Part shown: piece by piece, positions 1-43,301 of the stretch
Position numbering within the stretch: the first letter of the stretch is position 1
Layout of the letters: every line of letters starts with the position of its first letter
DNA from: Oscillospiraceae bacterium
Lineage (GTDB): Bacteria > Bacillota > Clostridia > Oscillospirales > Oscillospiraceae
Assembly: GCA_017436785.1 (NCBI GenBank)
Contig: JAFSCK010000028.1
Span: 1 to 43,301 of the forward strand
Direction of reading: 5' to 3'
Length of the DNA: 43,301 nt
Made by a program: the position numbers and the translations under genes
Notes under the pieces: generated by a model
The model's input: the letters and a program-made list of their open reading frames with translations, nothing else
Told to the model about the DNA's origin: nothing
Database searches by the model: none

Positions 1-1103
1 TCGGTGGACTTGGCACCGCGGGCACGCATGGAGGTAAAGGCAGCGTGGCCGGGGGTATCCAGGAAGGTGATCATCTGGCCGTCCACATCGACAGTATATG
101 CACCGATGTGCTGGGTGATGCCGCCAGCCTCGCCGGAGGTGACGGAGGTCTTCCGGATGGCATCCAGCGTGGAGGTCTTACCATGGTCAACGTGGCCCAT
201 GACAACGACGACGGGAGCCCGGGTCTCCAGCTCTTCTGCGGAGTCAACGTGATCGTCGATGATCCGCTCCTCAATGGTGACGGTGACTTCCTTCTCCACC
301 TTGCAGCCCATTTCGGTGGCCACAAACTCGGCGGTATCGTAATCGATGGTCTGGTTGATGCCGGCCATGACACCGTTCTTCATCAGGCATTTGATGACCT
401 CACCGGCGGTCTTCTTCATCCGGGAAGCCAGCTCGCCAACGGTGATCTCGTCGGGGATCTTCACGGTAACGGGAGCCTTCCGGGCGACCTCCATCTGGAG
501 GCGGCGCATCTTCTCCTGCTCCTCGTTGCGGGACTTGTTGCCCTTGAAGTTGCCCTTCTGCTGCTTGTTCTGCTGCTTGCCCTTGCCGCCGCCGATGCGC
601 TGCTTGCCGCCCTGATAGTTCTGGACCTTCTCGGAAACCAGATTGTCAACATCGGCAAAGCGGTTGGCGTTGACCTGCACGGCAGAGGTGTCCACCACGC
701 GGCGTTCCCGCTTGCGCTCGGGCTCCTTGGGCTTTTCGGGCTGGGGAGCGGCCTGCTGCTGGGCAGCGGGACGGTTATTATTATTCTGGGGACGGTTCTG
801 GTTCTGACCCTGAGGACGGTTGCCCTGATTCTGGGGACGGTTACCCTGCTGGGGGGCCTTGGGGGCTTCTGCCTTAGGAGCCTCAGCCTTGGGGGCGGGC
901 TTCACAGCGAAGACCTGCTCCAAGGACTTGATCTGGTTCTTCTGGGTCATATAATCGAAGACCACGTTCAGCTCAGCGTCGGTCAAAACCTGAGAGTAGG
1001 ACTTGGGCTTCTCCATAAACTTGCCGATGATCTCGGAGATCTCTCTGGGAGCCACGCCGAAATCGGTCGCAACTTCCTTCACGCGATACTTAACAAAACT
1101 CAT
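1..1103 (-). CDS. infB: Translation initiation factor IF-2, N-terminal part (gene runs off the left edge)
   Basis: IF-2 is the GTPase that places initiator tRNA on the small ribosomal subunit. About 367 codons are visible. They show an IF2 N-terminal helical segment (residues 1-55), a low-complexity linker rich in Q, N, P, A and K (about 70-190), an IF2_N-like segment (about 205-260), then the GTPase start with G1 GHVDHGKT near residue 300 and G3 DTPGH near 349. The ATG at 1103 follows GGAGGTG. It is the last visible gene of the rimP-nusA-rnpM-ylxQ-infB operon. An antisense ORF of 359 codons on the plus strand is a shadow of the repetitive linker. The C-terminus lies outside the window. Confidence 0.97.
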
Positions 1104-1128
1104 TCTATAAACGCACCTCCATGATGTG

Positions 1129-1206
1129 AAATGCAGAATGTAGAATGCAGAATGCAAAATTGCGTTGCAGCCTAATTTTGCATTTTGCATTTAGCATTTT
1201 GCATTT
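1129..1206. repeat. Imperfect 33-bp inverted repeat of GAATGCA-like units
   Basis: Two 33-nt arms (1129-1161 and 1174-1206) match at 28 positions when one is reverse-complemented, separated by a 12-nt loop. Each arm is built of tandem ATGCAGA/ATGCAAA-like heptamers. It fills the gap between ylxQ and infB in the operon, so the transcript would fold into a long AT-rich hairpin there. A second small stem, CAGCCC/GGGCTG, lies at about 1209-1225. Confidence 0.8.
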
Positions 1207-1241
1207 GTCAGCCCGTTATGGGCTGTTCTGTCGGTTTAAAC

Positions 1242-1658
1242 TTACTTCTTTTTTCCCATCCGCACATTGCGCTTATGGGCTTTGGCCTCTGCCTGACGTT
1301 TTTTGGCTTTGGCAGCCTTTTGGGTCAGGACTTCCAGAGAAGCCTTATATTTTTCCGGCTCACCCAGAGCCTTTACCAGTGCCAGCGCCAGCTGTACATC
1401 GGTGATGGCGGCGATGGCAAGGCTGGTCCTGCCTACCACGAAGCCCATCTCCTCTTTGGTGCAGCCAAGGCGGATGCACTGCTGCTCCGTGCCTGCGGCG
1501 AAGGACTTGGCCCGGCGCCAAGTGTGGTCGGAGGCATCCCCGGCCACCAGAATCACATAGGCTTTTCCGGTTCGGGAAATGGCGCCCACCGGCTCCTCAC
1601 CCAGCTCGGCCATGCCGCCCTTCCGGGCAAGGGCCAGATAATTCAAGGCCTTATCCAT
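1242..1658 (-). CDS. ylxQ: L7Ae-family ribosomal protein YlxQ
   Basis: A small RNA-binding protein of the L7Ae/L30e/S12e/Gadd45 family, which binds kink-turn RNA; the role of YlxQ in bacteria is not settled. The 138 residues carry the family core (ALNYLALARKGG near the N-terminus, then VILVAGDAS and a TKEEMG segment) and a strongly basic Lys/Arg tail. The start is placed at the ATG at 1658, with GGAGG seven bases upstream. The longer reading frame to 1697 would lie inside rnpM. The start overlaps the rnpM stop by 8 nt, which implies translational coupling. Position between rnpM and infB is the classic Firmicutes order. Confidence 0.92.
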   Translation of the reverse strand: MDKALNYLALARKGGMAELGEEPVGAISRTGKAYVILVAGDASDHTWRRAKSFAAGTEQQCIRLGCTKEEMGFVVGRTSLAIAAITDVQLALALVKALGEPEKYKASLEVLTQKAAKAKKRQAEAKAHKRNVRMGKKK

Positions 1659-1920
1659 GGCTTGCCTCCATTTCCTTCTGGAGCCGTGCGTAGACATCCT
1701 CGGGGATCTCTACTTCCAGACTCCGCTCCAAGGACTTGGAACGGATGGCCTTTTTCAGACACTCCATATTGGGGCACAGGTAAGCGCCGCGGCCATTCAT
1801 CTTGCCGCCGAAATCCAGATTGACGTTTCCTTCCGGAGTACGCACTACCCGGATCAGCTCCCGCTTCGCCCTGCGCTCACGGCAGCCCATACACTGCCGC
1901 TGGGGGATCTTCTTCTGCAT
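1651..1920 (-). CDS. rnpM: RNase P modulator RnpM (YlxR, DUF448)
   Basis: An 89-residue YlxR/DUF448 protein. The family binds RNA, and the B. subtilis member has been reported to modulate RNase P. The diagnostic N-terminal motif is present (RQCMGCRERRAKRELIRVVR), as is the GRGAYLCP segment. The ATG at 1920 is preceded by AAAGGAGG. The gene lies between nusA and ylxQ, and its last codons contain the ylxQ ribosome site. The 210-nt gap to nusA, unusually long for this operon, is occupied by an inverted-repeat element. Confidence 0.95.
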   Translation of the reverse strand: MQKKIPQRQCMGCRERRAKRELIRVVRTPEGNVNLDFGGKMNGRGAYLCPNMECLKKAIRSKSLERSLEVEIPEDVYARLQKEMEASHG

Positions 1921-1978
1921 TTGGACTACCTCCTTTAATGCCTCCCCCCAAGGACAATGTCATTGCATTAAGAGACTC

Positions 1979-2083
1979 GTAGGGTGCGGATATATCCGCA
2001 CCGGGCAGTTTCGACAATTGAGCGTTTTATTCTTTCAGCTCAGTTTTTCGGAGGTGCCCGGTTGAGATATATCTCAACCCTAC
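1979..2083. repeat. GATATATC double-palindrome element, copy 1
   Basis: Outer ends GTAGGG and CCCTAC bound two 20-bp palindromes, GGTGCGGATATATCCGCACC on the left and GGTTGAGATATATCTCAACC on the right. Each is flanked on its inner side by GGGCA or TGCCC. The middle contains CAATTGAGCG and TTTTATT. It lies within the gap between nusA and rnpM. Confidence 0.88.
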
Positions 2084-2130
2084 ATAGGTTTTCTTAACTT
2101 GTCGGCATTGCCTCTCAAGGGGAGCCTTTT

Positions 2131-3288
2131 TTATTCTTCGACGCTCTCTTCGGCCTCTTCTGCAGCTTCTGCTACAGGCTCGGCCTGAGAGGCGGGCTTG
2201 ATATCGATCTTATAGCCGGTGAGGCGGGCTGCCAGACGGGCGTTCTGACCCTCCTTGCCGATGGCGAGGGACAGCTGGTCATCGGGAACGACAACACGGC
2301 AGGCCTTCTGACCGGGCACCAGAATGACGGACAGCACGTCGGCGGGGCTCAGCGCAGCCCGGACGTACTCGCAGGGATCCTCGGACCAGACAACAATGTC
2401 GATCTTCTCGCCGTGGAGCTCCTCCACGACAGCGCCCACACGGCCGCCCCGGGGACCGACACAGGCACCCACGGGATCGATGCCCTCCATGGTGGCGCGA
2501 ACGGCCATCTTGGAACGGGAACCGGCCTCACGGGCGATGTTGCGGACCTCCACCTGACCCTCTGCGATCTCGGGGGTCTCCAGCTCGAACAGGCGGCGGA
2601 CCAGATTTGGGTGGGTACGGGACACATGGACCAGAGGACCGCGGTTTGCCTTATGGACCTCCAGCACATAGACCCGGATGTGGTCGCCCTCGGCGTAGGT
2701 CTCGCCGGGGATCTGCTCAGAGGAGCGCAGCACAGCATCGGAGGTCTCGTTGCCCTGACCGATGCGGACGAACATATCGCCGGTGTTGGGATCGATGCGC
2801 AGCACGGTGCCGGTCAGCAGCTCCTGTGCCTTGTTGGAATAGGATTCGTAGACCACACCACGCTCTGCCTCGCGGATGCCCTGAATGACCACCTGCTTGG
2901 CAGTCTGGGCGGCGATGCGGCCGAACTTGGCGATGTCCACGGGGATGGCAACGGTGTCGCCCACGTTCAGGTTGGGGTTGTAGCGGCGGGCGGTGTCGAT
3001 GTGAATTTCCAGAGCCACATCCTCCAGCTCCTCTACAACGGTCTTGACCACGTGCATGCTCAGGCCTTCCTCACTGAGGCTGACCACAACATTGTCGGCG
3101 GGAACGTCCCGGCGGTCTTCCCGGTCTTTGCGGTATGCGTTGGTGAGGGCCTGCTTCAGACGCTCTACCATATAATCAACGGGGATACCCTTGATCTTTT
3201 CCAGCTCCCGCAGGCTGGCGAAGATCTCTGCACCGATGTTTACCTTGGGTGCTTCGGGCTGCTTCTTGGCATTCTTTCTGGGTGCCAT
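2131..3288 (-). CDS. nusA: Transcription termination/antitermination factor NusA
   Basis: NusA binds RNA polymerase and nascent RNA and controls pausing, termination and rRNA antitermination. The 385 residues show the N-terminal polymerase-binding domain (about 18-130), an S1 domain (about 150-215) and two KH domains, with GPRGGRV in the first and IGKEGQNARLAA in the second. It ends in a short acidic tail. It lacks the C-terminal acidic repeats of proteobacterial NusA, as is normal for Firmicutes. The N-terminus has a short basic Lys/Pro extension. The ATG at 3288 follows GGAGGAAAG. It is 17 nt downstream of rimP. Confidence 0.97.
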   Translation of the reverse strand: MAPRKNAKKQPEAPKVNIGAEIFASLRELEKIKGIPVDYMVERLKQALTNAYRKDREDRRDVPADNVVVSLSEEGLSMHVVKTVVEELEDVALEIHIDTARRYNPNLNVGDTVAIPVDIAKFGRIAAQTAKQVVIQGIREAERGVVYESYSNKAQELLTGTVLRIDPNTGDMFVRIGQGNETSDAVLRSSEQIPGETYAEGDHIRVYVLEVHKANRGPLVHVSRTHPNLVRRLFELETPEIAEGQVEVRNIAREAGSRSKMAVRATMEGIDPVGACVGPRGGRVGAVVEELHGEKIDIVVWSEDPCEYVRAALSPADVLSVILVPGQKACRVVVPDDQLSLAIGKEGQNARLAARLTGYKIDIKPASQAEPVAEAAEEAEESVEE

Positions 3289-3305
3289 TTCTACTTTCCT
3301 CCTAA

Positions 3306-3758
3306 TTAAAACTCAACGCGGAGCCGCACCAGTGCGACTTCGGATTTTTCAAAGGTGATGGTTTCTTTTCCGGCTTCTACGGTAACTTTTCCGTCCTCAT
3401 AGCCACGGAGCACACAGGGGATCTCCTTCAGGCCGTTCCGGGGACGGTAGAGCTTGACGGTGATGTTGCTTCCCATGAACCGCTCGAAATCGGAGGGCCG
3501 CTTCAGTGCCCGTTCCAGACCGGCGGAGCAGACCTCGAAGTGATAGGAGCCTTGGATGGGGTCCTTCTCATCGAGGATGGGGTCCACGGCACGGGAGATG
3601 GCTTCGCAGTCGTTGATGTCCACGCCGCCCTCCTTGTCCAGATACAGCCGCAGGAAATACTCGCTGCCCTCCCGGACATACTCCACATCCCACAGCTCGC
3701 AGCCGTGCTGCTTGACGATGGGTTCGGCAAAGCTTGCAACCAATTCGGTCACTTTCAT
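3306..3758 (-). CDS. rimP: Ribosome maturation factor RimP
   Basis: RimP assists late maturation of the 30S subunit. The 150 residues have the N-terminal alpha/beta domain (CELWDVEYVREG, then FLRLYLDKEGGVDINDCE) and the C-terminal Sm-like barrel (SAGLERALKRPSDFERF, then GKVTVEAG). The ATG at 3758 is chosen because AAAGGA lies about ten bases upstream. An in-frame GTG at 3764 would be only four bases from it. It is the first gene of the operon, directly behind a good promoter and a leader hairpin. Confidence 0.96.
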   Translation of the reverse strand: MKVTELVASFAEPIVKQHGCELWDVEYVREGSEYFLRLYLDKEGGVDINDCEAISRAVDPILDEKDPIQGSYHFEVCSAGLERALKRPSDFERFMGSNITVKLYRPRNGLKEIPCVLRGYEDGKVTVEAGKETITFEKSEVALVRLRVEF

Positions 3759-3796
3759 CTGCACATATTCCTTTCTTAAGTCAAAAGACTAACAAG

Positions 3797-3822
3797 AAAG
3801 AGAGGCGCGTGCGCCTCTCTTT
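3797..3822 (-). terminator. Leader hairpin upstream of rimP, possible attenuator
   Basis: A perfect 12-bp inverted repeat (AAAGAGAGGCGC with a 2-nt centre) lies in the 5' leader between the promoter at 3850-3878 and rimP. Read on the minus strand it is followed by TTTCTTGTT, so it resembles an intrinsic terminator. This fits attenuation of an operon that encodes NusA, but that role is inference. Confidence 0.55.
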
Positions 3823-3849
3823 GCCTACTTACTTACTATTTACATGGGT

Positions 3850-3878
3850 ATTATACCACCGCCGGGGCAAGATTGCAA
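3850..3878 (-). promoter_or_regulatory. Promoter of the rimP-nusA-infB operon
   Basis: On the minus strand, TTGCAA (3873-3878) is followed by a 17-bp spacer and TATAAT (3850-3855). The predicted start near 3843 gives a leader of about 85 nt before rimP. Confidence 0.75.
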
Positions 3879-3978
3879 GGGTTTTTCTTCATAATTTCCG
3901 ACGATATTTTAACATTTTCGTGAATATTTTATCCGAAACCCCACAAAACGCATCTGTAGGGGAGGGAAACGAAATACA

Positions 3979-4132
3979 TGTCATTGCGAGCCAGTGCGCA
4001 CTGCGACTCGCTAAGAGCCGCCTTCGGCGGTTGCTCGCTTGCACAGTGCTGCGGCACTAGACTGGCGTGGCAATCTCCTCCGTCGAAGGGGATTGCCACG
4101 TCGCCGCCTGCAGGCGGGTCCTCGCAATGACA
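3979..4132. repeat. TGTCATTGCGAG inverted-repeat element, copy 1
   Basis: Ends are TGTCATTGCGAG and CTCGCAATGACA. Inside lie GTGGCAATC and GGGGATTGCCAC in inverted orientation, with a palindromic GCCGCCTGCAGGCGG. It fills the gap between the convergence-free downstream end of the amylase gene and the rimP promoter. With copy 2, it brackets the amylase gene. Confidence 0.88.
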
Positions 4133-4140
4133 TAACGAAT

Positions 4141-5742
4141 TTACTTGGTCAGCACTGCCACGCCGTAAGCGGGCAGGGTCAGACTGGTGCCTTCCATGGT
4201 GACGGCTTCCTCACTGACGGACAGGGAGGCGGCCAGCGTCCATCCGTCATAGGCAGACAGATCAACGGCAGCAGCTTCCGGCGCGATGTTCATGAGGATG
4301 ATGTAGCTTTCTTCGTTCCAAGTCTTCCGGAAGGCGCTGACGCAGCCCACATTCAGCTGCTTTTCCTCGGTGGTCTTGCCGTGGGAGATCACCGGCAGGG
4401 CCTTGCGGATGGCGATGGCCTGACGGTAGTAGTTGTAAATGGACAGGTCGTTCCCCTTCTGCTCCTCCAGAGAACCAAAGGGATAGCTTTCGGGAAGCTC
4501 GCAGTCCGGGGGCGGGTTGGGGGTGCCGTTATCCCGGGCGGCATTCCAGTACATAGGGGCCCGCTTGGAGGGGTCGTTGTCACCGCCCAGCATACCGATC
4601 TCCTCGCCATAGTAGACAAAGGCGCTGCCGGACATAAACAGGTTCATGGCACCGGCCAGCTTGGTCTTATTTTCATCCCGGGAGACGAAGCCCGCAATGC
4701 GGCCCACATCGTGGTTCGAAAGGAAGGGGGCGTCGATATAGCTGGGATTGGCGCCGGAATAGGCCTTGTCCGCCTTTTCCAGTGCCTGTGCATAGGTGGG
4801 GATCTGGGAATCGTTGCCGGCATTGCGCAGAATGGTGACGATCTTGCCGCCGGAGGTGCCGAAGGGGAAGTCAAAGAGGCTGGTGATGCCGCTGGTGTAG
4901 TAATCCGTCACCGCGCCGAAGCCGTCCCAGACCTCTGCCACCAAGTAGGCATCCTCCTTATAAGCGGTGGCAGTCTCTTGGATCCAAGACAGCACATCCA
5001 CGTTCATGGGGGTATTGCCGGAGTAGAACTCCTTGGCAGCATCTAAACGGAAGCCGGAAACGCCCATGCCCAGCCAGTAGCTGATAATGGCATCGATCTC
5101 TTGCCGCACAAGACCGTTTTCCAGCCGCAGGTCCGGCATATCCGGGGAGAATTTTCCCTCATAGTACCAGTTGGTTCCGGTAACTTGGTAGTACCAAGTG
5201 GCCTCCTGCTCCTGAGAGAAGTAGTAATAATCCAGATAGGGACATTCCTCGCTGCTGGGCGCCTTTCCCTCGGGCAGAGCACGCAGGTAGTCGCAGGCGG
5301 CAGTAAACCAGTGGTGGTCGCTGCCGGTGTGGTTCAGCACCAAATCCATGATCACATGGATATCCCGCTCTTCACACTCTGCCAGCAGCTCCCGGAAGTC
5401 ATCCAGAGAGCCGTAGGCGGGGTCGATGGCGTTGTAATTGGACACATCATACTTGTGATAGGACCGGCTGGGGTGGATGGGCATGAGCCAGATACCGTTA
5501 ATGCCCAGCTCCTGCAGGTAATCCAGCTTGGAAATGACGCCCTTCAGGTCGCCTATGCCGTCGCCGTTGGAATCGCAGAAGGAATAGACGAAGATTTCGT
5601 ACCAAGTCCGGTAATTGTCATCGGGACTGGTGCCCAGCTTGCTGATCTCGGCCAGCGCAGCCTCCGTTTTGGACAGCTGGGGTGCAGAGGCACAGCCGGA
5701 CAGCAGCAGAAGGGCCAGTAAAAGGGACAGAAGTTTTTTCAT
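4141..5742 (-). CDS. Extracellular GH13 alpha-amylase family lipoprotein
   Basis: A glycoside hydrolase of family 13, predicted to cut alpha-1,4-glucans outside the cell. Residues 1-16 are a lipoprotein signal ending in a lipobox LSGC, so Cys17 is the lipidation site. The TIM barrel carries the four GH13 regions: DLVLNH (133-138), FRLDAAKE with nucleophile Asp234, VAEVW with acid/base Glu270, and LSNHD with Asp345. The early DSNGDGIGDLKG is typical of GH13 oligosaccharide enzymes. It has no carbohydrate-binding module and ends in a short beta domain. Start ATG follows AAAGGA. It lies downstream of malQ on the same strand, 173 nt away, which suggests joint use of starch or maltodextrin. Exact subfamily (amylase or neopullulanase-like) is not certain. 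Confidence 0.93.
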   Translation of the reverse strand: MKKLLSLLLALLLLSGCASAPQLSKTEAALAEISKLGTSPDDNYRTWYEIFVYSFCDSNGDGIGDLKGVISKLDYLQELGINGIWLMPIHPSRSYHKYDVSNYNAIDPAYGSLDDFRELLAECEERDIHVIMDLVLNHTGSDHHWFTAACDYLRALPEGKAPSSEECPYLDYYYFSQEQEATWYYQVTGTNWYYEGKFSPDMPDLRLENGLVRQEIDAIISYWLGMGVSGFRLDAAKEFYSGNTPMNVDVLSWIQETATAYKEDAYLVAEVWDGFGAVTDYYTSGITSLFDFPFGTSGGKIVTILRNAGNDSQIPTYAQALEKADKAYSGANPSYIDAPFLSNHDVGRIAGFVSRDENKTKLAGAMNLFMSGSAFVYYGEEIGMLGGDNDPSKRAPMYWNAARDNGTPNPPPDCELPESYPFGSLEEQKGNDLSIYNYYRQAIAIRKALPVISHGKTTEEKQLNVGCVSAFRKTWNEESYIILMNIAPEAAAVDLSAYDGWTLAASLSVSEEAVTMEGTSLTLPAYGVAVLTK

Positions 5743-5768
5743 TCAAAATCGTCCTTTCCAAAAAATAA

Positions 5769-5909
5769 TGTCATTGCGAGCCACTGTGCCGCAGCACGTA
5801 CAGAGCGCAACCGCCGAAGGCGGCTCTTAGCGCGTCGTAGTGCGCACACTGGCCCTCCGTCAAAGGGGATTGCCACGTCGCCGCCTGCAGGCGGCTCCTC
5901 GCAATGACA
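5769..5909. repeat. TGTCATTGCGAG inverted-repeat element, copy 2
   Basis: Same ends and inner GATTGCCAC block as copy 1. It also has an inner GCCGCCTGCAGGCGGC palindrome and a variable middle with GCAGCACGTA. It fills the gap between malQ and the amylase gene. Confidence 0.88.
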
Positions 5910-5915
5910 GTGCGT

Positions 5916-7457
5916 TTATTCCTTTCCTTCCTTCTCCGCGTTGATGGCATCCCAGTTGCCGCGGTTGGCCCGGATGGTCATGGTTCGGACCTCGGCGGCC
6001 AGCCCGTCGGTGATCTGACCGGGGGTCAGCCGCCAGCGCCAGTTGAAGCCCACGGTGCCGGGCTGATTCATCCGGCAGGTGTTGGGCAGACCCAGATGGT
6101 CCTGAATGGGGATGATGCAGTCCTTTGCGACGCTGGTCATGGCGCAGTTCAGAACAGCCTTGTACATCCGCTTTTCGGCGATGTCGAAATTGCCGAGGTA
6201 AGCGCGCAACTGGGCCTTGGCTTCCTTGGAAAGGCCTGCGTACCAGCCTGCCAGCGTTTCGTTGTCGTGGGTACCGGTATAGACCACGCAGTTTTGGTTG
6301 TAGTTCTGGGGCCAGTAGTCGTTGGACAGGGCGATGTCAGCAGGGTCCACGGCAAACTGCAGCACCTTCATATTGGGATAGCCGCTGTCGCGCACCAGCT
6401 GGCGGACACCCTCGGTCATCAGGCCAAGGTCCTCGGCAATGACTTCTACATCGCCCAGACGGCGGCGGATGGTGTGGAACAGGTCCATGCCGGGGCCCTT
6501 CTCCCAGTGGCCGAACTTGGCGCTGGCCTTGTCCGCAGGAATGGAGAAATACTCGTCAAAGCCCCGGAAGTGGTCAATGCGTACCACGTCGTAGAGCTTG
6601 AAGGAGTGCCACATCCGGGTGACCCACCACTCATAGCCGGTGGCCTTGTGGAGATCCCAGCGGTACAGGGGGTTGCCCCAGACCTGACCGTCCTCGGCAA
6701 AGGCATCGGGGGGGCAGCCGGCGATGGAGGAGCTTTCGTTGTGCTCGTCCAGCTGGAACAGCTCGGGATGTGCCCAAACGTCGGCACCGTCGGGGGAAAC
6801 GTAGATGGGGATGTCGCCGACGATCTTAATGTGGTTGTCGTTGGCGTATTTTTTCAGCTTGGTCCACTGCTGGTCGAACTTGAACTGCAGATATTTCTGG
6901 AACTCTACGTCAAAATACAGCTCCCGGTTGTAGTAATCCAGCGCGAAGCCCCAGTGCATCCGAATATCCTCAGGCCATGCCCGGAAGGGGACCTCCTTGA
7001 AGAAGGCCTTCAGGGCCATGAACAGGGCATAGTCGTTGAGCCACCAGTGGTTGTCGTTGCAGAAGGCCTGATAATCGGGATTCCGGCTGATGTTGCTGCG
7101 CTCATAAGCCTTGTGCAGCAGGGCAAAGCGGTTTTCGTGAAGCTTGTCGTAGTCCACCTTGGCGGGATCAGAGCCAAAGTCCACAGCATCGCACTCTTCT
7201 CTGGTGAGCACGCCCTCCTCAATGAGGTCCTCCAGAGAGATCATGTAGGGATTGCCCGCAAAGGCGGAGTAGGCCTGATAGGGAGAATCGTCGCTGCCGC
7301 CATGGGAGGTGGAACCCAGAGGCAGGATCTGCCAGTACCGCTGACCGGCCTTTACCAGCCAGTCCACGAACTCGTATGCGGCCTTGTCAAAGCAGCCGAT
7401 GCCATATTTGCTGGGCAGGCTGGTGATGGACAGAAGAACACCTGCGTAACGCTTCAT
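5916..7457 (-). CDS. malQ: 4-alpha-glucanotransferase (amylomaltase, GH77)
   Basis: A cytoplasmic enzyme that transfers maltodextrin segments between chains in maltose/maltodextrin use. The 513 residues match the usual bacterial length. Signature regions are ITSLPSKYGIG at the N-terminus, VRIDHFRGFDEY with nucleophile Asp295, VIAEDLG with acid/base Glu342 and TGTHDNETLAGW with Asp398. The ATG at 7457 follows AAGGAG with a spacing of about ten bases. A near-consensus promoter lies just upstream. The GH13 lipoprotein gene follows, so imported oligosaccharides could be processed in turn. No dedicated regulator is adjacent. Confidence 0.97.
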   Translation of the reverse strand: MKRYAGVLLSITSLPSKYGIGCFDKAAYEFVDWLVKAGQRYWQILPLGSTSHGGSDDSPYQAYSAFAGNPYMISLEDLIEEGVLTREECDAVDFGSDPAKVDYDKLHENRFALLHKAYERSNISRNPDYQAFCNDNHWWLNDYALFMALKAFFKEVPFRAWPEDIRMHWGFALDYYNRELYFDVEFQKYLQFKFDQQWTKLKKYANDNHIKIVGDIPIYVSPDGADVWAHPELFQLDEHNESSSIAGCPPDAFAEDGQVWGNPLYRWDLHKATGYEWWVTRMWHSFKLYDVVRIDHFRGFDEYFSIPADKASAKFGHWEKGPGMDLFHTIRRRLGDVEVIAEDLGLMTEGVRQLVRDSGYPNMKVLQFAVDPADIALSNDYWPQNYNQNCVVYTGTHDNETLAGWYAGLSKEAKAQLRAYLGNFDIAEKRMYKAVLNCAMTSVAKDCIIPIQDHLGLPNTCRMNQPGTVGFNWRWRLTPGQITDGLAAEVRTMTIRANRGNWDAINAEKEGKE

Positions 7458-7499
7458 AAATGAAACACTCCTTATTTATTTAGTGTACGTTTCAAAAAA

Positions 7500-7528
7500 A
7501 GTATAGTGTTTTTTCCGGGAAAGGTCAA
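7500..7528 (-). promoter_or_regulatory. Promoter of malQ
   Basis: On the minus strand, TTGACC (7523-7528), a 17-bp spacer and TATACT (7500-7505), each 5 of 6 to consensus. It is about 40 nt upstream of the malQ start. Confidence 0.8.
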
Positions 7529-7640
7529 TGTTCTGATAGATTCGCAATCAAAACTCAGCGTTAGTGACAAAACAGAAAGGACATTTTTGTGCAGATAGTC
7601 CTCTGATGCGGAGCACAATAAAAAAGGCGAAGATTCCTCT

Positions 7641-7789
7641 CAATGTCATTAAGTAAGAAATCTGATGTAGGGTTGAGATATATCTCAACCGGGAACTCCC
7701 GAAAACTGAGCGTAAAAAATAAACGCCCAATTATCGAAACTGCCCGGTGCGGATATATCCGCACCCTACAATCTTGCTTAATGACATTG
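7641..7789. repeat. GATATATC double-palindrome element, copy 2, with extended arms
   Basis: The core 7667-7769 has GTAGGG and CCCTAC ends, the left palindrome GGTTGAGATATATCTCAACC and the right palindrome GGTGCGGATATATCCGCACC. The two palindromes are in swapped order relative to copy 1. Outside the core the inverted match continues through AATGTCATTAAG and CTTAATGACATT. It lies between the divergent-looking malQ promoter region and the end of the DUF89 gene. Confidence 0.88.
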
Positions 7790-7815
7790 AGATTCCGCTC
7801 CGCCCTTTGGGTGAT

Positions 7816-8688
7816 TTACTTGCGCTCCGGCACCAGCATGGGGGTCATCAAGGGTTTTTCGAACAGGGTCACGAACCGCTGGCATTTTACCAGAAAGGCG
7901 TAGTAGACGTTATACCCGCAGCCGAACATAGTCTCCACATTGGCCATGCCCTTGGCGAGGATCACATCGGCACCTTCCAGCGCGGCCTTGGCCTCGTCGC
8001 TCAGCAGGTCCAGCTGGGTGCCGGGGACCCGGTTGCCGTTGTCGATGACCTTGAAGGGGATGCCCACGGCCTCAGCATCGGCCCGGGTGGCATCGTTGAT
8101 GGTGATGGCGCCCCGGACGCAGAAGGTGATGGTCAGGTGGGGGTATTTTTCTGCGATGGCCTCGGCAAAGAGTCGGTCAAAGCCGATCTCCCCTGCGTTG
8201 TCCGTCAGGTACAGAAGGGTTTTGCCCGTTTCCAGATCGGCGCAGAACCGGTCATACACCGCCCGGTCCACCGCAAAATCCTTTGCTTTGTTCAGCATTT
8301 CTTCCAGCGCTTCAAAGCTGACCTGCCCTTGCAGGGCAGAAAAATCCAGATAGTTGCCCAGAATGGCAAATTGCAGCCCCGCATACACCGGGTCCGCCGC
8401 CATGGCGATTTTCTCCCGGATTCTGTCCATCCGTTCCAGCACGAAGCGGTTGGACAGCGCCTTTTCCTCCCGGTAGCGGTCCTGGGGCAGGCCGTAGTGC
8501 TTTTCCAGCAGGTCTGCCACCTGGGGGTTGAACCATGGAGAGGCTACATTTTCCGGTGCGGACAGGTACATCCGCAGCATGTCCCGGGCAAAGGCCATGG
8601 TCTGCGCCTCCGTGCCTAACGGACGAACCACCTCCAGATTTCTCCGGAGGTGGCACATAAGGCACTGGGAATCCAATGCAACGCTCAT
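7816..8688 (-). CDS. DUF89 (ARMT1-like) metal-dependent phosphatase
   Basis: A 290-residue protein of the DUF89 family, metal-dependent damage-control phosphatases that hydrolyse harmful or stray phosphometabolites. The N-terminal CLMC (CxxC) motif marks the prokaryotic subfamily I. The DNAGEIGFDRL motif and the later VRGAITINDATRADAEAVG and AKGMANVETM segments carry the predicted metal and phosphate ligands. The start is one base after the stop of the YhcH-family gene, so the two are probably co-translated. The substrate cannot be read from the sequence. Confidence 0.9.
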   Translation of the reverse strand: MSVALDSQCLMCHLRRNLEVVRPLGTEAQTMAFARDMLRMYLSAPENVASPWFNPQVADLLEKHYGLPQDRYREEKALSNRFVLERMDRIREKIAMAADPVYAGLQFAILGNYLDFSALQGQVSFEALEEMLNKAKDFAVDRAVYDRFCADLETGKTLLYLTDNAGEIGFDRLFAEAIAEKYPHLTITFCVRGAITINDATRADAEAVGIPFKVIDNGNRVPGTQLDLLSDEAKAALEGADVILAKGMANVETMFGCGYNVYYAFLVKCQRFVTLFEKPLMTPMLVPERK

Positions 8689-8689
8689 A

Positions 8690-9130
8690 TCAGTTGACCT
8701 TCAGCTTGACGACGACCTTGACGAAATCGTTGGGAACGTCCAGATGACGGCCGGGCATATGGGCATCCTCGGGGAAGGCCACATAGCAGACACCTTCGTT
8801 GATGGTCATGTACTCGAAGGAGCCTGAGTACTTGCCCACGTCCTTAGCTTCATTGAACTCGCCTTCCAGCTTGCAGTCAGCCAGATCTGCCCAGCCCATG
8901 ACTTCCTTGCCCTTGACGATGTACTGGATGTCCAGATAGTTGCGGTGGGCCTCAGCCAGATCAGGAGCCTTGGTGCTCTGAACAGCCAGGAAGAAACGGT
9001 TGCCGTTGGACAGAGGATAGTTCTTCTTGTCCTCGTACTCGGTCAGGGCATTGACAGCGTCGAAGGCCTCGTCGATGCCGGGCAGCAGAGCGGCATACTT
9101 CTTAATATCTTTCCAGGGACATACGATCAT
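8690..9130 (-). CDS. YhcH/YjgK/YiaL (DUF386) family protein
   Basis: A 146-residue cupin-like protein of the family that includes E. coli NanQ (YhcH), linked to sialic-acid anomers, and the beta subunit of evolved beta-galactosidase. Key segments are HRNYLDIQYIVKGKEVMGW and VCYVAFPEDAHMPG, which carry conserved metal-ligand His and Glu residues. The ATG at 9130 follows GAAAGGAAG. It is first in a two-gene unit with the DUF89 phosphatase, which hints at sugar-phosphate or anomer housekeeping; this is inference from context. Confidence 0.9.
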   Translation of the reverse strand: MIVCPWKDIKKYAALLPGIDEAFDAVNALTEYEDKKNYPLSNGNRFFLAVQSTKAPDLAEAHRNYLDIQYIVKGKEVMGWADLADCKLEGEFNEAKDVGKYSGSFEYMTINEGVCYVAFPEDAHMPGRHLDVPNDFVKVVVKLKVN

Positions 9131-9153
9131 AGTGATTACTTCCTTTCTTTTCA

Positions 9154-9168
9154 GCGGAAAATTTCCGC
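9154..9168. promoter_or_regulatory. Palindrome GCGGAAAATTTCCGC upstream of the YhcH gene
   Basis: A perfect 7-bp inverted repeat with a one-base centre, 24 bp before the start codon. Its size fits an operator for a dimeric repressor or a small hairpin in the leader. No regulator is adjacent. Confidence 0.35.
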
Positions 9169-9187
9169 AATGTTACAATAGTTCCTC

Positions 9188-9317
9188 TGTCATTGCGAGG
9201 AGGCCGAAGGCCGACGTGGCAATCTCCCATAAGTCTGCGGATGGTATCGTTGTACGATTCTGCGCGGATCTTTGGAGGGGATTGCCACGCCAGTGTGTGC
9301 ACTGGCTCGCAATGACA
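9188..9317. repeat. TGTCATTGCGAG inverted-repeat element, copy 3
   Basis: Standard ends, with GGCCGAAGGCC, CGTGGCAATC and GGGGATTGCCACGCC inside, and a middle GTTGTACGATTCTGCGC. It lies between the HAD phosphatase gene and the YhcH gene. Confidence 0.88.
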
Positions 9318-9326
9318 TCTATAGGC

Positions 9327-9950
9327 TTACAATTTCAGCAATTCTTCAAATTTATCAATTTTGGCAACATACCCATCCGGGGTGCCGAAGCCGTAGGTTG
9401 CCCAGATGAAGGGGACCTCGGCTTCCACGGTGGCTTCGTAGTCGCCCTGTGTGTCGCCAACATAGGCACAATTTTGGATATTATGTCTTTCCATCAGGGT
9501 ACGGATGGTCTTTCCCTTGCTGGTACCGGTATCGCCGAAGCACAGATGGCCCTCGATATAGGGGGTCAGGCCCAGCTTGTCCATGCACAGCTCGGGATAG
9601 CCGCACTGGCTGTTGCTGACGATAAACAGACGGTACTTTTTCGACAGCTCTGCCACGGTTTCCATAACACCGGGATAGCCGATCTTACACTCGTTTTCAA
9701 AGAGGTAGTTGTTTTCCGTCTCCATGCACCGCTCCATGAGATCATAGCGGTCCTTGGGGTCGATGGAGGCAAGGATCACATCGGCGATCTCCGTCATGAC
9801 CTTGCCGAAGAGGGGCTTTAAGTCCTCGGCGGTGACGCACAGATGCTGCAGGCCCTCTTTTTTCAGCTGGATGTTGTAGCCCTCGGCCACCAGCGCCCGG
9901 GAATCCCACAGGGTGCCGTCGATGTCAAAAATCAGGCTGTCAATCTTCAT
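9327..9950 (-). CDS. HAD-family phosphatase, phosphoglycolate-phosphatase-like
   Basis: A 207-residue HAD hydrolase with a helical cap (C1 type). Motif I is FDIDGTLWD (Asp9, Asp11), motif II IVSNS, and motif IV VGDTQGDYEA, preceded by a KGKT segment. The family dephosphorylates small phosphorylated metabolites; the substrate is not predictable. The start codon overlaps the udk stop as ATGA, so it is translationally coupled to uridine kinase. This makes a nucleotide or sugar phosphate plausible. Confidence 0.9.
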   Translation of the reverse strand: MKIDSLIFDIDGTLWDSRALVAEGYNIQLKKEGLQHLCVTAEDLKPLFGKVMTEIADVILASIDPKDRYDLMERCMETENNYLFENECKIGYPGVMETVAELSKKYRLFIVSNSQCGYPELCMDKLGLTPYIEGHLCFGDTGTSKGKTIRTLMERHNIQNCAYVGDTQGDYEATVEAEVPFIWATYGFGTPDGYVAKIDKFEELLKL

Positions 9951-10567
9951 GCTTCCTCCAGATGCCGCTGGATGCGGCCGGTGATCATGTCCAGCGCCAC
10001 GGTATTTTTACCGCCCTCGGGGACGATGATGTTGGCGTACTTCTTGCTGGGCTCCACATACATTTCGTGCATGGGCTTGACGGTGTCCTGATACTGGCTC
10101 AGCACACTTTCCAAGGTCCGGCCCCGCTCGTTGACATCCCGGGCGATGCGGCGGCACAGCCGCACATCGGCATCGGTGTCTACGAAAATGCGGATATCCA
10201 TCAGCTCCCGCAGGGCCTTGTTTTCAAAGATCAGGATGCCCTCCACGATAATGACCTTTCTGGGAACGATGCGGATGGTCTTATGGGAGCGGTTGTGCTG
10301 GGTGAAGTCATACACCGGGCAGTCGATGGCCTCGCCATGGCGCAGCTTGTCCAGATGATGGGCCATCAGGTCCGTTTCCAGTGCCGCAGGCTCGTCGTAA
10401 TTCAGCTTGCAGCGCTCTTCGTAGGTCAGATCGTCATGCCGCTTGTAATAATTGTCGTGGCTCAGCAGCGTTACATCCTCCCGGAAGGTCTCTATGAGGT
10501 TGTTCATCAAGGTGGTCTTGCCGCTGCCGGTACCGCCGGCAATGCCAATGACTAAAATATTATCCAT
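9947..10567 (-). CDS. udk: Uridine kinase
   Basis: Phosphorylates uridine (and cytidine) to the monophosphate in pyrimidine salvage. The 206 residues match the family length. The P-loop is GGTGSGKT (11-18), followed by LSHDNYYKRHDDLT, NYDEPAALETDLM and the CRRIARDVNERGRT segment. The gene overlaps the downstream HAD phosphatase gene by 4 nt. A perfect 32-nt palindrome separates it from murI. Confidence 0.96.
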   Translation of the reverse strand: MDNILVIGIAGGTGSGKTTLMNNLIETFREDVTLLSHDNYYKRHDDLTYEERCKLNYDEPAALETDLMAHHLDKLRHGEAIDCPVYDFTQHNRSHKTIRIVPRKVIIVEGILIFENKALRELMDIRIFVDTDADVRLCRRIARDVNERGRTLESVLSQYQDTVKPMHEMYVEPSKKYANIIVPEGGKNTVALDMITGRIQRHLEEA

Positions 10568-10594
10568 ATGGTTTCCCTCTCTATCTTATCGCTA

Positions 10595-10626
10595 CTGTAG
10601 GGCGGGGTCATGACCCCGCCCTACAG
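10595..10626. repeat. Perfect 32-nt palindrome between murI and udk
   Basis: CTGTAGGGCGGGGTCA is followed directly by its exact reverse complement. The GTAGGG/CCCTAC ends resemble one arm of the GATATATC elements with a different core, GGTCATGACC. In RNA on either strand it would make a very strong hairpin. It overlaps nothing coding, and ends 3 nt before the murI stop. Confidence 0.85.
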
Positions 10627-10628
10627 GA

Positions 10629-11399
10629 TCATTCGGTTTCGTTTAGCCGCTCCCAAGACAGCTGGATCATGGCTTCGTCCTGTGCACTGTTGAGGATTTT
10701 CGTTTCTCCTTTGCCGTTTTCCAGCAGACCGGCTGCCAGCAGGCGGCGCCTAGTTTCCCGGGCGGTGCCGCCGCCGCCCTCCAGCAGAACCACGCTTTCT
10801 CCCAGCACCCGGGAAATGGCCCGGGCGGCAAAGGGATAGTGGGTGCAGCCTAAGACCAGCGCATCCAGCTTCCCCACATAGGGGCTTAGAATGCGGCGCA
10901 GCAGGGCTTCCGTGTCCGCATCATCTACCTTGCCCGCTTCGATGAGCTGCACAAGGCCGGGGGCGGGGATTTTTGTAATGGTGCAGTCCCGGTCAAAGCG
11001 GTGCAGCAGCAGGTCGAATTTCTCCTCCCGCAGCGTCACCTCCGTGGCCATGACACCGATGCGTCCCCCGGGGAAATTGTCCGCCGCTACCTTCAGGGCA
11101 GGCTCAATGCCGATGACGATGAGCTCCGGGTAAGCTGCCCGGACCTCTTTTACAGCCGCAGCGGTGGCGGTATTGCAGGCGATGACCAGCGCCTTGACGG
11201 GATACTGGGTTGTGAGCTTTTGTGCTGCCGCCAGCGTCAGGTCCCGGACTTCTTCGGTGGTGCGGCTGCCGTAGGGGGCATTGGCGGAGTCGCCAAAGTA
11301 TAGGTACCGCTCCCCCGGCATCAGAGTGCGCAGGTGCCGCAGCACACTGATGCCCCCCACGCCGGAATCAAAGACGGCAATATAATCTGTTTTTTGCAT
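10629..11399 (-). CDS. murI: Glutamate racemase
   Basis: Makes D-glutamate for peptidoglycan. The 256 residues contain the two catalytic cysteines in their conserved settings, IACNTATAAAV (Cys75) and LGCTHYP (Cys185). The DSGVGG (Asp11) and YFGDSANAPYG segments are also present. The start is the ATG at 11399, preceded by AGGTG. The frame stays open to 11462, but that stretch has no ribosome site and is not conserved-looking. It is upstream of udk on the same strand. Confidence 0.96.
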   Translation of the reverse strand: MQKTDYIAVFDSGVGGISVLRHLRTLMPGERYLYFGDSANAPYGSRTTEEVRDLTLAAAQKLTTQYPVKALVIACNTATAAAVKEVRAAYPELIVIGIEPALKVAADNFPGGRIGVMATEVTLREEKFDLLLHRFDRDCTITKIPAPGLVQLIEAGKVDDADTEALLRRILSPYVGKLDALVLGCTHYPFAARAISRVLGESVVLLEGGGGTARETRRRLLAAGLLENGKGETKILNSAQDEAMIQLSWERLNETE

Positions 11400-11443
11400 A
11401 GTTTCACCTGTTGCGCAGTGCACGTCAAGATTTTTCCGAAGGT

Positions 11444-11555
11444 TGTCATCCTGAGCGAGCAACGCGAGTCGAAGGATCTACGCACCGAATGCCTGCTAAG
11501 CAGTAACGACAGTGCGAAGATCCTTCGACTCCGCTGCGCTCCGCTCAGGATGACA
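11444..11555. repeat. Inverted repeat with TGTCATCCTGAGCG ends
   Basis: Left end TGTCATCCTGAGCGAGC...TCGAAGGATC and right end GATCCTTCGACTCCG...CGCTCAGGATGACA are inverted copies. The middle holds CTGCTAAGCAG. Similar intergenic CTGAGCG/GAAGGATC elements are common in many bacterial genomes. It is in the 286-nt gap between the divergent murI and isochorismatase-family genes. Confidence 0.85.
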
Positions 11556-11627
11556 GATTTGCAGGTGCGTTTGTTTTATGATATTTTATATATAGTAGCA
11601 AACTTAAGGCGTTCTTGCAATGCTTCA

Positions 11628-11656
11628 TTGACTTTTTCGTGCAATTTTGATATGTT
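11628..11656 (+). promoter_or_regulatory. Promoter of the isochorismatase-family gene
   Basis: TTGACT (11628-11633), a 17-bp spacer and TATGTT (11651-11656). It is about 30 nt upstream of the ATG, leaving room for the GGAGG at 11674-11678. Confidence 0.65.
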
Positions 11657-11685
11657 TGAACCATCAAGTTTATGGAGGTTATCCT

Positions 11686-12219
11686 ATGGAACGCTATTTA
11701 TTTGTCATTGACTATCAGAAGGATTTCGTAGACGGTGCGCTGGGCTTCCCCGGGGCGGAAAAGCTGGACGAAACCATTGCCGCCAAGGTCCGCGAATATG
11801 GCAAGGGCCATGTCCTCTTCACCCGGGACACCCATTTTGAAAACTATCTGGAAACCCGGGAGGGAAAGAATCTTCCCGTGGTCCACTGCATCAAGGGCAG
11901 TGACGGCTGGCAAGTCTATGGTGAGACCGGCAAGGCGCTGGCGGAAGTGGAGGCTCCCGGTATCGACAAGCTGGTCTTCGGCATGGATGTGACGGACCCG
12001 GCCACCGCTGCTGTCCTTCCCGAAACCGCTGACGAGATCGAACTGGTTGGCTTGGTCAGCAACATCTGCGTGGTCAGCAATGCCGTGGTGCTGCAGAGCA
12101 AATATCCCGAAGCCACCATTACCGTGGATGCCGCCTGCACCGATTCCTTCGACAAGGGCCTCCATGAGAAGGTGCTGGATGTGCTTTCCGGCTTCCAGGT
12201 AAAGGTCGTGGGCCGGTAA
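11686..12219 (+). CDS. Isochorismatase-family cysteine hydrolase, nicotinamidase-like
   Basis: A 177-residue cysteine hydrolase. The catalytic triad is visible as Asp in VIDYQKDFVDG, Lys in the central sheet region and Cys in LVSNICVVSNA. The TRDTHFENY and VHCIKG segments resemble the metal-site region of nicotinamidases, so conversion of nicotinamide to nicotinate is the best guess. Other amidase or isochorismatase substrates remain possible. The start is the ATG at 11686 after GGAGG; an earlier in-frame ATG at 11647 lies inside the promoter. It is convergent with the AraC gene, which ends 8 nt away. Confidence 0.88.
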   Translation: MERYLFVIDYQKDFVDGALGFPGAEKLDETIAAKVREYGKGHVLFTRDTHFENYLETREGKNLPVVHCIKGSDGWQVYGETGKALAEVEAPGIDKLVFGMDVTDPATAAVLPETADEIELVGLVSNICVVSNAVVLQSKYPEATITVDAACTDSFDKGLHEKVLDVLSGFQVKVVGR

Positions 12220-12227
12220 CCAGAGGA

Positions 12228-13088
12228 TCATTCAAATTCCGCTTCCCGGGCATGGGCCGCACCGGTCCTGCCTGTGGGGGTGGTGCCTGCGTGGCGGTTG
12301 TAGGCCCGGGTGAAGGAGGAATAGCTGTGGAAGCCGCACTGGTAGCAGGCCTCCGTGGCCCGCATACCGCCGTCCATCAGCTCTTTTGCCCGGACCAGCC
12401 GCTTCTGGGTGATGTACAGATGGACCGTGGTGCCGGTCTCCCGGCGAAACTGCCGCATCATGTGGTATTTGCTGATGAAAAAGGCTCCGGCAATGGCTTC
12501 GGCATCCAGGTCCTCGGAAAGATGGGCATCGATATAGCGCAGGATCTCCATGATCCGGGGAGAACGGGGCATCACCGGGCTGGGGCCGAAGGTTTCCTCC
12601 TGGGCCTGATTCCGGCCCAGCTGCACCAGCAGCCGCAGCAGGCCCGCATTGCTGAGGATCTCCCGTCCATATCCCTCTTCTTCCAGATCCCGCTCCAGTT
12701 TGGCGGCCATCTGGAAGATTTTTTGTCTGGGGCTGTCGGGCAGGCGCAGCACATGGCCCCTCTCTCCGGAGAAGACGGACAGCAGATTGCAGTCTGCTGT
12801 GCTTTGCTGCCGCAGGTATTCCGGGGAAATGTAGAGGATGAGCCGCTCGTAGGGGGCATCGGTATCCAGTTCCGGCCGGTGGATGCTGCGGCTGCCGATG
12901 AGGACGATATCTCCGCTGCGCAGCAGGTAGCGCTGACCATCGATGAAATAGCCGCCGCTGCCGCTGACAAGAAACAGCACCTTGCAGAACTCATGATAAT
13001 GGTATTCCACCTGCTCCCCGCCCCGGGAACGCAGATGAAACAGCCGGAAATTTTCCAGCAGATATCCCCGTTTTTCGTATTCGGACAT
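12228..13088 (-). CDS. AraC-family transcriptional regulator with cupin sensor domain
   Basis: A 286-residue regulator. The N-terminal part is an AraC-type cupin (HYHEFCKVLFLVSGSGGYFIDGQRYLLRSGDIVLIGSRSIH in outline, residues about 27-70) that would bind a small effector. The C-terminal part has two helix-turn-helix units (about 185-280), including AGAFFISKYHMMRQFRRETG and ACYQCGFHSYSSFTRAYNRHAG. The ATG at 13088 follows GGAGG. The nearest divergent target is the symporter gene at 13339, but a link is only inferred. The effector is unknown. Confidence 0.92.
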   Translation of the reverse strand: MSEYEKRGYLLENFRLFHLRSRGGEQVEYHYHEFCKVLFLVSGSGGYFIDGQRYLLRSGDIVLIGSRSIHRPELDTDAPYERLILYISPEYLRQQSTADCNLLSVFSGERGHVLRLPDSPRQKIFQMAAKLERDLEEEGYGREILSNAGLLRLLVQLGRNQAQEETFGPSPVMPRSPRIMEILRYIDAHLSEDLDAEAIAGAFFISKYHMMRQFRRETGTTVHLYITQKRLVRAKELMDGGMRATEACYQCGFHSYSSFTRAYNRHAGTTPTGRTGAAHAREAEFE

Positions 13089-13107
13089 GGTACACCTCCG
13101 GCTTTTC

Positions 13108-13231
13108 TGTCATTGCGAGGAGCAAAGCGACGTGGCAATCCCCGGCAAGCTACCGGACAGTGTCAGCTTAGACTTCAGCGCGGACCTTTGGGGGGATTGC
13201 CACGTCGGGCTTTGCCCTCCTCGCAATGACA
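13108..13231. repeat. TGTCATTGCGAG inverted-repeat element, copy 4
   Basis: Standard ends, with AGCAAAGCGACGTGGCAATC on the left and GATTGCCACGTCGGGCTTTG on the right. It lies in the 250-nt gap between the divergent AraC and symporter genes. The rest of that gap holds an AT-rich stretch (13231-13320) but only weak promoter matches. Confidence 0.88.
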
Positions 13232-13338
13232 TATTATATAGCAGCACGATTTGCAATAATTATAGCACAGAACGTGTTTTCTTTGCAATCCCTGTGCTGT
13301 AGAATAAACTATGAAAAATGCGATAAGGAGTTATCCCC

Positions 13339-14604
13339 ATGAAGAATTTTCTGAAAAATTACAGCTTCATCATCATGATGCTGACAGGCATCGTTGCTGG
13401 CTGCATCGCAGGTGCCTGCTTCCCCATGGTCAAGGAGGGCGAAACGGTCATTGAAGCCGGTGCCACCGTTTTAGAGCCTCTGGGCACCGTGTTCATCAAT
13501 CTGATGTTCTGCATCGTGGTGCCCATGGTGTTCTGCTCCATTTCCTCTGCCATCGCCAACATGGATTCCATGAAGAAGGCGGGCAAGATCATGGGTGTCA
13601 CCATGGCTACCTTCTGTGTCACCGCAGGCATCGCGGCCCTGATCATGTACGTCATCTGCCGCATCTTCCCTCTGGTTCAGGGACAGTATGAGGTGGTGGA
13701 GGGCGAGGTGGGGGCCGGTCTGGGCCTTGCGGACATGATCATCAACTTCTTCACCAAGCCCGACTTCCCCGAGCTGTGGAGCCGCCGGGCCATCCTGCCC
13801 CTCATCGTATTCGCCGTCCTCTTTGGCTTCGGCATCCAGATGAACGGCGGTAAGGAGAGCCTGACCGCCAAGCTGCTGGAGGATCTCACCGGCTGCATCA
13901 TGAAGGTGGTCAAGATCATCACCTTCTATGCCCCCATCGGCTTCTTCGGCTTCTTCGCCACGCTGGTAGCCACCTACGGCCCGGAGCTGATCGGCGACTA
14001 CGGCCGCACCCTCATCATCTACTATGTGCTGTGCTTCGTGTACATGTTCACCTTCTTCCCCCTCTATGCCCGCTTCGGCGGCGGCAAGGGTGCGGAAAAG
14101 GTAATGTTCAAGCATCTGTTTAAGCCTGCCGCTGTCAGCTTTGGCACCTGCTCCAGTGTTGCCACCATCCCCACCAATATGGAGGCTGCCGAGGAGACCG
14201 GCATTAGCAAGGACATTTCCGATATCGTGCTGCCCATGGGCGCCACCATGCACATGGATGGCTCCGCCATGTCCGCCATTGTAAAGGTTGCTTTCCTGTT
14301 CGGCATCTTCGGCAAGGACTTCGGCACTTGGGAGGCGGTCCTCGCCATCATCGTGGCGGTGTTCTCCTCCGTGGCTATGTCCGGTGTTCCCGGCGGCGGC
14401 GGTACCGGCGAGCTGGTGCTGTGCACCATCTTCTTCCCGGATCAGATGGCCATCGCCTACCCCATCGCCATTGCGCTGGGCAATCTGGTAGACCCCCCTG
14501 CCACCATGGTCAACGCCGCCGGCGACTACGTGGTCAGCTACATCGTAGCCCGGTTCGTAGACGGCAAGGATTGGCTGCAGAAGCATCTCCAGAAAACAAG
14601 ATAA
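13339..14604 (+). CDS. Dicarboxylate/amino acid:cation symporter (SLC1/DAACS family)
   Basis: A 421-residue secondary transporter of the glutamate/aspartate and C4-dicarboxylate family, coupled to Na+ or H+. About eight membrane segments plus re-entrant loops are visible. The conserved late region contains the HMDGSAMSA motif (near 300-310) equivalent to NMDGTA, the GVPGGGGTGELV hairpin tip and the PATMVNAAGDYV helix. The ATG follows AAGGAG with an eight-base spacing. Substrate choice between glutamate, aspartate, serine or succinate cannot be settled. The AraC gene is divergent upstream. A palindromic repeat follows 5 nt after the stop and may act as a terminator. Confidence 0.93.
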   Translation: MKNFLKNYSFIIMMLTGIVAGCIAGACFPMVKEGETVIEAGATVLEPLGTVFINLMFCIVVPMVFCSISSAIANMDSMKKAGKIMGVTMATFCVTAGIAALIMYVICRIFPLVQGQYEVVEGEVGAGLGLADMIINFFTKPDFPELWSRRAILPLIVFAVLFGFGIQMNGGKESLTAKLLEDLTGCIMKVVKIITFYAPIGFFGFFATLVATYGPELIGDYGRTLIIYYVLCFVYMFTFFPLYARFGGGKGAEKVMFKHLFKPAAVSFGTCSSVATIPTNMEAAEETGISKDISDIVLPMGATMHMDGSAMSAIVKVAFLFGIFGKDFGTWEAVLAIIVAVFSSVAMSGVPGGGGTGELVLCTIFFPDQMAIAYPIAIALGNLVDPPATMVNAAGDYVVSYIVARFVDGKDWLQKHLQKTR

Positions 14605-14609
14605 AATAA

Positions 14610-14713
14610 GTAGGGCGCGGATACATCCGCGCCGGGCAGAGTCAACCACTGAGCGGTAAAATAGAAACGCTCAAGTATCGATAGTGCCCGGCGGGGATAT
14701 ATCCCCGCCCTAC
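14610..14713. repeat. GATATATC double-palindrome element, copy 3
   Basis: Left palindrome GGCGCGGATACATCCGCGCC (one mismatch at the centre) and right palindrome GGCGGGGATATATCCCCGCC sit inside GTAG and CTAC ends, with GGGCA and GTGCCC inner flanks. It lies between the convergent symporter and rpiB genes, where it could stop transcription from both sides. Confidence 0.88.
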
Positions 14714-14732
14714 ATTTTTGTATAGGTTCCGT

Positions 14733-15173
14733 TTACTTCTCCAGAGCCATCAGCTTGTCGATCCGTCTCTGGTGGCGTTCGTCGCCGGAAAATTCGGTGC
14801 CGATCCAGGTGTCCACGATCTCCAGAGCCAGATTCTCGCCCACGATACCGGCACCCAGTGCCATCATGTTGGTATCGTTGTGAAGGCGGGTCATCTTGGC
14901 GGACCAGACATCGCTGAGCAGGGCGCAGCGGATGCCGTCGATCTTATTGGCGGAAATGGAAACGCCGATGCCGGTGGTGCACAGGACGATGCCCTTGTCG
15001 CACTCGCCGGAGGCCACGGCCTTGGCGGCAGCGCCGGCGAACTCGGGATAGTCGCAGGAATCCAGAGAGTAGGTGCCGAAGTCCTTTACCTCATAGCCCT
15101 TCTTTTCCAGATGGGCAGCCACCTTGTTTTTCAGCGCAAATGCGCCATGATCACAGCCGATTGCAATTTTCAT
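14733..15173 (-). CDS. rpiB: Ribose-5-phosphate isomerase B
   Basis: Interconverts ribose 5-phosphate and ribulose 5-phosphate in the pentose phosphate pathway. The 146 residues carry the RpiB/LacA/LacB signature: IGCDHGAFALK at the start, then LCTTGIGVSISANK with catalytic Cys65, then ALLSDVWSAKMTRLHNDTNMMALG. The start is the ATG at 15173 after GAAGGAG. The reading frame continues upstream to 15293 only because it crosses a repeat element. No paired lacA/lacB gene is present, which favours RpiB over galactose-6-phosphate isomerase. Confidence 0.95.
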   Translation of the reverse strand: MKIAIGCDHGAFALKNKVAAHLEKKGYEVKDFGTYSLDSCDYPEFAGAAAKAVASGECDKGIVLCTTGIGVSISANKIDGIRCALLSDVWSAKMTRLHNDTNMMALGAGIVGENLALEIVDTWIGTEFSGDERHQRRIDKLMALEK

Positions 15174-15206
15174 ATATTTTTCTCCTTCGTATAAAGTGAT
15201 TAGGAA

Positions 15207-15292
15207 TGTCATTGCGAGGAGCGAAGCGACGTGGCAATCCCCATCGTCTAGGGAGATTGCCACACCAGTCTGCGGACTGGTTCGCAATGACA
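15207..15292. repeat. TGTCATTGCGAG inverted-repeat element, copy 5 (short)
   Basis: An 86-nt version with both ends and both GGCAATC/GATTGCC blocks but almost no middle. It sits between the SDR gene and rpiB, directly upstream of the rpiB ribosome site. Its translation creates a false N-terminal extension on rpiB. Confidence 0.85.
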
Positions 15293-15311
15293 TTGCTTGG
15301 TTACTACAATA

Positions 15312-16010
15312 TTAAATGACATATCCACCATTCACCGGCAGGACCTGCCCGGTGACGAACTCCGCTTCTGTCAGATATTCCATGGCTTTTGCCACATCCA
15401 TGGGCTTGCCGTTTCTGCCCACGGGGGATTCCTCTGCCATTTCTGCCAGCACCGCCGGGTCTACACTGGCGCACATATCCGTCAGGATGACACCGGGGGC
15501 CACGCAGTTGACCCGGATGCCGCTGGGGCCAAGCTCCTTGGCAAGGGCCTTGGTCAGGGCGATGACGGCACCCTTGGTGGCGGAGTAGGCTGCCTCACAG
15601 CTGGCTCCCACCTGCCCCCACATGCTGGAGACCGTGATGATGCAGCCGGAATGCTTTTTTAAAAAGGAAGGCATGGCAGCGTTGACACAGTGGTAGATGC
15701 CCTTGACGTTCACTGCAAAGAGCCGGTCCCATGCCGCTTCCTCCATCATGGAAAGAAGTCCAAACCACATAGTGCCGGCGTTGCAGATGAGGATGTCCAC
15801 ATCGCCGATCTGGGCGAAGGCCTCCTGCACCGCTGCGCCGTCTGCCACATCACAGCAGATGGGGATGGCGCCGGTCTTGTCTGCCACGGCCTTGGCCGCC
15901 TCGTGATTCTTTTCGTACAGGAAATACACCCGGTCTCCCCGGGCCGCGAACAATTCCACCGCCGCCGCTCCGATTCCCCGGGACCCGCCGGTGATAACTA
16001 CATTTTTCAT
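15312..16010 (-). CDS. Short-chain dehydrogenase/reductase (SDR), FabG-like
   Basis: A 232-residue classical SDR. It has the Rossmann motif TGGSRGIG (7-14), the ICNAG motif (75-79), the catalytic serine Ser129 and the YSATK motif (Tyr142, Lys146). The C-terminus GYVI is usual for FabG-like enzymes. It would use NAD(P)(H) to oxidise or reduce a carbonyl or alcohol. It is alone rather than in a fatty-acid cluster, so a dedicated FabG role is not shown. The start ATG at 16010 follows CGAGG; the frame upstream runs into a repeat element. Confidence 0.9.
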   Translation of the reverse strand: MKNVVITGGSRGIGAAAVELFAARGDRVYFLYEKNHEAAKAVADKTGAIPICCDVADGAAVQEAFAQIGDVDILICNAGTMWFGLLSMMEEAAWDRLFAVNVKGIYHCVNAAMPSFLKKHSGCIITVSSMWGQVGASCEAAYSATKGAVIALTKALAKELGPSGIRVNCVAPGVILTDMCASVDPAVLAEMAEESPVGRNGKPMDVAKAMEYLTEAEFVTGQVLPVNGGYVI

Positions 16011-16030
16011 GATATGCCTCGTTAGCCGTA

Positions 16031-16155
16031 TGTCATTGCGAGGAGCGAAGCGACGTGGCAATCTCCCACAAAGTTCTGGGATATATCGTTTCGCGCTTCT
16101 GCGCGGACCTTTGGAGGGGATTGCCACGTCGGGCTTTGCCCTCCTCGCAATGACA
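16031..16155. repeat. TGTCATTGCGAG inverted-repeat element, copy 6
   Basis: Standard ends, with GAGCGAAGCGACGTGGCAAT on the left, GGGGATTGCCACGTCGGGC on the right and a middle ATATATCGTTTCGCGCTTCT. It lies just upstream of the SDR gene and downstream of the yabR terminator. Confidence 0.88.
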
Positions 16156-16172
16156 TTGGAATATCTTCATCA

Positions 16173-16200
16173 AAAAACGGGCTGATATCAGCCCGTTTTT
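16173..16200 (-). terminator. Intrinsic terminator after yabR
   Basis: A perfect 28-nt palindrome, AAAAACGGGCTGAT plus its complement, two bases after the yabR stop. It ends in T-runs on both strands. It closes the yabP-yabQ-divIC-yabR operon on the minus strand and could act in both directions. Confidence 0.88.
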
Positions 16201-16201
16201 C

Positions 16202-16717
16202 TTACCGTCTTCTTCTGCCGCCCCGCTGGTCTGCGTACTGGCGGATGCCGGAGAGCTTGCTGTCGGATTCGGTCATGAAGGCCTTCAGCTTCTCTTCAAA
16301 CAGCTGGTCAGCGGTCTTGGGTGCGGCGGGCTGGACAGGGGCGCGCTGGGGGCGCTGGGCGTTCTGATTCTGGCCCTGCTCCCGGGGCTGGAAGCTGCCG
16401 CCCTCCCGGTTGCCGCGGTTGTAGCCGCCGCCGTTATTGCTGCGGAAATTGGGACGATTGCCGCTGCCTGCCTCACGCTGGGGCTTGGGCTCCAGACGCT
16501 TGATGGACAGGTTGATCTTGCCGTTGTCCGTGCCGATGACCATGACCTTGACCTCCTGACCCTCCGTCAGGTGCTGACGGATGTCGCTGACATAGGCGTT
16601 GGCCACCTCGGAAATATGTACCATGCCGGTCTTATTCTCCGGCAGGGAGACGAATGCGCCGAAATTGGTGATGGATTTGATTTTGCCTTCTAAAACGGCT
16701 CCTACGGTTAACTCCAT
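16202..16717 (-). CDS. yabR: S1-domain RNA-binding protein YabR
   Basis: A 171-residue protein with one S1 domain (residues about 2-75: VGAVLEGKIKSITNFGAFVSL, then GMVHISEVA and VKVMVIGTDNGKINLSIKRL). A low-complexity region rich in G, N, R and Q and a basic RGGRRRR tail follow. The family binds RNA; YabR function is poorly known. The order yabP-yabQ-divIC-yabR matches Bacillus. The start is the ATG at 16717, with GGAGGAAG upstream; the longer frame to 16891 would lie inside divIC. The repetitive tail resembles the IF-2 linker in composition. Confidence 0.9.
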   Translation of the reverse strand: MELTVGAVLEGKIKSITNFGAFVSLPENKTGMVHISEVANAYVSDIRQHLTEGQEVKVMVIGTDNGKINLSIKRLEPKPQREAGSGNRPNFRSNNGGGYNRGNREGGSFQPREQGQNQNAQRPQRAPVQPAAPKTADQLFEEKLKAFMTESDSKLSGIRQYADQRGGRRRR

Positions 16718-16742
16718 ATATGCTCTGCTTCCTCCAAAATAG

Positions 16743-17069
16743 TTATGGCTCTGTTTCAGCCGGATTGACGTTGTGGGGATCGATGAGGATGGTGTCCGGG
16801 TCCACCAGACCCAGCTCCTCCCGGGCAATGTCCTGAATGCCCTGAACGGAGTCGACCTCCTCCTTTTTGTCCGTGAGCTGCTGGTTTGCAAATTCCACGG
16901 CGGCGGCTTCGTCCTTTATTTTCTGGATCTCGCCGGTGATGCCGTTGTGCACCCACCGCAGGGCTACCAGCGCTGCGATAGAGAACAGTATAAGTACGAT
17001 CAGTATGACCTTCAATGCGTTGGGGGCACGTCGGATCTCGATCTTGGTTTTCTTGTGGGTTTGTTCCAT
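16743..17069 (-). CDS. divIC: Septum formation initiator DivIC
   Basis: A 108-residue bitopic division protein of the FtsB/DivIC family. It has a short basic cytosolic N-terminus, one membrane helix (about 20-41, LKVILIVLILFSIAALVALRW) and an outer coiled coil (about 45-75). The C-terminal segment has the typical ARE(E)LGLV-D motif. It helps assemble the division septum with FtsL and DivIB. The ATG at 17069 follows AGAGG. The upstream yabQ frame reads through nearly all of this gene in another frame. Confidence 0.92.
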   Translation of the reverse strand: MEQTHKKTKIEIRRAPNALKVILIVLILFSIAALVALRWVHNGITGEIQKIKDEAAAVEFANQQLTDKKEEVDSVQGIQDIAREELGLVDPDTILIDPHNVNPAETEP

Positions 17070-17499
17070 GGGTCTTACCTCTGGCGTGCTGCCGATTCTC
17101 CCGATAATACTTATTCTTTATTGTAACCCATTTTTTCGCAGATGCAAACATAATTTTTACAAAATACAAAATTTTTTTCGCCGGTAGGATCAAAAATTGC
17201 AAAACTGCCCCTATTTTTTTCCAGATTTCGGTAAAAAGGGGCCGCAGCCACAGTCCAACCGTCCATTCCCACAGCACAGCCCCTGCCAGCAGGCCGAAGC
17301 TGTAGCCCATACGGATGTCTCCCCGGCATACGGCAAAGCTGCTGAACAGCCAGCCCCAGACCATCACCGGCAGAAACAGCAGGTCGGAAAGTGTGGTATA
17401 CTTGGGCCGCAGAGGCCGCAGAAAGCCGTAAAACAGTCCCAGCGAAGCCCCCAGAAGCAGACAGCATAAGAACCGGTAGGCGGCGGTATCCGGGGTCAT
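16756..17499 (-). CDS. yabQ: Spore cortex biosynthesis protein YabQ, with overlong reading frame
   Basis: A membrane protein needed for spore cortex formation in Bacillus. Residues 1-125 fit the family: several membrane segments (RFLCCLLLGASLGLFYGFLRPL, SDLLFLPVMVWGWLFSSFAV, YSFGLLAGAVLWEWTVGLWL), then a basic stretch ending near KKWVTIKNKYYRENR. From about residue 144 the frame overlaps divIC out of register for 104 codons. That part is a biased R/G/H/P-rich string, not conserved-looking. The family normally ends near here, so the true C-terminus is uncertain: either a real read-through tail or an indel near 17070-17110. The start overlaps the yabP stop as ATGA. Confidence 0.8.
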   Translation of the reverse strand: MTPDTAAYRFLCCLLLGASLGLFYGFLRPLRPKYTTLSDLLFLPVMVWGWLFSSFAVCRGDIRMGYSFGLLAGAVLWEWTVGLWLRPLFTEIWKKIGAVLQFLILPAKKILYFVKIMFASAKKWVTIKNKYYRENRQHARGKTHGTNPQENQDRDPTCPQRIEGHTDRTYTVLYRSAGSPAVGAQRHHRRDPENKGRSRRRGICKPAAHGQKGGGRLRSGHSGHCPGGAGSGGPGHHPHRSPQRQSG

Positions 17500-17756
17500 C
17501 GGAACAGCCGTCCCCAGAAGCTCTGCCGGGGCTCCTCATAGATAAGGGCGGAAATACTGCCCTCCACCACCACCTGTCCCCCCTCCACGCTGAGGGTTTT
17601 CAGCTGCAGGCCGTGGCCCTGCACGACCAGATCTCCCAGCGCCGTCTGCAGCACCACCGCCGTATCCTCAAAGCTGACCACCTCTGTTACCCCAGTCATG
17701 GTCAGCTTTTTTCTCTGCTTTAGCTGTAAGCTGTGCTCCTGCTCCCCCTGTACCAT
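17496..17756 (-). CDS. yabP: Sporulation protein YabP
   Basis: An 86-residue YabP/YqfC-family protein, needed for spore cortex assembly together with YabQ. The family core is visible: LTMTGVTEVVSFEDTAVVL, then TALGDLVVQGHGL and VEGGQVVVEGSISALIY. The start is set at the ATG at 17756, because AGGAGG lies nine bases upstream. In-frame ATGs at 17762 and 17774 are too close to or inside that site. First gene of the operon, overlapping yabQ by 4 nt. Confidence 0.9.
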   Translation of the reverse strand: MVQGEQEHSLQLKQRKKLTMTGVTEVVSFEDTAVVLQTALGDLVVQGHGLQLKTLSVEGGQVVVEGSISALIYEEPRQSFWGRLFR

Positions 17757-17835
17757 GGTCATCCCCCTCCTCATCTGGGATACTCTATGCGGCGAAAGTT
17801 TGGGATATGTCCTTGTCACATAGGTACGCGAAATT

Positions 17836-17940
17836 GTAGGGCGCGGATATATCCGCGCCGGGCACCACCGACAATTGCTCGTTTGGCTGATAAGAGCCCG
17901 ATATCTGTCACGGCCCGGGGCGGATGTATCCGCCCCCTAC
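17836..17940. repeat. GATATATC double-palindrome element, copy 4
   Basis: Left palindrome GGCGCGGATATATCCGCGCC and right palindrome GGGGCGGATGTATCCGCCCC (one centre mismatch) between GTAG and CTAC ends. The middle contains GACAATTGCTCG. It lies between the divergent yabP and DUF308 genes. Confidence 0.88.
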
Positions 17941-18010
17941 AGAAGCGTGTCCGCAACATTGACAATCCATCGAAAAATCGGTATACTTACCCTTGAAAGA
18001 GGTGAAATCC

Positions 18011-18550
18011 ATGAAAAAATCTGACATTCTTTCTCTGGTCTATCAGCTTTCCTACCCCATCGGGCTGATGGTGCTGGGGTTGATCCTTTTGATAAGCCCG
18101 GATACGGCCTCCGCCCTCATTGCCCGCATCCTTGGCTGGCTGCTGACGCTGGTGGGCATCGGTACCGGGATTGCGGCCATTGCTGACCGCCGGGGAGCCA
18201 TCGGCAAGGGCTTTACCGCTGTGGGCTTCGTCTGCGTAGGCGGCTGGCTGTTGGCCCATCCTCTGATCTTGGCAGCCGGCATGGGCCGGTTTCTGGGGAT
18301 CCTGCTGCTTCTGCGGGGCCTGCGGGACCTGAAGCTGCGCTATCAGGAGGGCCGCAGCAATCTGCTGGCAATCATCACCACCGCAGCCGGTGTGATCCTG
18401 ATGGTGCTGCCCATGACCACCTCCCGGCTGCTCTTCCGCCTCTGCGGCGCAGCGATCCTGGCCATTGGTATCGCCCTGCTGCTGGACCGGCTGAAAAACC
18501 AGCGGTATCTGGATGACGGCGGTGACCCCAATATCATTGATGCCCTATGA
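18011..18550 (+). CDS. DUF308 (HdeD-like) membrane protein
   Basis: A 179-residue integral membrane protein with about six hydrophobic segments in three pairs, as in the HdeD/DUF308 family. Examples are YPIGLMVLGLILLI, ILGWLLTLVGIGTGIAA and LLAIITTAAGVILMVLP. It ends in a short charged tail. Function of the family is not established beyond membrane stress links in E. coli. The start is the ATG at 18011 after AGAGGTG; the frame is also open from a TTG at 17993 that carries no ribosome site. It overlaps the phosphopantetheinyl transferase gene by 4 nt. Confidence 0.85.
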   Translation: MKKSDILSLVYQLSYPIGLMVLGLILLISPDTASALIARILGWLLTLVGIGTGIAAIADRRGAIGKGFTAVGFVCVGGWLLAHPLILAAGMGRFLGILLLLRGLRDLKLRYQEGRSNLLAIITTAAGVILMVLPMTTSRLLFRLCGAAILAIGIALLLDRLKNQRYLDDGGDPNIIDAL

Positions 18551-19023
18551 TCTTAGCCCATTGCGCCTTGGATGGCCGGTCCGGCCATGATGCCGGACGG
18601 CAGCTTTTGGCGAAGCTTTACCGGCAGGAGACCGGAGAGGACCTGCCTCCCATCCGGGTGACGGACCGGGGCAAGCCCTATTTTGAAAACAGCCCCTACC
18701 ATTTTTCCATCGCACACACACCGAAACATGCCTTTTGTGTGCTGGCTAGGGAAAATATTGCCATCGACGCAGAGGAAGCGGACCGGGCCATCAACCTAAG
18801 GCTGGCGGAAAAGATCCTGTCCCCGGCAGAAAGGGCTCGTTTTGAGGCTGCCCCGGACAAGCGTCTGGCCCTGCTGAAGCTGTGGGTCCTGAAGGAAGCC
18901 GCCGCCAAGCTTTCCGGCGAAGGCCTCAGGGGCTACCCCAATCATACGGACTTCTCCCCCGATGATTCCAGAGTGCAGGAAATCGACGGCTGCATCGTAG
19001 CGATTGTAACAGAGGAATTGTAG
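18547..19023 (+). CDS. 4'-phosphopantetheinyl transferase (Sfp superfamily)
   Basis: Transfers phosphopantetheine from CoA to a carrier protein. The 158 residues are short for Sfp but hold its motifs: DRGKPYF near 40, SIAHT near 54-58, the metal motif IAIDAEE (Asp74, Glu76) and LWVLKEAAAKLSGEGL (Trp113, Lys116, Glu117). The first 30 residues are shorter than in Sfp. The start overlaps the DUF308 stop as ATGA. The stop codon TAG at 19021 is formed by the GTAGGG end of the adjacent palindromic repeat, so the repeat may have set the C-terminus. The carrier-protein substrate is unknown. Confidence 0.88.
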   Translation: MILAHCALDGRSGHDAGRQLLAKLYRQETGEDLPPIRVTDRGKPYFENSPYHFSIAHTPKHAFCVLARENIAIDAEEADRAINLRLAEKILSPAERARFEAAPDKRLALLKLWVLKEAAAKLSGEGLRGYPNHTDFSPDDSRVQEIDGCIVAIVTEEL

Positions 19024-19155
19024 GGGGCGGCGTCCTCGACGCCCCGTTTTTCCCCCGAAATCTGAACGGTCAAAATGATCGTCAAAACCGTTTTCCTTTT
19101 CGCAAACAGGTCACTTTTCGTAAGCCAGCGGGGCGTCGGGGACGCCGCCCCCTAC
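19020..19155. repeat. GTAGGGGGCGGCGTC inverted-repeat element
   Basis: The left arm (GTAGGGGGCGGCGTC, then CGACGCCCCG) and the right arm (CGGGGCGTCGG, then GACGCCGCCCCCTAC) are inverted copies around a middle rich in T and CAAAATGATCGTC. End logic matches the GATATATC elements, with cores GTCCTCGAC and GTCGGGGAC. It overlaps the last codon and stop of the phosphopantetheinyl transferase gene. Confidence 0.82.
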
Positions 19156-19178
19156 AAAATAAATAAGGAGCATTTCCT

Positions 19179-19940
19179 ATGTTATTTGACACCCATGCCC
19201 ATATGGACGACCGGGCCTTTGATCTGGACCGGGAGGAATTGCTGGCAGCCTTCCCTTCTCAGGGTGTTGGCCTTGTGATGAATCCCGGCTGTTCGCTGGC
19301 ATCCTCCCGGAATGTGGACCGGCTGACACGGCAATATGACTACCTCTACGGCGCCGTCGGCTCCCACCCGGATGTGGCCGACGAGGTCAACGAGGCTGTT
19401 CTGGAAGAATACGGAATGTTATGTAAACAAAACCCGAAGATCAAGGCCATCGGCGAGATCGGTCTGGACTATCATTATGAGGACATTCCCCGGGATATTC
19501 AGAAGCAGGCCTTCCGGGCTCAGATGGCTCTGGCAAAGGAACTGAACCTGCCCGTCATCGTCCACGAGCGGGAGGCCCATGAGGACGGCATGAAAATGGT
19601 AGAGGACTTTCCGGAAGTCACCGGTGTGTTCCACTGCTATTCCGGCTCTGCCGAGATGGCAAAATGGCTGGTAAACCGGGGCTGGTACATCGGCTTCACC
19701 GGGGTGCTGACCTTCAAGAATGCCCGCAAGGCGGTGGAGGTGGCATCTGCCATTCCGCTGGAACGCATCGTTCTGGAGACCGACTGCCCCTACATGGCTC
19801 CTGAACCCTTTCGGGGCAAGCGCAACGATCCCGGCAAGCTCTACCGCATGGCAGAAAAGCTGGCGGAAATTCGGGGCCTGACTGTGGAGGAAGTCCAGAG
19901 GATCACCACCGAAAACGGCAAACGCCTATACCGCATCTAA
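19179..19940 (+). CDS. tatD: TatD-family metal-dependent hydrolase
   Basis: A 253-residue TIM-barrel hydrolase of the TatD family, which includes DNases and D-aminoacyl-tRNA deacylase-type enzymes. Metal ligands are visible: DTHAHMDD (His6, His8), GEIGLDYH, VHERE, FHCYSG and LETDCPYMAP. Length is typical. The ATG at 19179 follows AAGGAG. It stands alone between two repeat elements. Confidence 0.95.
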   Translation: MLFDTHAHMDDRAFDLDREELLAAFPSQGVGLVMNPGCSLASSRNVDRLTRQYDYLYGAVGSHPDVADEVNEAVLEEYGMLCKQNPKIKAIGEIGLDYHYEDIPRDIQKQAFRAQMALAKELNLPVIVHEREAHEDGMKMVEDFPEVTGVFHCYSGSAEMAKWLVNRGWYIGFTGVLTFKNARKAVEVASAIPLERIVLETDCPYMAPEPFRGKRNDPGKLYRMAEKLAEIRGLTVEEVQRITTENGKRLYRI

Positions 19941-19943
19941 ATC

Positions 19944-20033
19944 GTAGGGGAGGGGCTTATAAATTATCGTATGATTGCCACCGGCAATCATACTTATTTC
20001 GTATTCGCTGCGCGGAGCACCACCCTCCCCTAC
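19944..20033. repeat. GTAGGGGAGGG inverted-repeat element
   Basis: Ends GTAGGGGAGGG and CCCTCCCCTAC enclose an inner hairpin TATGATTGCC...GGCAATCATA. It begins 4 nt after the tatD stop and may serve as its terminator. Confidence 0.78.
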
Positions 20034-20115
20034 AAAGATATTATTACAGCGTTTGCATAAATCTGCCCGCGCTGGCAAACACTACCTCCGAACACAAAGT
20101 TTGGAGGTATTTTTC

Positions 20116-21237
20116 ATGTTCCGAAACCGAATTTTCTGTCTGGTGACGGCCCTTTGCTGCCTTTTGGGAACGGCGGTAACCGCCGGGGCAGCGGAAGTAG
20201 ACAGCGGGGCTGTCTATTGTTTCTCAGCAGAGGACTTTTCAACAGAAAAGTCCATCGCAGGCATCTGTATCACGGAAATTCCCGCAGAAGGAACCCTGCT
20301 GCTGGGCAGCCGCAGCCTGCGGCCCGGAGATGTGCTGACGGCACAGCAGGTGGCGCAAATGACCTTTACCGCGGCCCGGTCGGAGGCGGATGCGGTGGTG
20401 GAGGTAGGCTATCTTCCCATTTTTGAGGATCATGTGGAGGACAACGCGTCCATGACCCTCTCCATCCGGGGCCGGGAGGACAAGGCCCCTGTGGCGGAGG
20501 ACCTGGCGGTGGAGACCTACAAAAACCTTCCCAACACCGCGAAGCTGAAGGTCTCCGACCCCGAGGGGCAGGCCATGACCTTCACCGTCATCCGGCAGCC
20601 CAAGCGGGGCACGCTGGAAATTCATGAGGACGGCAGCTTCACCTACACCCCCAAGAAAAACAAGGTGGGCATCGACTCCTTCGTCTATACCGCCACAGAC
20701 CCTGCTGGGAAGACCTCCCGGGAGGCCACCGTTACCGTCACCATTCTGAAGCCCTCGGATGCTGCCCAGTATACCGATACGCTGGGCAGGGATTGCCGCT
20801 TTGCCGCGGAATGGATGCGGCATACCGGCATTTTCGCCGGAGAAAGTCTGGCCCAGAGCCGCTGCTTCTCTCCGGACCGGGAAGTGACCCGGGGAGAATT
20901 TGTCACCATGCTGGTGAAGACGCTGGACATCCCCACCGACGAAGCGCTGGCCTACACCGGCTATACCGATGACATCCCCCTGTGGCTCCAGCCCTATGTG
21001 GCGGCAGCGGTACGGTCCGGGCTGACGGCAGGACTGGAGGAGCAGCAGGTCTTCGGTGCCGACCGGCCCATCACCGGCACGGAGGTGCTGCAGATGCTCC
21101 GCAATGCGCTGGACTGCGACACCGCAGAGGCCTTCTCCCAGCTCTCCGACACCCCCATCACCCGCAGCGATGCCGCCCAGACCCTCTACCAGGCAGTAAA
21201 GCTGGCCGAGGAGCAGAAAATCGATACCATCGTATAA
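20116..21237 (+). CDS. Secreted surface protein with a cadherin/Ig-like domain and SLH domains
   Basis: A 373-residue exported protein. Residues 1-26 are a signal peptide ending near AGAAE. A cadherin-like tandem-repeat (Cadherin_5/VCBS-type) domain spans about 115-210, with the repeat hallmark KRGTLEIHEDGSFTYTP followed by VGIDSFVYTATDPAGK. The C-terminal 150 residues read as two to three S-layer homology units (AAEWMRHTGIF, TRGEFVTMLVKTL, LQPYVAAAVRSGL, ITRSDAAQTLYQ), which would bind it to the cell wall. The ATG at 20116 follows GGAGG by eight bases; the longer frame to 19975 crosses a repeat. Likely role: wall-attached structural or binding protein. Ligand unknown. Confidence 0.88.
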   Translation: MFRNRIFCLVTALCCLLGTAVTAGAAEVDSGAVYCFSAEDFSTEKSIAGICITEIPAEGTLLLGSRSLRPGDVLTAQQVAQMTFTAARSEADAVVEVGYLPIFEDHVEDNASMTLSIRGREDKAPVAEDLAVETYKNLPNTAKLKVSDPEGQAMTFTVIRQPKRGTLEIHEDGSFTYTPKKNKVGIDSFVYTATDPAGKTSREATVTVTILKPSDAAQYTDTLGRDCRFAAEWMRHTGIFAGESLAQSRCFSPDREVTRGEFVTMLVKTLDIPTDEALAYTGYTDDIPLWLQPYVAAAVRSGLTAGLEEQQVFGADRPITGTEVLQMLRNALDCDTAEAFSQLSDTPITRSDAAQTLYQAVKLAEEQKIDTIV

Positions 21238-21271
21238 AAAACAGAGGGCGGGGGAAAATCCCCGCCCTCTG
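21236..21271 (-). terminator. Intrinsic terminator between convergent genes
   Basis: An 11-bp stem AGAGGGCGGGG/CCCCGCCCTCT with a 6-nt loop. On the minus strand it is followed by six T residues, so it best terminates transcripts arriving from the carbonic anhydrase gene. The same hairpin lies directly after the SLH gene and may also act on the plus strand, though no T-run follows there. Confidence 0.75.
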
Positions 21272-21320
21272 AGTATTGAAATGGAAAATCGTAATTTATC
21301 GTGCTGTGGCAAACAACGCA

Positions 21321-21450
21321 TGTCATTGCGAGCCAGTGCGCACACTGGCGTGGCAATCCCCCGCAAGTTTCTGGATTGTATCATTTTACGGTCCTGCGCG
21401 GACCTTTGGAGGGGATTGCCACGTCGGGCTTCGCCCTCCTCGCAATGACA
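21321..21450. repeat. TGTCATTGCGAG inverted-repeat element, copy 7
   Basis: Standard ends, with GTGGCAATCCCCCGC on the left, GGGGATTGCCACGTCGGGC on the right and a middle ATTGTATCATTTTACGGTCC. It lies between the convergent SLH and carbonic anhydrase genes. Confidence 0.88.
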
Positions 21451-21486
21451 TCTATCTTTCGATAAATGCCCATTTATCGATAAAGG

Positions 21487-21945
21487 TCATTCTCCAAAGG
21501 CCTTCTTCGCCAATTCCACATAGTGCTGGGCATTGCGGCGGTTGGCCTGGATTTGCTCGGGCTTAAGCTGCCTGACCACCTTGGCAGGGCTTCCCAGCAG
21601 CAGAGAGCCGGCTTCGGCGTGGGTCTTTCCGGTGACGACGGCCCCGGCACCCACCATGCAGCCCTCCTCCAGCACGGCCCCATCCAGAACGATGGCACCC
21701 ATGCCCACGAGGCACCCATCCTTCAGGGTGCAGCCGTGGAGGATGGCCCCATGGCCTACGGTGCAGTAAGCGCCCACGGTGGTCTTCTCATGGATGACGC
21801 AGTTGTCCTGCACATTGGTGCCCTCACCGAGAGTGATGCACCCGGCATCCCCTCGAAGCACCGCTCCGTACCAGATGTTTACATCCGCCGCAAGGCAGGT
21901 TTCTCCCACAATGGTGGCGTTGGGGGCGATGTAGCTTTTAGCCAT
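21487..21945 (-). CDS. Gamma-class carbonic anhydrase-like hexapeptide-repeat protein
   Basis: A 152-residue left-handed beta-helix protein of the gamma-carbonic anhydrase (YrdA/PaaY) family. Metal-ligand histidines appear in the expected places: NVQDNCVIHEKT (His52) and TVGHGAILHGC (His65, His70). RGDAGCITLGEGTNVQDN is a family signature. The C-terminal helix is SPAKVVRQLKPEQIQANRRNAQHYVELAKKAF. Whether it hydrates CO2 is not predictable, as many members show low activity. The start overlaps the end of the upstream Cys-rich surface protein gene by 8 nt and uses that gene's AAGGGGAAG as its ribosome site, implying translational coupling. Confidence 0.93.
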   Translation of the reverse strand: MAKSYIAPNATIVGETCLAADVNIWYGAVLRGDAGCITLGEGTNVQDNCVIHEKTTVGAYCTVGHGAILHGCTLKDGCLVGMGAIVLDGAVLEEGCMVGAGAVVTGKTHAEAGSLLLGSPAKVVRQLKPEQIQANRRNAQHYVELAKKAFGE

Positions 21946-23524
21946 GGTACTTCCCCTTGAACTTATCGGAGGGGATCAGCAGGACGATGACGATAATGAC
22001 GATCAGCACCACGATGAGGCCCAGCAGCACCGGCAGGACCCAGCCGGGGAGGCCTTCTTTTTCCACGATCTCCACCTGTTCGGCACCGCATTCGGTGCAG
22101 CGGTAGGTGATGGTATCCCGGTCCTTGGTGCCCTCGTCCCAGCTGTGGGGGGCCAGCTCCTCGGTCTCGCCGCATTCGCACTGCTTCCAGTGACTCATAT
22201 CGTCGGTGAGCCAGTCCTTGGTGAAGACATGGACATGCTCCACAGCGGGAGAGATCTCATAATCGCAGACGGTGCACAGCACGGCATCGTATTCTCCGGC
22301 ATTGGGATCGGGATTGTGGGCTTCGGCCTTGCTTTTCTCGCCGCAGTTTTCGCAAACCTGCCAGTGGCCTTCCTCGTCGCTGACCCACTTCTTGCCGAAG
22401 CTGTGGGCGGTATCGGTCTCATAGCCGCAGACGTTGCAGTCGGGGTCGCAGGGACCGTCAAATTCATGCTCCGCCATATCCTTCTCATCATCGCAGCCGG
22501 AGCAGGCATGCCAGTGGCTGGTGCGGTCGGAGGACCAGTCCTTTTCGTACTTATGGGTGTGCTCCAGCTTGGGCATCAGGATCAGGTCGCAGGTCAGACA
22601 GGTCTGGGCCTTCTGCTCGGTGGCAGCGGGGCCGGGAATGTGGCGGGCCACATCGGTCTTCTCACCGCAAACCTTACACACATGCCAGTGCTCCCAAGAA
22701 TCCCGGGACCATGCCTTGTTGAAATCGTGCTGGATGGTCCGCTTCTCTCCGCAGACGTCGCAGTCGGTGTCGCAGGCATTTTTGTAAGTATGGGTGGTGA
22801 GCTTGTCCAGCTTTTCTACCAGCACGCCCTTGCAGACGGTGCAGACGGATTCCCTAGAGCCCTCGGCCTTGCAGGTGGGCTTCACTTCTTTGGAAACGGC
22901 CCAGCTGTGATTGCCGGTCTCGGTCTTGCCGCAGGCGGTACAGCTGCGGCTGTGGCTGGCATCCGTCAGGGTCCAGGCGCTGTAGCTGTGGGCGTTTGCA
23001 TCCACAGCCAAGGTTTCGGACTTGGAAGCGCCGCAGGCACAGCGGTAGGTCTTCACGCCCTCGGTCTTACAGGTAGGTGCGGTATCCACAGTGCCGCCGT
23101 CAAAGGCGTGGGCGGCAGTCTCTTCCAGACCGCAGCCGGTGCAGCTGCGCTTGTGATTTGCATCGTCGGCATTCTGCCAGTTGCCGTAGGTGTGGATGCC
23201 GGTGGCGGCGATGGCCTCCGTCTTGGTCTTGCCGCAGACGGTACAGGTAAAGAGCATAGTGCCCTCATCCTTACAGGTAGCTGCCTTGGAGACGGTGCCG
23301 GCGTTCCAAGTGTGGTCGGTGCACTCCGGCGGCTGGGTAGGTTGGGTGGTAGGATTGGTAGGCTCCGCAGGCGGTGCCGGAGGATCGGTAGGCTGCGGCT
23401 CGATGGGTGCAATGGGCCCCACCACCGCGCCGTCGCCGAGAACGCCCTCCTCCGTGGCAAAGGCAGGAAGGGTCAGGCTCAGCATCAGCAGCAGGCACAG
23501 CAGCAGACTGGTGATTTTCTTCAT
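21938..23524 (-). CDS. Membrane-anchored surface protein with repeated Cys/His (zinc-ribbon-like) modules
   Basis: A 528-residue exported protein. It has a signal peptide (MKKITSLLLCLLLMLSLTLPAFA), a Pro/Thr-rich spacer (about 40-70) and then roughly nine to ten degenerate modules, each with CxxCG and an H-x-(F/Y/W) element. Examples are CTVCGKTKTE, CDVCGEKR, CKVCGEKT, CENCGEKS and CTECGAEQ. One C-terminal membrane helix (GWVLPVLLGLIVVLIVIIVIVLLI in outline) is followed by a short basic tail. The paired CxxC motifs suggest metal binding outside the cell, probably zinc; this is inference. Similar repeats occur in uncharacterised gut Firmicutes surface proteins. The start is the ATG at 23524, after GAGGGG. 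Confidence 0.85.
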   Translation of the reverse strand: MKKITSLLLCLLLMLSLTLPAFATEEGVLGDGAVVGPIAPIEPQPTDPPAPPAEPTNPTTQPTQPPECTDHTWNAGTVSKAATCKDEGTMLFTCTVCGKTKTEAIAATGIHTYGNWQNADDANHKRSCTGCGLEETAAHAFDGGTVDTAPTCKTEGVKTYRCACGASKSETLAVDANAHSYSAWTLTDASHSRSCTACGKTETGNHSWAVSKEVKPTCKAEGSRESVCTVCKGVLVEKLDKLTTHTYKNACDTDCDVCGEKRTIQHDFNKAWSRDSWEHWHVCKVCGEKTDVARHIPGPAATEQKAQTCLTCDLILMPKLEHTHKYEKDWSSDRTSHWHACSGCDDEKDMAEHEFDGPCDPDCNVCGYETDTAHSFGKKWVSDEEGHWQVCENCGEKSKAEAHNPDPNAGEYDAVLCTVCDYEISPAVEHVHVFTKDWLTDDMSHWKQCECGETEELAPHSWDEGTKDRDTITYRCTECGAEQVEIVEKEGLPGWVLPVLLGLIVVLIVIIVIVLLIPSDKFKGKYHG

Positions 23525-23561
23525 AATGGGTTCCCCTCTTTCTGTAAATATTTGTAACAAT

Positions 23562-23590
23562 ACTATAACATAAACCCAGCCATTTGAAAA
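23562..23590 (-). promoter_or_regulatory. Promoter of the Cys/His-repeat surface protein gene
   Basis: On the minus strand, TTTTCA (23585-23590), a 17-bp spacer and TATAGT (23562-23567). The -35 is weak and the -10 good. The 366-nt gap to the isomerase gene also holds the plus-strand promoter at 23782-23810. Between them (about 23600-23780) I see only AT-rich sequence. Confidence 0.5.
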
Positions 23591-23781
23591 GAGGCGGTTT
23601 GCTGCCTTAGAAAATCATAAGAAAAACTTAAGAACTTTTTGGACTTTTTGTGAACATAGACGGCCCGGGTCAGCCGGGACCTGCCGATGGTCATATTACA
23701 CGAAAAAGTGTTTTAAAATTGTGTATTCTGAAAGAAAAACGGATCGGTACGCGATAATCGTAAGGATTTCTGCCGTTCTGT

Positions 23782-23810
23782 TTGACAAATGTATGGGAGA
23801 ATGGTACAGT
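23782..23810 (+). promoter_or_regulatory. Promoter of the D-lyxose isomerase gene
   Basis: A perfect -35 TTGACA (23782-23787), a 17-bp spacer and TACAGT (23805-23810). It leaves an 80-nt leader before the ATG at 23891. No clear operator is seen in the leader. Confidence 0.7.
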
Positions 23811-23890
23811 GATATTGTAATTTCCTGCGGGGATGCGAGAACATTTACCCAACGCGCGGATACGAACGATTATATAAAGGAGAGATGTGA

Positions 23891-24577
23891 ATGAAGCGTT
23901 CTGAAATCAACAAGGCTCTGCGGGAGCTGGAAGCCATGTGTGAAAAATACCATTGCTATCTGCCTCCCTTCTGCCATTTCACCCCCGAGGAGTGGGAAAC
24001 CAAGGGACACGAGTATGACGAGGTTCGGGATTGCTGCTTGGGCTGGGACATCACCGACTACGGCATGGGCGACTTCGACAAAATGGGCTTCTCCCTCATC
24101 ACCATCCGCAACGGCTCCCAGAAGGAGCCTCAGAAGTATCCCAAGGTCTACGCCGAGAAGCTGCTGTACCTGAAGGAGGGCCAGTATTCTCCCAATCACT
24201 TCCACTGGTATAAGACCGAGGATATCATCAACCGGGGCGGCGGCAATGTGCTGATCCGGGTGTATAACTCCCACCCTGATGAGTCCATTGACTACGAATC
24301 CGAGGTAACGGTCCATACCGATGGCCGTACGTACACCGTTCCCGCCGGCACCCAGATCCGCCTGACCCCCGGCGAGTCCATTTTCATCCAGCAGTATCTG
24401 TACCACGATTTTGAAGTGGAGCCCGGCACCGGCCCTGTCCTGCTGGGTGAGGTCAGCCAGTGCAATGACGATGCAAACGATAACCGCTTCAATCCTCCCA
24501 TGGGCCGTTTCCCCGCCATCGAAGAGGACGAGGCCCCCTACCGGCTGCTGTGCACCGAATATCCCGCAGCGAAATAA
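23891..24577 (+). CDS. D-lyxose ketol-isomerase (D-lyxose/D-mannose isomerase)
   Basis: A 228-residue cupin isomerase that converts D-lyxose to D-xylulose and, in many members, D-mannose to D-fructose. The metal site is complete: His103, His105 and Glu110 in NHFHWYKTED, and His172 in YLYHDFE. These positions match those of characterised D-lyxose isomerases. The ATG follows AAAGGAG. Followed on the same strand by a PfkB-family sugar kinase, so product ketose could be phosphorylated next. A good promoter lies upstream. Confidence 0.93.
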   Translation: MKRSEINKALRELEAMCEKYHCYLPPFCHFTPEEWETKGHEYDEVRDCCLGWDITDYGMGDFDKMGFSLITIRNGSQKEPQKYPKVYAEKLLYLKEGQYSPNHFHWYKTEDIINRGGGNVLIRVYNSHPDESIDYESEVTVHTDGRTYTVPAGTQIRLTPGESIFIQQYLYHDFEVEPGTGPVLLGEVSQCNDDANDNRFNPPMGRFPAIEEDEAPYRLLCTEYPAAK

Positions 24578-24584
24578 AATAACA

Positions 24585-24670
24585 TGTCATTGCGAACCGG
24601 TGCGCACACTGGTGTGGCAATCTCCTAAATTCATGGGGATTGCCACGTCGCTGCGCGCCTCGCAATGACA
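24585..24670. repeat. TGTCATTGCGAG-type inverted-repeat element, copy 8 (short)
   Basis: An 86-nt version with TGTCATTGCGAA and CTCGCAATGACA ends, and GTGGCAATCTCC and GGGGATTGCCACG inside. It sits between the isomerase and kinase genes and is the last copy before the mobile element. Confidence 0.85.
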
Positions 24671-24693
24671 GCAGAATATTGAGGTATAGGATT

Positions 24694-25641
24694 ATGATCG
24701 ACGTAGTAGCATTGGGCGAAGTGCTCATTGACTTTGCCTCCCGTGGCACCGATGCAAACGGCTATCCTTTGATGCAGGCTCTGCCCGGCGGCGCACCCGC
24801 CAATTTTCTGGCCGCTCTGACCAAATACGGGAAATCCACCGCCTTTCTGGGCAAGGTGGGTGACGATACCTTCGGCCGCCTGTTGGTTGGCACCGTGAAG
24901 GAGGCAGGTATCGAAACCCGGGGCATCGTCATGGATCCCACGGTCTTTACCACGCTGGCCTTTGTCACCTTTGATGCCTCCGGCGACCGGAGCTTTTCCT
25001 TCGCCCGCAAGCCCGGTGCCGATACCTGCCTGCGCTGGGAGGAAGTGGATACTTCCCTGATCGACGAGGCAAAGGTCTTCCATTTCGGCACCCTGAGCCT
25101 GACTGATGAGCCTGTCCGCACCACCACCCAGAAGTGTGTTGCCTATGCCAGAGAACAGGGAAAGCTCATCACCTGTGACCCCAACCTGCGCAAACCCCTG
25201 TGGCTCAGCGAGGAGGAAGCCAAGGCGCAGATCCTCTGGAGCCTGCAGCAGGCGGATGTGGTGAAGATCAGCGATGACGAAGTGGACTTCCTCTGGGCCT
25301 GCACGCCCGAAGAGGGGGCTGACAAACTGCTGAAAGAGTTTGGTGTTTCCCTCGCCATGGTCACTTTGGGCCCCAGAGGGTGCCTAATGAAGACGAAGAA
25401 TGCTGTCTGCCGGGTTTCCAGCCCCAAGGTCAGCCCTGTGGATACCACCGGTGCCGGAGATATCTTTGGCGGCAGCGCAGTGTACCGTCTGCTGGAGCTG
25501 AACAAGCCCATCGCGTCGCTGACGGCGGAAGACCTGCGCTATATCGGCAGCTTTGCCTCCACCGCAGCCAGCCTGTCCACAGAAATGCCCGGCGGCATTC
25601 CCAGCATTCCCCAGAAGGATGTCGTGCTGAAGGCGATGTAA
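24694..25641 (+). CDS. PfkB-family carbohydrate kinase, fructokinase-like
   Basis: A 315-residue ribokinase/PfkB-family kinase. The N-terminal signature is GGAPANFLAAL (32-42) and the C-terminal signature DTTGAGDIFGG holds the catalytic base Asp256. The fold start VVALGEVLIDF and overall length suit fructokinases (EC 2.7.1.4). Being next to the lyxose/mannose isomerase, it may phosphorylate fructose or xylulose made by that enzyme; this is inference. The start is the ATG at 24694 with a GAGG upstream; the open frame to 24640 lies in a repeat. It is the last host gene before the mobile element. Confidence 0.93.
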   Translation: MIDVVALGEVLIDFASRGTDANGYPLMQALPGGAPANFLAALTKYGKSTAFLGKVGDDTFGRLLVGTVKEAGIETRGIVMDPTVFTTLAFVTFDASGDRSFSFARKPGADTCLRWEEVDTSLIDEAKVFHFGTLSLTDEPVRTTTQKCVAYAREQGKLITCDPNLRKPLWLSEEEAKAQILWSLQQADVVKISDDEVDFLWACTPEEGADKLLKEFGVSLAMVTLGPRGCLMKTKNAVCRVSSPKVSPVDTTGAGDIFGGSAVYRLLELNKPIASLTAEDLRYIGSFASTAASLSTEMPGGIPSIPQKDVVLKAM

Positions 25642-25986
25642 TGCTGCTTTTGTAAAAACAGCCTGCCCATATGCGATAAAAGGAGAGAAGCATTACAGCC
25701 ACATTGGCCGGTAGAAAAGCACAAGTCGGTTTGATAGAGAAACACTTTGCACGAAACCTGAATGGAAGTACCTAATATGAGGAAATATGAGGTCATAAGA
25801 GATGGTAAAAATACTGTTCGTCTGCCACGGCAGGATTTACCGGGCATGATGAAAAGTCTCAAATCGTCTCATAAGCCCCATTTTTAAGCGTTTTTTGTGT
25901 TTCGATCTCAAATTTACCAAAGATTTACCAATATTTCTGGAGAGTCAGACTTGCGATTCTAACACCAGAATAAGGAGATCAATACT
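25642..25986. other. Junction between host sequence and the mobile element
   Basis: A 345-nt stretch with no convincing gene. Base composition falls from GC-rich to AT-rich across it. A 36-codon ORF at 25777-25887 has no good ribosome site. At 25912-25920 and 25923-25931 the 9-mer ATTTACCAA is repeated with an 11-bp period. Such helically phased repeats near an end would fit arm-type sites for the integrase N-terminal domain. The exact attachment point cannot be fixed without the right end. Confidence 0.5.
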
Positions 25987-26385
25987 ATGACTGAGATGAA
26001 GAAACACATTTATGATGAGAACAATGGCCTTTGGTATGAACTCATTGGCGATTATTATATTCCGGTTCTTACCCTGTCCTCTGAGGAACAGCGCTCTATT
26101 GGGAAATGGGGACGGATGCACCGGGAGTACCTCAAAGAGCATCGTCCGATCCTCTTTAACGACCTGATTCTGAGCGGTCAACTCTGGACATATCTGGCTG
26201 ACTTGAACGAGCAGGCGCAGGAGCGTTTGTCCGTGATCGTCGAGCAGATGAAGGAAGCCGAGGGTGTAACCGAGGACTTGAAAGCATCTGACCAGATGGC
26301 GTGGGTTGGTGCTATGAACAGTATCCGCAACCGGGCAGAGGAAATCATCCTCCGAGAACTGATTTACGGGGAGGATGTGGCATGA
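25987..26385 (+). CDS. tnpV: TnpV-family transposon-encoded protein
   Basis: A 132-residue protein matching the TnpV family found in Clostridia transposons and integrative elements. Recognisable segments are IYDENNGLWYELIGDYYIPVLTL, the IGKWGRMHREYLKEH block and AQERLSVIVEQMKEAEGVTEDLKA. The function is not established; it is a marker of mobile elements. Start ATG follows AAGGAG. The stop overlaps the next gene as ATGA. Confidence 0.88.
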   Translation: MTEMKKHIYDENNGLWYELIGDYYIPVLTLSSEEQRSIGKWGRMHREYLKEHRPILFNDLILSGQLWTYLADLNEQAQERLSVIVEQMKEAEGVTEDLKASDQMAWVGAMNSIRNRAEEIILRELIYGEDVA

Positions 26386-26642
26386 GACTACTGGAAGAAT
26401 TTTGGTACGGCAACATTGAGCCTACAGAGTACGATACTTCTTCTAAGGAGTACAAGAAACTACTGGAGCTGATTTGCAGGAATGAAGAAAAGCTCAAAGC
26501 AACCATGACGGACGAGCAGAAAGAATTGTTCGAGAAGTACACCGATTGTGTGCGAGAGTATCAAACCATTACTGATTGCCTGATCTTCCAAAACAGCTTT
26601 AAGCTGGGTGCCAGAATGATGTTGGAAGTCATGGAAGAATAA
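26382..26642 (+). CDS. Small DUF6809-like mobile-element protein
   Basis: An 86-residue acidic helical protein beginning MRLLEEFWYGNIEPTEY. It resembles the DUF6809 group that travels next to tnpV. It overlaps tnpV by 4 nt, which sets the start at 26382; the longer frame to 26301 lies inside tnpV. No enzyme motif is visible and the function is unknown. A terminator follows 15 nt downstream. Confidence 0.75.
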   Translation: MRLLEEFWYGNIEPTEYDTSSKEYKKLLELICRNEEKLKATMTDEQKELFEKYTDCVREYQTITDCLIFQNSFKLGARMMLEVMEE

Positions 26643-26656
26643 TTGAACATATAGCA

Positions 26657-26696
26657 GCCGCCCACCGGTCAGCAATGATCGGAGGGCGGCATTTTT
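26657..26696 (+). terminator. Intrinsic terminator after the tnpV unit
   Basis: Stem GCCGCCC (26657-26663) and GGGCGGC (26684-26690), with an inner CCG/CGG pairing, followed by ATTTTTC. It separates the tnpV unit from the convergent cargo operon. Confidence 0.85.
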
Positions 26697-26705
26697 CGTA
26701 GGTTG

Positions 26706-28448
26706 CTATTGTCCCATTTCTACAAACTGTTGATATGTAAAAATTTTGTCCTCACCCACAAGGGTTGTTAAAAACGCTCTAAAAACAGGATCAACCGGTA
26801 CAGTGACAAAAAAGAACAGTCTTTTCCTTGGCCTTGAACAGCACACATAGAAAAGATTTCTGTTTCGTTCAAAGGATGCCTCTTTACCTTTTGGGATAGC
26901 AGAATGACCTGTTATCATCGGTGCATAGGTTTCAAATTGGTACTGATTCCATCCTTTGCTTACAACAAAAACAACATTGTCATATTCCTCGCCTTTGACA
27001 CCATGCTCAGTGGAGAAAACTGCTTCCGGATATAAAAAGTCTATCGCAGCCAGAAACTGTGTGTATTCCAACTCCAAGAAGGATCGAATTGTAGTTTCCG
27101 CAATATACATTGTTTCCGGAGCATCATGGTACAAACGATAATATCCATCCAGTTTGGGCGGCATAGGAATTAACTCGGTTTGACAAACCAGTTCTAATAC
27201 ATCAATAGCTTTTTTGGTTCGTGCTTCTGCCAATTGTTCCCGGAGTTCCTGCCATTTTACCTTCTCAGACTTTTTTGTGATAGGATAGCGCTTGATGTCA
27301 AGTGTATCAAACAGTAGTTGTGTATTTGCTGTGCAGAGGGCTTTGTACACGGGTTCAACAGTATTCATAAAGAACAAAAGAAACGGATCTTCTTTGTTGC
27401 GAAGCCCATCGCCCAAAACATCTAAAAGTTGCTCATATCCTTGCTGAGTTGCGAGCACTTTATGAGTAATCATCAGGATTTTTAGGCTTTCATCATTTGG
27501 GGTATCCCGCTTTATTTTCGCTTCTATTTCATCTAAGCGGGCTTTTAGCACCTCAGGAGGAAGCTCACCTTTGAAATTACGGTCTGTGCGTCGAGTGCCA
27601 GTATAATCTTCACAGGTAATTACAACAACTTCTCCATCAAACGCATCAATCGCTGATTTTTGGGGCAAATCGGGCCGAATATCATTAAGAAGCTGTACAA
27701 TTCTCGGTGCAGATCTAAAATTTGAGTTTTTCTTGATTACGTCGATGTTGTCATGTTCAATTGCCCCGCAAGCTTTGTTGGACTGATAGATAGTTTGCCA
27801 AGCATCACCGAAAAACCCGAATTGTGGTCCGCTACCTTTCGCAATAAAATGATCAACAAAGCGGTCGATAATAGGCTTATAGGAGTCCTGATATTCATCG
27901 ATTAGAATTAATGGATACTTATCCGCAAACACACGGCGAAACTTAGCATTATCCAAAAGTAAGCAAAACAGTTTTAGAACATCGTCATGATAAAGGTACT
28001 GAATTCCATTTTCTTTATATCGATGTCCCAAATTATAATCAACTTTAGTGACCTTATAAAAGTCGCCCTCGTCTGGTAGAAAATCAGGATTTGTTGTGAC
28101 AGCTTCAATCAAAACACTCTGATACTGTTTGATGGCATTCCAGGCAAACGAGTGAATCGTGGAAGGGAGAATGAAGGAATCTTTTGCCAGTCGCTCTGCA
28201 ATCACATCTACGGCCGCATTTGTATACGTAATACAGACCACATTTTGTTTCTTTCGGCTGTAATCAGACCTTTTATTTGCTTGTATCCATTCAATGACTC
28301 GATTCAGAGAGTAAGTTTTGCCAGAACCCGCACCTGCTTCAACACGGAAACTGTGTCCGGACTTAAGTGTTTCGATAATCTGTGCATCAACCTTGTCAGC
28401 CTCAGCTTTTGCAAGATCGTAATTTCCGCTAATATACTCTCCACTCAT
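26706..28448 (-). CDS. gajB: UvrD-like superfamily 1 helicase, Gabija GajB-like
   Basis: A 580-residue SF1 DNA helicase. Motif I is EAGAGSGKT (about 37-45), Ia CITYTNAAVD, II LIDEYQDSY (Asp184, Glu185), III FGDAWQTIYQ, V STEHGVKGEEYDNVVF and VI LFYVCCSRPRKRL. The gene follows an OLD-family nuclease gene by 14 nt. That pairing defines Gabija phage defence, in which GajB acts with GajA on DNA. It is longer than the reference B. cereus GajB (about 494 residues). Last gene of the five-gene cargo operon. Start ATG follows AAGGAGG. Alternative: a stand-alone UvrD repair helicase, less likely given context. Confidence 0.82.
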   Translation of the reverse strand: MSGEYISGNYDLAKAEADKVDAQIIETLKSGHSFRVEAGAGSGKTYSLNRVIEWIQANKRSDYSRKKQNVVCITYTNAAVDVIAERLAKDSFILPSTIHSFAWNAIKQYQSVLIEAVTTNPDFLPDEGDFYKVTKVDYNLGHRYKENGIQYLYHDDVLKLFCLLLDNAKFRRVFADKYPLILIDEYQDSYKPIIDRFVDHFIAKGSGPQFGFFGDAWQTIYQSNKACGAIEHDNIDVIKKNSNFRSAPRIVQLLNDIRPDLPQKSAIDAFDGEVVVITCEDYTGTRRTDRNFKGELPPEVLKARLDEIEAKIKRDTPNDESLKILMITHKVLATQQGYEQLLDVLGDGLRNKEDPFLLFFMNTVEPVYKALCTANTQLLFDTLDIKRYPITKKSEKVKWQELREQLAEARTKKAIDVLELVCQTELIPMPPKLDGYYRLYHDAPETMYIAETTIRSFLELEYTQFLAAIDFLYPEAVFSTEHGVKGEEYDNVVFVVSKGWNQYQFETYAPMITGHSAIPKGKEASFERNRNLFYVCCSRPRKRLFFFVTVPVDPVFRAFLTTLVGEDKIFTYQQFVEMGQ

Positions 28449-28462
28449 GAACTGGCACCTCC

Positions 28463-30451
28463 TTACTCAAGAACTCGTTGGTAATTTAACCATTTTAATC
28501 CGGATTTTATGTAATCAGGAATACAATAATCGGAGCATTTATAGATCAAATCGAGTGCAAAATCTGTTTTGCTCTTGCCCGTGAATTCAAGCTTCTTCTC
28601 GCTTATTTTATTACCTAAATTGTAATGCTTTCGATTGACATTACGAATTGCCTCTTCCAGAGAGTGTCCACATAATCCATTTTCGGCAGTTTGGAACTCG
28701 ATATGGCATTTCCCTCTGGTTTTTTCATCCGACGTCATTGCAATAATGTTCGAAAGGGCAATTTTTGAGGTATCATCGTCAGGAAGGCCTTTATTTCTAC
28801 GAATCCACCACTTTATCGTCTCGTTAGATGTCGTCTCGCCTTCGCTTACAACTACCGATTTTTTTACGATCTTTCCACCTTTTCCTTTTCGATCCGCTAC
28901 TGAATCCAGATCAGTAAGAATTAGACATGGCACTCCTAAAAAATCGATAAAAGGAATAAACTTGTGCGCATAGGCTCCACCGATTTCAATTACCGCATAG
29001 TACTGTGCAGATAACGGGTACTTGCAGACACCAAATATTCCGGAAGCTTCACACTTCCCGATCATGTCTGGTAACAGCAAACGCTCAGAGGCACCTTCAA
29101 CAAAAATTGCTTTATCTGCAAAGAAAAGATCGCATCTCGTCAAAGTCAAATACTTCCGGATAAAATCTACATTATCGGGGTTAGCTTCAGCAAAGGTATT
29201 CAAGTTTTTATAAATAACACCGGTATTAGATTTCTGTGAGTAACGAATCTTTGAGAACTCCATGGTATTTGCTATGTGAGCAGAATGCGAGGTTAAAAAA
29301 GTTTGGATTTTCACAGCAGAGAGCTTGCCGAGAAACTTTTCTAAATACGTGGCAAAAGCAGTCTGCATTTGTGGATGCATATGAGATTCCGGCTCTTCAA
29401 TAAAGAGCAGCGGAACACACGCAACACCACGTTTCTCAATATCCTTGGCAAATGCAGCAAGAAGGAACTGCATTTTAATCAGATTCTTATAGCCAAGGCC
29501 ATTGTGAGAACTCGGCAAGCTTTCATTTGCAGTTTCGGAGATATAAGATAGCTTGGTCTGATTCTTGATCTGATCGTCGATGCTGAGCTGAGTTGTAACC
29601 CCAAGCTTTAATTCCTCTATGTTGGGATAACCAAAGCCAATAGAATTGTTCACGACGGAGCTCAGTATTTCGTCACTTTGCTTTTGAACATCTTTGTTGG
29701 CTTTTTCGACTATTGTACGCAACCGCTTGATTTCTTCTGCAACTTCCGGAGCCAAATCTGCTTCACTCATATCAAAGAAACCAGAAATAAGTGAGCCAAG
29801 AGAACTGTTATGGGCATCATCTTCACCAAGAACTCTTTCAGCGGGAATTGCATGGAATGGGAACAAATCGTGCAGTTCTTTTTGACTTTTTACCTGTTTG
29901 TCCTCCATGTTGTTTGGATTGATGGCATATACGGTTAATCCAAACAATTTACCAAAATTATCAGCAAGTACCTCGTGCGCTTCTTCGCTTGGTGAAAAAG
30001 AGCCGTCCTTATAATAGCTACTTTCTAAGAGTGCCCACAAGGTTTTTTCGTCAGTTTTTAGTCGATACTCTGCACGAATCAGAGCAGTTGTTGTGTCCAC
30101 ATCGACATCGATAATGAAAGGTGACAAAGCCCCCAAATTATCATCCGGGTCATCTAACGAATAGTCTACCAGAAAGTCTATGGAGATAACTTCGATCTGC
30201 TTGCAAAGTTCCTCATAAGAGAGCTTTTTCTCCATAAACAGCGCAATTTTAGTGTAGAATTCTTCCCGCCTTAACAGTGGATAGTCATTGAAAGATACGT
30301 CATCTCCATCCAGCACATTTCCAATACACGAAAAACACGATGTTTTGGCTGTGTTGTTTCTACCCACAATTAAGGTTGTCTTGGGATCGACCTCCAACTC
30401 GGCATCAATAAGCAATCTGTAGTTTTTTATTTTTATCTTTGATAATTGCAT
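28463..30451 (-). CDS. gajA: OLD-family ATPase/TOPRIM endonuclease, Gabija GajA-like
   Basis: A 662-residue protein. The N-terminal ABC/SMC-like ATPase has Walker A GRNNTAKT (30-37), a long helical insertion (about 230-310), a signature-like SSHNGLGYKN, Walker B LLFIEEPES (358-366) and the H-loop TSHS (397-400). The C-terminal TOPRIM domain has FVEGASE (Glu452, Glu456) and LTDLDS (Asp514, Asp516). This is the layout of OLD nucleases and GajA, which cleaves or nicks DNA when nucleotide levels fall. It is followed by a UvrD helicase gene. It is longer than reference GajA (about 578 residues). Start ATG follows GGGGAGG. Confidence 0.85.
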   Translation of the reverse strand: MQLSKIKIKNYRLLIDAELEVDPKTTLIVGRNNTAKTSCFSCIGNVLDGDDVSFNDYPLLRREEFYTKIALFMEKKLSYEELCKQIEVISIDFLVDYSLDDPDDNLGALSPFIIDVDVDTTTALIRAEYRLKTDEKTLWALLESSYYKDGSFSPSEEAHEVLADNFGKLFGLTVYAINPNNMEDKQVKSQKELHDLFPFHAIPAERVLGEDDAHNSSLGSLISGFFDMSEADLAPEVAEEIKRLRTIVEKANKDVQKQSDEILSSVVNNSIGFGYPNIEELKLGVTTQLSIDDQIKNQTKLSYISETANESLPSSHNGLGYKNLIKMQFLLAAFAKDIEKRGVACVPLLFIEEPESHMHPQMQTAFATYLEKFLGKLSAVKIQTFLTSHSAHIANTMEFSKIRYSQKSNTGVIYKNLNTFAEANPDNVDFIRKYLTLTRCDLFFADKAIFVEGASERLLLPDMIGKCEASGIFGVCKYPLSAQYYAVIEIGGAYAHKFIPFIDFLGVPCLILTDLDSVADRKGKGGKIVKKSVVVSEGETTSNETIKWWIRRNKGLPDDDTSKIALSNIIAMTSDEKTRGKCHIEFQTAENGLCGHSLEEAIRNVNRKHYNLGNKISEKKLEFTGKSKTDFALDLIYKCSDYCIPDYIKSGLKWLNYQRVLE

Positions 30452-30496
30452 AGTTTGATTCCTCCCCTAAAAGAACTTAGAGGTTCAAAAATGTTG

Positions 30497-31549
30497 TTAA
30501 AGACTTTGGAGAATAGAAATCCGATCCATTGCTACATTTCTGGCTTTTTGTATATACGACTCCATATATGCAAAATCTGGGGCTCCGTCAGCCTTAACAG
30601 GCAGTTTAATGACGTCTTGCTTCATATCTTCCAGCTTCCACTTATCATCATATTCATGCAATCCACCTACACACTTGATGATAGGTGCAAAAAACAAGGC
30701 GATATCTTCGTTCATGTCAAATTTTGGATATAGAACATTTACATCATCTGTGGCCCAATACGGCTCAGACTGATAGAATGTTCGCCCGATATCGGAACCG
30801 TTATAGCAGACAGTTAAAGTATTAGCTGGATGAAGGTGTTCTTCGTTAGAAATATACGTTGTAATACCGTTGTTGAACGACGAAGCACCTACATACCTGA
30901 TAGTACCTTCTCGCATTTCGGCTTTGGTAAGACGACTGCCTTTGACTACATCAAATAGTTCAGAAATAGAAAATTCTTTCCACATTGATAGGTCTAACGC
31001 TGTTTTTGGCTTTTTAGAAACACAATTTAGATTATCGAGATAATGACGAGCTTTGCCCTCGATTTCTTTCATAAACCGTTCCATGTAATCATAATCCGGT
31101 GTGCCATCACTTGTCGCAGGAAGCTTGACAGCAATCTCTTTTGCTATTTCACGAGTGAATTTAAAAACATAGTCAAAGCCTAATGAAAAGGCAGCCTTTT
31201 TCATCTCCGTTAAAAAGAACAGCAGAGAATACTTTGTCCATTTTTCTTTGCACTCTGGTTGAGGATATAATCCTTGTACATGAGGGTATCCTACAAAAGC
31301 ATCTTCTTGGTAAAAAATCGCATCCGCCGAAGTGGTGTCACTAAAAGTTATTATATTACCTGCTTCTGTTGTGGGGAGATTGGTGTATCCTCCTATGCCA
31401 TTATTGTAACTCGAGTTTACGACTACGGGATTAGATCCACCATCTTCAAACAATCTACTATTTGTCAACTTGTATGCTTTCGTGGGATGAATATCAAACA
31501 TTGATCCTATTTTGAATGCCTTCCATGTCGAAGTATCTATTTTAGCCAT
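30497..31549 (-). CDS. hsdS: Restriction-modification specificity subunit (HsdS / BcgI-B-like)
   Basis: A 350-residue DNA-recognition subunit made of two similar halves. Each begins W-(K)-x-F-x-I-x-x-(M/L)-F-D (near residues 9 and 190) and ends with an LP-DG-PD-YME helix segment. The two target-recognition domains imply a bipartite recognition site. Its size is close to BcgI B (about 341 residues) and smaller than many type I HsdS. The ATG at 31549 overlaps the methyltransferase stop by 8 nt; an in-frame GTG at 31558 is too close to the GGAG. The recognised sequence cannot be predicted from sequence alone. Confidence 0.88.
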   Translation of the reverse strand: MAKIDTSTWKAFKIGSMFDIHPTKAYKLTNSRLFEDGGSNPVVVNSSYNNGIGGYTNLPTTEAGNIITFSDTTSADAIFYQEDAFVGYPHVQGLYPQPECKEKWTKYSLLFFLTEMKKAAFSLGFDYVFKFTREIAKEIAVKLPATSDGTPDYDYMERFMKEIEGKARHYLDNLNCVSKKPKTALDLSMWKEFSISELFDVVKGSRLTKAEMREGTIRYVGASSFNNGITTYISNEEHLHPANTLTVCYNGSDIGRTFYQSEPYWATDDVNVLYPKFDMNEDIALFFAPIIKCVGGLHEYDDKWKLEDMKQDVIKLPVKADGAPDFAYMESYIQKARNVAMDRISILQSL

Positions 31550-33329
31550 CTGATTCACCGACTCCTTTTACTGTAATAGATACCGTATCTTCTTCTTTTG
31601 AAATAACGCTATCGAACAACACTTTGTTTGTAACGGAATCAGCAAAAGACTTTACATCAATACCGTTCTGAAACATTAGATAATGCATCATGGTTTTCAC
31701 AAAATCTTCGTCGTACAAGTCATAGTCTTTTTTAGGAATCTGGTAGCTAAGCGCTTCTGCAGGTTTCAACCACTGAATGGTGTCATTACCGGATTGCTTT
31801 CTAATAATCTCAACCCATGTATCCTCAATGCTTTGCCACCTATCTTTAATGTCCTGTCGCCCTTGGTTCTTGACTGTCTCAAGTCCGTCATCTTCAATAT
31901 AGCAAGCGAATATTTCTCGTTTATTCTGCGGGACGCCAGCCTCAAAGATGAAAATTGACGTAGTAACACCCTCGGAGAAGACTTTTTCAGGAAGTTTAAT
32001 GATTTTATGCAAAGTGCTATGCTCAAGCAGTTTTTTGCCTTTTCTGTCTTTTTCTAACTTTTTATCCGGAAGAATAAATGCACATTTAGTTCCCTTCGCA
32101 ACGCTTCTCAATACATTATCGACAATGACAAGACAACCATATTTGGACTCAAACGGAGGATTCATCAAAACCTTTGTGATGTTTTTAGACTTAATCCAAT
32201 CGCAAGCTTCCTGTGTCCGGCTATCCAACTGTTCCAAATTGGTTTTGCCATCTTTGTGAATGAGCATATTAGCGCAAGCCAAAGCGAAAATTTCACGATC
32301 AAATTCGATTCCGTAAAGCTGTACATCTTTGATTGTGGCAGCCTTCTTGGTTTTTACACCACCGGCTTCTTTCACCATATTACACATGGCTTTTACAAGG
32401 AACGCACCGGACCCGCAGGCTGCATCCAACACTCGATCGTCTTTGTCAACGTCAATCAAACGATACATAAAGGATGTAATATGGTCAGGAGTGAAAACCT
32501 GTCCACTGTCCGATTTTTTCTTGTAACGATTGAATTCGTTGAAGAAGATACCCATTACATCTTCGCCGTTCCAGAAATCGGAATTTACACAATCAGAAAT
32601 CTCGGCAATCCATTCAATAAAATTGTCGATTGCGTCCTGATTGGTGGTGTTATTCATTTTGATTTCAGAATAGACTTCAATCAACAAATCAAGCTTGAGG
32701 TTTTGTTTTCTGCTTTCTTCCAAAGATTTTGAAAGAGTACTCAGAATGGAGTTCTTCATTAAAGTAAACGCCATTCCTTTAACTAATAAAGCACCATAGC
32801 GTTTACCAACTAATGCGCACGCAGTAAAGATCATCCTGTGGTACAAGTTCTTGATGCCAAAATCAAAATGGAGACAATCGTTTATGCGCTTAGTAAGCGT
32901 ATAGATCTGCTGCTTGTCAATTGCGTTCTTAGTAAACAGGGTCAGATAGTACGATTTGTCTTGCAATGTGGGTGCCGTGGATTCTGCCTCAATGTTATCA
33001 AGAAAAATGCGAACAGTTTTGCCGTTATAGAGGATTCCGACAACATGCTTATACTGTGTTAGGGCGATGTTGCAGTTTTTTATCAGCTCTTTCGCCCACT
33101 TTTGCAAAGAAACATCCTCTGCTTCTGATTTTGTTTCGAGAATAATTGCAGGAATCCCTTTATCATCCGGGAGATACCAACCATCGGGCTTATCGATAAC
33201 TCCCTTAAATCCCAATTGATTAAAGGTTGTAATTTGACCGGTTCCTTGTTTGACTTTGGGTTCTGTTTTGTCGAAGCCAAGTATTAGCTTAGCGCTATCT
33301 CTAACTTCATCTTCTGTTCTATAATTCAT
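31542..33329 (-). CDS. Fused nuclease and N6-adenine methyltransferase subunit of a restriction-modification system
   Basis: A 595-residue protein with two functional parts. Residues 1-115 resemble the HsdR N-terminal PD-(D/E)xK nuclease fold, with FKGVID (Asp46) and ILETKSE (Glu65, Lys67). Residues about 215-480 are a type I/IIG methyltransferase: VFTPDHITSFM, motif I DAACGSGAF (302-310) and motif IV NPPF (390-393). With the specificity gene behind it and no separate hsdR, the layout resembles BcgI-type (type IIB) enzymes, in which one chain cuts and methylates. Alternative: an HsdM with an inactive N-terminal domain. Start ATG follows AAGGAGAG. Confidence 0.85.
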   Translation of the reverse strand: MNYRTEDEVRDSAKLILGFDKTEPKVKQGTGQITTFNQLGFKGVIDKPDGWYLPDDKGIPAIILETKSEAEDVSLQKWAKELIKNCNIALTQYKHVVGILYNGKTVRIFLDNIEAESTAPTLQDKSYYLTLFTKNAIDKQQIYTLTKRINDCLHFDFGIKNLYHRMIFTACALVGKRYGALLVKGMAFTLMKNSILSTLSKSLEESRKQNLKLDLLIEVYSEIKMNNTTNQDAIDNFIEWIAEISDCVNSDFWNGEDVMGIFFNEFNRYKKKSDSGQVFTPDHITSFMYRLIDVDKDDRVLDAACGSGAFLVKAMCNMVKEAGGVKTKKAATIKDVQLYGIEFDREIFALACANMLIHKDGKTNLEQLDSRTQEACDWIKSKNITKVLMNPPFESKYGCLVIVDNVLRSVAKGTKCAFILPDKKLEKDRKGKKLLEHSTLHKIIKLPEKVFSEGVTTSIFIFEAGVPQNKREIFACYIEDDGLETVKNQGRQDIKDRWQSIEDTWVEIIRKQSGNDTIQWLKPAEALSYQIPKKDYDLYDEDFVKTMMHYLMFQNGIDVKSFADSVTNKVLFDSVISKEEDTVSITVKGVGESDG

Positions 33330-33387
33330 GGTTTCTCTCCTTGTTTTTATTCCAAGGCTTTCTTAATAAGCCATTCGTTGCAAACGG

Positions 33388-34689
33388 TTAACCTTTTCTG
33401 TACTTTGTTTTTCTGCCGCTTCCGTCCTGATAGATCAGGCCGTCTGTAACCATGCGTTTTAGAATACGGCTGGCCGTTGTTTGACTGACATCCAACAGTT
33501 GATCCACATCGCTACGCACTACATAGCCGTTTTTGGCAATCAGATCCAGAATCTTTTCTTCATTGGATTTGCGTTCGTTAGATATGGTATCCGTTGCCTT
33601 AGCGGCATTTCTATTGGGGAGTGTGATTTTGAAAGCGTTGTTTGTTACTTCAATTTTAGGCTCCAATCCTGTGCCTGCGTATGCTTTCATAATTTTAGGC
33701 ATACCGGTTCCGTAAGCTTCAATCAGCTGCAAGCGATAGAAGATAGCTGCTAATTTCGGATTTCTGCAAACAGAGAGCCCGAGCATAATGTCATCCAGAG
33801 TGATTCCAGTAGGTAGACCGCCTACGGATACAAATTCGATTCGGTCATCATAGATACTGACAAGGGTGCTGGCACTAAAAGAATAGTCCCTGTGCACCAG
33901 AGAATTCATCAGAGTTTCTCTCAGCGCATCCTCGGGGTAATCTCTGGTATCAGTTCGGTATAGCCCTTCAAATGTGGCCTTGGTTTGATTGTGCAGATCG
34001 AGATAGGAATACAAATCCTCCATCTGCTGAAACAGCGAACCGGTGAATTCCCGTCTATCCTGGAAGACGCTTTGATCAACACCGGCAAAGGTCGCAGCCT
34101 TGATGGTGTTCGGACATTGTTCAGACAGAAGTAACGCTACATTGGAGTAAATACCGTCCTGGGAAACCATTCCCAATGTCTGCATCTTGGCAGCATCGTA
34201 GGGAACATTCCGCTTGGAAAACTGCGCCTCAGTTGCCTGAAATGACAGATTCTGTTCCAAAGAGCGCATAGATTCAAAACTGTCGCCATCGGTTTCTTTA
34301 ATCATTTTTCGGATGGCAGTATCAGTGGCAGGATCTGTAGATGTACCGTTGCGGACATACACGCCGCTGGGCTTTAATCCCTTGCTACCCAGATAATAGG
34401 GACGGTCTGTACCCTTCTGAATAGTCACGGCGATAATTTGCTTATCATCTATCACCTGTGTTTCGTAGTGGACAAACATCGTAACATCAGGTTTGATGGA
34501 ATCCCGAACCATGTTATTTATTTGCAAGGTAACTCGGTCGGCGCTATCCACGCCAACCACCGTACCATTGTCCTCAACACCAATGTAAAGGGTACCACCT
34601 TTTGTATTGGCAAAGGCAATCACCTCTTTGCAAAGGTCTGCAACAACCGAAGACTTGAGTTCGATAGTTTCGCTCTCAATAAATGTCAT
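33388..34689 (-). CDS. AlbA_2 (Schlafen-type) and winged-helix putative regulator
   Basis: A 433-residue protein. The N-terminal AlbA_2 (divergent AAA-4) domain spans about 1-125, with ETIELKSSV, EVIAFANTKGGTLYIGVEDNG and GVYVRNGTST. A central GHKL-like ATPase-related (HATPase_c_4) region holds ETLMNSLVHRDYS and FVSVGGLPTGI, then AYGTGMPKIM. The C-terminus is a winged helix (about 375-430, VDQLLDVSQTTASRILKRMV). Such proteins are often called ATP-dependent DNA-binding or transcription regulators. It is first in the cargo operon, so it may control it or act in the defence response; both are inference. Start ATG follows AGGAGG. Confidence 0.88.
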   Translation of the reverse strand: MTFIESETIELKSSVVADLCKEVIAFANTKGGTLYIGVEDNGTVVGVDSADRVTLQINNMVRDSIKPDVTMFVHYETQVIDDKQIIAVTIQKGTDRPYYLGSKGLKPSGVYVRNGTSTDPATDTAIRKMIKETDGDSFESMRSLEQNLSFQATEAQFSKRNVPYDAAKMQTLGMVSQDGIYSNVALLLSEQCPNTIKAATFAGVDQSVFQDRREFTGSLFQQMEDLYSYLDLHNQTKATFEGLYRTDTRDYPEDALRETLMNSLVHRDYSFSASTLVSIYDDRIEFVSVGGLPTGITLDDIMLGLSVCRNPKLAAIFYRLQLIEAYGTGMPKIMKAYAGTGLEPKIEVTNNAFKITLPNRNAAKATDTISNERKSNEEKILDLIAKNGYVVRSDVDQLLDVSQTTASRILKRMVTDGLIYQDGSGRKTKYRKG

Positions 34690-34719
34690 AAGGCACCTCC
34701 TGTAGTTTTCTTAATCACC

Positions 34720-34748
34720 ATTATAGTCATTATAGTCGTTCTTGTCAA
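34720..34748 (-). promoter_or_regulatory. Perfect consensus promoter of the five-gene defence operon
   Basis: On the minus strand, TTGACA (34743-34748), a 17-bp spacer and TATAAT (34720-34725) fit the housekeeping sigma factor exactly. The spacer ends in a second GACTATAAT, so GACTATAAT occurs twice in tandem with a 9-bp period. The duplicate could be an operator for the AlbA/wHTH protein or another repressor. The AlbA gene starts about 30 nt downstream. Confidence 0.85.
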
Positions 34749-34834
34749 TTTGTATTCGTGTGATGATTAGAAGAATAAGAAGATAAAAAGCTTTCACTAA
34801 AGCAAAATGCCAGTCATTGTCTGGCAAATCAACC

Positions 34835-34885
34835 AAATAAAACGCTGCAATTTCCTTCGTGTGTGGAAATTGCAGCGTTTTATTT
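34835..34885 (-). terminator. Strong bidirectional intrinsic terminator
   Basis: A perfect 21-bp stem (arms 34835-34855 and 34865-34885) with a 9-nt loop TTCGTGTGT. It reads into TTTTATTT on the minus strand and TTTTATTTTTT on the plus strand. It ends the XRE/membrane-protein unit and insulates the operon promoter at 34720-34748. Confidence 0.93.
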
Positions 34886-34908
34886 TTTGCAGTTCAGGGA
34901 CAATATTA

Positions 34909-35736
34909 TTATCTGTTGCGCACTTTCCCGAAAGACAGCATACTGTCAGCTTGTCGCTTTGTCTCTATAGCGATTGTTTCAAATGTAGACCCCGTGAGTT
35001 GCAGTAATGTCCGGTATTTTTCTTCATATGCCTGAACTAATTCTGTGTTAAGTTGCGTTATTTGCAGGTTGATATTTTCGTAGCTTATCGTTTTGATTTT
35101 TTCTACAACTTCCTCGTTAAGAGCAATATGATCTTTTGAAAAAGAGCCTGGACGCTCTTTTTCAATCCGTAGCATTTCGTGAGCGGCATCTTTGTGTTGC
35201 CAAATTCGAAGATCAGAATACTGATCAATTTCCTTTTGGCTGACATCCACAAAGTATTCTGCTGTAGTTGCAATGCCATCGATTAATTCCTTGAATTTTG
35301 GGTAATCACTCATATTCAAATGGACATTCAACAGATCATTGGCCATTTTACAATCCAACTGATATCTCTGCAAGAGATGGATTGCCTTTGATGGATCAGT
35401 AAAACCATTATCCATCACATCTTTAAGAACCCTCATGGGATTGATGTCATTTAAGATCTGCAGAAAAATTTCTCTGAGCCTATCCCACTTCTCATTTTCA
35501 TTTTTTAGAAAAGAGTCTCTTTGGATTTGCCTTTTCGTAAACGCTATTGTTACGATGATTGAAATCACGGCAATCACTGAACCCAATATCGTTCCGTAAT
35601 ACCCCAGAACATCCGGACCATCCCATACAGTTATGTAGCCACAGTTGGCCTTATAACATTCGTTGATTATGATTGGAATGCCGATAATTAAAAAAACAGC
35701 TCCTAATATTATGAGGAACTTAGTTCTTTTTGACAT
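34909..35736 (-). CDS. Two-TM membrane protein with long helical cytosolic domain
   Basis: A 275-residue protein not matched to a known family. Two membrane helices (about 7-25, FLIILGAVFLIIGIPIII; and about 45-66, YYGTILGSVIAVISIIVTIAFT) are followed by a charged alpha-helical domain (70-275) with coiled-coil-like stretches. Start ATG follows AAGGAGG. It lies 32 nt downstream of the XRE gene on the same strand and ends before a strong terminator, so the two form a unit. Placed beside restriction and Gabija-like genes, it could be an effector or sensor of a small defence module; that is inference only. Confidence 0.75.
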   Translation of the reverse strand: MSKRTKFLIILGAVFLIIGIPIIINECYKANCGYITVWDGPDVLGYYGTILGSVIAVISIIVTIAFTKRQIQRDSFLKNENEKWDRLREIFLQILNDINPMRVLKDVMDNGFTDPSKAIHLLQRYQLDCKMANDLLNVHLNMSDYPKFKELIDGIATTAEYFVDVSQKEIDQYSDLRIWQHKDAAHEMLRIEKERPGSFSKDHIALNEEVVEKIKTISYENINLQITQLNTELVQAYEEKYRTLLQLTGSTFETIAIETKRQADSMLSFGKVRNR

Positions 35737-35768
35737 GTGCCCCTCCTTGTTGATTGTATTTTTAGAAG

Positions 35769-36617
35769 TTACTTCCGTTTCCGTTTGCCTTTACCATGGG
35801 TCATACTGCCTTTACCACGCTGGCTGATTGGACTGTTCATGTGCTTGGACAGTTTCAGCACTTCAATCAGATTTGCAAACTGTTCCTTGGTAATCGCATC
35901 ATAGTCAATGCCGAGGTTAGCAAGGAACAGACGAGCTTTCTTTTCTTCGGTACTGCCTTTGTAGTCCATGGCATCCTGTAATTGTTTCTGAACATCCAGC
36001 GCAGCGGAACTCTCGTCCGCTGTGGTTGCATCCTTGCGGTGCGTATCACGAATGTCACGTAGGATACCGGTCAGATCCTTGGAAATCACATGGCCGAAAT
36101 ATTCATCTTCCTGCACCTGCGCCAGCTCCAAGGTGCGCAAGTACAAATCCTGCTGATCGTTCTCTTTTTTCTTAATCACAGATTGCCGAACAGCTTCCAT
36201 GACAGCATTCATGTCGGTGATCCGCATATCTGCAATGCGGTCAACATAGATTTCCGCATCCAGCATCATGCGCTGAAAATCTTTGTGACAGATCATTTCA
36301 GAAAGCAGCCGGTGGTTGAAGTTTCCGGAAGTTAATACAGAAATTGCATCATCACTCAAATGCAGAGCGTCCAGCTCTGTGTTTGGGTGATTTTTATTTT
36401 CTGTCAGACCCAGCAGATAGTCCGTGGACACGCCATAGAACTTGGCGAGAGTTTGGATCGCAAAGGGGCTGATGTCTTTTGCCGTTTCATCGGATTCATA
36501 TTTTCCCAGGGCGGAACGGGACAGACCGGTGCGCTCTGCCAGTTCTTCCAGCGTTAAATCAAAATCCACAACACGCAGATCTTTCAATCTTTCCTGAACA
36601 GTGAGTTTCGGTTGCAT
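35769..36617 (-). CDS. XRE-family helix-turn-helix regulator
   Basis: A 282-residue protein. The N-terminal HTH (about 8-70) reads LTLEELAERTGLSRSALGKYESDE and FYGVSTDYLLGLTENK, the usual XRE/SinR-like pattern. The long C-terminal part is helical and acidic and ends in a basic GKGKRKRK tail. This type is common on Clostridia conjugative elements. Start ATG follows GGAGATG. It is upstream of the two-TM membrane protein gene. A palindrome CGTGGAAATCCACG lies about 23 nt before its start and could be its own operator. Confidence 0.88.
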   Translation of the reverse strand: MQPKLTVQERLKDLRVVDFDLTLEELAERTGLSRSALGKYESDETAKDISPFAIQTLAKFYGVSTDYLLGLTENKNHPNTELDALHLSDDAISVLTSGNFNHRLLSEMICHKDFQRMMLDAEIYVDRIADMRITDMNAVMEAVRQSVIKKKENDQQDLYLRTLELAQVQEDEYFGHVISKDLTGILRDIRDTHRKDATTADESSAALDVQKQLQDAMDYKGSTEEKKARLFLANLGIDYDAITKEQFANLIEVLKLSKHMNSPISQRGKGSMTHGKGKRKRK

Positions 36618-37195
36618 ATTTCATCTCCATTTCCATAATCGTGGAAATCCACGCATTTTTACGCTCTTTTCCTACCTTTTGGATATACGGGAGAGAGCGT
36701 CTTTTTTCGCTAAACTGTACTTGTAAATCACCGATGCACCTTGAAAACTGAATGACCGTCCGAATGGGATATGTCCCCCAGCGAAGTATCGCCACGACTG
36801 CGAAAAGCACGAGCGTACCAACGGGGAGAAAACGCCGGGAAGCTCTCCGGGCAGGAACGACATTCGGGCAGAACGGCACTCAAGAATCATGGGTTAAATT
36901 CAAACCATGTGAAATCAGCGAAAAAACCACTCTTTATGTGTTGCTATTCATACCAATGAGTGATGCACTCAACAGCGTACAGGGTACGGCATAGAATGAA
37001 TGTTTTCGTTATTCCACAAAAAGCCGAATTAAACAGTAAAAAGGGATACTGCCCCTTATGGACAGAGCATCGTTACGGAATTTTTGAGCGGAAAGCTGAT
37101 TCTCCGCTTCTGTCACGAAGAACTGTACGGCATTTGCTGCTTAACAAGCAAATTATACCATATTACAAACAAAAAAGAATGGAGGAAATGTGAAT
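36618..37195. other. 578-nt non-coding region of the element backbone
   Basis: No convincing gene on either strand. It holds a palindrome CGTGGAAATCCACG (36640-36653). It also has a hairpin ACGCTCT/AGAGCGT (36661-36700) followed by CTTTTTTC on the plus strand, and a CCTTGAAAACTGAAT stretch (about 36738) that resembles rRNA-leader antitermination sequence. A further AAGGG/CCCTT hairpin is near 37040. It probably contains the plus-strand promoter for the mobilisation genes, but I see no strong match. Confidence 0.5.
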
Positions 37196-37423
37196 ATGAA
37201 GAAGAAAAGGTCTGAAACGTATCGAAACGAGATCAAGTCCTACATTGTCCGGGCCGGTATGACCATGAGTGAAGTGGTGGATTATCTGGCAGACGAGTAC
37301 GGATGGAGCAGCAGTGTTCCCAATTTGTCCGGTAAGTTGAAGCGAGGGAGCCTGCGCTACGGCGAAGCCGTGGAGTTGGCCGATGCTCTGGGTTATGACA
37401 TTGTTTGGGTCAAGCGGGGGTAA
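37196..37423 (+). CDS. Small HTH-like mobile-element protein
   Basis: A 75-residue protein beginning MKKKRSETYRNEIKSYIV. The pattern RAGMTMSEVVDYLADEYGW...VPNLSGKLKRGSLRYGEAVELADALGYDIVW resembles the DUF6471/HTH proteins of Clostridia elements and would form a helix-turn-helix. Likely a regulator of the mobilisation genes. The ATG at 37196 is chosen because GGAGG lies ten bases upstream; a GTG at 37190 is too close. The stop TAA shares its last base with the next start. Confidence 0.8.
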   Translation: MKKKRSETYRNEIKSYIVRAGMTMSEVVDYLADEYGWSSSVPNLSGKLKRGSLRYGEAVELADALGYDIVWVKRG

Positions 37424-37752
37424 TGCGGTTGCCGAATGAACAGCTGAAAAAATTGAAGCACCAGAAATATGTAGCCGAGAAAAAGCTGACCGCAGCCAAG
37501 CACCGGGAGAAGCAATTACAGCATGAGTTGAAGCAGTTGACCCGGAGTGAGAGAACCCATCGACTCTGTACCCGTGCCGGTATGTTGGAAACATTTCTGA
37601 GAGAACCAACGGTTCTGACCGATGATGATGTGATGGAGCTTTTGACTTTCATCTTCCACAGCGAAGCGGTGCAAAAGAAGCTGAATTTGCTGATTGAGAA
37701 TCGAAAGGAGAGGTCGCAGCTGGACGGGGGCAAAAACCCTATTCTTGAATAG
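37423..37752 (+). CDS. DUF3847-family mobilisation-associated protein
   Basis: A 109-residue protein with a basic coiled-coil N-terminus (NEQLKKLKHQKYVAEKKL...EKQLQHELKQL) and the conserved RTHRLCTRAGMLETFL block of DUF3847. It is regularly found just before MobA/MobL relaxase genes, which suggests a relaxosome accessory role. The start is the ATG at 37423, one base overlapping the upstream stop, with a GGGGG ribosome site. Its TAG stop (37750-37752) is part of the putative oriT nick region. Confidence 0.85.
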   Translation: MRLPNEQLKKLKHQKYVAEKKLTAAKHREKQLQHELKQLTRSERTHRLCTRAGMLETFLREPTVLTDDDVMELLTFIFHSEAVQKKLNLLIENRKERSQLDGGKNPILE

Positions 37753-37782
37753 GGCGCAATTATACACCACCTAAAGATGGTG
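37750..37782 (-). other. oriT: Putative oriT of IncQ/MOBQ type
   Basis: On the minus strand, an inverted repeat CACCATC-TTTA-GGTGGTG (37765-37782, six of seven pairs) is followed after a short AT stretch by TAATTGCGCCCTA (37750-37762). IncQ-type origins have the same layout, an inverted repeat then a TAA(G/A)TGCGCCCT nick core. The site lies between the DUF3847 gene and a MOBQ relaxase gene, where such origins are usually found. Confidence 0.75.
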
Positions 37783-37986
37783 ATTGCGTTCTGCCGAAAG
37801 CCCCTTGCAGGGAGCTTGATGATTTCCGCAAAAGTTCCTTACTCCAATCATCCAGGGGAAGCTACACTTCCCCTGCGCTGGTTTTGCCAGCTACCCCTTT
37901 GTAGACTTGCCGCCCAGGAACGATTGCAGGTGCAATCATTCTTGGGCAACAAGTTGATATTTCATCGAACAGGAGGTTTGATCGAA

Positions 37987-39585
37987 ATGCCGGTTCCCCA
38001 TCTGGAAATACGAATTATTCAGAGAAGCAAAGGCAGCTCTGCTGTTGCCGGAGCCGCTTACCAAGCCGGAGAAAAATTGTTTTCTGAGTACGACCAGAAA
38101 TCCAAAGATCACCGAAGAAAACAGCAGGAAGTTGTTTACACGGAAATCATGCTTCCAACAAACGCCCCTCCTGAATATGCAGACCGGGCAACACTCTGGA
38201 ACTCTGCAGAGGAAGTTGAGAAGCAATGGAACTCGCAGCTTGCAAGGCGTTTTGTGATTGCCCTGCCCAGAGAAGTTCCGCTTGATATGTGCCCGCAGAT
38301 GCTGCAGGAATACTGCAAGGAGCATTTCGTGTCCAAAGGAATGTGCTGCGATTTTGCAATCCATGACCCAGATCCACCGGGACACAATCCACATTGTCAC
38401 ATCATGCTGACCATGCGAGCTATTGACGAAAACGGAAAGTGGCTGCCCAAGAGCCGAAAGGTTTATGACCTTGACGAGAATGGTGAACGCATCCGATTAC
38501 CGTCCGGCAGATGGAAAAGCCATAAGGAAGATACCGTTGACTGGAACGAACAGTATCACGCCGAGGAATGGAGACACGGATGGGAAGTTATTCAGAATAA
38601 ATATCTGGAACTTGCCGGAAGTTCCGAACGTGTGGATATGCGTTTCTATGAACGGCAGGGCGTTGATGTGATCCCGACAGTACACATGGGAGCCGCCGTG
38701 TCTGCTCTGGAACGCAAGGGCATTGAAACCAACATCGGCAATCTCAATCGAGATATTAAGGCTGCCAACCGCATGATGAACGCCATTCGCAGCACCATCA
38801 AAAATCTGCGAAACTGGATTGCAGATATTCTGGAAGCTACCAAAGAAGCCTTTTCGGAAATGGAAGCCGAAAAGAAAAATGCTTCGCCCGACCTCTCCAC
38901 TCTGCTCCGTGATTATATGAATCTGCGAAAGGCAGAGCGTAGCGACTGGTCGAGGTACGGACAGCAGAAAGGCACAGCCGATGATTTGAAAGCAGTTTCT
39001 AAAGCTCTGATCTATTTGAAAGAACATGAGCTTTTCACTCTGGAAGATTTGGACACCGCCCTGCAAGGCGTGAACGAAAAAGCCAGAGCCATCAATGCCG
39101 ATATGAAGAAGGCATCTGCCCGTATGAAAGTCATTACCGGTATTCAGAACGCCGTGGCAGACTGCCAGACCCACAAGGCAATCCATGACAAATATATTAA
39201 AATCGGTTGGAAAACAAGACAAGCTGCCTTTGCCGAAAAGCATAAGGACGAGCTGACTGCCTACAACAAGGCGTACCGCACTCTGAAAAAGCATGGTGTT
39301 GATTTGAATGTAAATCTGGATGCACTGCAAACAGAATACGACGGTCTGAAAGCGACCCACGCCGAGCTTGCCGGACAGCTTGCTACCGTCAAAGAGGAAT
39401 TGCAGCCAATGAGAGATATTCGCTACTGGGTCGGTAAAGTCCTCACACCGGAACAGTCCGAGGTTCAGAAAAAGCCTGAACCGAAGCACTCCCCGTCCGA
39501 ACAGATCAAGTTCTATCAGGAACAGGAAAGACAGAAACAAGAGCAGAAATCTCCGCAGTACAAAAAACAGAATATGGAACTCTAA
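37987..39585 (+). CDS. mobL: MobA/MobL (MOBQ) relaxase
   Basis: A 532-residue relaxase that would nick oriT and lead the strand into a recipient cell. The N-terminal domain has the MOBQ features: nucleophile tyrosine in AGAAYQAGEK (Tyr25) and the histidine triad in PGHNPHCHIM (His133, His136, His138), preceded by FAIHDPD (His126). The rest (about 260-532) is helical and coiled-coil-rich, ending in a Q/K-rich tail. The start is the ATG at 37987 after AGGAGG. The open frame back to 37777 crosses the oriT and is not coding. A helper conjugation system is presumably needed. Confidence 0.95.
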   Translation: MPVPHLEIRIIQRSKGSSAVAGAAYQAGEKLFSEYDQKSKDHRRKQQEVVYTEIMLPTNAPPEYADRATLWNSAEEVEKQWNSQLARRFVIALPREVPLDMCPQMLQEYCKEHFVSKGMCCDFAIHDPDPPGHNPHCHIMLTMRAIDENGKWLPKSRKVYDLDENGERIRLPSGRWKSHKEDTVDWNEQYHAEEWRHGWEVIQNKYLELAGSSERVDMRFYERQGVDVIPTVHMGAAVSALERKGIETNIGNLNRDIKAANRMMNAIRSTIKNLRNWIADILEATKEAFSEMEAEKKNASPDLSTLLRDYMNLRKAERSDWSRYGQQKGTADDLKAVSKALIYLKEHELFTLEDLDTALQGVNEKARAINADMKKASARMKVITGIQNAVADCQTHKAIHDKYIKIGWKTRQAAFAEKHKDELTAYNKAYRTLKKHGVDLNVNLDALQTEYDGLKATHAELAGQLATVKEELQPMRDIRYWVGKVLTPEQSEVQKKPEPKHSPSEQIKFYQEQERQKQEQKSPQYKKQNMEL

Positions 39586-39651
39586 CAGGCACTTGCCGTT
39601 TTCTCTGCGAAAATGTCGAGTGCCTTTGTTGTTCCCCGAAAGGAGGATGCG

Positions 39652-40320
39652 ATGAATGTATTTGAAGCGGTCAAACAGACCGTTACCACCCGACAGGCAG
39701 CAGAGAATTACGGTATCCATGTCAACCGGGCAGGAAAAGCTAACTGCCCCTTTCACAATGATCGGACACCCAGCATGAAAGTGGACAAGCGGTTTCATTG
39801 TTTCGGTTGCGGTGTCGATGGAGATGTGATTGATTTTACAGCACAGCTATATGGGTTAGATGCAAAGTCCGCCGCCGAAAAACTGGCTGCGGACTTTCAA
39901 ATCCCCTATACACATCACAAAAGAAAGGAAACGGTGAAAAAGACCATCAGAGAAAAAACGGAGGAGCAAATGTACCGGGAACTGGAATCCAGATGCTTCC
40001 GGGTATTATCAGATTATTTTCATCTGCTCCGGCGTTGGGAACGGGTATACGCCCCAAAACCAGAAGATGAAACATGGCATCCATTGTTCGTGGAAGCCCT
40101 GCAAAAGAAAGACCACATCGAGTATTTACTGGATGTACTGCTGTACGATTCCATCGAGGAGCGTGCGGCGCTTATAAAAGAATACGGAAAGGAAGTGATG
40201 AAACTTGAACGGCGATTATCAGAGCTTGGCACCGGAGCTGAGAGAGAATTTGAAGATGCTGGCAGAGAACCGGCTCTGCAAGACCCCGGAGGAAGTCAGG
40301 GAGCTTCTGGAGGTGAATGA
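39652..40320 (+). CDS. CHC2 zinc-finger primase-like protein
   Basis: A 222-residue protein with a DnaG-type CHC2 zinc finger: Cys32, His35, Cys50 and Cys53 in CPFHNDRTPSM and FHCFGCGVDGDVIDF. The region after it (about 110-200) is helical and contains no TOPRIM domain, so it is a primase fragment of the type found on these elements. It probably works with the VapE-type protein in element replication. The start is the ATG at 39652 after AGGAGG. Its last 116 nt overlap the next gene in another frame. Confidence 0.9.
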   Translation: MNVFEAVKQTVTTRQAAENYGIHVNRAGKANCPFHNDRTPSMKVDKRFHCFGCGVDGDVIDFTAQLYGLDAKSAAEKLAADFQIPYTHHKRKETVKKTIREKTEEQMYRELESRCFRVLSDYFHLLRRWERVYAPKPEDETWHPLFVEALQKKDHIEYLLDVLLYDSIEERAALIKEYGKEVMKLERRLSELGTGAEREFEDAGREPALQDPGGSQGASGGE

Positions 40321-41596
40321 TAAAGGGCAGGTAAAAAACACCATGCAGAATGTGTATCAGGTCTTTCAGTCCGATCCGGTACTGCATGGAGCCATCGGCT
40401 ATAACATCCTCACCGGGCGCATTGACATATGCAAGCCCCTGTGGTGGGAGCGCACCACCTCTGCCATGAGCGACACGGATTTCAACTACCTCATGCTGTA
40501 TCTGGAAAAACGGTACGGGCTGAACAACGAAAACCGCATCCGCAGAGCGCTGACGGTGGTTGCACACCAGAATCAATACCACCCGATCCGGGAGTATCTG
40601 AACCGTCTGGAATGGGATGGCACAGAACGCATTCCCTATGTACTTCATCACTTTCTGGGTGCAGAAATCTGTGCGTATGGCACCGAAGTCATGCGGCTGT
40701 TTCTGTTGGGAGCCATTCACCGGGTATTCAGACCGGGCTGCAAGTTTGAACTGATGCTTTGTCTGGTGGGCGGACAAGGAGCCGGTAAGTCTACCTTCTT
40801 CCGCTTTCTTGCCTGTAAGGATGAATGGTTCTCCGATGACCTGAAAAAGATTGATGACGATAATGTGTTCCGCAAGATGCAGGGACACTGGATCATAGAA
40901 ATGTCGGAGATGATCGCCACAGCCAATGCCCGGAGCATCGAGGATATTAAATCATTCCTGAGCCGATCCAAGGAAACCTACAAGGTTCCCTACGCAACGG
41001 AGCCGGAGGACAGGCTTCGGCAATGCGTGTTCGGCGGCACTTCCAATGCGCTGGACTTTCTGCCCCTTGACCGCAGCGGAAACCGCCGCTTTCTTCCTAT
41101 CATGGTACATCCCGAACAGGCAGAGGTACACATTCTGGAAGATGAAGCGGCATCCCGGAAGTATATGGATCAGTTGTGGGCAGAAGCCATGATCCTTTAC
41201 CGACGAGGAAAGGTGCAGCTGAAACTGTCAAAAGAGATGAACGAACAGCTGGTTCTGCTGCAAAAGCAGTTCATGCCGGAGGACACCAAGGTGGGCGTAA
41301 TACAGGCGTTTCTGGATGATTTTGATGGAGATATGGTTTGTTCCAAGCTGCTCCATCACGAAGCTCTGGGACGCTTTGTCGAGCCGAAATCGTGGGAGAT
41401 ACGGGAGATCAACGAGATTATGAACCAGTCCGTGACAGGCTGGATTCCTTATCCCAATCCCAGAAGCTATAAGAAGTACGGCAAGCAAAGGGGCTGGATG
41501 CGTGGAAACGAAACGGTGGAAACCGGGGCAAGCCCCTTGGATGGTTTTCGTGAACTGACCGAGGAAGAATGCAATCAGATGGAACTGCCGTTTTGA
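40205..41596 (+). CDS. VapE-family (virulence-associated E) primase-helicase protein
   Basis: A 463-residue P-loop protein of the VapE family. The N-terminal region (1-140) resembles the bundled domain of these proteins; the ATPase has LVGGQGAGKSTFFR (P-loop 189-196) and a HWIIEMSEM Walker B. The segment FGGTSNALDFLPLDRSGNRRFLPI is typical of SF3-like helicases of phage and element replication. The likely start is a TTG at 40205 with GGAAG upstream, because the N-terminal sequence from there fits the family; the next ATG is at 40256. The gene overlaps the primase gene by 116 nt. Confidence 0.9.
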   Translation: MNGDYQSLAPELRENLKMLAENRLCKTPEEVRELLEVNDKGQVKNTMQNVYQVFQSDPVLHGAIGYNILTGRIDICKPLWWERTTSAMSDTDFNYLMLYLEKRYGLNNENRIRRALTVVAHQNQYHPIREYLNRLEWDGTERIPYVLHHFLGAEICAYGTEVMRLFLLGAIHRVFRPGCKFELMLCLVGGQGAGKSTFFRFLACKDEWFSDDLKKIDDDNVFRKMQGHWIIEMSEMIATANARSIEDIKSFLSRSKETYKVPYATEPEDRLRQCVFGGTSNALDFLPLDRSGNRRFLPIMVHPEQAEVHILEDEAASRKYMDQLWAEAMILYRRGKVQLKLSKEMNEQLVLLQKQFMPEDTKVGVIQAFLDDFDGDMVCSKLLHHEALGRFVEPKSWEIREINEIMNQSVTGWIPYPNPRSYKKYGKQRGWMRGNETVETGASPLDGFRELTEEECNQMELPF

Positions 41597-41823
41597 GAAA
41601 GGAGCATGGTTTCCTGTTTCATATCCAATCCGTTGCCATATCGGTTTCCGGGAAAAACCTTGTTCAACAAGACTTTATCTTCTCTGGAAACGAAAGCAAC
41701 AAAGAAATTCAAGAAAAACCAAAATAGCTAAGACAACTGCCGCAAGGAAAAATCTGGTTTTTAGAAGCCGGTTTCCGGTTTCTGTTTCCGGTTCTCCCTT
41801 GCCCGGCTTTAGGAGGTATTAAA
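41597..41823. other. Spacer between VapE and the xis/int leader
   Basis: A 227-nt AT-rich stretch. It contains three close TTTCCGG/GTTTCC units (about 41645, 41780, 41795), which might be binding sites. A 41-codon ORF at 41606-41731 has its GGAG only one base from the ATG and is not credited. Confidence 0.4.
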
Positions 41824-41883
41824 ATGAACGCAGCACAGAAAAACGCAGGGTTCGGAACGCCCCATCTCTGCGCAACGAATTGA
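41824..41883 (+). CDS. 19-residue small ORF before xis, possible leader peptide
   Basis: ATG at 41824 with AGGAGG seven bases upstream, the best ribosome site in this area. The product is MNAAQKNAGFGTPHLCATN. The stop is 19 nt before the xis start, so it may couple translation to xis. It could also be an unrecognised small protein. No family is known to me. Confidence 0.45.
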   Translation: MNAAQKNAGFGTPHLCATN

Positions 41884-41902
41884 TTTATGGAGGTAAATGC
41901 CT

Positions 41903-42136
41903 ATGGCGAATAGCAAGAGCAATGTGAGCGAGAAGAACTATTTTGACATTCCGGTGTGGCGCAGATACACGCTGACCATTGAGGAAGCTGCTGGCTACTA
42001 TCACATCGGTGAAGGAAAGTTGCGGATGCTGATCGACCAGAACCCACACGAAGATTTCTACGTTCTGAACGGCAACAGGGCGCTGATCAAGCGGGAGAAG
42101 TTTGAGCGGTATCTGGATCAGGCGACCGCTGTGTAA
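41903..42136 (+). CDS. xis: Excisionase (Tn916 Xis-like)
   Basis: A 77-residue DNA-binding protein of the Tn916 excisionase family, which bends the ends of the element and steers the integrase to excision. The winged-helix part reads RRYTLTIEEAAGYYHIGEGKLRMLIDQN, followed by the wing DFYVLNGNRALIKREKFERYLD. The ATG at 41903 is nine bases from GGAGG; the ATG at 41897 is too close. It lies 117 nt upstream of int. Confidence 0.9.
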   Translation: MANSKSNVSEKNYFDIPVWRRYTLTIEEAAGYYHIGEGKLRMLIDQNPHEDFYVLNGNRALIKREKFERYLDQATAV

Positions 42137-42186
42137 GTCAAAAAAGTGTACGGCAAAATTGCCAATTTCCAATGATACAACTATAC

Positions 42187-42248
42187 GGAGAGCCAAATTT
42201 GTGATATGATGTTATCGCAAGTCTGGCTCTCCTTTCTTGAAAGGAGAG
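42187..42248 (+). promoter_or_regulatory. Mutually exclusive hairpins over the int ribosome-binding site
   Basis: Stem 1 pairs GGAGAGCCA (42187-42195) with TGGCTCTCC (42224-42232). Stem 2 pairs CTCTCCTTT (42227-42235) with AAAGGAGAG (42240-42248), which is the int ribosome-binding site. The arms of the two stems share 42227-42232, so only one can form. The loop of stem 1 holds an extended -10 TGATATGAT (42202-42210), so an RNA starting there would lack the left arm of stem 1. A plausible RNA switch that ties int translation to upstream transcripts. Confidence 0.65.
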
Positions 42249-42253
42249 ATTCC

Positions 42254-43301
42254 ATGAGCGAAAAAAGACGAGACAATCGTAACCGGATTTTGCGTGAAGG
42301 CGAATACCAGCGTACAGATGGGAGGTATCGTTACCGATATATTGACGAGGACGGCAAGGAGAAGAATGTATACAGTTGGCGTTTGGACAAGAACGATCCG
42401 ACCCCCAAGGGCAAGAAGCGAGAGCTTTCTCTGAGGGAGAAGGAAAAACAGATTCAGGCAGATCTGTTTGACCACATCGTTACCAATGGCGGTAATTATA
42501 CAGTAGTTGAACTGGTAGAAAAGTATGTGTCTTTGAAAACTGGAGTGAGCCACAACACCCGTGCAGGATATAAGACTGTGATCAATATCCTGAACAAAGA
42601 AGCATTTGGCAAGCAGCGCATTGACAAGATTCGCCTGTCCGATGCAAAAGCATGGCTGATCAAGCTTCAGCAGGTGGATGGCAGAGGATACAGCTCCATT
42701 CACTCCATCAGAGGTGTTCTGAGACCGGCTTTCCAGTTGGCGGTGGACGATGACCTGATCCGTAAGAATCCTTTCGGATTTGAACTGGCATCTGTGATCG
42801 TAAATGATTCTGTCACCAGAGAAGCAATTACCCGTAAGCAGGAGCGTGATCTTCTTAAATTTATCAAGGAAGATAAGCACTTCTGCCGATACTACGATGC
42901 GATCTTCATTCTCTTTAACACGGGGCTGCGAATCTCGGAGTTCTGTGGTTTGACCATTTCTGACATCGAGTTCGATCAGAAGCGTATCAAGGTTGACCAT
43001 CAGCTGCAGAGAACATCGCAGATGCAGTATGTGATCCAAGCCCCCAAGACAGAAAGCGGCATCCGCTATGTGCCGATGAGTGAGGAAGTGGTGGCGTGTT
43101 TCCGCCGTATTCTTGCCAACCGTGTGGCACCGAAAGTGGAGCCGATGGTGGATGGATATGCCGGCTTCCTGTTCCTGGACAAGTATGACAGGCCGATGGT
43201 CGCACTGCATTGGGAGAAATACCTGCAGCACATTGTCGAGAAGTACAACAAGATCTACCGCATCCAGATGCCCAAAGTAACCCCTCATGTATGCAGACAC
43301 A
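42254..43301 (+). CDS. int: Tn916-family tyrosine integrase (incomplete at the right edge)
   Basis: The visible 349 residues cover most of an Int-Tn916-like recombinase (normally about 400). An AP2-like arm-binding domain occupies about 1-75 (RKGEYQRxDGRYxYRYxDxDGK pattern), the core-binding domain about 80-180. The catalytic domain starts near 185, with Arg226 in FNTGLRISEF and the HxxR box TPHVCRH (His345, Arg348). The nucleophile tyrosine lies past the window. It catalyses integration and excision of the element with Xis. Start ATG at 42254 after GGAGAG, which is part of a possible RNA switch. Confidence 0.95.
   Translation, partial: MSEKRRDNRNRILREGEYQRTDGRYRYRYIDEDGKEKNVYSWRLDKNDPTPKGKKRELSLREKEKQIQADLFDHIVTNGGNYTVVELVEKYVSLKTGVSHNTRAGYKTVINILNKEAFGKQRIDKIRLSDAKAWLIKLQQVDGRGYSSIHSIRGVLRPAFQLAVDDDLIRKNPFGFELASVIVNDSVTREAITRKQERDLLKFIKEDKHFCRYYDAIFILFNTGLRISEFCGLTISDIEFDQKRIKVDHQLQRTSQMQYVIQAPKTESGIRYVPMSEEVVACFRRILANRVAPKVEPMVDGYAGFLFLDKYDRPMVALHWEKYLQHIVEKYNKIYRIQMPKVTPHVCRH

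Follow-up and report, generated by a model that had tools for sequence, protein, structure and literature searches.

The window (the whole stretch of 43,301 nucleotides analyzed here) carries a compact run of five genes, preceded by a promoter and a hairpin, with the following features:

34909-35736, minus strand: gene for a 275-amino-acid protein with no Pfam match, within the block shared with a second genome, upstream of the hairpin and not counted in the operon
34885-34835, minus strand: terminator-like hairpin (21-bp outer stem, 9-nt loop) separating the upstream gene from the operon
34748-34720, minus strand: perfect sigma-70 promoter, TTGACA-17-TATAAT, located by pattern search
34720-34746, minus strand: three imperfect 9-nt tandem units, operator-like, lying across -35 to -10 (units picked by eye)
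34689-33388, minus strand: AlbA gene, Schlafen/AlbA_2 plus GHKL ATPase (HATPase_c_4) plus winged helix, 433 amino acids
33329-31542, minus strand: restriction-modification (RM) subunit, PD-(D/E)xK nuclease fused to an N6-adenine methyltransferase (MTase), BcgI-like Type IIB, 595 amino acids
31549-30497 (ATG start), minus strand: S (specificity) subunit with two target-recognition halves, Methylase_S
30451-28463, minus strand: GajA, OLD ABC ATPase plus TOPRIM nuclease, 662 amino acids
28448-26706, minus strand: GajB, UvrD-like helicase, 580 amino acids, 14 nt behind gajA

An ORF scan and profile searches show that all five genes have intact motifs and lie on the minus strand, in the 5' to 3' order Schlafen/AlbA_2-GHKL-winged-helix, RM (nuclease-MTase), S, gajA and gajB, with intergenic distances along the operon of 58, -8, 45 and 14 nt. 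The initial annotation had given the same genes, strand and coordinates, with gaps of 58, -8, about 50 and 14 nt, and its gene identities, including the Gabija and RM calls, are borne out by Pfam and PADLOC matches. The overlap between the RM and S genes is 8 nt if S starts at the ATG at 31549, and 17 nt if it starts at the GTG at 31558.

The AlbA protein matches SLFN_AlbA_2 (4e-24) and HATPase_c_4 (2e-17) in Pfam, its C-terminal winged-helix matches fall below the Pfam cut-offs (best 24.9 versus 27 bits), and its domain order, AlbA_2/Schlafen, GHKL, winged helix, is that of Schlafen-histidine kinase-wHTH accessory proteins. The RM protein matches N6_Mtase (3e-29, Pfam); its nuclease motif, which gave no Pfam detection, was taken from alignments, where D49, E65 and K67 are invariant in 88/88 proteins (the window and 87 relatives, one of the 88 relatives being left out as it has no full ORF) and NPP[FY] is found in 87, the remaining protein being gapped there. 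The S subunit matches Methylase_S in two stretches (6e-28, Pfam) and Specificity_II (1e-39, PADLOC). GajA matches AAA_15 (7e-35) and OLD-like_TOPRIM (2e-16) in Pfam and PADLOC model PDLC00063 over residues 1-660 (7e-216), and GajB matches PDLC00113 (2e-205). An NCBIfam search of the locus added little, and PDB sequence searches returned distant relatives only.

The perfect promoter noted in the initial annotation is the single exact match to TTGACA-17-TATAAT in the whole window (none in 100 shuffles); further promoter-like sites are about as frequent as expected by chance (29 in 26-38 kb versus 24.6 expected, sd 5.3). The fold of 34790-34905, which contains the hairpin, has a z-score of -6.46, and none of 200 shuffles was equally stable. 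For the tandem units, 0/300 shuffles were as good when periods of 7-12 were scanned, and a similar repeat occurs in L199; the half-site motif AGYGAA was chosen post hoc, with the sequences already seen. The hexamers upstream of the AlbA relatives L050 and L199 (spacing 17) and L201 (spacing 16) also score 12/12, so that both hexamers are perfect in 4/6 AlbA loci, with repeats present. AlbA relatives adjoin RM genes of several kinds, and the AlbA gene is often RM-associated. Because of this association and the repeats over its promoter, we read AlbA as an autoregulated leader: the protein is predicted to act as a leader or sensor that may have retained RNase activity, and the repeats are consistent with such an autoregulator. 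In an alignment of six rows, E5 and E10 are invariant and residue 39 is acidic in five; by analogy with eukaryotic Schlafens, the three may be RNase catalytic acids.

A near-copy of the block lies in a goat-gut genome (L029). In 250-nt bins, the two are mostly 98-100% identical over about 26.7-36.2 kb and about 83-97% identical outside. Since the block is near-identical and the flanks differ, this suggests that it was recently mobilized in one piece. A megablast search with the complete operon gave no match in plasmid or phage collections, and patterns drawn from one GajA and one AlbA protein, a method that detects close relatives only, returned no relative in viral_contigs.

Module make-up was compared across 89 RM loci (80 of 171 relatives plus nine viral; the RM gene of L115 is partial). 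An S match was found in 86 of these 89 loci (L029 to L117); L033 and L034 end there and L115 is partial. Among BcgI-like RM loci, AlbA lies directly upstream of RM in 2/75, and Gabija is present in 3/69 with sufficient flank, one of the three being the near-copy L029; with Gabija in just three, the RM module evidently does not depend on it. The initial annotation had expected the five families to co-occur in conserved order, and had named independent variation of the modules as evidence to the contrary. It is such variation that was observed: L042 has RM, S and Gabija without AlbA, L050 has AlbA, RM and S without Gabija, L081 carries Gabija inverted and adjoining RM and S, and L126 is the same element with Gabija retained and RM exchanged for another. 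Among relatives, then, the five families neither keep together nor hold a conserved order, and a fixed five-gene system was rejected. On the gajAB side, the DNA similarity of L042, L081, L125, L126 and L127 to the window stops at the start of gajA (30451/30452).

Searching with GajA alone yielded 32 loci, of which 31 remained after removal of L168 (no GajB) and 30 were evaluable after removal of L166 (no upstream gene); L128, with one upstream gene known, was counted as negative, and L042 and L081, which came from the RM search, lie outside this count yet appear on the GajA tree. At 10 of the 30 evaluable loci, RM or MTase genes occur in the same-strand run immediately 5' of gajA, and the other 20 have no RM gene immediately upstream. 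The upstream partners are BcgI-like in L177 (as in the window and L042), S alone at a contig end (L125), a frame-broken N6 MTase plus S (L127), Eco57I pairs (L156, L176, L179), an N6_N4 MTase (L163), an Eco57I MTase plus ResIII (L172), C5 MTase, Eco57I MTase and HNH (L129), and D12 plus N6N4-Mrr (L126). Gabija immediately 3' of an RM or MTase cassette is therefore a recurrent arrangement with RM partners of several kinds, and no description of it was found in the open-licence PMC literature (titles, abstract starts and passages). In three of 13 plasmid or phage Gabija loci, a truncated MmeI gene lies three genes upstream of Gabija (L134), a methylase of a type II RM some 5 kb upstream (L183), and a TaqI-like specificity-domain gene 3' of gajB, behind a Fic gene (L191).

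The coordination proposed in the initial annotation is supported in part, in that RM and Gabija are linked more often than by chance. For 8/30 gajA, the gene immediately 5' on the same strand encodes an MTase or S subunit, versus 2/279 for other genes of the same loci, which served as background (Fisher 1.2e-7, kinship ignored). Homology to the RM genes found upstream revealed no downstream MTase gene in 31 loci, 26 of which have more than 3 kb past gajA (L155, L158, L164, L172 and L180 have less). As such queries are biased towards upstream genes, a plain methyltransferase-motif scan without that bias was added, and it gave 17 genes upstream and none downstream in the same loci; Pfam was run on more upstream than downstream genes. 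The GajA tree, a quick-search tree with long branches, shows seven changes of the RM-upstream label, six of them forced by the starred branches, and these may be losses or gains. The window's own GajA clade has six members, all beside RM genes.

Taken together, these observations lead us to propose, as probable overall when all its parts are taken jointly, that an integrative, mobilizable element in a gut bacterium carries the locus as cargo, and that the locus is an anti-phage operon of composite build. It would comprise three portable modules, a Schlafen/AlbA_2-GHKL-wHTH leader with its own promoter, the RM and S pair, and gajA-gajB, and the five genes would be co-transcribed. The leader would repress its own strong promoter via the repeats and be relieved upon infection; RM would mark self DNA and cut phage DNA lacking that mark on both sides of its site, generating double-strand ends; and Gabija would attack DNA opened by RM or escaping it, so that the two layers would back each other up. 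On balance we favor this layered defence under one switch, with RM cuts feeding DNA ends to Gabija, a hand-off that we infer. According to PMC12407980, Gabija reportedly targets linear DNA whose ends RecBCD has not loaded, and RM-made ends would therefore matter only in cells that lack RecBCD/AddAB or in which it is blocked. A stronger version, in which one lineage of Gabija is an RM-dependent second stage, RM of any type supplying the ends or the self/non-self call that Gabija otherwise lacks and methylation by a swappable partner setting its specificity, with the window's clade specialized and the Schlafen leader switching both, seems to us rather unlikely.

One alternative is that RM and Gabija are independent neighbours in a defence island, compact cassettes that settle behind existing promoters with no hand-off. 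This we regard as possible but improbable. It would account for the varying module content of relatives, for the RM-S pairs that mostly lack Gabija (3/69 with it) and for L081, which keeps RM with Gabija adjoining in the opposite orientation, and it agrees with a sample of 12 of 42 plasmid GajA records and one of two phage records, where 0/13 loci have an MTase or S gene named directly upstream (judged by gene names only, several neighbours being unnamed). However, independent settling does not readily explain the one-sided position (upstream and same-strand in 10 loci, downstream in none), the 8/30 versus 2/279 enrichment, or a GajA tree on which the label changes six or more times.

A reading of comparable, low probability, reached by analogy, concerns the leader, which may be mainly a backup suicide RNase for when phages block RM, with Gabija as a second backup and regulation secondary. 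The domain order matches that of BREX-linked Schlafen-histidine-kinase-wHTH proteins, for which PMC12839542 proposes just such a role, and the invariant E5 and E10, the acidic residue 39 in 5/6 rows and the adjoining RM genes of several kinds would fit it; on the other hand, the repeats over the strong promoters of AlbA relatives point to autoregulation, and the catalytic roles are assigned by analogy with eukaryotic Schlafens. Finally, a coordinated five-gene system, in which the methylase marks self and AlbA senses damage or lost modification and frees the Gabija arm, is very improbable despite the single promoter, the tight spacing and the near-identical block in a second genome, given that the complete set is confined to the window and L029 and that none of the other 88 RM loci, some of them incomplete, has AlbA together with Gabija. 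What stands of the coordination proposed in the initial annotation is the RM-Gabija linkage, together with the near-identity to L029 between differing flanks; what falls is the conserved five-gene set.

The locus gives a tangible example, from outside BREX, of defence that is modular and layered within a single operon; should the linkage amount only to stacked cassettes, it is an ordinary, well-formed defence island. How Gabija discriminates self from non-self is stated to be unknown in the abstract of PMC12407980, which proposes RecBCD-free linear DNA as the cue, and the recurrence of Gabija behind varied RM partners offers a natural test of whether partner methylation or cutting licenses it.

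Among known systems, MADS (methylation-associated defence) was rejected, the MAD2 MTase model NF047738 scoring 54.2 bits where its cut-off demands 720. The locus resembles Gabija in both genes, their order, domain content and motifs; unlike stand-alone Gabija, the pair comes last of five genes, after a Schlafen-type leader and an RM pair. It likewise resembles BcgI-like Type IIB RM in the fused PD-(D/E)xK and N6 MTase chain with a separate S, for which cleavage and methylation are predicted, but differs from its RM relatives in having both a Schlafen-type gene 5' (as 2/75 relatives do) and Gabija 3'. PMC12839542 describes OLD-TOPRIM pairs and Schlafen-histidine kinase-wHTH proteins as effectors that back up BREX and related systems, and it also mentions RM-like systems in which ABC ATPases of the OLD family are coupled to endonucleases; going by that mention, the locus resembles these too. 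The same two kinds of accessory accompany a methyltransferase-based core here, whereas, in contrast to BREX, that core is a Type IIB RM, and it is joined by a complete Gabija pair and, upstream, a leader gene.

Between positions 34,689 and 26,706 of the window, five genes lie on the minus strand with gaps of 58, −8, 45 and 14 nt, and their products were assigned by Pfam and PADLOC. Together with the flanking features, they are:

33388..34689, minus strand: leader gene (AlbA), Schlafen/AlbA_2-GHKL ATPase, with a weak match to a winged helix
31542..33329, minus strand: BcgI-like nuclease-methyltransferase (RM), an N6 methyltransferase
30497..31549, minus strand: specificity subunit (S)
28463..30451, minus strand: gajA, OLD/TOPRIM protein
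26706..28448, minus strand: gajB, UvrD-like protein
25987..26385, convergent with the operon: TnpV gene (Pfam)
37777..39585: MobA/MobL relaxase gene
40205..41596: VapE-like gene

The exact promoter TTGACA-17-TATAAT occurs once in the 43 kb, starting 59 nt ahead of the first start codon, and a stable hairpin lies between it and the gene preceding the operon. The initial annotation's description of five one-strand genes, with their families, spacing and promoter, is confirmed by ORF coordinates, Pfam/PADLOC and the exact promoter match. The TnpV gene beyond gajB may mark a common insertion unit and, taken with an HTH gene, the relaxase and the VapE-like protein on the other flank, gives the host structure the look of a mobilisable integrative element. 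ORFs resembling TnpV by eye were also seen beyond gajB in three compared loci (L126, L127 and L128) and upstream of AlbA in a fourth (L050).

Searches with only GajA as the query, in genomes from the order, class and phylum, gave 32 loci whose flanks were read; 30 were evaluable after L168 (without GajB) and L166 (without an upstream gene) were set aside. Methyltransferase or S genes occur in the same-strand run upstream of gajA in 10 of the 30 (L125, L126, L127, L129, L156, L163, L172, L176, L177 and L179), with one other gene (HNH or ResIII) intervening in L129 and L172, and lie upstream yet non-adjacent in L162 (other strand) and L171 (7 kb off). None was found downstream of Gabija in 31 loci, 26 of them with more than 3 kb past gajA, and a methyltransferase motif scan independent of the homology queries gave 17 upstream candidates and none downstream. 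Under a strict one-gene rule, such genes stand directly upstream of 8/30 gajA versus 2/279 other genes in the same loci, and both of these exceptions sit between a methyltransferase and gajA. By these gene-order counts, Gabija is found behind RM genes more commonly than expected, in a comparison made within Gabija loci.

The RM label requires seven changes on a 47-row GajA tree, six of them forced by starred branches, and is more clustered than in shuffles (3 of 500 as low). Several RM types are represented, and their differences between loci argue for repeated assembly, though the changes may be gains or losses. All six members of the window's GajA clade stand beside RM genes: the window itself, L042 and L081, which were found through RM, and L125, L126 and L127, which were not. 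The habit is not universal: none of 13 Gabija loci from plasmids or phages has an annotated methyltransferase gene directly upstream, and L191, which is among these loci, carries a gene with a TaqI-like specificity domain downstream. Judged from these sequences, the RM-Gabija arrangement inside the operon is real and repeated, and no description of it was found in those parts of the open-licence PMC literature that were searched. AbiEii toxin genes were seen near gajA, upstream or downstream, in L127 (1391-2311), L128 (11473-12153), L185 and L191, and the filamentous Pseudomonas phage PfAC02b (L193) carries an annotated gajA-gajB pair.

The data do not support the proposal that the five genes form one fixed, coordinated system. 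The BcgI-like RM family was sampled at 89 loci (80 of 171 relatives plus nine viral); Gabija is present in 3/69 loci whose sequence extends 3.5 kb or more past RM, and an AlbA relative stands immediately upstream in 2/75 that have 1.5 kb or more before RM, both counts including L029. The order is RM-S-gajA-gajB without AlbA in L042 and AlbA-RM-S without Gabija in L050, while RM-S faces an inverted Gabija in L081. L126, which looks like the same element, matches the window's DNA over TnpV, gajB, gajA (71%) and, in part, the HTH gene (66%); between these matches, where the window has AlbA, RM and S, it carries genes for a D12 methyltransferase and an N6_N4 methyltransferase-Mrr protein. On the gajAB side, the match to window DNA stops at the gajA start in L042, L081, L125, L126 and L127.

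Compared with the window in 250-nt bins, L029, a contig from another goat-gut genome, shows mostly 98–100% identity over a block spanning about 26.7–36.2 kb. Within the block, identity falls to 94% at 33.5 kb and to 96 and 92% at 35.25–35.75 kb; outside, it is about 83–97% (76% in one short edge bin). The simplest reading of this contrast is that the five genes and two neighbours upstream of them were recently exchanged together, although L029 comes from a metagenome-assembled genome and that of the window comprises 174 contigs with 7% contamination, so assembly error is possible.

PADLOC scored the RM gene almost equally as REase-MTase IIG (128.6 bits) and Type I methyltransferase (127.8 bits), and its class, BcgI-like Type IIB, is therefore set by its nuclease motif and by the presence of a separate S gene. 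Members of this family cut DNA on both sides of the recognition site. The PD-(D/E)xK residues D49, E65 and K67 are invariant in 88/88 RM proteins (window counted), and NPP[FY] is present in 87, the remaining row being gapped. The S match next to RM is half-length or fragmented in L053, L057, L068, L113 and others, and identity can differ strongly between the two halves, suggesting target-recognition swapping or phase variation. In about 27 of the 89 listed BcgI-like loci (L030–L117; counted by reading), a small same-strand ORF (60–104 aa), in some cases HTH-like by eye, ends 4–26 nt ahead of the RM gene, in the slot held by AlbA in the window.

Four further leader relatives (47–80% identity) were found in 26 genomes, preceding an N6_N4 methyltransferase gene in L200, preceding a GIY-YIG gene and type I HsdR/HsdM genes in L202, facing type I RM genes across two genes in L199, and with RM genes absent nearby in L201. 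The GIY-YIG gene, which also has a DUF4357 domain and comes after the leader relative in L202 (Pfam) and L199 (a similar ORF), is possibly a further accessory nuclease. Promoter hexamers are perfect before the leader in the window, L050, L199 and L201, and match at 11/12 positions in L202 and 10/12 in L200. Over or beside them lie 9-nt tandem units in the window and L199 (0/300 shuffles as good) and AGYGAA half-sites in L050, L200, L201 and L202 (p 0.001–0.01, for a motif picked by eye). A strong promoter with repeats, combined with a winged-helix protein, suggests that the leader represses its own promoter. Six aligned leader proteins all retain E5 and E10, which makes an RNase activity possible.

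Building on the established identities, gene order, recurrence, module differences and promoter repeats, we hypothesize that RM would mark self DNA and cut foreign DNA, that Gabija behind it would act on DNA ends or escapers, and that the leader would set expression of all operon genes. Gabija may be licensed by RM or merely stacked behind it, and the sequence fits both. Published proposals are that Gabija of P. aeruginosa acts on linear DNA when this lacks RecBCD (PMC12407980), and that OLD-TOPRIM and Schlafen-kinase-wHTH proteins serve BREX as backup effectors (PMC12839542).
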